Source: a virus
IMG/VR virus record: IMGVR_UViG_3300037882_000611
Coordinates: 1 to 42,722 of that record
Direction: 5' to 3' (one strand)
Length of the DNA: 42,722 bases
Positions 1-42,722 of this stretch are shown here, in pieces (positions within the stretch are counted from its first letter, which is position 1; each line of letters starts with the position of its first letter). Below the pieces are notes generated by a model, which worked only from the letters and a program-made list of their open reading frames with translations, was not told the DNA's origin and searched no databases. Position numbers and translations under genes: made by a program.

Positions 1-92
1 AACTTACTTAGAATGCGAAGGTGATTTAAGCTCACTATTAAGGACAAACAATAAGCCTTTATTTAGAATCGTTTAATTTAAGAGATATAATC

Positions 93-263
93 ATGTTCAC
101 AAATATTCCATTCAAAGTAACACCAGTTATCAACTTCAACCCTCAAACATATAACATGCAAAGGTTACTTTTAGAAACAGACATTTGTGAAAATGAATTA
201 GAAGATTTAATTTGTACGGGTAAATTTGTACTACTAAATAAAATCTTCTATCTTAGTTATTAG
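93..263 (+). CDS. Small hypothetical protein, 56 aa
   Basis: Open frame from ATG at 93 to TAG at 261-263. The upstream AGAGATA is only a weak ribosome-binding site. The product begins MFTNIPFKVTPVI and ends NKIFYLSY; no domain is recognised. It converges on the primase gene and overlaps its last 11 bases. A hairpin with a T-rich tail lies just downstream at 292-327, where a terminator for this gene would be expected. If the genome is circular, it follows the gene that starts at 42149. The call rests on length, position and terminator only. Confidence 0.45.
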   Translation: MFTNIPFKVTPVINFNPQTYNMQRLLLETDICENELEDLICTGKFVLLNKIFYLSY

Positions 264-2583
264 CATTACTGTAAGCTTCCATTACTGACTCAGCCCCGAC
301 TATTAATAATAAGGGGCTATTTTTCTTTACAAATAATCTAGTTTTCCCCCCGTCTGGCATAACTATCGTCGGCGTGCGACCTTCAGGTAGACAAGGATGC
401 GTTACATAACCTAAGTTTTCTACAATTTCAGTACGTTTATTAATACTTAGACGTCTACCTACGCCAATTTCAGCCAGCAACCTATCTAACATCAAACTAC
501 TGACAAATCCACCTGCAAAACCCGCTTGTTCAATTTCAATAGCGTTAAGTATTTCTTGCTCAACACCTGACCTGCTTGCTTCAATCGCTTGTCTAGTAGT
601 CGATGTTTCGGGAGCACGCTGACATTTTGTGGCAGGGTTGTACTGATCGGGAATAGGGAAAGTGTGCAAGTATTCAGCCATTATTGCGAAGCCATCAGCG
701 TTACACCAATTATAAAGTAACTGGAAGTAATCACCGTTCATTCCGTCGCGGTCTAAATCCTCAGCAGATTGTTGAGCGGTAAAGAAAATTCCGATGCGTC
801 GGTCATTGTTAGTTTTTGGTAATGCGTCTTTGTGATTAGAGTTAAACATAAAATTTCCACATACATCAGCACTGATCTGGTCAGCACCTTTACCCTCGAT
901 CTCAAGCCCGTTACCACCTGTAATCATGGGTTTTAAGTCTTCCCAAATTTCGTATTTATTTTTAATTGAGTATACGTCTTCAACAGCATAAAATAATTTA
1001 TTAGGCATCCAACCATTAAATTGATTGCCTAGTTTGGATGCTTTAGGCCAATGTACATATCGACCCCCTATAGCCTCAGCTACGCATCTAGTAAATAAAG
1101 TTTTACCGTTACCCTCAACCCCTTGCAATAACGGCGCCCACTGGAATTTAACACCTTTATGTTGCACACATGCAGCCATGTAACTTAAGAATATAAGACG
1201 ATCACGTTCATTGGGTAGTATTTTAGCTAAATGATTCAATAAGATAGAAGGGTCGCCAGGAATACGTTTTATTTCTTGAGGGTAATACGAGTTAACGTAA
1301 AGTTTACCACCGTTATTAAAGACTGCGCCCGGTTCCATCAGTGGCTTAAATGCTGTACTTTCAACCTGAGGGAACTTATAAACTTGGTTTTGTGTGAAAG
1401 CCTGCCACGCATCATCAACTATTTTAGTATTACCATTATCTAAAACCCACTTGCGGCCGCCGAAATGCACCTTAAATTGCTCAGGTTTTAAGAAAGTTCC
1501 ACCAGGTATCATAATTCTAAATATGTCTTGAACGTAAACACAACCCGCGAAAAGTTCTTTTTGCTGATCAGGTGTAACAAAAGGATTAGATCCGCTCGTA
1601 TGAACAACACCGTCGGGAGTAATAATGATGTTATTTAAATTTTCTTTGTTAACACTATATACCTCTTGGCAACGATGAACCGCAGCAGTGATAGTGCGTT
1701 GCATATATGTAGGATGCTTCAACCATTTATCTCTAGCTAACGCGCTTTTTCCCATCAATCGTCTGACTCTATCGCAATTTTTACCCGTCCAGAATGCTAA
1801 ATGTTGAGCTAACGCGCTATCTGCCAGGCTGGCATCATATAGCTTAGGTGGTGTATTGTATTGATCAGGGTAAAAACGATGCAAAGCTTCCGTGTTACAA
1901 TCCCACAGGTCGGCAAATGTCGCACGTCCACCGAAAGCGCCTGAAGCACCTTTAGACGCTAATGCTTTTTCAATTAACTTGTCGTCGTCTTCTAGACCTT
2001 TACCGTAACCCTCGCAGGCTTCAGTTGTCCAGTTAACATCACCCGTAGCATATTGATCAGGCGGAACCCAGCCGTTAATAAACGCAGGTAGCAAGTGGGT
2101 AAAGTCAGTTGTACAATTACCAATAATCCCATTACCCGTAATTGTACTAAATCGCCCCGTGTGGTAAAACTCGATACCGTTGGCTTTACATCCGTGTGCT
2201 GGCATTACCCCACTATACATACCGTAAATATGTAACCCTCTACCTGACGGGCTAATTTCAATGGCCGCCCCCGTGAATATACTACATACAGTTAAAGCCA
2301 ACGGTGACCATTTGCTATCTTTTAGACAATCATCTATGTCTACGAAAAAAAAGGGGTCGTTGTCGGTAAATACAAAAGCTAAACCGTAACCAACACCCCA
2401 CATATTAACAATTGCACTCGCACTTTCATAGTCTAACCAGTATTTAGGGTCATGTGCGCTAACAACTTTGTTACTTAAGTAATCGTAAGGCCATTTAGTA
2501 TGTGTACCATCAGCGTTAGCAACTATTTTATATAACATCCATTGTTTATACGCACCCATTGCGGCAAGGGGTGTTGGTATCAT
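253..2583 (-). CDS. Primase-polymerase/helicase (AEP-like domain plus D5/DUF5906-type SF3 helicase)
   Basis: A 776-aa protein expected to make primers and unwind DNA at the phage fork. The N-terminal part has archaeo-eukaryotic-type primase features: FVDIDD (DxD near residues 82-84), SPSGRGLH (SxH-type motif near 111-118) and an acidic residue in NGIEFY near 138. This resembles prim-pol domains fused to helicases, such as that of phage NrS-1. The C-terminal part has a Walker A GVEGNGKT (488-495), a Walker B-like LFYAVEDV (530-537) and a sensor-like NFMFNSNHK, as in D5/DUF5906 helicases. ATG at 2583 is preceded by AAAAGG. It is the last gene of the leftward replication operon, two bases after the HTH gene. 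Primase versus polymerase activity cannot be told from sequence. Confidence 0.85.
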   Translation of the reverse strand: MIPTPLAAMGAYKQWMLYKIVANADGTHTKWPYDYLSNKVVSAHDPKYWLDYESASAIVNMWGVGYGLAFVFTDNDPFFFVDIDDCLKDSKWSPLALTVCSIFTGAAIEISPSGRGLHIYGMYSGVMPAHGCKANGIEFYHTGRFSTITGNGIIGNCTTDFTHLLPAFINGWVPPDQYATGDVNWTTEACEGYGKGLEDDDKLIEKALASKGASGAFGGRATFADLWDCNTEALHRFYPDQYNTPPKLYDASLADSALAQHLAFWTGKNCDRVRRLMGKSALARDKWLKHPTYMQRTITAAVHRCQEVYSVNKENLNNIIITPDGVVHTSGSNPFVTPDQQKELFAGCVYVQDIFRIMIPGGTFLKPEQFKVHFGGRKWVLDNGNTKIVDDAWQAFTQNQVYKFPQVESTAFKPLMEPGAVFNNGGKLYVNSYYPQEIKRIPGDPSILLNHLAKILPNERDRLIFLSYMAACVQHKGVKFQWAPLLQGVEGNGKTLFTRCVAEAIGGRYVHWPKASKLGNQFNGWMPNKLFYAVEDVYSIKNKYEIWEDLKPMITGGNGLEIEGKGADQISADVCGNFMFNSNHKDALPKTNNDRRIGIFFTAQQSAEDLDRDGMNGDYFQLLYNWCNADGFAIMAEYLHTFPIPDQYNPATKCQRAPETSTTRQAIEASRSGVEQEILNAIEIEQAGFAGGFVSSLMLDRLLAEIGVGRRLSINKRTEIVENLGYVTHPCLPEGRTPTIVMPDGGKTRLFVKKNSPLLLIVGAESVMEAYSNANN
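292..327 (+). terminator. Probable rho-independent terminator, rightward
   Basis: Arms AGCCCC (292-297) and GGGGCT (313-318) are followed by ATTTTTCTTT. Inside the loop TATT/AATA can extend the pairing. The arms are the same as in the clearer terminator at 9823. It lies inside the 3' end of the oppositely oriented primase gene and would end rightward transcripts from the 93-263 gene. Confidence 0.5.
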
Positions 2584-2585
2584 GA

Positions 2586-2873
2586 CTAACCTTTTTTAAT
2601 TTTAGAAATTAAATTTTTAGGCGCATTGCGTGCAATTTTGTTACCGTAAATTAACCCTTGCTCAAGTATTTTTAAGTTTTCAATTACGATAGCATGTGAA
2701 ATAACAGCGTCTTTGAGTTTATCCATCGTTCCGAAGTATTTATTTACTAAACTGTCGGGACAATCAGCTTCTTCTGCTACGTTACGCCGTGTCAAGTCAA
2801 ACCACCCGCCAGGCTGACTTGAAAGCCTGCAAGCTGCTTGTAATATTTGTTCTTTTCTAATATGACCTTTCAT
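2586..2873 (-). CDS. TetR-like helix-turn-helix DNA-binding protein, 95 aa
   Basis: The first 55 residues read as a TetR-type DNA-binding domain: KEQILQAACRLS (helix 1), LTRRNVAEEADCPDSLVNKYF (helices 2-3) and the typical YFGTMDKLKDAVI. Normal TetR proteins are about 200 aa with a ligand domain. Here only about 40 residues follow, so this is the stand-alone HTH form seen in phages. ATG follows GAGG at good spacing. It lies between the Ala-rich gene and the primase gene in the leftward operon. It is a candidate, by inference only, for the factor binding the TTGAC-N6-GTCAA dyads of this genome. The target is unknown. Confidence 0.7.
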   Translation of the reverse strand: MKGHIRKEQILQAACRLSSQPGGWFDLTRRNVAEEADCPDSLVNKYFGTMDKLKDAVISHAIVIENLKILEQGLIYGNKIARNAPKNLISKIKKG

Positions 2874-2875
2874 TA

Positions 2876-3427
2876 TTAAGCCTCACATTTTTTCAGTAAT
2901 GCGCAAAGTTCTTCCTTTTGATCCTCGCGTACTTTTTGCCGAGCATAAGCAGCATCAGCAGCAGCAGCAGCAGCATAAGCAGCAGCAGCAGCATAAGCAG
3001 CATAAGCAGCAGCAGCAGCATAAGCAGCAGCATAAGCAGCATAAGCAGCATAAGCAGCATCAGCATCAGCAGCAGCAGCAGCAGCAGCAGCATCAGCAGC
3101 ATTTTTTCTTGCTTCTTTTAATTCATCTATTGTAGCTTCACCGTTTGCAAATTTTTCAGCAACTTCTATTGCTACTTTAGACCTTTCGTCTTTTAATAAA
3201 TGCTCAACTTGCCTAGCGCAAAATATAGCAAATAACCTTTTTTCCTTATCAAAACCATCTACCGCTCTAAAACACCATAAAGTGTCATTTAAATCGTTCG
3301 CTTCTAAAATAGTTAATAATGACAAATTTTCATCATCAGCTTCAGTTTTACCTAAAAAAGTTAATAATGTCTTCCAGCCTGAAGTGCAAGGTGAACATGC
3401 TCGAATTTTATTTAACGTAGTTTTCAT
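2876..3427 (-). CDS. Ala/Tyr-repeat protein of the Imm-5-like (putative immunity protein-like) family
   Basis: 183 aa. Residues 1-105 are a helical domain (KIRACSPCTSGWKTLL near the start, LFAIFCARQVEHLLKDERS in the middle) matching a family often labelled putative immunity protein and common in phages. About 50 residues of almost pure Ala with regularly placed Tyr and Asp follow, then a charged tail (QKVREDQKEELCALLKKCEA). The repeat is coded by GCT with TAT and GAT codons and shows on DNA as a trinucleotide tract. ATG follows GGGGGTAC. A TTGAC-N6-GTCAA dyad lies 42-58 bases upstream, so this gene may begin a sub-operon. Its function in phages is unknown; the immunity label should not be read as evidence. 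Confidence 0.65.
   Translation of the reverse strand: MKTTLNKIRACSPCTSGWKTLLTFLGKTEADDENLSLLTILEANDLNDTLWCFRAVDGFDKEKRLFAIFCARQVEHLLKDERSKVAIEVAEKFANGEATIDELKEARKNAADAAAAAAAADADAAYAAYAAYAAAYAAAAAYAAYAAAAAYAAAAAADAAYARQKVREDQKEELCALLKKCEA
2941..3100. repeat. Trinucleotide (GCA/GCT)n-type tract
   Basis: About 160 bases of GCA units with interspersed TAA and TCA units on the plus strand, read on the minus strand as Ala (GCT) with Tyr (TAT) and Asp (GAT). It is coding sequence of the Ala/Tyr-repeat gene. It also keeps a Gln/His frame and a Ser/Ile frame open on the other strand, which are artefacts. Such tracts are prone to slippage in whole-codon steps. Confidence 0.9.
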
Positions 3428-3455
3428 AAAGTACCCCCGTTTTTAATGTTACTTC

Positions 3456-3485
3456 AGTTTGCCCAAAATTGACGAACTTGTCAAC
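3456..3485 (-). promoter_or_regulatory. TTGAC-N6-GTCAA dyad, putative operator with weak leftward promoter
   Basis: Plus-strand TTGACGAACTTGTCAA at 3469-3484. Read leftward, TTGACA (3484-3479) would be the -35 box and CAAACT (3461-3456) a poor -10 box at 17-bp spacing, upstream of the Ala/Tyr-repeat gene. The dyad is the same as at 6516, 6843 and 30771. The operator call is stronger than the promoter call. Confidence 0.45.
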
Positions 3486-3961
3486 TATAGCGAACCTTCA
3501 GCATTGCAAAAACATGCGTCACCGCCGTCTTTTAGTATCAAAAAAGCCCATGCTAACTGAGCCAACTCTCGATCAGTACCCGTGAATTTCCATCCCGGGT
3601 GTTTGACTTCGCGGCTTACAAACTGTGCTATATAAGATCCCAGCATATCTTGAGTAATTAACCGTTTGCGCCAGCCGATCAAATCGCCACTTTTAAGCAC
3701 GTCGTTTATAATTGCGCTGTCGTTAGCTAATCCGAAGCGCACTGGGGTACCCCGTTTATCGAATAACATGCCGACATTATTTCTAAATAACTTAACGCCT
3801 TTTCGACCTGCTTCAAGTCTCACGTCAGCCTGCACGTTACGCTCATCGAAATGCTCAGGGTAAGTATTAATAGTTGATTCCACAATGCCGAAAATGCTGA
3901 GTAAATCTTTTAATGCTTCATCACTTATAGAATGACGTTGCGCCCACTGTTGAAGTTTCAT
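3485..3961 (-). CDS. VRR-NUC domain nuclease, 158 aa
   Basis: The C-terminal hundred residues carry the VRR-NUC pattern of the PD-(D/E)XK superfamily: FRNNVGMLF, then SGDLIGWRK (catalytic Asp), then SREVKHPGW (the E-x-K core), then a helix RELAQLAWAFLILKDGG. These are metal-dependent nucleases that in phages probably process branched or damaged DNA. The N-terminal 45 residues are a helical extension. ATG overlaps the TGA of the upstream gene (ATGA), suggesting translational coupling inside the leftward replication operon. Its stop codon touches the dyad at 3469-3484. The precise substrate is unknown. Confidence 0.75.
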   Translation of the reverse strand: MKLQQWAQRHSISDEALKDLLSIFGIVESTINTYPEHFDERNVQADVRLEAGRKGVKLFRNNVGMLFDKRGTPVRFGLANDSAIINDVLKSGDLIGWRKRLITQDMLGSYIAQFVSREVKHPGWKFTGTDRELAQLAWAFLILKDGGDACFCNAEGSL

Positions 3962-4530
3962 TTCGCCCCCATCGTCATAATAATTGCTGTAAAATTCCCA
4001 TCCTTTATGACTATCAAACGTTTACTTTCGTCAAAATAATACGTAAATTCTTTTAAACCGTTTAAAGCATCTTTAAGAAATTTATAATTAACTTTCTCAC
4101 CTGTTGGTAGAGTGGCGGTTTCGAACTTACCCTCTTTACCTCTAATTAATTGGTTAATCTTAACCGTTAAATTTTGTTTAAAATCATTTGTGCTTAATAC
4201 TCTTTCGACATTTGGAAATTTAAATCCATTACCCAAATATTCTAACTTCTCATTATAAAAACCTACTTTTAGAATTTCACTATTTTCAAGAACATGTAAC
4301 CTTTGACCGTCAGTCGCTGAAACTAATTTCCCGTCAAAGTATAGGTGCTCCATACCTGACCAGCGATTATCACCACCGGCGGCTTTATGTATTCTTAAAA
4401 TATCACTAACTGCTTTAACATTCCGAAACGGATCAATATATTCAAGCAACAGTGAATACTCATCGGGGTAAGTGTCACGAATTTTACTTATAGCTATTAA
4501 AGCTTGTTTTTTAGTTATTTTCATTTTCAC
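3958..4530 (-). CDS. Putative sliding-clamp-like protein, 190 aa
   Basis: Not a secure identification. LYFDGKLVSATDGQRLHVLEN (near residues 63-83) resembles the DGHRL-type signature of bacterial DnaN beta clamps. The end, a strand pair finishing IVIKDGNFTAIIMTMGAK, resembles the clamp C-terminus that closes with a methionine-rich strand. Full DnaN is about 370 aa, so this would be a half-size or divergent clamp. Its neighbours are a nuclease, helicase and primase. The frame can start at GTG 4530 or at ATG 4524; neither has a strong ribosome-binding site. It overlaps the tiny upstream gene, so coupling is likely. Confidence 0.45.
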   Translation of the reverse strand: MKMKITKKQALIAISKIRDTYPDEYSLLLEYIDPFRNVKAVSDILRIHKAAGGDNRWSGMEHLYFDGKLVSATDGQRLHVLENSEILKVGFYNEKLEYLGNGFKFPNVERVLSTNDFKQNLTVKINQLIRGKEGKFETATLPTGEKVNYKFLKDALNGLKEFTYYFDESKRLIVIKDGNFTAIIMTMGAK

Positions 4531-4594
4531 GCTCGCTAGGTGATTGCTCTAAGGGTGCATCTTCAACAGCATCGTAATAATCATTAAGTGTCAT
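4511..4594 (-). CDS. Very small acidic peptide, 27 aa
   Basis: ATG at 4594 overlaps the TGA of the helicase gene (ATGA), and the frame ends TAA at 4511, overlapping the next gene. The sequence starts MTLNDYYDAVEDAP and is strongly acidic. It fills the only gap in an otherwise fully overlapping operon, which supports translation. It may mainly serve to couple ribosomes between the helicase and the clamp-like gene. No family is recognised. Confidence 0.4.
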   Translation of the reverse strand: MTLNDYYDAVEDAPLEQSPSERENENN

Positions 4595-6360
4595 TTTAAA
4601 AACTCCATCGCGTTTATTGTGGGATCAATACCAGCTTTGTTAAGTTCACTGTTAATACGTGTCGCTAAACCTTCCATTTCTTTCTTATTAAGCGTCTGAG
4701 CAGTTGCCACATCAATACCGAATTTGAAGTAAAACAGGCGGTACGCTTGGCTTTCGTTATAACCTTGAGCGTCTTGCAACCCTGCCCACCATGCGATACT
4801 ATTTACAAGTTCTTCACGCGCTTCACGTTTATAAAAATGCAAATTACGTAAATGCGCGATAATCTGAGGGGTAGCGTTATAGGGGATTTTTACAGGTGCT
4901 TCTATTTCACCTCGCAATGCAGTTAGATACTCAGGGGAAAGCTCGGTTAAATCACCATCTACAAATTCAGGAGGGCTACCGGGTTCAGGTAGTGGTGCTG
5001 CTAATCCGCAGTAGGGGCAAGTTTTATGAATACGTTCGTAAGCTAAACCGCAACCTTTATTAACATGAAGCGTTTCAGGAACACCTTCAGGACGCTTAGA
5101 TATACAAACTCTAAGGGGTATTGCCGTCGATGCTGAACTCGACCTACTGTCGCGTCGGTCTAACGTCCATTCTCGAAATCGATCAGGTAGACCGTGCGCA
5201 AACACGTTACCTACATGGTCGATTACAATACCGAAAGGCTTAACGCTCGCTGCAATAATCGCTCTGCGTGTTGCGTCGTCATATGAATCGAAGTTAGCGC
5301 GATACTCTTCAGGGATTAACAGACGAAGTACGCGACCAAATTGTTGACAAAAAAGACTAAATGACATTGTTGGACGTGCAAAACTTACAACTTCTAAAGC
5401 TGGTAAGTCAAAACCTTCACCGAATAAGTCTACGTTAACTAATTGAAGTAACTCTCTGTTTTTAAATCGTCTAAGTATTTGCAGTCTTAGAAAATCGGGG
5501 GTTTTGGCGGTGACAACTTCAGCAGGAACCCCTGCGGATCTAAACGCGACTGCTATGTCGGTAGCGGCTTCTACATCGACAGCAAACGTTACGCCTAATT
5601 TACCTTTAGCTATTTTTAAATAATGTTCGACAATATCGCCCGTTATAGATGCTCGGCGTACTTCTTTTCTAGCAGATTCAACGTTCATATCGCCCGTTGT
5701 TTTACTTATTTCTATAATACTTCTATCTATTTTAGACGGTGGTACAAAAACCCTATAATCAGTAAGATAACCCATATTAATTATTTCGCGCATTGTGGGA
5801 GCTAATACCAATTTATCCACAATACCATCAGCGTGCCGACCCAAACCTTTACCGTCAGCGCGACACGGCGTGGCAGTGGGTAACAGAAATCGAGCGTTAG
5901 GGAAATAAGCAGCAACTTTACCCCATTTGTTAGACTTTAATACATGATGCCCTTCATCAATAACACCAAGTCTAACTTGTTTAAAATAAGGGTCACTATC
6001 ACCCATTCTTAACAATGTATCAACACCACCCACCGCCGTTTTACTATTAGCGTCGTAGTAACTGTAACCTGTTTCGAAAACATGTATAGCGCTAATCGCT
6101 TTAAGTAAAGCGCTGTTAGATCCTATTAGCCGATGCCTAATGCCGTTACGAGCGTATGCTGTACTTATCTGACTAACAAGTTCTTGACGATGCGCGATAG
6201 CGACTGACGCACCACTTTCATGACTAACGGTTTTACCAATTACAACAGTCTTACCGCTACCTGTAGCAGCCACAGGCATGACGTTTTTTACTCCAGGTTC
6301 CAGCCATGCTTGCTGTATATCGTTAAATAATTTGTTCTGAAATCCTCGAAGTTCAACCAT
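4591..6360 (-). CDS. SF2 DEAD/DEAH-type helicase
   Basis: 589 aa. Motif I ATGSGKT (32-38), motif II DEGH (135-138), motif III-like TAT (162-164) and a motif VI region QQFGRVLR identify an ATP-dependent superfamily 2 helicase of the ResIII/UvsW-like group. After the two RecA-like lobes comes a short zinc-finger-like CGLAYERIHKTCPYCG, then a helical C-terminal region. In phages such enzymes act in replication restart, recombination or branch migration. The start overlaps the stop of the upstream 39-aa gene (TAATG). The gene contains a perfect DnaA-box sequence TTATCCACA at 5813-5821 on the plus strand, probably by chance. The exact role is not deducible. Confidence 0.85.
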   Translation of the reverse strand: MVELRGFQNKLFNDIQQAWLEPGVKNVMPVAATGSGKTVVIGKTVSHESGASVAIAHRQELVSQISTAYARNGIRHRLIGSNSALLKAISAIHVFETGYSYYDANSKTAVGGVDTLLRMGDSDPYFKQVRLGVIDEGHHVLKSNKWGKVAAYFPNARFLLPTATPCRADGKGLGRHADGIVDKLVLAPTMREIINMGYLTDYRVFVPPSKIDRSIIEISKTTGDMNVESARKEVRRASITGDIVEHYLKIAKGKLGVTFAVDVEAATDIAVAFRSAGVPAEVVTAKTPDFLRLQILRRFKNRELLQLVNVDLFGEGFDLPALEVVSFARPTMSFSLFCQQFGRVLRLLIPEEYRANFDSYDDATRRAIIAASVKPFGIVIDHVGNVFAHGLPDRFREWTLDRRDSRSSSASTAIPLRVCISKRPEGVPETLHVNKGCGLAYERIHKTCPYCGLAAPLPEPGSPPEFVDGDLTELSPEYLTALRGEIEAPVKIPYNATPQIIAHLRNLHFYKREAREELVNSIAWWAGLQDAQGYNESQAYRLFYFKFGIDVATAQTLNKKEMEGLATRINSELNKAGIDPTINAMEFLK

Positions 6361-6479
6361 TACAACACCTCATTGCAGGTATCTAACGCTTTAGCGTACC
6401 AATTAGCTTCTTCAGTACTACCGCGCTGGTAGTACGCTGAGTAGAAATAAAATAATTTAAGTACAATCCGATCTTTCAT
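6360..6479 (-). CDS. Small protein, 39 aa, first gene of the leftward operon
   Basis: ATG at 6479 is preceded by AAGGGGGTG, one of the best ribosome-binding sites in the window. The frame ends in TAA overlapping the helicase ATG (TAATG). It starts MKDRIVLKLFYFYSAYY and ends EEANWYAKALDTCNEVL, a likely short amphipathic helical protein. It is the first frame after the leftward promoter at 6503-6531. No family is recognised; position and ribosome-binding site support expression. Confidence 0.55.
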   Translation of the reverse strand: MKDRIVLKLFYFYSAYYQRGSTEEANWYAKALDTCNEVL

Positions 6480-6502
6480 AAAACACCCCCTTATTTACCC
6501 CA

Positions 6503-6544
6503 AGTATCTATAAACTTGACGAAGGTGTCAAGTATTACTATATT
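6503..6544. promoter_or_regulatory. Divergent promoters sharing a TTGAC-N6-GTCAA operator
   Basis: Rightward: -35 TTGACG (6516-6521), 17-bp spacer, -10 TATATT (6539-6544), leading to the gene at 6572. Leftward: -35 TTGACA (6531-6526), 17-bp spacer, -10 GATACT (6508-6503), leading to the replication operon. Both -35 boxes are the two halves of the same palindrome CTTGAC-N6-GTCAAG, so one bound protein or one RNA polymerase would exclude the other. Confidence 0.75.
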
Positions 6545-6571
6545 ATAATTATTAAACATGGAGTAAATAAG

Positions 6572-6841
6572 ATGCCTAAAATTAATCGAATTGATTTAGA
6601 AGGAGCTAAAAAGTTTTTAATTTCCACAGGTGGTGTTTTTTGTTCACAAGTTCATTGTTACCAATTCGGTATATCTAAAAAGATATTTTTTAAGATTGGT
6701 AAAGAATTAGGGCTTGAAACGATTGACACTTTAAGTGAAGCCAAATTACAAAAAGCTAGGTTTGATGTTGCTAAAATTGAACGTATTAAAAAACTTATCG
6801 CTGAGGGTAGATATTTCGAAGTTCACCCGTTCATAATTTAA
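6572..6841 (+). CDS. Hypothetical protein, 89 aa, first gene of the rightward early unit
   Basis: ATG follows GGAG at good spacing and lies about 27 bases after the -10 box TATATT. The product starts MPKINRIDLEGAKKFL and is basic, with predicted helices and one segment (CYQFGISKKIFFKIGKELG) that could be a helix-turn-helix-like pair. No family is recognised. As the first gene behind the divergent promoter it is a candidate early regulator or host-takeover protein, by position only. Confidence 0.6.
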   Translation: MPKINRIDLEGAKKFLISTGGVFCSQVHCYQFGISKKIFFKIGKELGLETIDTLSEAKLQKARFDVAKIERIKKLIAEGRYFEVHPFII

Positions 6842-6842
6842 C

Positions 6843-6871
6843 TTGACGAAGCCGTCAATAAAGATTAATAT
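6843..6871 (+). promoter_or_regulatory. Rightward promoter with TTGAC-N6-GTCAA dyad
   Basis: TTGACGAAGCCGTCAA at 6843-6858 begins right after the stop of the previous gene. It gives -35 TTGACG, a 17-bp spacer and TAATAT (6866-6871) as -10; TATAAA slightly downstream is an alternative. It would drive the 6906 gene and the replication genes after it. Confidence 0.65.
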
Positions 6872-6905
6872 AAATTACTTATCATTTAACCTGGAGTATT
6901 TAAAA

Positions 6906-7667
6906 ATGTCAAAATTGCAACTTACCTTTGATCCCACACAACTAACTCAACATGAGAAAGAAGATTTATGTGCTTTCATTTTAGGTTTTGGGAAGCCTTC
7001 CGCACCCAGCGTTATTGATAAATTCGATTTACCTGACGTGGGGGTAAACCCTTCCGTATTCATGCAACAACTTGGGAGGGTTGAGCGCCATGTACAAGCT
7101 GACGAAGCCTCAGCAGCTTTCGGTTTAGCTGAACCCATTTTAACTACCCCCACACTACCTGTAACTGACAATAAACTTTATCATCAGGGTGAAGAAGTTG
7201 GGGGTGTTGTTAACGCTGAAGTGACTATAAGTACTGACAAATCAGGCTTACCGTGGGACGCTAGAATACATTCAGACAATCGGGCTTTAAATGCTGACGG
7301 CACGTGGCGTAAACGTCGCGGTGTAACTGACGATGTATTTTTTCAAGTCGCTAACGAATTACGCGCAGCTAAAGTAAGCGTGCCGTTACCGCCTGCTACT
7401 GTTGCTACTGTTGCTACACCGCCTGCTACTGTTGCTACACCGCCTGCTACTGTTGCTACACCGCCTGCTACTGTGGATATCGGCGCGTTGTTCAGAGATA
7501 TTATCAAACAATCTCAGGAACCTTTAGCAGCGGGTAAAATTACTCAGCAGGGTATAACTGACTTTTTACTTTCTAAAAATTTTAAAGCTTTACCATTGTT
7601 ACCTACCGAACCTGAAAAAATGGCAGCCGCTCATGCCGCAGCGTCAGAATTTTTTGCGAGTTTGTAA
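6906..7667 (+). CDS. Conserved phage protein with PPATVAT linker, 253 aa
   Basis: Start chosen at ATG 6906, which follows CTGGAG. An in-frame TTG at 6843 is the -35 box of a promoter and is not a credible start. Residues 1-110 show no recognised domain. The motif GLPWDARIHSDNRALNADGT followed by WRKRRGV (near 112-138) recurs in many phage proteins of unknown function. A Pro/Ala/Thr/Val linker of 7-residue repeats follows, then a helical C-terminal domain. It precedes the Cas4-like nuclease and the ssDNA-binding protein, so a recombination or replication accessory role is plausible but not shown. Confidence 0.65.
   Translation: MSKLQLTFDPTQLTQHEKEDLCAFILGFGKPSAPSVIDKFDLPDVGVNPSVFMQQLGRVERHVQADEASAAFGLAEPILTTPTLPVTDNKLYHQGEEVGGVVNAEVTISTDKSGLPWDARIHSDNRALNADGTWRKRRGVTDDVFFQVANELRAAKVSVPLPPATVATVATPPATVATPPATVATPPATVDIGALFRDIIKQSQEPLAAGKITQQGITDFLLSKNFKALPLLPTEPEKMAAAHAAASEFFASL
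7391..7474 (+). repeat. 21-bp tandem repeats coding for PPATVAT
   Basis: Unit GCCTGCTACTGTTGCTACAC plus C, seen complete at 7421 and 7442 with partial copies before and after. It encodes a flexible linker in the 6906 gene. Copy number could vary between related phages. Confidence 0.85.
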
Positions 7668-7669
7668 TC

Positions 7670-8791
7670 ATGAGTCATTCAATATTACCCCCATCAGGTG
7701 CGGCAGCATGGGTACATTGCACACTTTGGGTTACCATGAATCAAATGTACCCGCAGGAAGATACTCAGGAAACTTTAGAAGGTAATGCGGCACATTGGGT
7801 TTTAACTGAGAAAATTGCAAACCATGACATTAAAATTAATGATCAAACGCCACAGGGGGTAATGGTTACTCAAGAAATGCTCGAAGGTGCTGATTTATTT
7901 GTTGATCATTTGAGACAACGTAACGTTAATTTTAAACATCTGTATGTTGAACAACGCGTAGAAATATCCACAATTAATGAGCATTGTTTCGGAACACCTG
8001 ACGTATTTTATTTTGATGTATCTACAAACACTATTGATGTTTTCGATTATAAATTTGGACATAAGTTTGTAGACGAATTTAAAAATTATCAGTGTGTTCT
8101 TTATGCCGAAGGGGTTTTAAATAAACTTGCGAAAACTTTCGGTGAAGCGCCAGGGGTGTTTGATCAGTTATGTAAAGTTAACATTACTATCATTCAACCG
8201 CGTTGTTTTTATAAAGGTTCACCGATACGCACATGGAGTTTCCCTGCAATTGACCTTAGACCTTTGGTTAATATAATTCGATCAGCAGCCAGCGAAGCTT
8301 TAAGTAACCCTAAAGCTAAACCCGGTGAACAATGCGAAGATTGCCCTGGTCGCCATTCATGCGCAGCACTACAGCAAGATGCCTATCGGTCATCAAGAGT
8401 TGCAAGAGCTTCTTTACCTCTCGAATTACCTTTAAATGCCGCAAGTTTAGAGCTCAAGATGTTAAAAGAATCTTTGCTACTCTTGCAAGCTAGGGTTGAC
8501 GGGTTAAGTGAATTTGTAACAAGTAAATTGAGGCAAGGTGAAAGAGCACCTTTTCATTCACTAGGTACTACACGTTCTAAACGTGTTTGGAATCGACCCA
8601 TCGATGAAATAATCGCATTAGGTAGAATGTTTGATGTCGATTTAAGTAAACAAAATGTTGTAACTCCCACGCAAGCTATAAAATTAAAAGTTGACGAAGC
8701 CGTCATCAATTGCTATAGTGAATATGAGAATGGTTCGATTAAACTTGAAGATCATAACCCTAACGATGTTTCTAAAATTTTCGGAGTATAA
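7670..8791 (+). CDS. DUF2800/Cas4-like PD-(D/E)XK nuclease
   Basis: 373 aa. The early motif LPPSGAAAWVHC, the residue run LEGNAAHWVL, the nuclease core FGTPDVFYFD followed by VFDYKFGH (the D-x(n)-D-x-K pattern), and a late cysteine cluster CEDCPGRHSC are as in DUF2800 and Cas4-type RecB-family nucleases, where the cysteines may bind an iron-sulfur cluster. Such phage enzymes usually act as exonucleases in recombination. ATG lies two bases after the previous stop with a weak ribosome-binding site, suggesting reinitiation. A promoter for the next gene is embedded in its 3' end at 8691-8719. Confidence 0.8.
   Translation: MSHSILPPSGAAAWVHCTLWVTMNQMYPQEDTQETLEGNAAHWVLTEKIANHDIKINDQTPQGVMVTQEMLEGADLFVDHLRQRNVNFKHLYVEQRVEISTINEHCFGTPDVFYFDVSTNTIDVFDYKFGHKFVDEFKNYQCVLYAEGVLNKLAKTFGEAPGVFDQLCKVNITIIQPRCFYKGSPIRTWSFPAIDLRPLVNIIRSAASEALSNPKAKPGEQCEDCPGRHSCAALQQDAYRSSRVARASLPLELPLNAASLELKMLKESLLLLQARVDGLSEFVTSKLRQGERAPFHSLGTTRSKRVWNRPIDEIIALGRMFDVDLSKQNVVTPTQAIKLKVDEAVINCYSEYENGSIKLEDHNPNDVSKIFGV
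8691..8719 (+). promoter_or_regulatory. Intragenic rightward promoter with near-dyad TTGACGAAGCCGTCAT
   Basis: -35 TTGACG (8691-8696), 17-bp spacer, -10 TATAGT (8714-8719). The first 16 bases match the dyad at 6843 except for the last base. It lies in the coding sequence of the nuclease gene, about 80 bases before the ssDNA-binding protein gene, and could boost its expression. Confidence 0.6.
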
Positions 8792-8796
8792 ATACT

Positions 8797-9813
8797 ATGT
8801 CAGGTAAGCAAACAATTACATCACCCGTAGGTCGTTTAGTAGCAGGATCACTTTATAAACCTTCAACTACTGATAAAAACGGTAACCCTTTGTTGATTAA
8901 GCATGGTACTAACGCTGGTCAACCCGCAGTACGATATTGGTTTAACATCGCAATTCCCAAAGGTTCTGAGCAACATTGGGCGCACACGGAATGGGGTAAA
9001 ACAGTATGGGCGGTAGGTGCTGCGGCTTTCCCTACAATGGCTAACCATCCTTCCTTTTCATGGAAAGTTATTGACGGTGACGCTACAGTTTCGAGCGAAC
9101 CAGGCGCTAAAGCACCTTGCGAATATGAAGGTTATAAAGGTCATTGGATAATTAAGCTATCTAGCGGCTTCGCACCCAAGATATTTAAACCAGGTAATAG
9201 TGCTGGCGAGTGGCTTCAAGTGATCGAGGCGGATTTTGTTAAAACGGGCTATTACGTTCAAGTGTCATTTACTGTCGATAAAAATGACGGTGCTAAACCT
9301 GGGGTGTATCTAAATCATCAAATGGTTGCTTTTAGAGCGTATGGTGAAGAAATCCAATTCGGCGCTAATCCTGCCGATGCTGGTTTCGGGGTGGCACCAT
9401 TACCGCAGGGTGCTAGTGCAACACCATTAGCTTCCAGTGTTCCTCTACCAGCTACACCCACGCCACCCGTAGCAACTCCCCCAGCACCAGCCGCCGCACC
9501 TCAACGCGTAATGTTACCTGCGGCTAACGGGTCAAGCTACGAGCAACTTATCGCAGCAGGTTGGACGGACGCATTGCTAATACAACATCAAATGATGCAA
9601 GCTACTGTAAGTGTTCCTTTACCTTCAAGCGTTACACCCAATGTGGGTTTTGCTAACCCTTTAGGTGTTGTTACACCCACGCCGCCCGTAGCAACTCCCC
9701 CTGCACCTCAACGCGTAATGTTACCTGCGGCTGCTGGGTCAAGCTACGAGCAACTTATTGCAGCGGGTTGGACGGATGCATTGCTAATACAACATCAAAT
9801 GATGCTACCGTAA
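8797..9813 (+). CDS. Single-stranded DNA-binding protein (phage gp2.5/DUF2815-like)
   Basis: 338 aa. The first 200 residues match a phage ssDNA-binding family: TSPVGRLVAGSLYKPSTTD, HWAHTEWGKTVWAVGA, then FAPKIF and GYYVQVSFTVDKND with GVYLNHQMVAFRAYGEEI. The remainder is a Pro/Ala/Thr linker with two copies of a module VMLPAA..SSYEQLIAAGWTDALLIQHQMM. A module of that type usually occurs once at the C-terminus of these proteins and probably contacts replication partners. The gene ends just before a strong terminator and has its own upstream promoter at 8691. Confidence 0.8.
   Translation: MSGKQTITSPVGRLVAGSLYKPSTTDKNGNPLLIKHGTNAGQPAVRYWFNIAIPKGSEQHWAHTEWGKTVWAVGAAAFPTMANHPSFSWKVIDGDATVSSEPGAKAPCEYEGYKGHWIIKLSSGFAPKIFKPGNSAGEWLQVIEADFVKTGYYVQVSFTVDKNDGAKPGVYLNHQMVAFRAYGEEIQFGANPADAGFGVAPLPQGASATPLASSVPLPATPTPPVATPPAPAAAPQRVMLPAANGSSYEQLIAAGWTDALLIQHQMMQATVSVPLPSSVTPNVGFANPLGVVTPTPPVATPPAPQRVMLPAAAGSSYEQLIAAGWTDALLIQHQMMLP
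9454..9805 (+). repeat. Direct repeat duplicating the C-terminal module of the ssDNA-binding protein
   Basis: Copy 1 at 9454-9598 and copy 2 at 9673-9805 are nearly identical; copy 2 lacks about 12 bases coding for Pro/Ala and has a few substitutions. Both start ACACCCACGCC and end with a CATCAAATGATGC segment. The similarity at DNA level suggests recent duplication. Confidence 0.85.
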
Positions 9814-9822
9814 TTAACATGT

Positions 9823-9846
9823 AGCCCCTGTAGGGGCTTTTTTATT
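9823..9846 (+). terminator. Rho-independent terminator after the ssDNA-binding protein gene
   Basis: Perfect hairpin AGCCCC-TGTA-GGGGCT (9823-9838) followed directly by TTTTTATT. It lies 10 bases after the stop codon and is the clearest terminator in the window. Confidence 0.85.
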
Positions 9847-9862
9847 ACTTAAGGGTGAAAGT

Positions 9863-9934
9863 ATGATCCGTATTGTTTTGGCAGTAATAATATCTTTAAT
9901 ACTGATGTCAATAATTTATACTATCACCAGGTAG
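9863..9934 (+). CDS. Single-helix membrane peptide, 23 aa
   Basis: ATG at 9863 follows AAGGGTG. The peptide MIRIVLAVIISLILMSIIYT plus ITR is a single transmembrane helix with basic ends. It sits between the terminator and the DNA polymerase gene. Tiny hydrophobic phage peptides can act on the host membrane or on a host enzyme, but nothing here shows which. Confidence 0.5.
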   Translation: MIRIVLAVIISLILMSIIYTITR

Positions 9935-9942
9935 GGGTTTGT

Positions 9943-11034
9943 ATGATTAAAACCGCATTTTTTGACACGGAATGCTATTGGAATTATTGGTTATTAAAAT
10001 TTAAAATTGGTACTTATATTTATGATTTTGAAGTACCTTTAACCGATGAGCAAATCGTAATAATACATGCGATTTTTAATAACTATACGTGTATAAGTTT
10101 TAACGGCATTAACTACGATATACCAATGGTTACCGCGGCTATCACGCTACGCTATAACAATGAGCAATTAAAGAAATTGAGTGATCAAATAATTGTAGAA
10201 GGTGTAAAACACTGGCAGTTAAATTTACCTAAATGGTCACCTAAAGATCATATAGATTTAATGGAAGTTGCGCCTGGTGCTGGCGGTTTAAAACAATACG
10301 CGGGTCGTATTCACAGTAAGAAGATACAGGACTTACCTTACGACCCAGGTAAGTTATTAACTGAAGAAGAAAAATATAATACAAAACTATATTGTGGAAA
10401 TGACCTGGAAGTATTAGAAGATTTATATAACAGTTTAATTCCACAGGTTGAACAGCGAATTGCGTTAACCGCTCGATACGGTATTGATTTACGTTCTAAA
10501 AGTGACGCCCAACTTGCTGAAGCTGTATTAAAACATAGATGCGAACAGGCTTTAAAACGTAAAATATATAAATCTGAAGTAAATTACATGCTTCATATTA
10601 AATATCAAGCGCCTGAATTTATATCGTTTATAACACCTCAATTACAAAACGTTTTAAATGTCGTCAAAGAATCAGTATTTACATTAGCAACTAATAACAC
10701 TTTAGAATTACCTGAAAAGCTTAAAAACTTAGAAATAAACATTAATGGTACTGAATATAAAATAGGTATTGGTGGATTACATTCTAAAGAAAAACAAGCT
10801 GTACATATAAGTGACGACCAGTACGTTTTATTAGATAACGATGTTGCAAGTTATTATCCTACGTTAATTTTAAATTCTGGTAAATTTCCTGAAGCTTTAG
10901 GGGTAACGTTTTTAAATGAATACGACACTATTAAAAACGAGCGATTGCTTGCCAAACGTACCGCAAAAGAGGTAAAGTTAAAAATAGCTAAACTTAAAAA
11001 AGAACTTGAGGCTTTAGATGTTATCAAAACTTAA
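9943..11034 (+). CDS. Family B-type DNA polymerase, N-terminal part (3'-5' exonuclease and motif A)
   Basis: 363 aa. FFDTECYWNYW (D8, E10) is the exonuclease I motif, SFNGINYDIPM is exonuclease II-like, and KLYCGNDLEVLEDLY supplies the last catalytic Asp. The region GLKQYAGRIHSKKIQDLPYDP and DLRSKSDAQLAEAV are typical of phage polymerases of this group. DNDVASYYPTLIL near the end is polymerase motif A. Motifs B and C are missing because the frame ends in a charged helical stretch at TAA 11034. They occur in the frame at 11637, after an HNH gene. The two proteins would have to assemble to form one active site. ATG follows AGGGG. Confidence 0.85.
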   Translation: MIKTAFFDTECYWNYWLLKFKIGTYIYDFEVPLTDEQIVIIHAIFNNYTCISFNGINYDIPMVTAAITLRYNNEQLKKLSDQIIVEGVKHWQLNLPKWSPKDHIDLMEVAPGAGGLKQYAGRIHSKKIQDLPYDPGKLLTEEEKYNTKLYCGNDLEVLEDLYNSLIPQVEQRIALTARYGIDLRSKSDAQLAEAVLKHRCEQALKRKIYKSEVNYMLHIKYQAPEFISFITPQLQNVLNVVKESVFTLATNNTLELPEKLKNLEININGTEYKIGIGGLHSKEKQAVHISDDQYVLLDNDVASYYPTLILNSGKFPEALGVTFLNEYDTIKNERLLAKRTAKEVKLKIAKLKKELEALDVIKT

Positions 11035-11686
11035 ATTTGAAGAAATTGATAAAAAGCATCCTTTATATAACACTTGGTATCACATGGTATGTAGATGTTA
11101 CTTACCTTTTCACGTTGGTTATCGAGATTACGGCGGTAACGGCATTTTGATGTGTGATGAATGGTTGAATTTTTCACAGTTCGCTAAAGATGTGGGTGAA
11201 GTTAAACCTGAAACAATGAGCTTAGACCGAATTGATAATAAAAAAGGATATTCAAAAGAAAATTGTAGATGGGCGTCTCGTTCACAACAAATGTTAAATA
11301 GAAATACGTTTGGTAATAACAAAACTGGCGAAACTGGTGTTGTAAAAATTGTAGATAGGTATGAAGCTAGATTCCATTACGAAGGTGTTCGTTATCGTTT
11401 GGGAAGATTCGATAACATAGATTCTGCTAGAAAAGCACGCGATGAATTTATGAAATTATTTTTCAAAGATAGAAATTTGGCAATAAGCAGTTTACCTGTT
11501 GAAACGGTTTGGTGTACCAGCACGACGAACATGAGGGGTATTAACAAACATAAAGACGGTGGCTATGTGCTGAGGGTTACAGTCGAAGGCGAACGACTAT
11601 ATTTGGGTTACTTCAAAACTCTAAATGAGGCTTTTTATGCGAGACAGGAATTTAATAATAAACGAAATAAAGATGTTAGAAGATAA
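11018..11686 (+). CDS. HNH homing endonuclease with AP2-like DNA-binding repeats
   Basis: 222 aa. The N-terminal half is an HNH-type region (WYHMVCRCY, then YGGNGILMCDEWLNF, then MSLDRIDNKKGYSKENCRWA), matching phage HNH endonucleases. Two AP2-like modules follow: TGVVKIVDRYEARFHYEGVR and RGINKHKDGGYVLRVTVEGE with YLGYFKTLNEAFYARQEF. Such enzymes cut an uninterrupted allele and spread the gene by repair. It overlaps the end of the polymerase N-part by 17 bases and the start of the C-part by 50, with its ribosome-binding site GAGG inside the polymerase. It is therefore an insertion that split the polymerase gene, not a gene in a long intron. Confidence 0.85.
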   Translation: MLSKLKFEEIDKKHPLYNTWYHMVCRCYLPFHVGYRDYGGNGILMCDEWLNFSQFAKDVGEVKPETMSLDRIDNKKGYSKENCRWASRSQQMLNRNTFGNNKTGETGVVKIVDRYEARFHYEGVRYRLGRFDNIDSARKARDEFMKLFFKDRNLAISSLPVETVWCTSTTNMRGINKHKDGGYVLRVTVEGERLYLGYFKTLNEAFYARQEFNNKRNKDVRR

Positions 11687-12593
11687 ACTTAAACATTTAG
11701 AAAACGAAAGTGACGGTTTAAAAATTTCACTAAACGGAACTTTCGGTAAAACCGGAAGCCCTTATAGCATTCTATTTGCGCCAAACATGTTATTGCAAAC
11801 CACATTGACAGGGCAGCTTTCATTATTAATGCTAATTGAAGCGCATGAAATATCAGGAATACGTGTAGTGTCTGCCAATACTGACGGTATTGTAATTAAA
11901 TGTCATCGTCAAATGACTGAAGTTAGTAAGACAATTATTAAACATTGGGAAAAAGTAACATCGTTAGAAATGGAAACGGTCGAATACAAAGCTATTTACT
12001 CACGTGACGTAAATAATTATTTCGCTGTAAAAGCTGACGGTGACGTAAAACGTAAAGGTGAATACGCTAAGAGCGGTATTAACGAAAAGAAAAACCCGGA
12101 TGTAGAAATATGCTCAGACGCCGTAGCTGAATATCTAGCTAACGGCACACCTTTAGAATATACAATTATGTCGTGCTCAGATATACGTAAATTTGTTGTT
12201 GTTCAAAAAGTTAACGGTGGTGCTGTAAAAATGTGGGGTGAAGGTGCTAAAAAAGACGCTCGCGTATCTGAAATGATCCCGATAATACAAGCCGCCGGAT
12301 GGATTAAAGAAGGCCGTAAGTGGTGTAAAGATAATATCGTTTGTGCCGCACAAGAGGCTTACGCTACATGCTTCGCGCCCCAACGTCCTGAGTATCTTGG
12401 GAAAGTTGCGCGCTGGTATTACGGTACACGTTCACCAGGCGAAATCGTTTATGCAACGAACGGTAATAGGGTTAGCTTGTCCGATGGTGCAATGCCATGC
12501 ATGACTTTACCTGACCAATTTCCACAGGATGTAGATTACCAGTGGTATATAAACAAAGCTAAAAACATTTTAATAGATATAGGCTTGACCTAA
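11637..12593 (+). CDS. Family B-type DNA polymerase, C-terminal part (motifs B and C)
   Basis: 318 aa from ATG 11637, which has GAGG six bases upstream; an upstream in-frame ATG at 11625 lacks a ribosome-binding site. DGLKISLNGTFGKTGSPYS is motif B (K-x3-N-G-x3-G type) and SANTDGIVIK is motif C with the catalytic Asp. The rest (for example DVNNYFAVKADGDVKRKGEY) is the thumb region of the same polymerase group. The start lies inside the HNH reading frame. Together with the frame at 9943 it makes up a complete polymerase. It also starts with a charged helix (NEIKMLEDKLKHLENESDG), which could pair with the helical end of the N-part. Confidence 0.85.
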   Translation: MRDRNLIINEIKMLEDKLKHLENESDGLKISLNGTFGKTGSPYSILFAPNMLLQTTLTGQLSLLMLIEAHEISGIRVVSANTDGIVIKCHRQMTEVSKTIIKHWEKVTSLEMETVEYKAIYSRDVNNYFAVKADGDVKRKGEYAKSGINEKKNPDVEICSDAVAEYLANGTPLEYTIMSCSDIRKFVVVQKVNGGAVKMWGEGAKKDARVSEMIPIIQAAGWIKEGRKWCKDNIVCAAQEAYATCFAPQRPEYLGKVARWYYGTRSPGEIVYATNGNRVSLSDGAMPCMTLPDQFPQDVDYQWYINKAKNILIDIGLT

Positions 12594-12613
12594 CCCGCGT
12601 TATATGTCATGAT
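12585..12613 (+). promoter_or_regulatory. Rightward extended -10 promoter for the small-gene cluster
   Basis: -35 TTGACC (12585-12590), 17-bp spacer, -10 CATGAT (12608-12613) preceded by TGT, an extended -10 element. The -10 box coincides with the left arm of the inverted repeat at 12608-12648, so transcripts from this promoter would lack that arm. Confidence 0.5.
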
Positions 12614-12648
12614 CTAAATATGATAGTTAATTAGAAAGTTAGATCATG
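12608..12648 (+). promoter_or_regulatory. Inverted repeat enclosing the start codon of the 12646 gene
   Basis: CATGATCTAA (12608-12617) and TTAGATCATG (12639-12648) form a perfect 10-bp stem with a 21-base loop. The right arm contains the ATG at 12646, so read-through RNA could hide the start. No T tract follows, so it is not a terminator. Confidence 0.6.
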
Positions 12649-12873
12649 AAAAAGCTAGTTCCACCATTCAATAGTACTTTATATTACCTAAAGTTTCTTG
12701 TTAGTTTCATTCTATTGTCTTTATTAATCATGGTTACTTTTTCCGATTTATATTTTATTAAAAATCAAGTTATCTCAAATATCGAACATGTTAATTTAAA
12801 AATGCATTTAATGATTGCGTTTATCGTTTGGTATTTCGTCGATCAAATTATCACTTTCCTATTGTGTAAATAA
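12646..12873 (+). CDS. Small membrane protein with two predicted helices, 75 aa
   Basis: Two hydrophobic stretches, LKFLVSFILLSLLIMVTF (about residues 15-32) and LMIAFIVWYFVDQIITFLL (about 55-73), flank a short polar loop. No family is recognised. The start codon lies in the right arm of a perfect inverted repeat and the ribosome-binding site is weak (AGAAAG), which suggests tight translational control as expected for a toxic membrane protein. It lies between the polymerase and a run of tiny genes. A holin-like role is possible in topology but is unlikely given the separate lysis cassette. Confidence 0.6.
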   Translation: MKKLVPPFNSTLYYLKFLVSFILLSLLIMVTFSDLYFIKNQVISNIEHVNLKMHLMIAFIVWYFVDQIITFLLCK

Positions 12874-12875
12874 TC

Positions 12876-13058
12876 ATGCGTACAAAACGTGGCTTAATGT
12901 TAGGTATTCAACGTTATTTAAGTATTACTTTCAATCACGCGCATGTTTGTAATGAGGATAGGTTATTGTTAATGTCGCTTAATTCTACATGCGATAAGTT
13001 ATTTGGTGATGAGTGGTGGTTGTTTAATTATCAATATAGTAAGGGAAAGGTTTCATGA
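12876..13058 (+). CDS. Hypothetical protein, 60 aa
   Basis: It begins two bases after the previous stop and ends overlapping the next ATG (ATGA), so it is packed in an operon. The sequence (MRTKRGLMLGIQRYLSI near the start, DKLFGDEWWLFNYQYSKG near the end) shows no known domain. There is no clear ribosome-binding site; translation by reinitiation is likely. Confidence 0.5.
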   Translation: MRTKRGLMLGIQRYLSITFNHAHVCNEDRLLLMSLNSTCDKLFGDEWWLFNYQYSKGKVS

Positions 13059-13252
13059 CATCAAAGCAAAGTGAATACAATAAGAAAAGTAAAGCTAAAC
13101 GTAAAATGGTTAAATTCCACACTGACATACCCGAGGCTTTAAGTGAAATTTGTAAATCTAGCGGCTTTACCTATCAAAGTATTATTGAAGCTGGCATTAA
13201 GGAGTTATTGAAAAATGCTAATAATCAGAGTCGGCGGGATATACAAGAATAA
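13055..13252 (+). CDS. Possible ribbon-helix-helix DNA-binding protein, 65 aa
   Basis: A basic N-terminus (NKKSKAKRKMVKFHTDIP) leads into a short strand, then helix EALSEICKSSGF, a turn, and helix YQSIIEAGIKELLKNA. This is the arrangement and size of Arc/CopG-type ribbon-helix-helix proteins. ATG follows AAGGGAAAGG. If correct, it is the second small regulator candidate of this phage after the TetR-like protein at 2586. The identification is by pattern only. Confidence 0.5.
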   Translation: MTSKQSEYNKKSKAKRKMVKFHTDIPEALSEICKSSGFTYQSIIEAGIKELLKNANNQSRRDIQE

Positions 13253-13502
13253 ATTAGGGTCGCTTATATTAATTTTTAAATATCAAGCTTCTGAGCATAA
13301 CCCTTATCACTTAAGAGGTTTAGTTTTTCCTGAACGACATACCAATAGCTACAACATTTACGGTATGCATTACGACAAAGTAGAAAGTAACTTTGATTTA
13401 ATTGAAGAAGTTTATTACTCACAACAGCTTGAGCAACATTGCAAATCTACTACAGATATTTCCACATTGGAGGAAGTTTTTTATGAGAAAACGGCAGCGT
13501 AA
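13215..13502 (+). CDS. Hypothetical protein, 95 aa
   Basis: It starts inside the previous gene (overlap 38 bases) after AAGGAG, and overlaps the next start by 20 bases. The first half looks like beta strands (MLIIRVGGIYKNKLGSLILI), and the end is acidic (STLEEVFYEKTAA). No domain is recognised. Overlaps on both sides support it as part of the small-gene operon. Confidence 0.5.
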   Translation: MLIIRVGGIYKNKLGSLILIFKYQASEHNPYHLRGLVFPERHTNSYNIYGMHYDKVESNFDLIEEVYYSQQLEQHCKSTTDISTLEEVFYEKTAA

Positions 13503-13725
13503 GTTACGTAGTAAATATATACATTTTATATATGAGGATGGGTATTTTACAGTTTCCGGTAATTCTAAACAAAGGCGTAAAATTATTAGGATGCTGCGAA
13601 ACTATACAAAGTCTCACTTTTCACCATCTTTAAAACCGCACCCAAGTATAGTAATAGTAGACGATATTTTCGCTTACGACCCTTCACATAATGTTGATTC
13701 TTACGGTAATTTATTAATATTTTAA
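13483..13725 (+). CDS. Hypothetical basic protein, 80 aa
   Basis: Start set at ATG 13483, which has GGAGG at good spacing; the frame is open 81 bases further upstream but without a ribosome-binding site. The product begins MRKRQRKLRSKYIHFIYEDG and is very basic at its N-terminus (SKQRRKIIRMLRNY later), so nucleic-acid binding is possible. It lies eleven bases before thyX. No family is recognised. Confidence 0.5.
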   Translation: MRKRQRKLRSKYIHFIYEDGYFTVSGNSKQRRKIIRMLRNYTKSHFSPSLKPHPSIVIVDDIFAYDPSHNVDSYGNLLIF

Positions 13726-13736
13726 GGTATATCCAC

Positions 13737-14384
13737 ATGTCAGTAAAATTAGTAGCAATAAGTAAAGGTGTTGACGACGCTTTTAGCGCTGAAGATTTAA
13801 TAGCGTACTGTGCTCGCGTAAGTAATCCCACGAATCAATTAAATGTGGAAACTGCACCGAAGCTTTTAAAGTATCTAGTAGCACATCATCATTGGTCGCC
13901 ATTTGAAATGGTTAGTATGACCCTTGAAATTAAAACTACGCGTGATATCGCACGTCAAATACTGAGGCACCGAAGCTTTAGTTTTCAAGAGTTCAGCCAA
14001 CGTTACGCTGCGGTATTAGATGAACCTATATTACGCGAAGCACGTTTGCAAGATACTAAAAATCGTCAGAATAGTATTGAAACTAATGAGCAGGAATTAC
14101 GGCGGTGGTGGCTAGGAGTACAGTCACAAGTTTCACATTTAGCCAGCGAAGTATATCAAGAGGCTTTAGAAAGAGGTATTGCGAAGGAAGTAGCTAGAAG
14201 TGTGCTTCCTGAAGGTAATACGCCTAGCACCCTTTACATGGCAGGTAACGTTAGATCATGGATACACTACATACAATTACGCACAGCTAACGGCACTCAA
14301 AAAGAACATAGAGAAATCGCTTTAGAATGTAAACGTGTTTTACTTGAGCAATTCCCATCATTACAAGAGGTGTTAAATGTTTGA
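13737..14384 (+). CDS. thyX: Flavin-dependent thymidylate synthase ThyX
   Basis: 215 aa, the usual length. It makes dTMP from dUMP using methylenetetrahydrofolate, FAD and NADPH, supporting phage DNA synthesis. The signature RHRxxSxxxxSxR is present as RHRSFSFQEFSQR (77-89), and HHWSPFEMVSMT and PEGNTPSTLYMAGNVRSWIHY match conserved substrate-binding regions. ATG follows AAGG. It overlaps the next gene by 8 bases. ThyX lets the phage make thymidylate whether or not the host has ThyA. Confidence 0.95.
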   Translation: MSVKLVAISKGVDDAFSAEDLIAYCARVSNPTNQLNVETAPKLLKYLVAHHHWSPFEMVSMTLEIKTTRDIARQILRHRSFSFQEFSQRYAAVLDEPILREARLQDTKNRQNSIETNEQELRRWWLGVQSQVSHLASEVYQEALERGIAKEVARSVLPEGNTPSTLYMAGNVRSWIHYIQLRTANGTQKEHREIALECKRVLLEQFPSLQEVLNV

Positions 14385-14823
14385 TATTAATATATTAAAA
14401 AATGGTATACCTGGTACATTTAAAGTTTATTCAAATGGTAAGGAAGTTAGTGATATTAGTGTGGGCTATCGGTCTATCGAGGGGTTTGTATCAGGAAGCC
14501 TTGGTAGATGGAATAATGAAGGGGGATTTTTAGGTTTTAAAAATTGTTTTATTGAAAATGAGAATATGTGTGATTATGATTTACATATTGCATTTTCACC
14601 TGCGCCTATGCCACCAGTAATAAAAGCTAACGATATTCAATTTGGTGGTGATCATTATAAATCTAAAGGTATTGAGCCGTGGGATTACGCCGTCGCAAAT
14701 AAATTGGGGTTTCTTGAAGGTAGTGTGGTCAAATATGTTACGCGCTACAAAGATAAAAACGGTATTGAAGATTTAAAGAAAGCTAGACATTATTTAGATA
14801 AGCTTATTGAAACGTTAGAGTAG
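14377..14823 (+). CDS. DUF3310 domain protein
   Basis: 148 aa. The last 55 residues, GGDHYKSKGIEPWDYAVANK followed by LGFLEGSVVKYVTRYK and NGIEDLKKARHYLDKLIE, match DUF3310, a common phage domain also found in T7 gp1.7-type proteins and linked in some cases to nucleotide metabolism. The first 90 residues are unrelated and unrecognised. ATG follows AAGAGGTG and overlaps the thyX stop. The neighbourhood fits a role in nucleotide supply, but the activity is not established from sequence. Confidence 0.75.
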   Translation: MFDINILKNGIPGTFKVYSNGKEVSDISVGYRSIEGFVSGSLGRWNNEGGFLGFKNCFIENENMCDYDLHIAFSPAPMPPVIKANDIQFGGDHYKSKGIEPWDYAVANKLGFLEGSVVKYVTRYKDKNGIEDLKKARHYLDKLIETLE

Positions 14824-14856
14824 GCTATTAAACGCGAGGTGTGACGTGTAACCAAC

Positions 14857-14892
14857 GTTAACCCCTCATTAATTAGTAACAGAGGGGTTAAC
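14857..14892 (+). promoter_or_regulatory. Hairpin sequestering the ribosome-binding site of the 14893 gene
   Basis: GTTAACCCCTC (14857-14867) and GAGGGGTTAAC (14882-14892) form a perfect 11-bp stem with a 14-base loop, directly followed by ATG. The right arm contains the ribosome-binding site GAGGGG. There is no T tract, so it is not a terminator. It could reduce translation until melted or bound. Confidence 0.6.
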
Positions 14893-15108
14893 ATGAAATA
14901 TATTTTATTAGGATTATTATTAACTATATCCACGGGTTTAAATGCTAAAGCTTTTGATTTTATATTAGATAGTAAACTGTGGATATGTTCACAATATGCG
15001 GTAAGTTTTAAATGGGAAAAAGTTAAAGTTGATCATAGTAATGTGTATCAATACTATATCTCTAAAACTAAAAGCTGCGTTAAATATGAAAGAGTAGGCA
15101 GTGTATGA
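14893..15108 (+). CDS. Small exported protein, 71 aa
   Basis: A signal peptide is visible: MKYILLGLLLTISTGLNAKA, with possible cleavage after NAKA. The mature part (about 50 residues) has two cysteines (WICSQY and KSCVKY) that could form a disulfide in the periplasm. No family is recognised. A phage early-region exported protein could act in superinfection exclusion or envelope modification; this is speculation from location. Its ribosome-binding site lies in a strong hairpin, and its stop overlaps the next ATG. Confidence 0.6.
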   Translation: MKYILLGLLLTISTGLNAKAFDFILDSKLWICSQYAVSFKWEKVKVDHSNVYQYYISKTKSCVKYERVGSV

Positions 15109-15260
15109 TTTTTAAGAGTGAGGGTAGGGATGGTAAATACCATATTAAATTAACTAACGACGGTAAAGTAATTTTACTGCGTAAAGGGCGAGTGTGCAAC
15201 AAAATATATTCAAGCCTTCACGTATTTAGAAAATTACAATTGGCAAACTTAGTTTATTGA
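15105..15260 (+). CDS. Small basic hypothetical protein, 51 aa
   Basis: ATG overlaps the TGA of the exported-protein gene (ATGA). The product starts MIFKSEGRDGKYHIKLTNDG and reads as two or three beta strands followed by a basic helix. It ends TGA at 15260, overlapping the end of the convergent Rz gene by 12 bases, just before a terminator at 15285. It is the last gene of the rightward module. No domain is recognised. Confidence 0.55.
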   Translation: MIFKSEGRDGKYHIKLTNDGKVILLRKGRVCNKIYSSLHVFRKLQLANLVY

Positions 15261-15734
15261 CTCTAATTGCTTAACCCAATCACGGGCGATAGTTAGACCT
15301 AATCCGTCACTATCGCCTTTTTCAATGAGTCTCTGAATTGCTGTGTCAAAATCTCGTATTGATTGGTCAAGCTTGGTTCTGTCAAAGCAGACTCTTTTAG
15401 TATCTGAGGCGCTTCCGGTAGCTTCGGGCAAGTAACTGCGAGTGGTACTGGTTTTGTAGCGCAACCGCTTGACATCAGCGCTAAGAGTAGCAACACGGGC
15501 TTCATATAGTTTATCTTGTTCATCCTTCAACCTTTCAAACTCAGTGTTACGTATTTGAGCATTACGTGTTGCTATTTCACCTTCAGCTTTTGTACGTGCT
15601 ACAAATTGCGTATATTCAGTTTTAACAGCTTCGGTTTCTTTATTCTCAAAATGCTTACCGATTAACATACCGCTTATTAATAATATACCTCCAGTAATCG
15701 AATATATTAGCGCGTTAGTGTTAATTGCTATCAT
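15249..15734 (-). CDS. Rz-like inner-membrane spanin
   Basis: 161 aa. It has one N-terminal transmembrane helix (LIYSITGGILLISGMLIGKHF), then a long charged coiled coil (about residues 30-95), then a periplasmic C-terminal helix. With the embedded lipoprotein at 15299 it should form the complex that fuses inner and outer membranes in the last lysis step, which implies a Gram-negative host. ATG overlaps the endolysin TGA (ATGA). It is the last gene of the leftward late operon. The family is recognised by architecture, since Rz proteins share little sequence. Confidence 0.8.
   Translation of the reverse strand: MIAINTNALIYSITGGILLISGMLIGKHFENKETEAVKTEYTQFVARTKAEGEIATRNAQIRNTEFERLKDEQDKLYEARVATLSADVKRLRYKTSTTRSYLPEATGSASDTKRVCFDRTKLDQSIRDFDTAIQRLIEKGDSDGLGLTIARDWVKQLESIN
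15285..15322 (+). terminator. Rho-independent terminator of the rightward module, inside the Rz gene
   Basis: GGCGATAGT (15285-15293) pairs with ACTATCGCC (15309-15317) around a 15-base loop and is followed by TTTTT. It lies 25 bases after the last rightward stop codon and inside the opposite-strand spanin gene. Confidence 0.75.
15299..15523 (-). CDS. Rz1-like outer-membrane spanin lipoprotein, nested in Rz
   Basis: 74 aa in another frame wholly inside the Rz gene, as in lambda. The N-terminus MNKINYMKPVLLLLALMSSG then Cys forms a lipoprotein signal with the lipobox MSSGC (Cys21). The mature part is Pro-rich at first (TKPVPLAVTCPKLPEAPQ), as usual for Rz1. An AAGG just before ATG 15523 can serve as ribosome-binding site; an internal ATG at 15505 is an alternative start. 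Confidence 0.8.
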   Translation of the reverse strand: MNKINYMKPVLLLLALMSSGCATKPVPLAVTCPKLPEAPQILKESALTEPSLTNQYEILTQQFRDSLKKAIVTD

Positions 15735-16657
15735 TTCATTACCTCAATGTACTTAGCAAGCCGAACATTAAAAACATTGTGAACATGCTCACGGTTAATA
15801 TCACATGCGTTACGATTACCGTAAATCGGCTTACGAGACTTTAAGCAATGTAATTCGACGTGCTTAAACCATAACGCGGCGTTACAACCTTTAGTTAACT
15901 GGCAGGCTCTACGTTCTTTTTGAGTACCTGCTAAACCACCGTTATATGCAGCATCCCCAAATTTTAAAGCATCTTCAGCGTTGTTAAACTTACGGGCGTT
16001 ATCACGACTCATTAATACAATCGCTCTTAACTGTAAGTCAGGCCGCATGTAAACATTAGCCCATTGCCATTCACCCAATTCACTTTTATATTGGGTGCGT
16101 AATCCTGCGAGCGTATCAAATCTTAAAGCCCCTGTGGATGTATAAGCCCGTGTAATTTGACCAAACCCCGCACCTTCTTCACGCGCAGTTTTTAACCTAG
16201 CGTTAGGGTTCCAACATCCACGGGAGCGTAAGCTAATACAACTTTCTTGTTCTATAAGTGACGCGAGTAATGCAGGTTGCGGATGATCAGGCCAAAATTG
16301 TTTTTGTTCTTTAAGTAATGAATCTTTATACTTATAAAAACCGTCCGGTAATGTGGAAGCCTGCGCCCGTGGTGCGAATAACATTATTAAACCAACTAAT
16401 AATATACTAACAGCAATTAGCGCTAAACCTGAACCTGTAGGGCTTTTTGAAGCGATTGTAAATAACTTTCTTAAATCAGCGTCACCATAATCGAATAAAG
16501 ATTTACGCGCCCAATGTACCAAAACTAATGCCACAATACCTTGTATAAGCGATAAGCCACTTAAAGCGGTCGATAACCCTTTGTCAGGATCTGAGTATAA
16601 AGAAAATCCGATTGCGATAGCAGCGCCGATATATAAAAAAGCTGAGCGTTTTCTCAT
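15731..16657 (-). CDS. Membrane-anchored endolysin (lytic transglycosylase-like) with holin-like N-terminal domain
   Basis: 308 aa. Residues 1-100 contain three hydrophobic helices (about 6-21, 33-49 and 77-95) and end APRAQA before Ser101, which reads as a signal-peptidase Ala-x-Ala site. Residues 105-308 form the lytic domain: LIEQES (likely catalytic Glu138), CWNPNARLKTAREEGAGFGQ, AAYNGGL and HNVFNVRLAKY match a phage endolysin family with a transglycosylase-like fold. It may be inserted in the membrane and released by cleavage. It overlaps genes on both sides by four bases within the lysis cassette. Confidence 0.8.
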   Translation of the reverse strand: MRKRSAFLYIGAAIAIGFSLYSDPDKGLSTALSGLSLIQGIVALVLVHWARKSLFDYGDADLRKLFTIASKSPTGSGLALIAVSILLVGLIMLFAPRAQASTLPDGFYKYKDSLLKEQKQFWPDHPQPALLASLIEQESCISLRSRGCWNPNARLKTAREEGAGFGQITRAYTSTGALRFDTLAGLRTQYKSELGEWQWANVYMRPDLQLRAIVLMSRDNARKFNNAEDALKFGDAAYNGGLAGTQKERRACQLTKGCNAALWFKHVELHCLKSRKPIYGNRNACDINREHVHNVFNVRLAKYIEVMK

Positions 16658-16947
16658 GGCTTATCAACCTTATTATCAAGTTTATCTTCAATTCGATCTA
16701 GTTTTGAAAATAAAGCTGTCACTTTACTATCTAAATCTTCACGTCTTACGTAATTACCAGCAACTAAAATTTCTAAAGTCATCATTTTTTCAATAACCTT
16801 ATCATTACTTTCTTTTAAATCTTTGGCAAGTTGGGCGTCTTTGGCTTGAAGCTCTTTAACCGCCGCCCAAATTTGATTTAAAAAAAATCCGAGTAATGAA
16901 CATAAGCCCATGACGATAAGATTAAGTAAAGTTTGATCAATACTCAT
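16654..16947 (-). CDS. Coiled-coil membrane protein, putative holin or holin accessory, 97 aa
   Basis: Start preferred at ATG 16947, which has AAGG seven bases upstream; a GTG at 16953 would add two residues. One transmembrane segment (LLNLIVMGLCSLLGFFLNQIW) is followed by a long coiled coil (AAVKELQAKDAQLAKDLKES and on), with a conserved-looking YVRREDLDSK and a C-terminal amphipathic stretch. Similar proteins stand next to endolysins in many phages and are usually called holin-like. It lies directly upstream of the endolysin. Which of this protein or the endolysin's own helices makes the lethal hole is not clear. Confidence 0.6.
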   Translation of the reverse strand: MSIDQTLLNLIVMGLCSLLGFFLNQIWAAVKELQAKDAQLAKDLKESNDKVIEKMMTLEILVAGNYVRREDLDSKVTALFSKLDRIEDKLDNKVDKP

Positions 16948-16961
16948 ATCCACACCTTATA

Positions 16962-19082
16962 TTAAGATAGGCCAGTTATTCTACCGAGACTTAATACCGC
17001 AATAGTAGCAGTACCAGGTTGACCATTTTTTATAGAGACGCCATAACTAAATGATGATTTAAAAATACCTATTTGGCTAGAAGTTGGGGTGTTAGAGTTT
17101 ACAAAAGTTGAACTTACGGATTGTATGCCAACTGTCGCGCTCGCCTGTTCGCAATAAACTTTAGCCCCATTACCATTTACAGTATCCCAAATTTTAAATT
17201 CAATAGCCGCGTCGGTAAATGTTAAGTTTACTGTAGCACCTGACGTGATATTAATTACAGCTTGAACCCCCCCAACAAAAGCCGCCGCCCCTGTAGCAGT
17301 GGTGAACACTTGTTGGAATCCTACCTCAGGGTCATTAAGTAGTGAACTTAACCAAAACGATTGTTTATTACCGCCAACATTAGCGTTAACTGTACAATAA
17401 AGAGATTGATTAGTATTGTTTAAATTACCACCAATAAAACCTACGTTACAATTTAAGTAATGGCAGTAATCTAAAATTAAATCACCGAAAGTAGCACCGT
17501 TAACACTCGCATATTGTGACGGCACAGACGCATTACCTGTAATTACTACTGCACCACTACTACCTCCAGCGGGGAAAGTATTTAAACCTGAAGCATTAAA
17601 CGCTACTACGGATTTAATAAATGCTGAACCGTTAGCCCCGCCGAAAACCGCAACGTCAGTCCAAGTCGTATCTCTAACACCTACAGCACCAGTAACTCTC
17701 AATCCACCATCCCAAACAATACCATACTGATGCGTATTAGTACCACCTGAAGTAATAAGTATATCGTGCAATTGACAATAATCAGCAGCAGAGCCTGAAG
17801 TTGCAATATTGGATAATAAACAGCCGCCCGTAACCCCTGACCCACTTATTAACGCCATTGAGCGAATATCGCTACCGTTAGCACCAGGCGCTAAATTAAA
17901 AAGACCGTCGTTTGTTGTAGCGCCGTTATAATTTCTGTAAAGCTGGGTAGCAACTCTACCCTCACCTTTAATTATAACTTGTACGGCGGTATTATTAGGT
18001 TTGGTATTGAAATACCAGCTACCTTTCTCTAAATTCAAGGTGCAAGTCGCAGACGCAACAGTTGCAGCCCAAGCCAGGAAGTTATTGTAAGGTACAGTGT
18101 TATTAGTTACACCATTATCAGATTTACCACCCCAATTTTTAAGCGACATTTTCATATTGAGATAGTCTAACTTCCATCTACCCCCGTCAGTAGCTACGAT
18201 AATTGTACCGCCGTTATCAGCACTTGTAGTGTCGGCAGCATCGTAATAATAAAAGCCACCACCACCGTCACCTTGAGCATAATACCCTGTTGCAAATACC
18301 CATTGTGCTCCTGTTTTAGGGCAAGCTTTCAAGTCAGTGATTGTTTTAACTGCACGAATACCACCACCGACTAACGCAACACCTTGCGATAAATTAGTAG
18401 AGTTAAGTAGCGTTGCCAATGTGGAAATGATATTAGTTCCATCACAAGCTACATATCCACAATCACCAACTATGACGCCTGTACCGGCTGCGGTTTTCGC
18501 AGTAATGGAAAAGTTACCCGTGGTCGCGTTAATAACCAACCACGTACCCGTAATTGCAGGAAAAATTAAATTTAAGTTAGTTGTCAGTAAGCCTGTTATT
18601 CTTATAATACCTAAACCATATTCAAGAGGCGTTAACGTGTAATTTGAACTAGTCATGGTAATAGCCGCAATGCCGCTAGCAAACGCCATACCCCAATTTG
18701 AACCGCTTGACTCAGGATTAGTGGTATTATTTTCAGCTAAATTGATCCAATAGCCTTTACCGTCACTTCGAGCTACTAATGCATTTAAAGGATACCCGCC
18801 GATATTGCTATCTGTAGCAAATGCTGAATCATAAGCGTAACCAGCCCCCGCAGCTTCCCATCGTAACGCCGCAGTAATTGCGAAAAAAACACCATTGAAA
18901 TCAAAACCTGAAGGGGGTACACCACCAGCTTCCAACGGGGTCATTGTTAAAGGAGGGAAGCCGTCAGTATAAGACGCGGCACCTGGAGTTATCCCAATTT
19001 GTGAAGGTACAGGTATTGAATTTTTAGAACCGGAATTTGCAAAAGGTAACGTAAGTTTTCCAGGTTTATTAGATGTTTGCAT
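16962..19082 (-). CDS. Tailspike / tail fibre protein with beta-helix region
   Basis: 706 aa from ATG 19082, preceded by AAAGTGGAT; the frame is open 72 bases further but lacks a better start. The N-terminal 110 residues (including GGVPPSGFDFNGVFFAITAA and LRWEAAG) are a conserved phage tail-fibre attachment segment. A spike-type linker follows (VFATGYYAQGDGGGGFYYYD, then NGGTIIVATDGGRWKL), then the start of a pectate-lyase-like parallel beta helix (NWGGKSDNGVTNNT). It should bind, and perhaps cut, a surface polysaccharide. It is the last tail gene before the lysis cassette and overlaps the upstream baseplate gene by 14 bases. Receptor specificity cannot be read. Confidence 0.8.
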   Translation of the reverse strand: MQTSNKPGKLTLPFANSGSKNSIPVPSQIGITPGAASYTDGFPPLTMTPLEAGGVPPSGFDFNGVFFAITAALRWEAAGAGYAYDSAFATDSNIGGYPLNALVARSDGKGYWINLAENNTTNPESSGSNWGMAFASGIAAITMTSSNYTLTPLEYGLGIIRITGLLTTNLNLIFPAITGTWLVINATTGNFSITAKTAAGTGVIVGDCGYVACDGTNIISTLATLLNSTNLSQGVALVGGGIRAVKTITDLKACPKTGAQWVFATGYYAQGDGGGGFYYYDAADTTSADNGGTIIVATDGGRWKLDYLNMKMSLKNWGGKSDNGVTNNTVPYNNFLAWAATVASATCTLNLEKGSWYFNTKPNNTAVQVIIKGEGRVATQLYRNYNGATTNDGLFNLAPGANGSDIRSMALISGSGVTGGCLLSNIATSGSAADYCQLHDILITSGGTNTHQYGIVWDGGLRVTGAVGVRDTTWTDVAVFGGANGSAFIKSVVAFNASGLNTFPAGGSSGAVVITGNASVPSQYASVNGATFGDLILDYCHYLNCNVGFIGGNLNNTNQSLYCTVNANVGGNKQSFWLSSLLNDPEVGFQQVFTTATGAAAFVGGVQAVINITSGATVNLTFTDAAIEFKIWDTVNGNGAKVYCEQASATVGIQSVSSTFVNSNTPTSSQIGIFKSSFSYGVSIKNGQPGTATIAVLSLGRITGLS

Positions 19083-19719
19083 AGTATCCACTTTCCACCC
19101 TAAATGGGGCTTGACCGAAAGGCGCAGCAGCCGCGCCCATTTGAGAAAATCCAAAAACAGGGGTTGATGTAATAAGTAAATCCATACTGACCCCTGCGGG
19201 ATGAGGGAGTATACCTTGAGTTATGATTGCAATTTCGTAAGGCGTCAATGGGAACTCAAAAGTATACCTAAATCTCATGCCGCCTAAATCATTAACGTAA
19301 CATCTACCCCTACCTATAAATAAATTTTGTAATAGTTGATTAACAGACGAAGCCGTAAGCGTGGATATGTTACCCAAAGCTTTAACTAAAATAAGTTTTC
19401 TATAAGCGTCGTCAGCTAATACAAAAACGTTAGTTGATGGTATGCCTGTATAAAAAGTCGCTTGATTAAAAGGTTGACCGTTGCCTTCTTTAAATCCAAA
19501 ATAATTATTATTAATTACTTTTAATTCTCTACCTACATTGACAATGCGACCTAAAATATCTAAACCAAACCCTACCGCTGCATCCACATTCCAAATGAAA
19601 TCATAAATTTTATCAATATCGGCACGTGGGTCAATGCAATCATTCATGTTTTTTACAAGCTGAATGATTGTAGGGCTATTAGCGTATTGACTAATTATAG
19701 TTTCTTCAAAATTAATCAT
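19069..19719 (-). CDS. Baseplate protein, DUF2612-like
   Basis: 216 aa. The sequence FIWNVDAAVGFGLDILGRIV with YFGFKEGNGQPFNQATFY and FVLADDAYRKLILVKALGNI is typical of DUF2612 proteins. These follow the J-like baseplate gene in contractile-tail phages and probably link the wedge to the fibres, like P2 gpI. ATG overlaps the stop of the baseplate J-like gene (ATGA). The C-terminus ends FGQMGAAAAPFGQAPF-like (actual FSQMGAAAAPFGQAPF), a low-complexity tail. Confidence 0.75.
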   Translation of the reverse strand: MINFEETIISQYANSPTIIQLVKNMNDCIDPRADIDKIYDFIWNVDAAVGFGLDILGRIVNVGRELKVINNNYFGFKEGNGQPFNQATFYTGIPSTNVFVLADDAYRKLILVKALGNISTLTASSVNQLLQNLFIGRGRCYVNDLGGMRFRYTFEFPLTPYEIAIITQGILPHPAGVSMDLLITSTPVFGFSQMGAAAAPFGQAPFRVESGYYANI

Positions 19720-20933
19720 AATAAATTAACCGTTATATTACCCGCGCTTATAATTGGGTGCTGGTCAATACCTGGTAATACGCTAGTTAACGTAGGGCTT
19801 GAAGTACCTATTAATATATTGAATATGGCAATTGAGGGTGATACTTTGTTGACTGGCGTGTAATATCTACTCGCGTATACTGTAGCACCAATTCTTTCCC
19901 TACCTTCACCGTCAGTACCGTTAAAACGTGCGATAATCGCAGACTTGATTAAATCTTCAACGTTAAAAGGTAAATTTGGACTATCTTCTATATTAACCTC
20001 AAATAAAATAGCTAATGGGTCAGGTCGTTCAAATCTCACTGTATATGTCGGTTTCGGGTTACTATACGAGTTATCTGTAATTAATACTGTCGTGTTACCG
20101 TTATAATCGCACCCTAAGTCTTTTTTCAACCATATTGCTAAACCTATTAATGCATCTAATCCCCCGACAACCGCGACATATAAAGAATGTGGAAGCAAGG
20201 GGTAATTAGTAGAACCTTTATTAACCGTAGCACTTGTAGTATTTTCAGTTGCGTATACATCTAAAACATTTTCAACATTAAACACATTTGCATAAATTGA
20301 TTCTAATGAAGATCGAGCATTTAAAGCCACTGAATTTTTACGTCGATATTCAAAATCATTACGGCTTTCTACCAAACTACCTAACGTGCCGTCAGTTGGG
20401 TTATTAATAGTATCCCAACCACTTATTGATTGATAAATTTTAGTTAGAGTATTCGCAGGACAAGCTATTGCGCCCGTTTCCACATTATAAAACTCAACGC
20501 CTAAAATTGTACTTGACGGGGGTATTGTTACGTCACCTGCCAAAGCGTAAGTATTATTATTAACGTCTTTAGCTAATGTACCTGCGGGTATAAAAGTATT
20601 GGGTAACCCAGTTAGTGTGCAAAGTACCACAGTTGAAGTCGCGGGTTTACGCGTAAGGAAATAGAATTTCGCGATAGCATCTTGAAATCTACCGTCAGCA
20701 TATTGAGGGTCAATCTGATTTACTATAGTTGCAATTTCAGCATTCTTATCTGAAATTATCGCACTTTGGCTAGATGCTAACTGACCCTGAGGGGTTTCTA
20801 AAGCAGGATTTAATCCACCGCCGAAAGCCGCGTCGTAATCCGCTTGAACACCTTCGAGTATTGCGGTATCTGTGGGTAGCACTAAACCTGCTTCGGTAAA
20901 TTCAATAGGAGGTACGCTAGAAAGTAATGCCAT
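19716..20933 (-). CDS. Baseplate J-like wedge protein
   Basis: 405 aa, the normal size. The start PIEFTEAGLVLPTDTAILEG followed by VQADYDAAFGGGLNPALETP, the motif GQLASSQSAIISDKN, and the middle region SRNDFEYRRKNSVALNARSS are typical of P2 gpJ / T4 gp6-like baseplate wedge proteins. It forms the ring that opens on contraction. It overlaps the gp25-like gene by 17 bases and is followed by the DUF2612 gene, the standard order. Confidence 0.85.
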   Translation of the reverse strand: MALLSSVPPIEFTEAGLVLPTDTAILEGVQADYDAAFGGGLNPALETPQGQLASSQSAIISDKNAEIATIVNQIDPQYADGRFQDAIAKFYFLTRKPATSTVVLCTLTGLPNTFIPAGTLAKDVNNNTYALAGDVTIPPSSTILGVEFYNVETGAIACPANTLTKIYQSISGWDTINNPTDGTLGSLVESRNDFEYRRKNSVALNARSSLESIYANVFNVENVLDVYATENTTSATVNKGSTNYPLLPHSLYVAVVGGLDALIGLAIWLKKDLGCDYNGNTTVLITDNSYSNPKPTYTVRFERPDPLAILFEVNIEDSPNLPFNVEDLIKSAIIARFNGTDGEGRERIGATVYASRYYTPVNKVSPSIAIFNILIGTSSPTLTSVLPGIDQHPIISAGNITVNLL

Positions 20934-21273
20934 TAGATACCCCTACTTCATCAATAAATAAAATTTTACCTGAAACGTCGCGACTGCTAAAATCGGTGAG
21001 TATACATCTTGCATTAACAACCCCTGGTACTGTAAGTGCTGCTTTTTCAATGTAGTTTATAATTAACGACGGTGGTGGTAGGTTACCTAAAACTTCTTCA
21101 AAATAAGGGATTCCTTTATCACCGTTATACCACAACTCACCCAAAAATAATTTAACTGCGCTGGCAACATCTTGCGCTAAAGAATACGGGGGTTTAGCTA
21201 ATGCGATATTACCTGAACTATCGAGTACTAAATCCCACTGAGTTTGATCAAGCAATAAAGTATTATATCTCAT
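20917..21273 (-). CDS. gp25/gpW-like baseplate wedge protein
   Basis: 118 aa. LVLDSSGNIALAKPPYSLAQ then DVASAVKLFLGELWYNGDKG and IPYFEEVLG match small baseplate wedge proteins of the T4 gp25 / P2 gpW group, which start sheath assembly. ATG overlaps the stop of the spike gene. Position between spike and J-like protein supports the call. Confidence 0.8.
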   Translation of the reverse strand: MRYNTLLLDQTQWDLVLDSSGNIALAKPPYSLAQDVASAVKLFLGELWYNGDKGIPYFEEVLGNLPPPSLIINYIEKAALTVPGVVNARCILTDFSSRDVSGKILFIDEVGVSNGITF

Positions 21274-22031
21274 AATGGCTCACTTGTAGGGCTACCAGGG
21301 CTTGTCGATGTATGTACATGAGTGTGTAAGCTAGTACCGTTTGCAATAACGTCACCCGTTACCGTTACAACACCCGTCATGCTCACTGTTCCACCCGAAC
21401 CACCTGTACCAGTTGTAATGTTACCTGTAATGTCTACAATCGGGCTATCCATTGTTATACTAGATGATGCATTGATATTTAAGTTGTCGCAAGTGATGTC
21501 CACATCTGCGCCCGATTGTATAATTATTTTAGTATTTGAAAATACTTTTATACCGTCGTCGCTAAATTGAATATATTGTGTGGGCGTGCCGTTTAAAACG
21601 CCACCTACGTATAAACCATCAGCAAAATTAAAGCTTCTGTAGCTACCAGGGTTAGCTTGATTTTTTGTATTTTTAACCTTACTAATATCTCGACTGGCAA
21701 ATAAACATATGCCGATATCCCCCGGTTTGGGGTCAATTATAATAGCGTCAGCACCACCCTGAATCCTAAAGTATGGAATGTTATATATCACCCCGTGTGG
21801 AATCCCCTTACCATCGCCGTCAATTTGATTGACCGATGGTTGAACATCCACAAAGCCAACGGGGGATATTCCACCCTCATTAGTACACGCGATAATTTTG
21901 ACTAAAGTGGCAGTTTGAAGTTTATTTAAAGCTTGCTGAATAATAAAACTCAAATTGTTATAATCACCCGATGTAGTACTAGGTTTCTGTTGACCTACAG
22001 GTATTTCATTATTTTGTGATTGCGAGGCCAT
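21270..22031 (-). CDS. Baseplate central spike, gp138/gpV-like
   Basis: 253 aa. An N-terminal OB-fold-like region (TATLVKIIACTNEGGISPVG then GVIYNIPYFRIQGGADAIII) matches the Gp138 N-terminal domain. A repetitive beta-prism follows (GADVDITCDNLNINASSSIT and on), ending HTHVHTSTSPGSPTSEPL. The HxH pairs are the usual iron-binding tip of phage membrane-piercing spikes. It forms the needle below the hub and would pierce the outer membrane. It overlaps the hub gene by 23 bases. Confidence 0.85.
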   Translation of the reverse strand: MASQSQNNEIPVGQQKPSTTSGDYNNLSFIIQQALNKLQTATLVKIIACTNEGGISPVGFVDVQPSVNQIDGDGKGIPHGVIYNIPYFRIQGGADAIIIDPKPGDIGICLFASRDISKVKNTKNQANPGSYRSFNFADGLYVGGVLNGTPTQYIQFSDDGIKVFSNTKIIIQSGADVDITCDNLNINASSSITMDSPIVDITGNITTGTGGSGGTVSMTGVVTVTGDVIANGTSLHTHVHTSTSPGSPTSEPL

Positions 22032-22890
22032 TATAATTACCCCTTACTGTGGATTGCCACAAGCCGTTAGGTTTTTCAGCATCTAACTTGTGATTAACTG
22101 AAGTTACTACCCATTTACCGGAAGCCTTAAATACATCGGTTTGTAAATCTACTAGAGCACCAAACCGTATCGCAGGGTTAAATTTAACATCGAAAGTAAC
22201 ACCGATACCATCAAAACTAGGATAGCCTATCAACCCGCTGTAATAAGCGATTAATGGGATTTTAATATCCGAACGTGGCGCAAACTTAGGAGTTATAGCT
22301 AACACATTATCGTCTAAATATAAATCGCAGTTAGCCATTTTAACTAAGTCTTTTATTTGCTCCATGTTGCTATTGGGCAAATACACATTATCTAATTGTA
22401 CATTAACACCATTATTTTCAAAGTTGTAACCCATATCTTTGGCTATTTGAGATATAACCGTGGCAACGTCTATTTGACCTTTAAAACTTCTAGGTTCTTT
22501 TAATAATAGCTGATTAAAAAATGCTGATTGTGCTTGGATATATAAGTTAACATTTGGCATAGATTTATAATCACCAAAGGCGTTAACTATATTACCTGCA
22601 AATACTAACGTTTGTTGATCTCCATCAATCGCGTACACTTCGACCGTATTAAATATGAGCGTCCCGGGCTTCCATTGCAGCGTCGTTATATTATTCATAT
22701 CGTCTTGGTGAACACCATACACTTTAGCGCGTAGTGTACCCATCATCGCACCGCCTGCTTTTTCTATTTCGGTTTCAGCTCTAAAACCCTGTAACGTTAT
22801 AACGTTCGCGTTACTTGAGCCGAATTTATTCGTACTCATAGTAATTACAAATTTTAATTGTTTTTTATTAGCGAACGAGGTCATACTCAT
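22009..22890 (-). CDS. Baseplate hub protein (gpD/Mu gp44-like)
   Basis: 293 aa. The sequence includes a first barrel (VITLQGFRAETEIEKAGGAM) and VYAIDGDQQTLVFAGNIVNA. A second barrel-like region (FKGQIDVATVISQIAKDMGY, then LPNSNMEQIKDLVKMANCDL) is as in hub proteins that sit between the tube and spike. GTVRGNYNGL-like ending reads here STVRGNYNGLAITK. Start at 22890 overlaps the upstream plug gene; a second ATG six bases later, nearer the GAGG, is possible. Order plug, hub, spike, wedge is standard for Pam3-like baseplates. Confidence 0.75.
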   Translation of the reverse strand: MSMTSFANKKQLKFVITMSTNKFGSSNANVITLQGFRAETEIEKAGGAMMGTLRAKVYGVHQDDMNNITTLQWKPGTLIFNTVEVYAIDGDQQTLVFAGNIVNAFGDYKSMPNVNLYIQAQSAFFNQLLLKEPRSFKGQIDVATVISQIAKDMGYNFENNGVNVQLDNVYLPNSNMEQIKDLVKMANCDLYLDDNVLAITPKFAPRSDIKIPLIAYYSGLIGYPSFDGIGVTFDVKFNPAIRFGALVDLQTDVFKASGKWVVTSVNHKLDAEKPNGLWQSTVRGNYNGLAITK

Positions 22891-23179
22891 CCTCGTTTAA
22901 GTAAACTAATTTATAACGCGAACCTAATTGATCGTAAGTAGGATCATTATCACCTTGAGTATCAATAAAAAATAAATTACCAATGAAGCCTACATAATCA
23001 CGACATACGAGAAAATCAACATTCTTACAGATAACCGCATTAACTATATCCACATCGTTAATCGCCAGGTCGAAAAATAAATGTTCACTTTTAACATATA
23101 CCGCAATTTGACAATTTTGATCATTAAGTACGACTTGGCAAGTTTGGGACGGTGTTGAAGTTAATGGTATTTGTAGCAT
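22868..23179 (-). CDS. Baseplate plug protein, Pam3 gp18-like
   Basis: 103 aa from ATG 23179, which has CTGGTGG upstream; the open frame extends 45 bases further into the neighbour without a good start. MLQIPLTSTPSQTCQVVLND, CQIAVYVKSEHLFFDLAIND and FFIDTQGDNDPTYDQLGSRY followed by KLVYL are typical of the small baseplate plug family of cyanophage Pam3 and many proteobacterial myophages. It probably helps close the hub before infection. Confidence 0.8.
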   Translation of the reverse strand: MLQIPLTSTPSQTCQVVLNDQNCQIAVYVKSEHLFFDLAINDVDIVNAVICKNVDFLVCRDYVGFIGNLFFIDTQGDNDPTYDQLGSRYKLVYLNEDEYDLVR

Positions 23180-23180
23180 A

Positions 23181-23888
23181 TTAACCACCAGAAAATAAGT
23201 TTGTAAATTTAGTCTTGATAGCATTCAACGTTGAATTTTCAGGGGTGGTCGCTTGAACTTTCCCGTTGTTAACCTGCGGGCTTGCTGTAGCGTTCTTAGG
23301 GTTATTTATCTCACTCTGACTGACAGTTGAAAATTGTGCTGAAACTTCTCTAATTTCTTTCAGTTGCAACTCTACAGTCAACAAAGTTGCACCTTTACCG
23401 CTTTGTCGTTGGTAGTTATAACTTTCAATATTGTAGTTAATGTAAGTAACTTCAGGTGTTACAATATCGTACAAATCTAAAGATTTACAAGCGTTATCAA
23501 TGATATTTAAAAATTCGCTTCGCTGTTGCTCATTACCTTGAAAACATAACGTTATGCTAGGGCTTGCTGCAATTTCAACCTTGTTGTAACTAGCAAACCC
23601 ACCTCTTTCTACGGGAAAATCACTTACTTTAGTTTCTTTACCATATGATATTGAATTTGTACTTAAAGTTTGACCTAAACCAATAGCTTGCACAAAAAAA
23701 TTAGTATCAATTAAAGCGTTACCCTCAATATCAAAAATACCCCATTTTATATCCAATTGTAACGATTGCCACAATATTGATTGTAATATACCTAGGCTTG
23801 CAATTTGAGCAGCTGGAGCGCTGTTAGATCGAGGTACGCTAGGAACTCCAGGTGCATTGGGCACATTGGGAAAAGGGATTAAAGGCAT
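23181..23888 (-). CDS. Conserved baseplate/tail adaptor protein
   Basis: 235 aa. The start MPLIPFPNVPNAPGVPSVPR is a hallmark of a conserved family encoded between the tape measure and plug genes of many myophages. The middle has alternating strands (ALIDTNFFVQAIGLGQTLST, then DFPVERGGFASYNKVE). The end is Ser/Asn/Thr-rich (NNPKNATASPQVNNGKVQ). It may join the last tube ring to the hub, but I assign this from position only. ATG overlaps the tape measure stop (TAATG). Confidence 0.65.
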   Translation of the reverse strand: MPLIPFPNVPNAPGVPSVPRSNSAPAAQIASLGILQSILWQSLQLDIKWGIFDIEGNALIDTNFFVQAIGLGQTLSTNSISYGKETKVSDFPVERGGFASYNKVEIAASPSITLCFQGNEQQRSEFLNIIDNACKSLDLYDIVTPEVTYINYNIESYNYQRQSGKGATLLTVELQLKEIREVSAQFSTVSQSEINNPKNATASPQVNNGKVQATTPENSTLNAIKTKFTNLFSGG

Positions 23889-25633
23889 TAGAAAGCCCCC
23901 GCTGTAGCTTGAGACACAAATAGATAATCATCCATAGCACTACCAATATCAGCAGCAATAGTTTTAGCGTCGGTGGCCTGAGTGTATACTTTAATTTCAC
24001 CGATTGTGGTTTGATTACTACTACTTCTATTACCACCACCTTTAGCTAAATTAAAACCACCCCTTATGTCAGCATCGTTAACATAATTACCCCCATTTTC
24101 ATGACGAGTGATGGCTCTAACTAACCCTACAATTTGATTTTCATCGTTAGGGTTTAAAGGTTGGTCAGGATTAACACCTAAACTTTTAGCAACGGTGTTA
24201 ATGTAACTAGACGTGTCGTTTTCGCTCGAAGGTGCGTAAGTTTCTAATATCTTACGGATGGTATTTTTACCCCTCTTCATGTATAAACCTAACTGCTTAA
24301 CTAACGCAGCCACCCCCTGTTGCATATTACCGAAAACTGCAAATCTACCACCCGCGCCGCCTTCTTTACTAGCGCCAGCTTGCCCTGCATAGTTCAAGTT
24401 ACCAGGGTTATTATTGCGAATACCTCTAGGTAAATTCTTATTATTAGCACTAGGTATCAACGTTTGCCCAGCACCTGTGGAATTAGAAGCTGATTGCTTA
24501 CCACCATTTAAAAACTCGCTCCAGGCAAATTTAACACCATCCCAATTACCTGTGACGCCGTTTCTAACTAAATCAACAAACGCTATCGTTCTGTAAAATT
24601 GAGTTTCTAATACGCTACCCAATTGCTTAATCCAATCGATAGCGACTTTAATAGTTGGCACCCATTTTTCCCACGGTAAAGCAGTTTGGCCGCCACGCTC
24701 CCACACTTTATAATCTTGCCAAGCTAAAGCTAGCGCGGATCCCAGACCCGTGATTGCCAAAGCTGCAGCATTGATCGGAATTGCTGCAGCTACGATTACA
24801 CTTAAACCGACACCCATTATTTTAAGAAAGTCACCCACGACTTCTTTATTGTCAATCATCCATCTACCCGTATCGGTAAGCACCGAAAATAACTTTTCGA
24901 GTGCTGGGGTAGCCTGTGATAACAATTCGCGACCAAACGCGCTTAATTCAAGCTTGGTTTCTCTAAATGAGCGTTGTAGTCTTACTGACTCTTCACCTTG
25001 ACGCTTTGTAACAACGTTAAATTCATTCTGCCGCTTTATAAGTAATTCTAGGCTCTTACGGCCTTCAAACATAGCGTTAAGTGTGCCTTGGTCGATACCC
25101 ATCATTAAGCCGATGTTGTTAGCCTTCGAACGTTCCATACCTTCAAATCTATCAGCTAAATCTAACAGTAAATCATTAACAGGGCGTGCTTTACCGTCAA
25201 TTTCACTAAAAGCTACATTAAGTGCTGAAAAATAAGGTATTAAGCCCGATTGACCTGTAAGTTGTAATTCTGTTTGAGCCTTACTTAACATGCTCATAGT
25301 ACCTTGCAAACCTTCAGCCGTACCGCCAGCCAAAGTCGCAGCATTACCCCAAGCAGAAAGTGTTTCTACAGCAACATTGAGATTTTGAGATAAGCGATAT
25401 ATCGCAGCACTTGATTCAACTGTACTTTCGATAAACGCTTTAATTGTAGTAGCACCGCCTATAACTGCTAGAAATTTAGCTGCGGTTGTCGTTAAGGCTT
25501 TTAAACTTTTATCGGTTTCATTAACGTTACGACGTGTATTATTAAGATTGTTATTTACACGTCGATTACCGTCGTCAAAACCTCTTGAATCTAAACCGAA
25601 GCGTACAATCAAACTGTCAATAATAGTAGCCAT
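23888..25633 (-). CDS. Tape measure protein with C-terminal muramidase-like segment
   Basis: 581 aa. The N-terminus (MATIIDSLIVRFGLDSRGFD) and coiled-coil region VNNNLNNTRRNVNETDKSLK, then alternating Ala/Leu-rich helices and two hydrophobic stretches near 270-305, fit a tape measure. The last 160 residues begin with RGIRNNNPGNLNYAGQAG and GRFAVFGNMQQGVAALVKQL, a lysozyme-like segment known from phage structural proteins such as P5 of PRD1-like or tail-tip muramidases. It would set tail length and locally open the wall at entry. A 581-aa tape predicts a short to medium tail. It follows the frameshifted chaperone, as usual. Confidence 0.85.
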   Translation of the reverse strand: MATIIDSLIVRFGLDSRGFDDGNRRVNNNLNNTRRNVNETDKSLKALTTTAAKFLAVIGGATTIKAFIESTVESSAAIYRLSQNLNVAVETLSAWGNAATLAGGTAEGLQGTMSMLSKAQTELQLTGQSGLIPYFSALNVAFSEIDGKARPVNDLLLDLADRFEGMERSKANNIGLMMGIDQGTLNAMFEGRKSLELLIKRQNEFNVVTKRQGEESVRLQRSFRETKLELSAFGRELLSQATPALEKLFSVLTDTGRWMIDNKEVVGDFLKIMGVGLSVIVAAAIPINAAALAITGLGSALALAWQDYKVWERGGQTALPWEKWVPTIKVAIDWIKQLGSVLETQFYRTIAFVDLVRNGVTGNWDGVKFAWSEFLNGGKQSASNSTGAGQTLIPSANNKNLPRGIRNNNPGNLNYAGQAGASKEGGAGGRFAVFGNMQQGVAALVKQLGLYMKRGKNTIRKILETYAPSSENDTSSYINTVAKSLGVNPDQPLNPNDENQIVGLVRAITRHENGGNYVNDADIRGGFNLAKGGGNRSSSNQTTIGEIKVYTQATDAKTIAADIGSAMDDYLFVSQATAGAF

Positions 25634-25635
25634 TT

Positions 25636-25887
25636 TTATTTTTCCTTTTCGATACTATTATTATAACGCTCGATTACTATAATTTCTAATAAATTGTACG
25701 CATCTTCAACACCGTAAACAGTTGAAAGTTCATGTAAAGTTGCCAATCTACTATTTACAATTACGCCAATTATTTCCGGTACGTTTTTATGACTCGCGAA
25801 CCTTTGGGAGTAACCGCCGCCAGCGTTTCTGTGTCGTTCGAGCTCAAGCTTGCGACGGCTTTTAAAAAATCCGTATGTAATTTCCAC
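25636..25887 (-). CDS. Tail assembly chaperone, downstream (-1) frame
   Basis: This frame is probably not translated alone but as the C-terminal part of a fusion with the frame at 25770-26249, made by a -1 shift at TTTTTTA (25869-25863). After the shift the reading continues KSRRKLELERHRNAGGGYSQ, then SRLATLHELSTVYGVEDAYN and LLEIIVIERYN, and stops at 25636. The fusion would be about 204 aa: 129 from frame 1 and 75 from this one. This corresponds to the lambda G/GT arrangement, in which the rare longer form binds the tape measure. The ATG at 25887 has no ribosome-binding site. Confidence 0.75.
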   Translation of the reverse strand: MEITYGFFKSRRKLELERHRNAGGGYSQRFASHKNVPEIIGVIVNSRLATLHELSTVYGVEDAYNLLEIIVIERYNNSIEKEK

Positions 25888-26249
25888 ACCTCGGCACGTA
25901 ACTTTATTCGTGTGGAAACTTCTTCAATATCTTCATCCCAAATAGCCCGTATCACTTGAGGTGTTTTAGGGTCTGGCATGTATTGAACACATTCAAGCAT
26001 TTCGGCTAATAAAGGTTCTAACACTTCCCATTTTAAGCCCGAAAGCGCTTTAAATCCTAATTCAGCTAACCCGGCAACACCCATATTTTCAAAGTCTTCA
26101 GGGATCTCGGCGTTATTACTCATAAGCGCAAGTAAAGCCCGTAAAGCCCATGCCTCAGCCTTATTCGAACTCATTTCGGTAATTACAAACACTTTACCTT
26201 GATCTCGATTATTATCGATAACGCTATAATTGATAGTTTTACGAGGCAT
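25770..26249 (-). CDS. Tail assembly chaperone, main frame
   Basis: 159 aa, MPRKTINYSVIDNNRDQGKV and EMSSNKAEAWALRALLALMS, then a helical acidic body (LEPLLAEMLECVQYMPDPKT). This is the usual chaperone between tube and tape measure. The ATG follows GGGGTGATT. Translation without frameshift ends at 25770; a shift at the slippery sequence gives the longer form. It probably coats the tape measure during tail assembly and is absent from the virion. Confidence 0.8.
   Translation of the reverse strand: MPRKTINYSVIDNNRDQGKVFVITEMSSNKAEAWALRALLALMSNNAEIPEDFENMGVAGLAELGFKALSGLKWEVLEPLLAEMLECVQYMPDPKTPQVIRAIWDEDIEEVSTRIKLRAEVWKLHTDFLKAVASLSSNDTETLAAVTPKGSRVIKTYRK
25863..25869 (-). other. Programmed -1 ribosomal frameshift site
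   Basis: On the minus strand the main frame reads GAT TTT TTA AAA; T-TTT-TTA is a classic X-XXY-YYZ slippery heptamer, and T-TTA-AAA overlaps it. The two frames overlap exactly here, and the -1 frame then runs to 25636. Confidence 0.8.
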
Positions 26250-26250
26250 A

Positions 26251-26688
26251 TTAAATCACCCCTCTATCAATAGATTGCCACGTAATAACAAAATCTTGAG
26301 GTTGTAATGTTTTAGCATGATCGGGAAGTTGTTTGTAGTTAGTTAATACACCGCGAGTTAATGCGAAAGTTTCACCCGTGGCGGTAACTGTAACCACACC
26401 ACTCATAAAATATACTTCACGCCTAGCTTTAGTAGCTTGAATAAGCGTATTAAATAACTCTTTACTGTCGCTATCAGCCTGAAGTGTCACAGTCATTTTG
26501 GTTGGTTGTGGTGTATACCCAGCACTCATGATGCCATCGACGCCCATTACGGCTTCAGCGATATCATTAGCGTCAAGCATGAATGACTTGTCAGCCGCAT
26601 AACCTTTCAACTGCACAGGTACTGGAAATAACCCTGGTATAACTAAAGTAAAGGTGCTGTTAGCACTGGTAATTGTTTTATCTGCCAT
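26251..26688 (-). CDS. Tail tube protein
   Basis: 145 aa. ANSTFTLVIPGLFPVPVQLK, then SFMLDANDIAEAVMGVDGIM, MTVTLQADSDSKELFNTLIQ and a final beta region match the small tube proteins that follow a DUF3383-type sheath. It polymerises as the inner channel. The gene lies 12 bases after the sheath stop and 2 bases before the chaperone start, a usual order. ATG follows AGGTTACG. Confidence 0.8.
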   Translation of the reverse strand: MADKTITSANSTFTLVIPGLFPVPVQLKGYAADKSFMLDANDIAEAVMGVDGIMSAGYTPQPTKMTVTLQADSDSKELFNTLIQATKARREVYFMSGVVTVTATGETFALTRGVLTNYKQLPDHAKTLQPQDFVITWQSIDRGVI

Positions 26689-26699
26689 TTTCGTAACCT

Positions 26700-28184
26700 T
26701 TACATTATGTTGATACTTGGGATATTCAGGCGTTGAATTGCCCCGCCGTCAGTATAGTAAAAAGTGATAATTGGTGTTTGGCGTAAAGCTCTAGCTTGAG
26801 CACCTGGGTCTGTTATTTGCAAGTACCAACCTTCAGCTTCAATTATCGGCGCAGCATTAACGCCCGTTGCTTGATTTACTTGTGCTTTCTGCGATTCAGT
26901 TAATGTAACGCCTGCACGAATAGCCCCAAAATTTTTAGCAGCATTAATAGGTGTAATTAAAGCGGCGCGAACCAAATCGTATCCCGCTTGATTATAAGGA
27001 ATGCTAGGAATTTGAGTAAACAGCGATAATTCGGCTAGTTGGAACTGTGAGTTCATATACACTTGATTAACAAACGTATCGAACCACTTCCATTTCCCAG
27101 ACATTTTGCCAGGATAGAAGAAATTAAACTGGTCATTTGCAGTAGCGTAAGCCCCGTAAAAACTGTACCCCTTGGCTTCTAAAGTAGCTGCAATCTGAGC
27201 ATCGGTAACGGTGGGAGTAAATCCCGCTTGAGATTTAAACGCCGTTGTTATGCGACCGTTCGTACGACCGTTATCTATACATGCAATAACACCTAACGCA
27301 AACATCGCCAAAGCTAAAGTGTTGTAAACAGGTACAATACCATCAAAATTGTTGGCGAATACGATTGACGCGAAGTCGCTAGTAGAACCGTTTACAATCG
27401 CTTGTGCGTCAGTATCCCACGGAACATAAGCGTAACGTTGGTTTTGAGTTTGCACCCAGTTAGCGAATAGTGTTTTATTTGCCAAATCAGGTTCAAACAT
27501 TGTAGTAAAATCAACCCAATTTTGAGTCACAGTTAAAATGCGATTCATTGCCACGCTTGGCGTATCTGCTACGATACCTTGAGATAATATCGCACCTGTA
27601 GCGCTTGTAAATTTTAAACCTGTCGCCAGTGTACCCGTAGCGTAAGTAATTGTGGAACTCGCACCAGTTGTAGCGCTTGTTAGAGTAAACGCACCTAAAA
27701 CGGCATCCCACGTACATACTAAAGGTGCGCCCGTGAAAGCCGCAGCAATTGTAGTTGCAGCAGCACTAAAACTAGCCGCAGCCGCCAAATTGATTGTACT
27801 CGAAGTCTTAACAACACCGTCAACAGTAAGTATCAGTGTGCCAGTAAGCGCTTGAAGCTGTGTTAGTGCCATACCAGCTAGGGAACCTGAACGAACGAAA
27901 GCCGCACGATTACTAGCGGCATAAGGCGCGAAATATAATAAACCTGGTTTTAACGTACTGTTATCGTAACCAGCGAAATAATACTGTGACGCTGCATATT
28001 CAGGGCTAGATTCACCGAAATAGTCACCTGCGGCGTCAGCACTAACGAAAGAAGTTACGCCAGTTGAAGGAAGTAACAAGCTTTGCGTTACTACCAAACC
28101 GTTTAAAGCTAACGGGTTACCACCAGCACTTAAAACTCCTGGTTGCCCCGCTACAATATTACTTGCTGGTATTGTCATTATCAT
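26700..28184 (-). CDS. Tail sheath protein (DUF3383-like)
   Basis: 494 aa. The start TIPASNIVAGQPGVLSAGGN and PLALNGLVVTQSLLLPSTGV, then SVDAAGDYFG-like SADAAGDYFGESSPEYAASQ, and the C-terminal sheath core (QARALRQTPIITFYYTDGGA then IQRLNIPSINIM) are typical of DUF3383 sheath proteins. The middle part, rich in Thr/Ala, is the exposed domain. It makes the contractile sheath, so the phage is a myovirus. Two close ATGs (28184 and 28178) follow GAGG; the first is used here. Confidence 0.85.
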   Translation of the reverse strand: MIMTIPASNIVAGQPGVLSAGGNPLALNGLVVTQSLLLPSTGVTSFVSADAAGDYFGESSPEYAASQYYFAGYDNSTLKPGLLYFAPYAASNRAAFVRSGSLAGMALTQLQALTGTLILTVDGVVKTSSTINLAAAASFSAAATTIAAAFTGAPLVCTWDAVLGAFTLTSATTGASSTITYATGTLATGLKFTSATGAILSQGIVADTPSVAMNRILTVTQNWVDFTTMFEPDLANKTLFANWVQTQNQRYAYVPWDTDAQAIVNGSTSDFASIVFANNFDGIVPVYNTLALAMFALGVIACIDNGRTNGRITTAFKSQAGFTPTVTDAQIAATLEAKGYSFYGAYATANDQFNFFYPGKMSGKWKWFDTFVNQVYMNSQFQLAELSLFTQIPSIPYNQAGYDLVRAALITPINAAKNFGAIRAGVTLTESQKAQVNQATGVNAAPIIEAEGWYLQITDPGAQARALRQTPIITFYYTDGGAIQRLNIPSINIM

Positions 28185-28251
28185 TTTCCTCTAGCTGATT
28201 ATCGCTATTTTTAGTATAGCCGCTATTATCGTAAGGTTCAAATTCTATCAT
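28159..28251 (-). CDS. Possible small acidic peptide, 30 aa
   Basis: ATG at 28251 overlaps the TGA of the neck terminator gene (ATGA), and the frame ends inside the sheath gene. MIEFEPYDNSGYTKNSDNQL continues with acidic Glu/Asn/Asp. The overlap on both sides suggests it at least carries ribosomes to the sheath start. There is no recognisable function, and it could be non-coding. Confidence 0.3.
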   Translation of the reverse strand: MIEFEPYDNSGYTKNSDNQLEENDNDNTSK

Positions 28252-28748
28252 GTTAAATCCACGGGGGTATTAATGTTAGTTGATAAAGTATCGGCAGTTT
28301 CTTGAGGTACTGTTACAACAGGGTTAAATTGTAAGCTAACTGTAAATAACCATCGTGTAACGTATTGCTGTTCGCCTGATATTAACGGGCTTCGCATAGG
28401 TTCTGAAGTGTACAGTGGTTGAATGTTGGCTGGAAACTTACTACAAGCGTAAGGTGTTCTAAAAGCAGCTTCTAAAGCGGTAATGTAATTACAAGCATTA
28501 GGGCTATAAATATCAACCTGTATATCAATACGCTTACCACCTTTAATATCGGCGGTGCTTGCATCATATTCAGAATAAGGTTTATCAATATCAGCTTGAA
28601 GGATCTCAGTTAATTCTACAAAGTCGCTTTCTGGCATTGACGTGCGGTTTTGATCACCTCGGATAATTTCACAGTTAGGGGTGAACGGGTGAATAAAATC
28701 AGCTAACGTATCAATTATGGTATCTATAGGAATGCTTGAGGTGTACAT
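28248..28748 (-). CDS. Neck/tail terminator protein (LIC_12616-like)
   Basis: 166 aa. IIDTLADFIHPFTPNCEIIR, then GDQNRTSMPESDFVELTEIL and KRIDIQVDIYSPNACNYITA match the phage neck terminator family. It would cap the tail tube and sheath at the head end. GGAG precedes the ATG. The order sheath, terminator, small neck proteins, DUF4054 is the usual one. Confidence 0.75.
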   Translation of the reverse strand: MYTSSIPIDTIIDTLADFIHPFTPNCEIIRGDQNRTSMPESDFVELTEILQADIDKPYSEYDASTADIKGGKRIDIQVDIYSPNACNYITALEAAFRTPYACSKFPANIQPLYTSEPMRSPLISGEQQYVTRWLFTVSLQFNPVVTVPQETADTLSTNINTPVDLT

Positions 28749-28750
28749 AT

Positions 28751-29122
28751 TTACTCCATTTGCAATACGATAGCAACTTTAGTCCACGTAGGCCAACTTT
28801 CAAGCACCTTTATTACTAGCCATACCTTACCGTCAATTTCCACAGTATCACCGCCTTTGGTATCGGGACGTATGACGCCAGCAAGTTGACCACGGCAATA
28901 TAAAGCTCTTATAGTACCTTCGATATTTAAACCGTCAAGCTGCTTTAAGTCTTTACCGTCTAATGCTTGTAACTGAGCGTATCCTGTCACAGGTGGTGCG
29001 TATGTCGGTATTTGCTTACGACCTGCGCCAATCGTATAACCTGTGGATACATTAATTGTAACTAAGATGTTAGGATTTACCGAGGTTGTCGCACTGTTTG
29101 CGCTACTGCGAACGTTTATCAT
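28751..29122 (-). CDS. Small conserved neck/head-tail connector protein
   Basis: 123 aa. VNPNILVTINVSTGYTIGAG, YAQLQALDGKDLKQLDGLNI and GQLAGVIRPDTKGGDTVEID followed by WLVIKVLESWPTWTKVAIVL are conserved in many phage neck modules. A tail-completion or connector role is inferred from position. The ATG overlaps the stop of the upstream gene (ATGA). Confidence 0.65.
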   Translation of the reverse strand: MINVRSSANSATTSVNPNILVTINVSTGYTIGAGRKQIPTYAPPVTGYAQLQALDGKDLKQLDGLNIEGTIRALYCRGQLAGVIRPDTKGGDTVEIDGKVWLVIKVLESWPTWTKVAIVLQME

Positions 29123-29649
29123 ATTTTAACCTTATAAGTTACACTTCGTAACATTTGAGCTGTCCAAATTAACGGTTTTGCAGCGGTTCCAGTGGCACCC
29201 GTTTCACCTGCACGTACACGCCTAGCAGCTTCACCAACGCTCGCGCCCGTGATATCCCCAGGGTTACCCCAATACATCTTACGTAACATTAAAGTGACTG
29301 GTGATAACGCGGGAGCTGTCATATTACGAATTGAATCAACAACGTCAGCCTGCATTTCTTCACCAAGTAGCGATAAGGTTCTAAAACCATCATAATTAGT
29401 CGCACGTAATAGAGCTACAATTTCTTGACCCCATTCACGTTCTTTATTAACTACAGTTTTTCGCATAAACGGGCGTGCTGGTTGTTTACCACCCTTACCA
29501 AATTCGTTCCAGAATGCCACCATAACAACGCTAGTACCGTCAGGATAAGTGGCGTTACCCATAAACCCGACATCAACGTGACGATTAGACATTCTTCGCC
29601 CCATTTCAGCTAGTATTCGGGTCATGCGGTCACCACCACTTATGGTCAT
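29119..29649 (-). CDS. Tail completion / minor neck protein
   Basis: 176 aa. The segment VDVGFMGNATYPDGTSVVMV then AFWNEFGKGGKQPARPFMRK is the typical N-terminal signature of HK97 gp10-type and Mu G-type virion proteins. The C-terminus contains NMTAPALSPVTLMLRKM and PLIWTAQMLRSVTYKV, also typical. ATG follows GAGG. It probably takes part in head-tail joining. Confidence 0.7.
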   Translation of the reverse strand: MTISGGDRMTRILAEMGRRMSNRHVDVGFMGNATYPDGTSVVMVAFWNEFGKGGKQPARPFMRKTVVNKEREWGQEIVALLRATNYDGFRTLSLLGEEMQADVVDSIRNMTAPALSPVTLMLRKMYWGNPGDITGASVGEAARRVRAGETGATGTAAKPLIWTAQMLRSVTYKVKI

Positions 29650-29652
29650 TTT

Positions 29653-30054
29653 TTAATACCTCGTTGGTTCTGGTATATAACGCATTGACCGCAAGTAACT
29701 TGTAGCTTGCCAGAAAGCAGCACCCCATTGAGTTTGCAGGAACCATGCTTCCGTACCCGTGGTAGCTCCCATGTCTAAGCTTACACTTACGCTACCTTCA
29801 GTTGCACTAGACACACGCCCGACGGCTTGTGATTGACCATCACTACTTAATAACCCCGTAAGTTGTGCTATATGTGCGGTAAGCATCCACAATAAGCTTG
29901 TTCTTTTAATAACATCTTGTACAGGCGAACAATCAGTATTATTTAAATACAAACCCGCGTCTTGAAAACAATAAGTAAGCGTTTGATCAGGAACATTAAC
30001 AAACTGTGGATATCGAGCCTTAAACGCAGCAGGGTCAAAAGTAGCGATAGTCAT
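29653..30054 (-). CDS. DUF4054-like head completion protein
   Basis: 133 aa. TFDPAAFKARYPQFVNVPDQ, then YLNNTDCSPV and SLLWMLTAHIAQL, RVSSATEGSVSVSLDM and WFLQTQWGAAFWQATSYLRS are the DUF4054 pattern, an adaptor that binds below the portal. It follows two small proteins and precedes the gp10-like gene. Confidence 0.8.
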   Translation of the reverse strand: MTIATFDPAAFKARYPQFVNVPDQTLTYCFQDAGLYLNNTDCSPVQDVIKRTSLLWMLTAHIAQLTGLLSSDGQSQAVGRVSSATEGSVSVSLDMGATTGTEAWFLQTQWGAAFWQATSYLRSMRYIPEPTRY

Positions 30055-30056
30055 TT

Positions 30057-30383
30057 TTAATTTTCCATAGTTTTAATGCCGTGGGAGTTTGGTTCTGTTC
30101 TTTCAAACCCAGTTTTAGACGATTCAAACTCTCTATAAATGTTTTCAGCATCTTTAGCGTTTTTAATCACAAAGATAGAACCGTTTTCATAAGCAGAAAA
30201 TTTATTATTAACGCTTACCCACATATCCCAAAAATCTTTAGATATTTCAGTTGTAACGTAAGTTGCACCAATAATCGCAGCTTTATTTAAACCATTTAAC
30301 GTCACGGTATCTGTTTTATCAAGCGGATTTTCTAAAATTAAACCGCCAGGTAAACGTGAACCAATTGAGATTTTATCAGCCAT
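30057..30383 (-). CDS. Small virion-associated protein with W-x2-W domain, 108 aa
   Basis: Start set at ATG 30383 (with GAAGGG upstream), not the upstream open frame inside the neighbouring gene. VTLNGLNKAAIIGATYVTTE then ISKDFWDMWVSVNNKFSAYE forms a short domain with FWDMW. The same pattern occurs in the adjacent gene and in the N-terminus of the SGNH protein. It is probably a small beta-rich virion protein; no activity is assigned. Confidence 0.6.
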   Translation of the reverse strand: MADKISIGSRLPGGLILENPLDKTDTVTLNGLNKAAIIGATYVTTEISKDFWDMWVSVNNKFSAYENGSIFVIKNAKDAENIYREFESSKTGFERTEPNSHGIKTMEN

Positions 30384-30690
30384 TTTTAGTACCCTTCTTT
30401 GTACGTTTAGCAACTTCAGGTTCTGGAGCAACTTCAGGTGCGATAGGTAACTCTAAACTTTTATCGCTACCCGCATAATCAATAAACTGAAGTGCTCCAG
30501 TTTGCAAGGAAATAAAATTAGGGTTATTTTTTACCCAACCGTCCCATATTTTACGGTCTACATTTGTATATATATCGGTTAAACCTGGGGCAGCTTCGTT
30601 AACACCTTTTATTACTGCGGTTTGCCCTTCGTGCTCAATTTTTAAACCGTTTGATAATGTACAGCGGATTACCGCTACTTCTTTTGACAT
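30376..30690 (-). CDS. Small virion-associated protein with W-x2-W domain, 104 aa
   Basis: AVIKGVNEAAPGLTDIYTNV then DRKIWDGWVKNNPNFISLQT aligns with the next gene (30057-30383), so the pair are likely paralogues. It has a Pro/Glu/Val linker and a Lys-rich end (AKRTKKGTKNG). It is the first gene of the leftward tail unit; AAAGG precedes ATG 30690 and a promoter lies at 30730-30758. Function unknown. Confidence 0.6.
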   Translation of the reverse strand: MSKEVAVIRCTLSNGLKIEHEGQTAVIKGVNEAAPGLTDIYTNVDRKIWDGWVKNNPNFISLQTGALQFIDYAGSDKSLELPIAPEVAPEPEVAKRTKKGTKNG

Positions 30691-30729
30691 TTTTAAACCT
30701 TTCGAAAGGTGACGAGTGCGTTAAATTTA

Positions 30730-30758
30730 AGTGTAGTGTGAATATATCCACAGGTCAA
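30730..30758 (-). promoter_or_regulatory. Leftward promoter of the tail/lysis unit
   Basis: Minus strand: -35 TTGACC (30758-30753), 17-bp spacer, -10 TACACT (30735-30730). It lies 40 bases before the 30690 start codon. The spacer contains a DnaA-box-like TGTGGATAT. It explains how the tail genes are transcribed past the rightward insert and the terminator at 31481. Confidence 0.6.
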
Positions 30759-30770
30759 GCTTAAATAAAG

Positions 30771-30799
30771 TTGACGGGTTAGTCAAGTATTGTTATATT
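30771..30799 (+). promoter_or_regulatory. Rightward promoter with TTGAC-N6-GTCAA dyad
   Basis: TTGACGGGTTAGTCAA (30771-30786) provides -35 TTGACG, 17-bp spacer, -10 TATATT (30794-30799), the same boxes and spacing as at 6516. It drives the two-gene unit at 30830. A third half-site GTCAA lies at 30754-30758. Confidence 0.75.
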
Positions 30800-30829
30800 T
30801 AAATTATAAATTGTTTAGGGGTACTTGTA

Positions 30830-30994
30830 ATGAACAACGTATGCAAGAAAACAAATAAAGAAGTTGAACCGGGTAGCTATTGGCACACAATGTATCTTGC
30901 TGAAAAAGCACGTGCTGAAGATGCCGAAAAAGAACTTAAAAGGATTAGTGATATTTTAGCTGCTAAATATGGAATTAATACGGAGAGTTTATAA
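30830..30994 (+). CDS. Small coiled-coil protein, 54 aa
   Basis: ATG at 30830 follows AGGGG, at slightly long spacing. The second half is a charged helix (MYLAEKARAEDAEKELKRIS). The segment YWHTMYLAEKARAEDAE resembles YWQNKYAEEKRRADDLQ of the next protein, so the two are probably related or interact. Transcribed rightward from the promoter at 30771, against the flanking late genes. Function unknown. Confidence 0.6.
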   Translation: MNNVCKKTNKEVEPGSYWHTMYLAEKARAEDAEKELKRISDILAAKYGINTESL

Positions 30995-30995
30995 A

Positions 30996-31409
30996 ATGGA
31001 TAAGATTAATACTGTTGAATACTGGCAAAATAAATACGCTGAAGAAAAACGACGCGCTGACGATTTACAAAAACAAGTTGATCAATTCAATACAGATATT
31101 GCAAGTTTTAACACTTACCTTAGCGGTGTATATAAACCGTTAGAATTTTCAAAAGAAGTTGAAGAGTTACTTAAAAACGCGCCACCTTCAGCAGAAGATT
31201 TATTACGTCAATTACTTTCAAAATTCACTATAGATACTAATGAGAGTTCATTTTTTCCAGGCATAAACGTTTCTTTTAGAGAAGATGTAACTATTGCCGA
31301 TTTATTAGGTGAAGATTTTGAAGTTTTATTATTACCATACTTAAATGAAGATGATGCTAAAAGATTACAAACCGTCATTGACAAACGCAACGCAACCAAT
31401 AATACTTAA
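30996..31409 (+). CDS. Coiled-coil protein, 137 aa
   Basis: Start at ATG 30996, behind GGAG; the open frame upstream overlaps the previous gene and lacks a signal. Residues 8-40 form a coiled coil (YAEEKRRADDLQKQVDQFNT), followed by an acidic helical domain ending in a charged stretch. No family is recognised. It forms a unit with the 54-aa gene, with its own promoter and terminator, typical of a moron-type insertion. Candidates are a regulator or host-interaction protein; none is supported directly. Confidence 0.6.
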   Translation: MDKINTVEYWQNKYAEEKRRADDLQKQVDQFNTDIASFNTYLSGVYKPLEFSKEVEELLKNAPPSAEDLLRQLLSKFTIDTNESSFFPGINVSFREDVTIADLLGEDFEVLLLPYLNEDDAKRLQTVIDKRNATNNT

Positions 31410-31480
31410 AATTCCTAAGCTGGTATAGATTTTTACTCACTCAAAAAATAAAGGTTAATATCATGCTGAGCTAACTAAAT

Positions 31481-31508
31481 AACCCCCTTACGGGGGTTTT
31501 CTTATTTA
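31481..31508 (+). terminator. Rho-independent terminator between converging genes
   Basis: AACCCCC (31481-31487), loop TTAC, GGGGGTT (31492-31498), then TTCTTATTT. It ends the rightward two-gene unit. In the other direction the tail is TTATTTAGTT, so it may also act, less well, on the leftward SGNH transcript. Confidence 0.8.
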
Positions 31509-32867
31509 TATGATTGAAAATAGATTGAATATAGTTTTAGCAACGTCTTGGTATCCCACTGGTTTAGGATGTATCGTGGTATCACCGTACCATGCAATCC
31601 CTAATGGGTCGGGGGATTGCCATTTTTGCCAGACGTCAACTAAAGCTACTCCAAATTGAAGTGAAGTATTATAGTAACATTGAATATACTGATTCTGCAC
31701 AGCCGTAGGGATTAGAGAGTTAGCCGTAGGTACGGGAGTTACTAAAATTACATCAGTACCTTGAGTCAATAATTGTAAAACTAAAGCGTTCAAATTAGCT
31801 TGAAACGCTACAACCGAACTACCCTGTAACCAATCATTAATACCCAAATTAATGATAACAAAATTAGGTTTAACTGTAGCTTGCTCTAAAGTTACGTTAG
31901 CATTCCAATTATTTGCCCGATCTAAGAAATAATCGAGTTTTCTACCGCCAACACCGCAGTTTAATAAGTTAACCGATTTAGCGGTATTGTTATAAGCCGA
32001 CATCCCTACAATCGCAAGTGTATTACCATTAGCATTATTTTTTTGCACTGTCCAAACGTTGCTAATGAGCGAAGGTGCAACAGCGGTCGCCTTTCTCACT
32101 TGATATGTAGCCGTGGCAACAACAGTACCTCCTGAAGCAGCCGCTACAGTACCATCAACCCCGGTTTTAATAGAAATAGCATCATAAGTGACCGCGGGAG
32201 CACCGTCCAAATAGTAAACATCACAAGTGTCCGTAGGAACTGTAGGGGTAAAAGTTATCGCATTCACGTTACTATTATTACGATACAGACTACCCCCAAT
32301 GCCACCTTGGATGAAAATTCCCCAACCTGCACCTAAAGCTACCCTAGGATCAATTACAGGCAATGTAGTACCTTGCTGGTCAGCACCAGCAGAACCCATC
32401 CAATTTTCAGAATTAGCGAGTATCCCAACACCGTTTAATAAATCTTTAAGTCGTGTCACGTATGAGTTAGGTTTCATTGCCGCAATGCTACCGCTGGAAC
32501 CTTGCGTTGTGGAATCACCCAAGAACATCCCAAAACATGTGGTAATTCCGATTTTAGCGTTACTTAACGCAAGCCTTAGGTTTTTATAATTATTGGGGAT
32601 GTAGTTATAAATGAAATTTTTATTAGTCAGGTTTGATATGTCAACAGGATTATTAACCATCGGGTTATCAGAAACATCTTGATAGCTGAGCAATCTAATA
32701 TCCCCATCAACAACAGGCTCATAATTAATGTAGCTTGCATACCACGATTGCCACAGGTCAGCATCTATCTGAGTAGTTGTACCGGCTTTCAAAATTGCAG
32801 TTTTATTGATCGCGTTAATTTGTAAGTCTGTAGTTAAACTTGAAGAAACGTTAGCTTTTAAAGTCAT
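31506..32867 (-). CDS. SGNH/GDSL-type hydrolase in the head-gene cluster
   Basis: 453 aa. Catalytic blocks: FLGDSTTQG (nucleophile Ser119), an NxGVGG-type block II (NCGVGGRKL), block III NLGINDW, and block V DTTIHPKP (Asp429, His433). These esterases remove acyl groups from polysaccharides or lipids. Residues 1-60 carry the W-x2-W domain shared with the genes at 30057 and 30376 (here INKTAILKAGTTTQIDADLW). That may anchor it to the virion. It follows the major capsid gene, and its ribosome-binding site AGAGGAG is in a hairpin switch. A role in deacetylating surface glycan is plausible. Confidence 0.8.
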   Translation of the reverse strand: MTLKANVSSSLTTDLQINAINKTAILKAGTTTQIDADLWQSWYASYINYEPVVDGDIRLLSYQDVSDNPMVNNPVDISNLTNKNFIYNYIPNNYKNLRLALSNAKIGITTCFGMFLGDSTTQGSSGSIAAMKPNSYVTRLKDLLNGVGILANSENWMGSAGADQQGTTLPVIDPRVALGAGWGIFIQGGIGGSLYRNNSNVNAITFTPTVPTDTCDVYYLDGAPAVTYDAISIKTGVDGTVAAASGGTVVATATYQVRKATAVAPSLISNVWTVQKNNANGNTLAIVGMSAYNNTAKSVNLLNCGVGGRKLDYFLDRANNWNANVTLEQATVKPNFVIINLGINDWLQGSSVVAFQANLNALVLQLLTQGTDVILVTPVPTANSLIPTAVQNQYIQCYYNTSLQFGVALVDVWQKWQSPDPLGIAWYGDTTIHPKPVGYQDVAKTIFNLFSII

Positions 32868-32871
32868 GAAA

Positions 32872-32917
32872 AACTCCTCTAATGTGGATGAGTTAGAGGA
32901 GTTAACGTTAACTCCTC
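32872..32917 (-). promoter_or_regulatory. Three-arm RNA switch before the SGNH gene
   Basis: Minus-strand order after the capsid stop: arm C GAGGAGTTAAC (32917-32907), arm B GTTAACTCCTC plus TAA (32906-32893), arm A TTAGAGGAGTT (32882-32872), then the SGNH ATG at 32867. C pairs perfectly with B, a 22-bp palindrome. B pairs perfectly with A over 11 bp, around a 10-base loop. A holds the ribosome-binding site. The two hairpins exclude one another. No T tract follows. Confidence 0.6.
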
Positions 32918-32927
32918 GTTACTTTTA

Positions 32928-33956
32928 TTAAATACCCAACATTTGAGCAATTAAGAACGGTCTATAAATAATCGTACCCCAAGTCCCTTGCGACTTCTTC
33001 TGCTTCCAGTTAGACGACCCTACAACGATTGGGTGAGCACGCATTTTTTCAGTAAACGCAGTATCCGCAGTACGTTGACCACCAACCTCATCAACGATTA
33101 ACTGCATTAACTGCCCTGAAGGGGTCGCATACTCAGGCGCTGTTTTAATCGTTAAATTAGGGAAATTCTTTTTCAAAAGATCCGTTACGTTAACGTTAAA
33201 TTGCGTAGTACCTGTAAGCGCGACTTCAGCAGTGGGTGACATTGCAAGCGTCATTTTACTTTGTAGCGTCACTAAGCCGTTGGCTTGAGCCTGAAGTTGT
33301 CCGAATAACTTTACGATATCCGCATAAACTTCAAGTGCTGTAGCGACACCCCAAGTAGTACCACCAGCCGCTTTAAGTGTCGGTGTAACAGCAGGTAATA
33401 ACGCAGGGTCATTAAGCAACCCGTAGTTCTGCATGTTTGCAACACCATAAAAATAACTCTTGTTTTGAAACTTGTTAAGAGTTAAAGCGCTTGCGATATT
33501 CAAACGGTTAGCCAAATCAATTTTAGCTAAACCTGCCATTTCTAATTCACGCTCACCCCATTGGGTAAAAGTCTCGTAGTGGTAACTTTGACGATGCGGA
33601 AAATTCGTATTAACTCCAGAATTACCGTTTTCGCTGTAATCACCGTAAGACGACGTTTCACCCGTGTATTCAACTACAGGAAATACTGTGGTCAAAGTCG
33701 TCCAATCACCTTTTTTAACTTCTTCACCCACAATTAATGTAGCATTCATAGGTGATACGAGCACTTCAATAAACTTAGGGTCAATGTAAGTAGTCAGAAA
33801 CGCAGGAATACCGCTATTACTTACAGTGACTAAGCCTGGTTGAGCATCTTGAGCAATCAAAAAGTTACTCGCAACATCTTCTGCTTGAAGTTCAACTTGC
33901 GGGTGTCCCATTACGACAATACCCGCCTTGAGCATTAATTTCATTAAATCATTCAT
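32928..33956 (-). CDS. Major capsid protein (DUF2184-like)
   Basis: 342 aa. GHPQVELQAEDVASNFLIAQ, then TVFPVVEYTGETSSYGDYSE, YETFTQWGERELEMAGLAKI and WGTIIYRPFLIAQMLGI are the pattern of DUF2184 capsid proteins with the HK97 fold. GGAG precedes the ATG at good spacing. It lies between the cement protein and SGNH genes. The absence of a long N-terminal scaffold region fits a separate scaffold or protease protein (35075). Confidence 0.85.
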   Translation of the reverse strand: MNDLMKLMLKAGIVVMGHPQVELQAEDVASNFLIAQDAQPGLVTVSNSGIPAFLTTYIDPKFIEVLVSPMNATLIVGEEVKKGDWTTLTTVFPVVEYTGETSSYGDYSENGNSGVNTNFPHRQSYHYETFTQWGERELEMAGLAKIDLANRLNIASALTLNKFQNKSYFYGVANMQNYGLLNDPALLPAVTPTLKAAGGTTWGVATALEVYADIVKLFGQLQAQANGLVTLQSKMTLAMSPTAEVALTGTTQFNVNVTDLLKKNFPNLTIKTAPEYATPSGQLMQLIVDEVGGQRTADTAFTEKMRAHPIVVGSSNWKQKKSQGTWGTIIYRPFLIAQMLGI

Positions 33957-33960
33957 ATTA

Positions 33961-35070
33961 TTAACTCCAACGGGTAATTTTAACTAATTCACCAACAGCA
34001 GCAGAGCCGGCAGCTTTCCAGTCTGTTAGAACACCACCAACAGTTGTTAATGCTGTACTTGCGGCATAAGCACTACCATTATTACTAATCCTGTACATGC
34101 CAGCACCACCTGTAATACCTGTATTCTGACTGACGATGACGCTATTAGCAGGAATACCTGTACCAGTGACAGGGACACCAGGTTTTAAAGTACCTGAACC
34201 TACAGCAGTAACGTTAATAATGTTGCCAAATGTGGTTACAGTACCGCTCGCAGTGTACGCTGTAACTGGAGTGCTCAAACGATAAGTACCAACACCACCC
34301 GCTGTACCTGTAAGCTGTGCAGAAATGACCCCACCTGTAGCTAAACTGACCGTATCACCTGCACTAACGTAACCACCACCCAACACCGTGACGTTCAATA
34401 CAGTACCGAAAGCAGTAACTGTAGCTGCGGAAGCTGTTGTGGCAACGCTAGTTGTATAAACACCAGCACCACCAGTAGTACCGCTAACTTGCCCTGTAAT
34501 AGTAGTACCTGCGGGTACGCCTACGCCAGAAATGGTATCACCGATACTAATTAAACCTGTCACCGAGGTTGTAGTAAGATTAAGACCACTACCCGTAGCA
34601 GTAAATGTCGCACCTACTGTGGATGTAGTCGTTGCACCTAAGCTACCTGTAGCCGTTGCGCCTACTGGAGGTGAACCGAAAAGAATCGAGCCGTCAGAGT
34701 AATCTGCATATACAGGCATATCTCGAACGGGCGCAACGCTTCCAGCCACTAACGCCCAAAAATCACCGCGATTATGTAAAGTGACAGGGTTACCTTCGCG
34801 AACTAAAGTTGTCGCTTCACCTAAAAACGCGGTGATAATCCCTTGTTGCTCACGGTGTACAAAGCCGTCAGGTTGTCTGTTATAAGTACCGTAACTGCGC
34901 GTCGTAATGTTATCAGGAGCCACCCATGCGAAACGTCCGATAAATACACCACCCGAGCCAGTCACTAACCCACCTTCGGTGCTTAAAACTGACGTCCGAA
35001 CGTTTGCACTAGCAAAATCACCCGCTACGCCTGGTGCTTGATAAGTATTAACTTGTCTTTGAAAAGGCAT
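33961..35070 (-). CDS. Structural cement/decoration protein with three tandem modules
   Basis: 369 aa. Residues 1-145 (MPFQRQVNTYQAPGVAGDFA, GGVFIGRFAWVAP and HNRGDFWALVAGS) match capsid-decorating cement proteins coded next to the capsid gene. Then three modules of about 60 residues follow, each with a G-D-T or G-V-P turn and TGGAGVY/TAGGVGTY/TGGAGMY. The normal C-terminal strand (WKAAGSAAVGELVKITRW) closes the protein, so the modules look inserted in a surface loop. They may bind environmental or host surfaces. Confidence 0.75.
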   Translation of the reverse strand: MPFQRQVNTYQAPGVAGDFASANVRTSVLSTEGGLVTGSGGVFIGRFAWVAPDNITTRSYGTYNRQPDGFVHREQQGIITAFLGEATTLVREGNPVTLHNRGDFWALVAGSVAPVRDMPVYADYSDGSILFGSPPVGATATGSLGATTTSTVGATFTATGSGLNLTTTSVTGLISIGDTISGVGVPAGTTITGQVSGTTGGAGVYTTSVATTASAATVTAFGTVLNVTVLGGGYVSAGDTVSLATGGVISAQLTGTAGGVGTYRLSTPVTAYTASGTVTTFGNIINVTAVGSGTLKPGVPVTGTGIPANSVIVSQNTGITGGAGMYRISNNGSAYAASTALTTVGGVLTDWKAAGSAAVGELVKITRWS

Positions 35071-35074
35071 TTTC

Positions 35075-36298
35075 TTACCCCTGTTTCATATGTTTAATTG
35101 ATGGAAGCTTAACGACGCTCGCACTATCTTTAGCCACTACCTGTTTACTTTGAGTTTGACTATGAGCAACTTTAAATAGGGCTTTAAGCGCTACAGGATC
35201 TTTAACCCCTTCGTGGTCTACTTTCATTTGCTTCAACGCAAACTCATAGACTGCGGCAGCGTCCATGGCTAGATCTACATCGCCTACAACGGGTCGTACT
35301 GTACGTCTTGCATCTTCAGCCTGTAGCATACTGTCGCGCATTGAATCCATTGCAGCTTTAACGTCTTCTTTTTTCACTTTCTCATCCTCATCGTATTCAT
35401 CAGAAGCAACGGGGGTAAGTAACGCTAAGATTGCTGCGATTGTTTCTTCATCCACTTTACCGCCAAGTAACGAGCGAACTTTACCATCAGGCGTATCGTC
35501 AGTTGCGACCTCATCTGTCTGAAGTTCTACAATCGCCTCTACAATTTCTTCTAGAATGTTAGAATCTAGATCAGCATCCATCGCTTGAAGTTTTTTAAGA
35601 GTTTCTTTCTTATTGAAGGTTTTCTTAGATGCTAATCCAACAAGTTGCGGTAACGCCTCATCAGCCGCAAGTTTAGGGGATAATGCACCAAGCGCAGCAA
35701 TAAGAGCGATACCTAATTTGCTCTTTTTCATAGCATCTTTCCTTATCATCGTAACGGGTTTACTGTCGGAAACTATAACATCACTACCAGCCCTACCGAC
35801 CTTTACTTGAGCCAGGTGATTACCTACCAAATTCGTCATGCGACCGTCATACGGAACTTCGCCAAATACACCAGGTTCCATAACAGCGTCATAATAATAA
35901 GAGCATGAAAGCTCTTTAATTTCCTCGGTTTCTATACCAACTATAGCGTCATTTCGCCAAAACGACAAATTAGCCTCTAGGTAAGGCTCATTAAATTCCA
36001 CATTGCTACCGATTGTGCCTACAATTAACTCTACCGGTAGTTCTTCAGAAGTAACTCTAATATGTTTAGATAATATAGGTTTACCCGCAAATGTGGAAGC
36101 GGCCTTAAGTAACTCATCGGCAGGTCGTAACAATTGGTATACTTTATCAGCACTTAAGCCAAGCTCTTGCCAGTTTGGTATCTCTTTACCGTAATATGGG
36201 TTTACTGTAGCTTTACTGATTCTACATTTTGCTACATGAAGCATCCCGTCTTTATCGACGTTTCTAGCGCTCTTATCTAAAGCAAGTTTATCTTTCAT
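35075..36298 (-). CDS. Putative prohead protease-scaffold protein (DUF2213-like)
   Basis: 407 aa from ATG 36298 (GGAGGGGAG upstream; earlier in-frame ATGs at 36319 and 36331 are less well placed). Residues 1-190 are DUF2213-like: VAKCRISKATVNPYYGKEIP, then PILSKHIRVTSEELPVELIV, LEANLSFWRNDAIVGIETEE and KELSCSYYYDAVMEPG. From about 190 on, an acidic, helical scaffold-like segment follows (KVDEETIAAILALL, DEYDEDEKVKKEDVKAAMDS). Such fusions process the prohead and scaffold it. It overlaps the MuF gene by 4 bases. Confidence 0.75.
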   Translation of the reverse strand: MKDKLALDKSARNVDKDGMLHVAKCRISKATVNPYYGKEIPNWQELGLSADKVYQLLRPADELLKAASTFAGKPILSKHIRVTSEELPVELIVGTIGSNVEFNEPYLEANLSFWRNDAIVGIETEEIKELSCSYYYDAVMEPGVFGEVPYDGRMTNLVGNHLAQVKVGRAGSDVIVSDSKPVTMIRKDAMKKSKLGIALIAALGALSPKLAADEALPQLVGLASKKTFNKKETLKKLQAMDADLDSNILEEIVEAIVELQTDEVATDDTPDGKVRSLLGGKVDEETIAAILALLTPVASDEYDEDEKVKKEDVKAAMDSMRDSMLQAEDARRTVRPVVGDVDLAMDAAAVYEFALKQMKVDHEGVKDPVALKALFKVAHSQTQSKQVVAKDSASVVKLPSIKHMKQG

Positions 36299-37059
36299 AT
36301 CGGAAGTACTCCCCTCCATGTGCAACGACATCTAATTTTTTCACCAGGTAAAATATACTCACCGTCAATTAGACAACCTTTAGTTAACTCAAATTCTTTA
36401 CCATTTGCGGCAACATGAGAAGCTCTAGGTTCTTTACCAGCATGTGAATGTTGCCAAATACCTTTAGTTATACCTAAGTCTAATTGACGTGTTCTAATTA
36501 CAACCGCGTTAGCTTTGTTAGATTGATCATATGCGATTAACTCGGCGCGTCTTTGAGTAACACCGCCAATTTTCTTAATACCTTCAACCATCGTTTTTAA
36601 ATCCCGACCTACCGAAAATGCTCGCATTACTTCACCTTCAACTTGCTGTAAATACTGTTGAGGTATCGACTTAATTAGAGATATATTTTCAGTAATTATA
36701 GCTTCTAAACTTTGCTTCATACTCGCAGTCAACTTAAATTCAACTGAGAGCCCCATATTTTTTAAAGCTGACTTTAAAGCAACGTCACTACTAGTTTTAA
36801 TAGCTTTAGCGTATAACTCAGCAATTTTAGGTGCCGCTTCATTAAACCGAGTTTCCCAACGTTTACGTAAATCTTTCAATATACGTTTGATATTATTAAC
36901 GGGTGAAGCGTCATGAGCTAAAATAGGTTCATCAGCTACAGAGACCCAATACTCACAAGATCGCGACATTTCTTTTATAAGCGATTTAAGTTTATTGCGG
37001 TATTTTACCTCAACGCCCTTATTCGCGCTTATTGTTGGTATCGTTTTCTTTTTCTTCAT
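36295..37059 (-). CDS. MuF-like minor head protein
   Basis: 254 aa. The start is set at ATG 37059, which has GAGGGTGA upstream; a second ATG at 37074 lacks one. The C-terminal region has the MuF signature: RAELIAYDQSNKANAVVIRT, then GIWQHSHAGKEPRASHVAANG and PGEKIRCRCTWRG. MuF proteins are injected or sit inside the head near the portal. Here there is no toxin domain at the C-terminus. It overlaps the portal gene by 41 bases. Confidence 0.8.
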   Translation of the reverse strand: MKKKKTIPTISANKGVEVKYRNKLKSLIKEMSRSCEYWVSVADEPILAHDASPVNNIKRILKDLRKRWETRFNEAAPKIAELYAKAIKTSSDVALKSALKNMGLSVEFKLTASMKQSLEAIITENISLIKSIPQQYLQQVEGEVMRAFSVGRDLKTMVEGIKKIGGVTQRRAELIAYDQSNKANAVVIRTRQLDLGITKGIWQHSHAGKEPRASHVAANGKEFELTKGCLIDGEYILPGEKIRCRCTWRGVLPI

Positions 37060-38470
37060 TATCTTCACCCTCATCTTCTAAAGCTTCAGGTATTTTAGTT
37101 ACGTCGATACCGTTAAAACCGCTATTTTTATTATGTGCTAAATTTTCCCTCGCTTCCTCTTGACTTATAACTTGAGCTGTTACGTAACTTGTAATGCTCG
37201 CAGCATCTTTAGCCCTAACTTCTGCTTTTTCTACTTCAGTTAATTGCCCCAACGGTCTAAATTTAAAATCAATGCTAGGATCAATTTCACCCCATAAATT
37301 TAATTGAGCTAGCTTTAATATAGTTTCTATAGGTTTGCGCCAAAAGGCTTTTTGTTGTGAAGCAATCCAATCGTAAAAGACTCTTATTTCACTATCGGAA
37401 CTAGCATTTAAACCACCTGGGCTAATACCTGTGAGTATGATTGCTGGCATTCTGGAAACTGAGCACATATGCTCTTGTGCTTGCGCCTGAAGCGCATCTA
37501 AGCCACTTAAAGGAACATTTTGTTGTACAAGTTCTTCAGTATCTTTATCAAGTAGCATCAGCCCTTTATTTGACCGCATTAATGTAAATAACTTTGCGCG
37601 TGCAAATAAATTATCACCGTTGTCAGCACCCATTATAGTCTGACTCATCGCAGTCTTTAGACCTGTAGTGCTGAAGTTATTCACTAAATCGGCAACTGAT
37701 TGCTGAGTACGTAACCAGTTATCAACGTAACGCTCGGCTAATTGATAAAGACTGATACCGCCAAAGTTAAATGCGGGTTTTAAAATATCTGACAATTCAT
37801 TAGTTACTACATTTAATAAACGACTTGAATCAACTTTCTTACCCATCACATACCAGTTAGACGGCTTGTAAAAATCGGGTGAAAGTGGGTCAAGTGAATT
37901 ATAAGCCGATGGGGTCATCCAAGTAGCTTCCACATTGCAAATGCGCCTAAAGCTACCCTGTTTAACCGTCTTTGCATTAATAATTAACGGTACTTCTCGA
38001 TCATTTCCGACATCTAAAAAGATATTAGACATACCTTGAGAGGCATCTAACTCAACAGCTCTACGAATAACGTTTTGCACATTAAGTCGTTGGAACTCTT
38101 CTTCAATTTCTGTAAGTTTCTTAGAAACTGATTCATCAGAGTTACTACTAACAAATTCAATCCATTCTCGGGTCATTTCACCACTTAAAGCATTTGACAT
38201 CGCTCTAAATTCTGCGCGTGTCCCAAGTTGCGCTAGGTATTGATAACCAGGAAAGCCAGCGCCAGGATGTAAGCCATTTAGGTAATTGCAATAATCACCC
38301 CCGAAAGCGTAATCCATAGCTAATACGGGTGCTGTAGCGCCCTCAGGCACCACCCCAGGTAAGAACTTTAACCGTTGAAACGGATAGAAATATGGATCCC
38401 TATCGGCAACTTGCAATTCTGCTTTATTCGCTGCTAACTTCAATCCGTTTGTCATAGTTTCTTCAGTCAT
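37019..38470 (-). CDS. Portal protein (DUF1073-like)
   Basis: 483 aa. ATG at 38470 overlaps the terminase TGA (TGATG) with AGGGG upstream. Features: LSGEMTREWIEFVSSNSD, VELDASQGMSNIFLDVGND, a YVDNWLRTQQSVADLVNNFS helix, and MPAIILTGISPGGLNASSDS with RVFYDWIASQQKAFWRKPIE, the DUF1073 portal signature. The C-terminus is very acidic (DEGEDNEEKENDTNN). It forms the DNA entry pore. Confidence 0.85.
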   Translation of the reverse strand: MTEETMTNGLKLAANKAELQVADRDPYFYPFQRLKFLPGVVPEGATAPVLAMDYAFGGDYCNYLNGLHPGAGFPGYQYLAQLGTRAEFRAMSNALSGEMTREWIEFVSSNSDESVSKKLTEIEEEFQRLNVQNVIRRAVELDASQGMSNIFLDVGNDREVPLIINAKTVKQGSFRRICNVEATWMTPSAYNSLDPLSPDFYKPSNWYVMGKKVDSSRLLNVVTNELSDILKPAFNFGGISLYQLAERYVDNWLRTQQSVADLVNNFSTTGLKTAMSQTIMGADNGDNLFARAKLFTLMRSNKGLMLLDKDTEELVQQNVPLSGLDALQAQAQEHMCSVSRMPAIILTGISPGGLNASSDSEIRVFYDWIASQQKAFWRKPIETILKLAQLNLWGEIDPSIDFKFRPLGQLTEVEKAEVRAKDAASITSYVTAQVISQEEARENLAHNKNSGFNGIDVTKIPEALEDEGEDNEEKENDTNNKRE

Positions 38471-40962
38471 CAATAACCCCTCATAGCCCTAAGTAACGCT
38501 TCTTCACTAATCGCTAATATACCAAACAACGGATACAAATGTTTTAACGCTTGTGTTGTAGCGTCAACTTGATCGTCATGTGCCGCCGTAGGAAACGTTA
38601 CCAACTCAGCGATATATTGAACAACCCACGGTGCAATATCTTTATGGGGTAGGAACACGTTGCCTGCTTCCCACGGTGAAGTCACCGCATGTGCTCTAGC
38701 CTGTTTAGATTCTGTAGGAACTACCGCAATTAAGCAAGGTACAACCTTTTTAAGTACGTCAATAATTGCAGCACCATTAGCTTTTTCTTCAATCAGTATT
38801 TCGTTAGCACCCCACTTCTTACGTAACTTAACGACACTTTCGACTGTTTTAGTAAAGCTCATGCGTTCGCGTATTTGATCAAGTAAGTAACTGTTAGCCC
38901 CACGCTTACCCCACACTTGCCCAACGACATAATCGGTACCGTCAGTATCTTTAAAAGTACAATCCCATGAGTGAATAATTTTATCGAATTTAGCGGGCAA
39001 GTCTTTAGGTAAGTAGTATTGCGCGAACTCTTCTTTAAAAATATTACCGTCGATATTTTTAGGTGATTGCTGGTAAATTGCTGACCACCAGTAATTACTT
39101 AAAAGCTTCTTAGTCTCTTTCAGTTTCGTTAATGAGTGTAATTGCGGTACTAAAGCACCTTCAGATAAATCGCGATTATAACCAACTTCATCAGGTGAGT
39201 TAATTGCAGGAAACTTAAGCACAATTAATCGAGGATCACCTTTAAACTCGGCGATAATGCGACCAAGTAAATCATCCTCAGCCCACTGAGTAGCCATTAT
39301 TATCTGACCACTACATTCACTCATGCGCGTTGTGAATACCGTCTGGTACCAATCCCAATGGGATTTTTTAGTAGTTTCTGATAATGCTTCCTGCTGATTC
39401 TTTATCGGGTCATCAATAATACCAATATCTAAGGGTCGTCCTGTAAACCCAGCACCAATACCGCGCCCGATGTAACCACCTGAACCATTAGGATTATTAA
39501 ATTCGTCAGTACGGTTAACGTCGTATTTAGTATTACGATTCTTAAGTAAAGGAAATAACCGCAAGTGCTCAGGACTAGCAATTGTACGCCTGACATCTTT
39601 AGCGAAAGATTGAACCAGGTCATCAGCGTAACTTGCCGCGCCTACTTTCCAATCCGGAAATTTACCTTGTATGTAAGCAGGCAGCTTACGAGAAACTATT
39701 TCGCTATTATGAGTTGGTATCATAGTGCGACCAACTCTATAAATACCATCATCAGCTTCAACTTGGATACAATTACCTTGCTTACCCCAATCACCTAAAG
39801 TAATTGATTTAATTGCTATTTTACGTTTTGGTGTAAGTATCTTTATTTTTTTACGTTCTAACCTGCAAGGTATATCCACATTGGGATTAAACCCAATTAC
39901 GTAATATTCTTTTTTACCTTGAATACCGCTTGAAGATAACTTAGGTTGCTCTTTAACTAAAGTATACCTCCAGCCGAAAGTTGATATTAAATCGCAAAAC
40001 GAATCAGCTAAATCTTTTTCGGCAGTAGTAAATACACAACGTCCGTTTTTTTGATAAACGTAGCCGTCAGTATCTATTAGCCCTGCAAGTAATTCTAACC
40101 TTTGAGTAATTGAAGCAGTCAGGTATACATCAGGTATACGTTTAGCTTTCCAGTCACCTTGATATGAATGTAAGTTAGCTTTTTTTAAATCAGCCCATAA
40201 TTTATCAAAAGAATAACTATAAACACCCGTATCTTTATGTATCCATACGCTACGTAAAGGATACCCATCATTAATGATACTAAAAATTATATCTAAATCA
40301 TATTTGTCACCGCTTATAACAGGTTTTACTCTAGTGCCATCACCTAACCACACACCTAAAGTATAAGGTTTAATTGGTAATTCAATATCATTGTTAATAA
40401 TTGGTGTTACGTCAGGTAATTGGTAAACATATCTAGATCCGCGCTCACCTACAGTACCTAAAAATAATGCATTTTCCCTTTTGTTATCTTTACCTAACTT
40501 AAGCATATCTTGTGTTGAAATAACAACATTACGTTTTTTATCTCTACTGTAGACTTCCCATAAATGATTACGATGACAATAAATAATCTCACCGTTAGTA
40601 AATTCAACTTTACAATCAGATACGCTTTTTTCAGATAAAGCTACTATTCGAGTGGGGTTACCGTCTTTACCATAAACATAATCATTTACTTCAAGTTGAC
40701 CGTGAGTTTTCCAACCTTTTGTTGTTAAAACGTCAATATCATCTGCTATCTGCTTACCGTGCTGCGGGGGGGCGCATAAAACCAATATAGGTCTAATGCC
40801 AGCCTGAACTTGTGATAAAAATAAATCAATGGACGCACAAACAACTTCCGAAAATACAGAAGTCTTATAATTTGGGTTTGTATAGTTAACATAAGCCGCT
40901 AGGCTACTCTTAGCAGCCCGACGTCTTAATAGTTCACTAGCAGCTTCACTGGGGGTTATCAC
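38470..40962 (-). CDS. Large terminase subunit interrupted by an intein
   Basis: 830 aa, of which residues 71-419 are an intein; the spliced terminase would be 481 aa, a usual size. Exteins: Walker A is split as CAPPQHGK | SEIVSRK. Walker B is IGIIDDP. The nuclease motifs are HSWDCTF (Asp), ILIEEKANG and AAHDDQVDATTQAL. It pumps DNA into the prohead and cuts it. GTG start at 40962 with no clear ribosome-binding site, overlapping the small subunit gene by 17 bases. The protein is inactive until the intein is removed, since the break is inside the ATP-binding loop. Confidence 0.9.
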   Translation of the reverse strand: MITPSEAASELLRRRAAKSSLAAYVNYTNPNYKTSVFSEVVCASIDLFLSQVQAGIRPILVLCAPPQHGKQIADDIDVLTTKGWKTHGQLEVNDYVYGKDGNPTRIVALSEKSVSDCKVEFTNGEIIYCHRNHLWEVYSRDKKRNVVISTQDMLKLGKDNKRENALFLGTVGERGSRYVYQLPDVTPIINNDIELPIKPYTLGVWLGDGTRVKPVISGDKYDLDIIFSIINDGYPLRSVWIHKDTGVYSYSFDKLWADLKKANLHSYQGDWKAKRIPDVYLTASITQRLELLAGLIDTDGYVYQKNGRCVFTTAEKDLADSFCDLISTFGWRYTLVKEQPKLSSSGIQGKKEYYVIGFNPNVDIPCRLERKKIKILTPKRKIAIKSITLGDWGKQGNCIQVEADDGIYRVGRTMIPTHNSEIVSRKLPAYIQGKFPDWKVGAASYADDLVQSFAKDVRRTIASPEHLRLFPLLKNRNTKYDVNRTDEFNNPNGSGGYIGRGIGAGFTGRPLDIGIIDDPIKNQQEALSETTKKSHWDWYQTVFTTRMSECSGQIIMATQWAEDDLLGRIIAEFKGDPRLIVLKFPAINSPDEVGYNRDLSEGALVPQLHSLTKLKETKKLLSNYWWSAIYQQSPKNIDGNIFKEEFAQYYLPKDLPAKFDKIIHSWDCTFKDTDGTDYVVGQVWGKRGANSYLLDQIRERMSFTKTVESVVKLRKKWGANEILIEEKANGAAIIDVLKKVVPCLIAVVPTESKQARAHAVTSPWEAGNVFLPHKDIAPWVVQYIAELVTFPTAAHDDQVDATTQALKHLYPLFGILAISEEALLRAMRGY
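39706..40752 (-). mobile_element. Intein with LAGLIDADG endonuclease in the Walker A loop of the large terminase
   Basis: 349 aa in frame. It begins QIADDIDVLTTKGWKTHGQL, so residue 1 is Gln rather than Cys or Ser. Block B YCHRNHLWEV has a Trp. Endonuclease blocks are LGVWLGDGTR and LLAGLIDTDGYV. Block F begins CIQVEADDG with Cys, and the end is IPTHN followed by the Ser of the extein. Trp (intein residue 65), Cys (328) and Thr (347) fit the class 3 signature, and His/Asn are at 348-349. Confidence 0.85.
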
Positions 40963-41653
40963 GCGCTTGTGCCGCTATTGTTAATAGTTCTTCATCGGTC
41001 ATATCTTCTGCACCCTTCGTAATGCCTAAATTGCCCGTTATATGCTGGTGGTCAACAAACATACCTAAATACTTCGCCATACTATCTGTAGCTTTATCTT
41101 TATCTCGGAAATTAATTTTAATAGCCCCGTCAGATTTAGCCTCAATTGAGCTAATTGCTTTGCGTACTGAAGCTGGCAATTTATCAAATGATTCCACAAA
41201 TACTTTTTCTTCTCCTACACCACCACATTCAGTACATGAAGTAACTGGGAGTGCCCAGGGGTTAAACCCAAAACCACCTTTAATGTCGGGCTCTATTTGT
41301 TTCTTCTTATCAGGATTACACATAGCGCGTTCATAACTAGCAGCATACTCTTGATTACTCCATTGGTACTTGTGACCTACGCCATTACAGTAACGGCAGT
41401 TAACACGTCGTACTTGCATGGCCTGATTTACATCAGCGTTCTTTATGTCGTACCAATCTTTTAAAATACTTTCTTTAGTAATCATAGCAGCCGCAGCAAG
41501 CTCTTGCTTACGACATTTAAGCAAAGTCTGACCTTCTACTGACGAAAGTATCTGACGGGCTTCCTGGTCGTCTATACCCTCTTCAATCGCTGCTTTCCGA
41601 ACGTCATTTAATCGAGCATACGTAAATATAAATTTTATGTGCTGTGCTTCCAC
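40946..41653 (-). CDS. Putative small terminase subunit with two CxxCxGxG motifs
   Basis: 235 aa, directly before the large terminase gene. FTYARLNDVRKAAIEEGIDD and QEARQILSSVEGQTLL is a helical N-terminus with possible HTH. CRYCNGVG (about residues 86-93) and CTECGGVG (about 140-147) are two CxxCxGxG motifs, as in zinc-binding DnaJ-type modules. The C-terminal region (TGNLGITKGAEDMTDEELLT) is similar to other small terminases. GTG start at 41653 is supported by GAGGTGAT. It would recognise the packaging site, perhaps in the adjacent repeat-rich region. Confidence 0.75.
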   Translation of the reverse strand: MEAQHIKFIFTYARLNDVRKAAIEEGIDDQEARQILSSVEGQTLLKCRKQELAAAAMITKESILKDWYDIKNADVNQAMQVRRVNCRYCNGVGHKYQWSNQEYAASYERAMCNPDKKKQIEPDIKGGFGFNPWALPVTSCTECGGVGEEKVFVESFDKLPASVRKAISSIEAKSDGAIKINFRDKDKATDSMAKYLGMFVDHQHITGNLGITKGAEDMTDEELLTIAAQARDNPQ

Positions 41654-41808
41654 AATATCACCTCGTTTTATGTGCTTCTATTATTACATAATTAACGGTT
41701 TTTACAAATAATCATTAAATTTTAACCCTAGAAGTAAAATACTACCTATGTAATTCCTTCAAGTAGCCGTAAATACTGAGAGTTACTTCTATATAGTTAG
41801 TATAGGGT

Positions 41809-41932
41809 GTAAATTCTACACTCTAAAAATCCGTGGTACAGTCTAGATGTCTTTTACTATGATTGACATATTGTTAAACTATATATATCCACAGCTATTA
41901 GTATGCGTTTATTTTTAGAGTGTAGAATTTAC
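41809..41932. repeat. 22-bp perfect inverted repeat, arms 80 bases apart
   Basis: Arms at 41809-41830 (starting GTAAATTCTACACTC) and 41911-41932 (ending GTAGAATTTAC) are exact reverse complements. Spacing is too long for a simple terminator. They could be paired binding sites. Confidence 0.85.
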
Positions 41933-42020
41933 TACAGTAGGCTACTAGTTTAAGTAACACCCTTTAAGTATTAGTGCTTCACGGGGGTCGATAGGGAGTA
42001 ACTATAAGTAACAAAAATTT

Positions 42021-42050
42021 GCATAATTTGCTATAATTTACTATAATTGA
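42021..42050 (+). repeat. Three tandem 10-bp AT-rich repeats
   Basis: GCATAATTTG, CTATAATTTA and CTATAATTGA follow one another without a gap, at the helical period. They might be iterons, a melting element or operator sites. Confidence 0.65.
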
Positions 42051-42148
42051 AATCTAACTTCTCCGTTAACTTAACTAAGTTACTAATCTATAAAGAAGTC
42101 AATCATTGAATACTGTAGTTATCTATAACTTAAAAAGGTATATTGATC

Positions 42149-42722
42149 ATGAAAACGGTAAGAAAATTACTTTCATCAACGCCAAGTAACGCTTATATAA
42201 CTCTAAGGGTTCTTAATCATCTTATAGATGAAGGTTATGCTGATAATGAAGTCTATGCTACATCAGGCTCAACTTCATCTATTATTAAAACTGTTAACGA
42301 ATTAGCTTTAAATAAGAAATATCCTAAATATATAATTAAAGGTGCAAAGCTTAACTACAACTTTAAAATGTATGTAGTTATTACAAGTAATCAACTTGAA
42401 ACTGATTTAACAATCCATTCACTCAATGAACCTAAAATGAAAGAGTCGGAAGTATTAAGTGATAAGAAAATAATGGTTGAAAGTGTACTTGCTATACCAG
42501 CCTATAATTTAAAAGGAAAAATTGCGTTACTTCAAAGCAGGCTCGACTTAATTTCCGATGTGGATTTAATTACAAAACTTTGTTTGCAACCATCACAACA
42601 AACTATTGATGAAGTCATTGAAGACTTAGACCCGTTACCTAAACTTACCGAAGTTAATCCGGGTAGAAATGCGCAGATTGGCATGTTGGTGGACAATTAC
42701 GCTAATGAATTTGAAGACTTAT
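42149..42722 (+). CDS. Hypothetical protein, reading to the window edge (191 codons visible)
   Basis: ATG at 42149 is preceded by AAAAAGG at long spacing. The frame is open to the last base. MKTVRKLLSSTPSNAYITLR, then SGSTSSIIKTVNELALNKKY could be a winged-helix-like N-terminus; the end is acidic (ANEFEDL). If the genome is circular, the next codon is TAA and the protein is 191 aa. Next to a repeat-rich region, a replication or transcription factor is conceivable. No family is recognised. Confidence 0.6.
   Translation, partial: MKTVRKLLSSTPSNAYITLRVLNHLIDEGYADNEVYATSGSTSSIIKTVNELALNKKYPKYIIKGAKLNYNFKMYVVITSNQLETDLTIHSLNEPKMKESEVLSDKKIMVESVLAIPAYNLKGKIALLQSRLDLISDVDLITKLCLQPSQQTIDEVIEDLDPLPKLTEVNPGRNAQIGMLVDNYANEFEDL

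Follow-up and report, generated by a model that had tools for sequence, protein, structure and literature searches.

Phages need hundreds of copies of their capsid protein and few copies of most neighbouring proteins. In phage T7, a terminator lies right after the capsid gene and is read through for genes 11 and 12 (PMC5592923). Like this terminator, T-phi, which follows gene 10, and like the post-capsid terminators of the relatives of the virus studied here, the element that we describe combines a hairpin with a T run directly after the capsid gene, and the next gene would be reached by read-through only. It differs from them in its lower terminator score, in a 3′ arm that is also the SD of the next gene, and in a competing hairpin upstream; T-phi, in addition, acts on phage polymerase, unlike the element here.

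The trp and pyrBI leaders also resemble the present locus, in that a middle arm is shared by competing folds and the upstream arm may be under ribosome control. Unlike trp and pyrBI, our locus has no leader peptide with regulatory codons, and the entire capsid gene would take the part of the “leader”; its arrangement is not conserved, and the effect of the ribosome would oppose ordinary coupling. Translational coupling through hairpins near stop codons has been reviewed (PMC12548453), and in f1 VII-IX, MS2 coat-lysis and rpmI-rplT, as here, the downstream ribosome-binding site (RBS) is enclosed by a hairpin close to the stop codon of the preceding gene; the 60-nt gap at our locus is comparable to the +52 nt of rpmI-rplT. 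In contrast to these three systems, where upstream ribosomes break the hairpin, upstream ribosomes here would favour the hairpin that hides the RBS.

The window analysed here, a stretch of 42,722 nucleotides of viral DNA, carries a major capsid protein gene followed by a gene for an SGNH hydrolase. The intergenic gap of 60 nt between them holds all three arms (A, B and C) of the element:

32928–33956, minus strand: gene of the major capsid protein (342 aa; matches the major head protein family PHROG 264 with E 2.7e-77)
32907–32917, minus strand: arm C, GAGGAGTTAAC, SD-like, but not followed by a start codon (-8.4 kcal/mol when paired with the 16S 3′ end)
32893–32906, minus strand: arm B, GTTAACTCCTCTAA, the anti-SD arm common to both hairpins (from the sequence and the folds)
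32887–32894, minus strand: imperfect extra anti-SD, AACTCATC, partner of A once C-B has formed (from the MFE structure and the repeat)
32872–32882, minus strand: arm A, TTAGAGGAGTT, the SGNH SD, which also supplies the 3′ side of the terminator-like hairpin B-A (-8.6 kcal/mol when paired with the 16S 3′ end)
32869–32873, minus strand: five-T run, straight after the GAGGAG stem and ahead of C-ATG (from the sequence; terminator score d = -9.4)
32847–32856, minus strand: start of the SGNH coding sequence, AGCTAACGTT, able to pair with a freed arm C (from the repeat and the folds)
31506–32867, minus strand: SGNH/GDSL hydrolase gene, 453 aa (Pfam PF13472, E 4.8e-17)
31481–31498, no strand assigned: terminator-like hairpin AACCCCC-N4-GGGGGTT ending the SGNH unit, with a T-rich tail on the plus strand (from the sequence)

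The capsid protein also matches PDB entries 8frs (“Major structural protein”) and 9b40 (“gp26 Major capsid”), with E about 1e-18. Its TAA stop codon (32930–32928, minus strand) is followed by two further in-frame stops (TAA TAA AAG TAA). Read along the minus-strand RNA, the order is capsid TAA, a 10-nt gap, C, B, a spacer (32892–32883), A, TTTC and the SGNH ATG (32867–32865). The three arms that a preliminary description had placed at 32872–32917 are correct in identity and position, and lie on the minus strand; its assignment of A as the SGNH ribosome-binding site was likewise borne out, since the SD coincides exactly with this arm. The same description had B pairing perfectly with either C or A. 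The two folds are indeed mutually exclusive, but the palindrome does not yield 11 RNA pairs: C and B make up a perfect 22-nt palindrome without a spacer, which folds as RNA into 9 bp closed by an ACGU loop (-11.6 kcal/mol), while the computed B-A fold has an 11-bp stem and a 10-nt loop (-12.8 kcal/mol). Arm B thus takes part in two alternative folds of near-equal energy, as in attenuators with alternative hairpins.

The motif GAGGAGTT occurs at these three places only in the whole window, against an expectation of 0.39, and the three-arm arrangement occurs once within it. When the strand was shuffled with dinucleotide frequencies kept, 12 of 600 shuffles gave a three-arm arrangement of some kind whose stems were 8 bp or longer, and the observed combination of 9 and 11 bp was attained in none. 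The three-arm RNA element with two competing folds is therefore real. Rfam covariance models gave no match in the window at gathering score, and no phage case with the exact three-arm layout was found in the open-licence literature. When viral contigs were scanned for AACTCCTC-N-GAGGAGTT-N-ATG, the matches listed lay mostly within coding sequence, and a single one among those listed had GAGGAGTT upstream, at a 42-aa frame.

Such a palindrome, or the RNA hairpin that it encodes, might also be the binding site of a phage or host regulator. The perfection of the 22-bp palindrome would suit such a role, as would a second hairpin of the window, which has a similar arm, GTTAACCCCTC, and lies over the SD of the gene at 14893. 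We nevertheless regard a regulator site as highly improbable, given that neither the palindrome (GAGGRGTTAACGTTAACYCCTC) nor a one-letter relative was found in any other contig of the viral collection, that the exact palindrome was found in no contig of the genome collection, and that the two elements of the window align no better than other chance matches.

The second hairpin itself (14857–14892, plus strand) is a perfect 11-bp stem of -18 kcal/mol (GTTAACCCCTC/GAGGGGTTAAC) covering the SD right before ATG 14893, which starts a 71-aa protein with a signal-peptide-like N-terminus. We rejected it as a second copy of the three-arm element: its alignment scores match those of other chance matches, the likeness is partly forced by the SD, and the wider pattern was found at three unrelated places.

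With its 11-bp stem followed by TTTTT(C), B-A has the stem-loop and T run of an intrinsic (Rho-independent) terminator. We scored it with our own implementation of a d'Aubenton-Carafa type of score, for which the usual threshold is 0. B-A with TTTTTC scores d = -9.4, below this threshold, and this terminator-like value was attained by none of 300 random segments of the window. The loop is long (10 nt) and the stem is not very G+C-rich. Among 45 relatives, preselected for carrying a hairpin, the median d was 10.2 and the 25th percentile -6.4, and 26 of the 45 scored above 0; B-A falls in the lower part of their range. B-A is a weak candidate terminator, not a convincing one. Because five T follow B-A and relatives share a hairpin, often a terminator, at this place, the element is no less likely to act on transcription than on translation. 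The preliminary description, which proposed an attenuator-like limit on the hydrolase at the level of translation, is partly supported, by the exclusive folds, the sharp flip between them and the distance from the capsid stop to C-B (both discussed below); it did not note the terminator-like character of B-A.

In computed ensembles, C-B accounts for a fraction of 0.94–1.00 when the transcript stops at the T run or at the start codon. C-B is dominant just when RNA polymerase would have reached the T run, which speaks against efficient termination as long as C is not blocked. Arm A, which had been described as open whenever C-B forms, is not simply free in this state, because a third, imperfect anti-SD copy in the spacer, AACTCATC, can pair with it; the SD is about 20% unpaired. 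When about 20 nt or more of SGNH coding sequence is included, the equilibrium shifts toward B-A in all contexts examined at 37 °C: the B-A fraction reaches 0.79–0.96 with short upstream sequence and 0.28–0.61 with 55–115 nt of capsid sequence upstream. A freed arm C can pair with AGCTAACGTT in the SGNH coding sequence, which favours B-A. The “off” fold therefore needs no ribosome, as SGNH codons alone move the equilibrium toward it, and the earlier proposal that C-B forms whenever the ribosome is absent is not supported at equilibrium. Across all contexts, 0.00–0.25 of the SGNH SD is unpaired, the predominant fold pairing it, and at 0.07 unpaired it ranks among the least accessible of 49 gene starts.

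The balance between the folds is sharp: trimming 1–3 nt of C flips the computed ensemble to B-A, the C-B fraction being 0.99 with the RNA 5′ end at 32917, 0.30 at 32916 and 0.00 at 32914. To pass from C-B to B-A, the RNA must cross a computed barrier of 11.3 kcal/mol, which corresponds to ten to a hundred seconds if 10^6–10^7 attempts per second are assumed. Given this barrier and the prevalence of C-B at the T run and start codon, the choice of fold is probably set during transcription.

We propose, with a probability of roughly 0.5, that the element is a post-capsid attenuator or brake, composed of a terminator-like, SD-hiding B-A hairpin and a competing C-B hairpin; most likely, it keeps the SGNH enzyme scarce relative to the capsid. 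B-A would be a weak intrinsic-terminator-like hairpin whose 3′ arm doubles as the SGNH SD, so that its formation would end some transcripts before SGNH and hide the RBS on those that continue. C-B, the competitor formed first in transcription, would delay or prevent B-A and thereby set the leakiness of the brake. The net outcome would be a large drop in expression from the capsid to a hydrolase with a head-protein-like domain, of which presumably few copies are needed. A post-capsid terminator position would now also serve as the RBS of an inserted SGNH gene.

The preliminary description had gone further, with a ribosome-sensing switch in which C is covered by a ribosome ending the capsid gene, B-A takes over and SGNH is off, whereas without a ribosome C-B forms and SGNH is expressed. 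Such a switch, the reverse of ordinary translational coupling, may act on translation, or on transcription as in attenuators of the pyrBI and trp type. By the +15/+16 toeprint rule, a ribosome with the stop codon in its A site would have its edge at about 32918, adjoining C and not over it. Taken alone, this geometry would speak against a ribosome model. In E. coli, however, ribosomes almost fully repress a terminator hairpin 8–9 bp after the stop codon, the sequence decides whether one at 17–18 bp is repressed, and one beyond about 27–30 bp is free of ribosome repression (PMC4824070); over the range of 8–17 bp, terminating ribosomes repressed the hairpin in at least one of two insert series. 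At our locus, C-B starts 10 nt, within this range, and B-A 24 nt from the capsid stop. The geometry is borderline: the proposed covering of C agrees with the published blocking range, though not with the strict footprint, which ends beside C. In view of these distances, it is possible that a terminating ribosome disfavours C-B more than B-A.

Occlusion of 1–3 nt of C would suffice to flip the fold, and the barrier is large enough to freeze the fold that forms first, both as a ribosome-sensing switch would have it. On the other hand, B-A itself, at 24 nt, may be partly blocked, A is mainly paired in the “on” state as well, B-A is substantially populated without a ribosome once SGNH codons are present, and the arms are not conserved in the regions from relatives described below. 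We therefore hold the ribosome-sensing switch to be doubtful. That the element is a sensor of capsid translation, in which heavy translation of the capsid gene shuts the next gene off through a single hairpin acting as terminator and SD cover at once, is in our estimation unlikely. If ribosome sensing were true, translational coupling would have a natural inverse here, and the element would offer a compact part with which to control expression ratios.

In viral contigs, relatives of the capsid protein are up to 72% identical to it, and in Aeromonas phages 60%; most carry a hairpin after the capsid gene. A simple rule labelled the hairpins of 27 of 62 distinct IMG/VR post-capsid regions as terminator-like and those of a further 18 as strong (about 45/62 together), a few of the “TERM” labels (e.g. 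L219, L220, L224 and L225) being doubtful in that the hairpin lies inside the next gene. A post-capsid hairpin is also present in eight of the nine cultured phages examined (Aeromonas 51, 62AhydR11PP, 4_D05, Orimi01, Amjad_SA, Bcep1, Acjo_20 and AP22). The best local hairpin in the post-capsid regions of relatives has a median of -20.0 kcal/mol, while control segments have one of -13.1 kcal/mol (p about 2e-17, a value inflated by relatedness). While post-capsid terminators and hairpins are already known, the three-arm version is present in none of the relatives found (0 of 84 post-capsid regions). The conserved pairing by which the preliminary description would have been judged is thus missing from these regions, and there is no covariation because the three-arm form has no relative.

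This distribution also bears on a simpler possibility, that of a passive hairpin which does no more than shield or set the 3′ end of the capsid transcript, or act as a weak terminator, with a third arm that is a duplication of GAGGAGTT and with no switching. The 18 of 62 relatives whose strong post-capsid hairpin lacks a T tract, the likeness of C and A as copies of one motif and the lack of a three-arm relative are all consistent with it. Nonetheless, the stems are perfect and longer than in the 600 shuffles, and B-A overlies the SD exactly, so that SGNH would be affected whatever the origin of the hairpin; a purely passive role seems quite unlikely to us.

The gene that follows the capsid gene in relatives mainly encodes a PHROG 2085-like protein. 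In L206, L226 and L232, the gene directly after the capsid (about 25 nt past the stop) starts with MDNFYVYMYLR, and we take it to resemble a GIY-YIG homing endonuclease; its presence in some relatives suggests that the post-capsid place takes up extra genes repeatedly. In the window, the SGNH gene, two small plus-strand frames and the terminator-like hairpin at 31481–31498 separate the capsid gene from the PHROG 2085 genes. As relatives mostly have a PHROG 2085-like gene next to the capsid, SGNH appears to be an insertion where other relatives carry other extra genes. The attenuator or brake would then show how a newly inserted gene fits behind the capsid, with an existing hairpin position reused as an RBS.

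SGNH residues 15–58 resemble PHROG 2085, a head-region family (hhalign probability 95%), and a single BLASTP comparison of SGNH with the window's own PHROG 2085 copy gave an E value of 1e-5. PHROG 2085-like sequence is seen at the SGNH N-terminus (32867–32657, minus strand) and in two further copies in the window (30690–30376 and 30386–30057, both minus strand). SGNH is apparently an enzyme fused to a head-region domain. An SGNH-PHROG 2085 fusion was not found among the fetched relatives, and the SGNH protein was matched neither in phage records nor, by peptide patterns, in the two contig collections. The likeness to PHROG 2085 would fit a virion-bound enzyme made in few copies, as far as can be judged by inference from the sequence. 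The two small plus-strand frames (30830–31409), flanked by the SGNH unit on one side and the PHROG 2085 genes on the other, have similar starts (YWQNKYAEEKRRADD and YWHTMYLAEKARAED) and run against the late genes.

Two further observations concern other parts of the window. The large terminase gene (38470–40962, minus strand) has an apparent intein in the ATP-binding loop (APPQHGK|Q...HN|SE) with a LAGLIDADG domain. The first residue of this intein is Gln, not Cys or Ser, which to us recalls the class 3 inteins of phage terminases. At 2950–3102, a tandem repeat of 9-nt CAGCAGCAT units in 17 copies lies within a coding frame.
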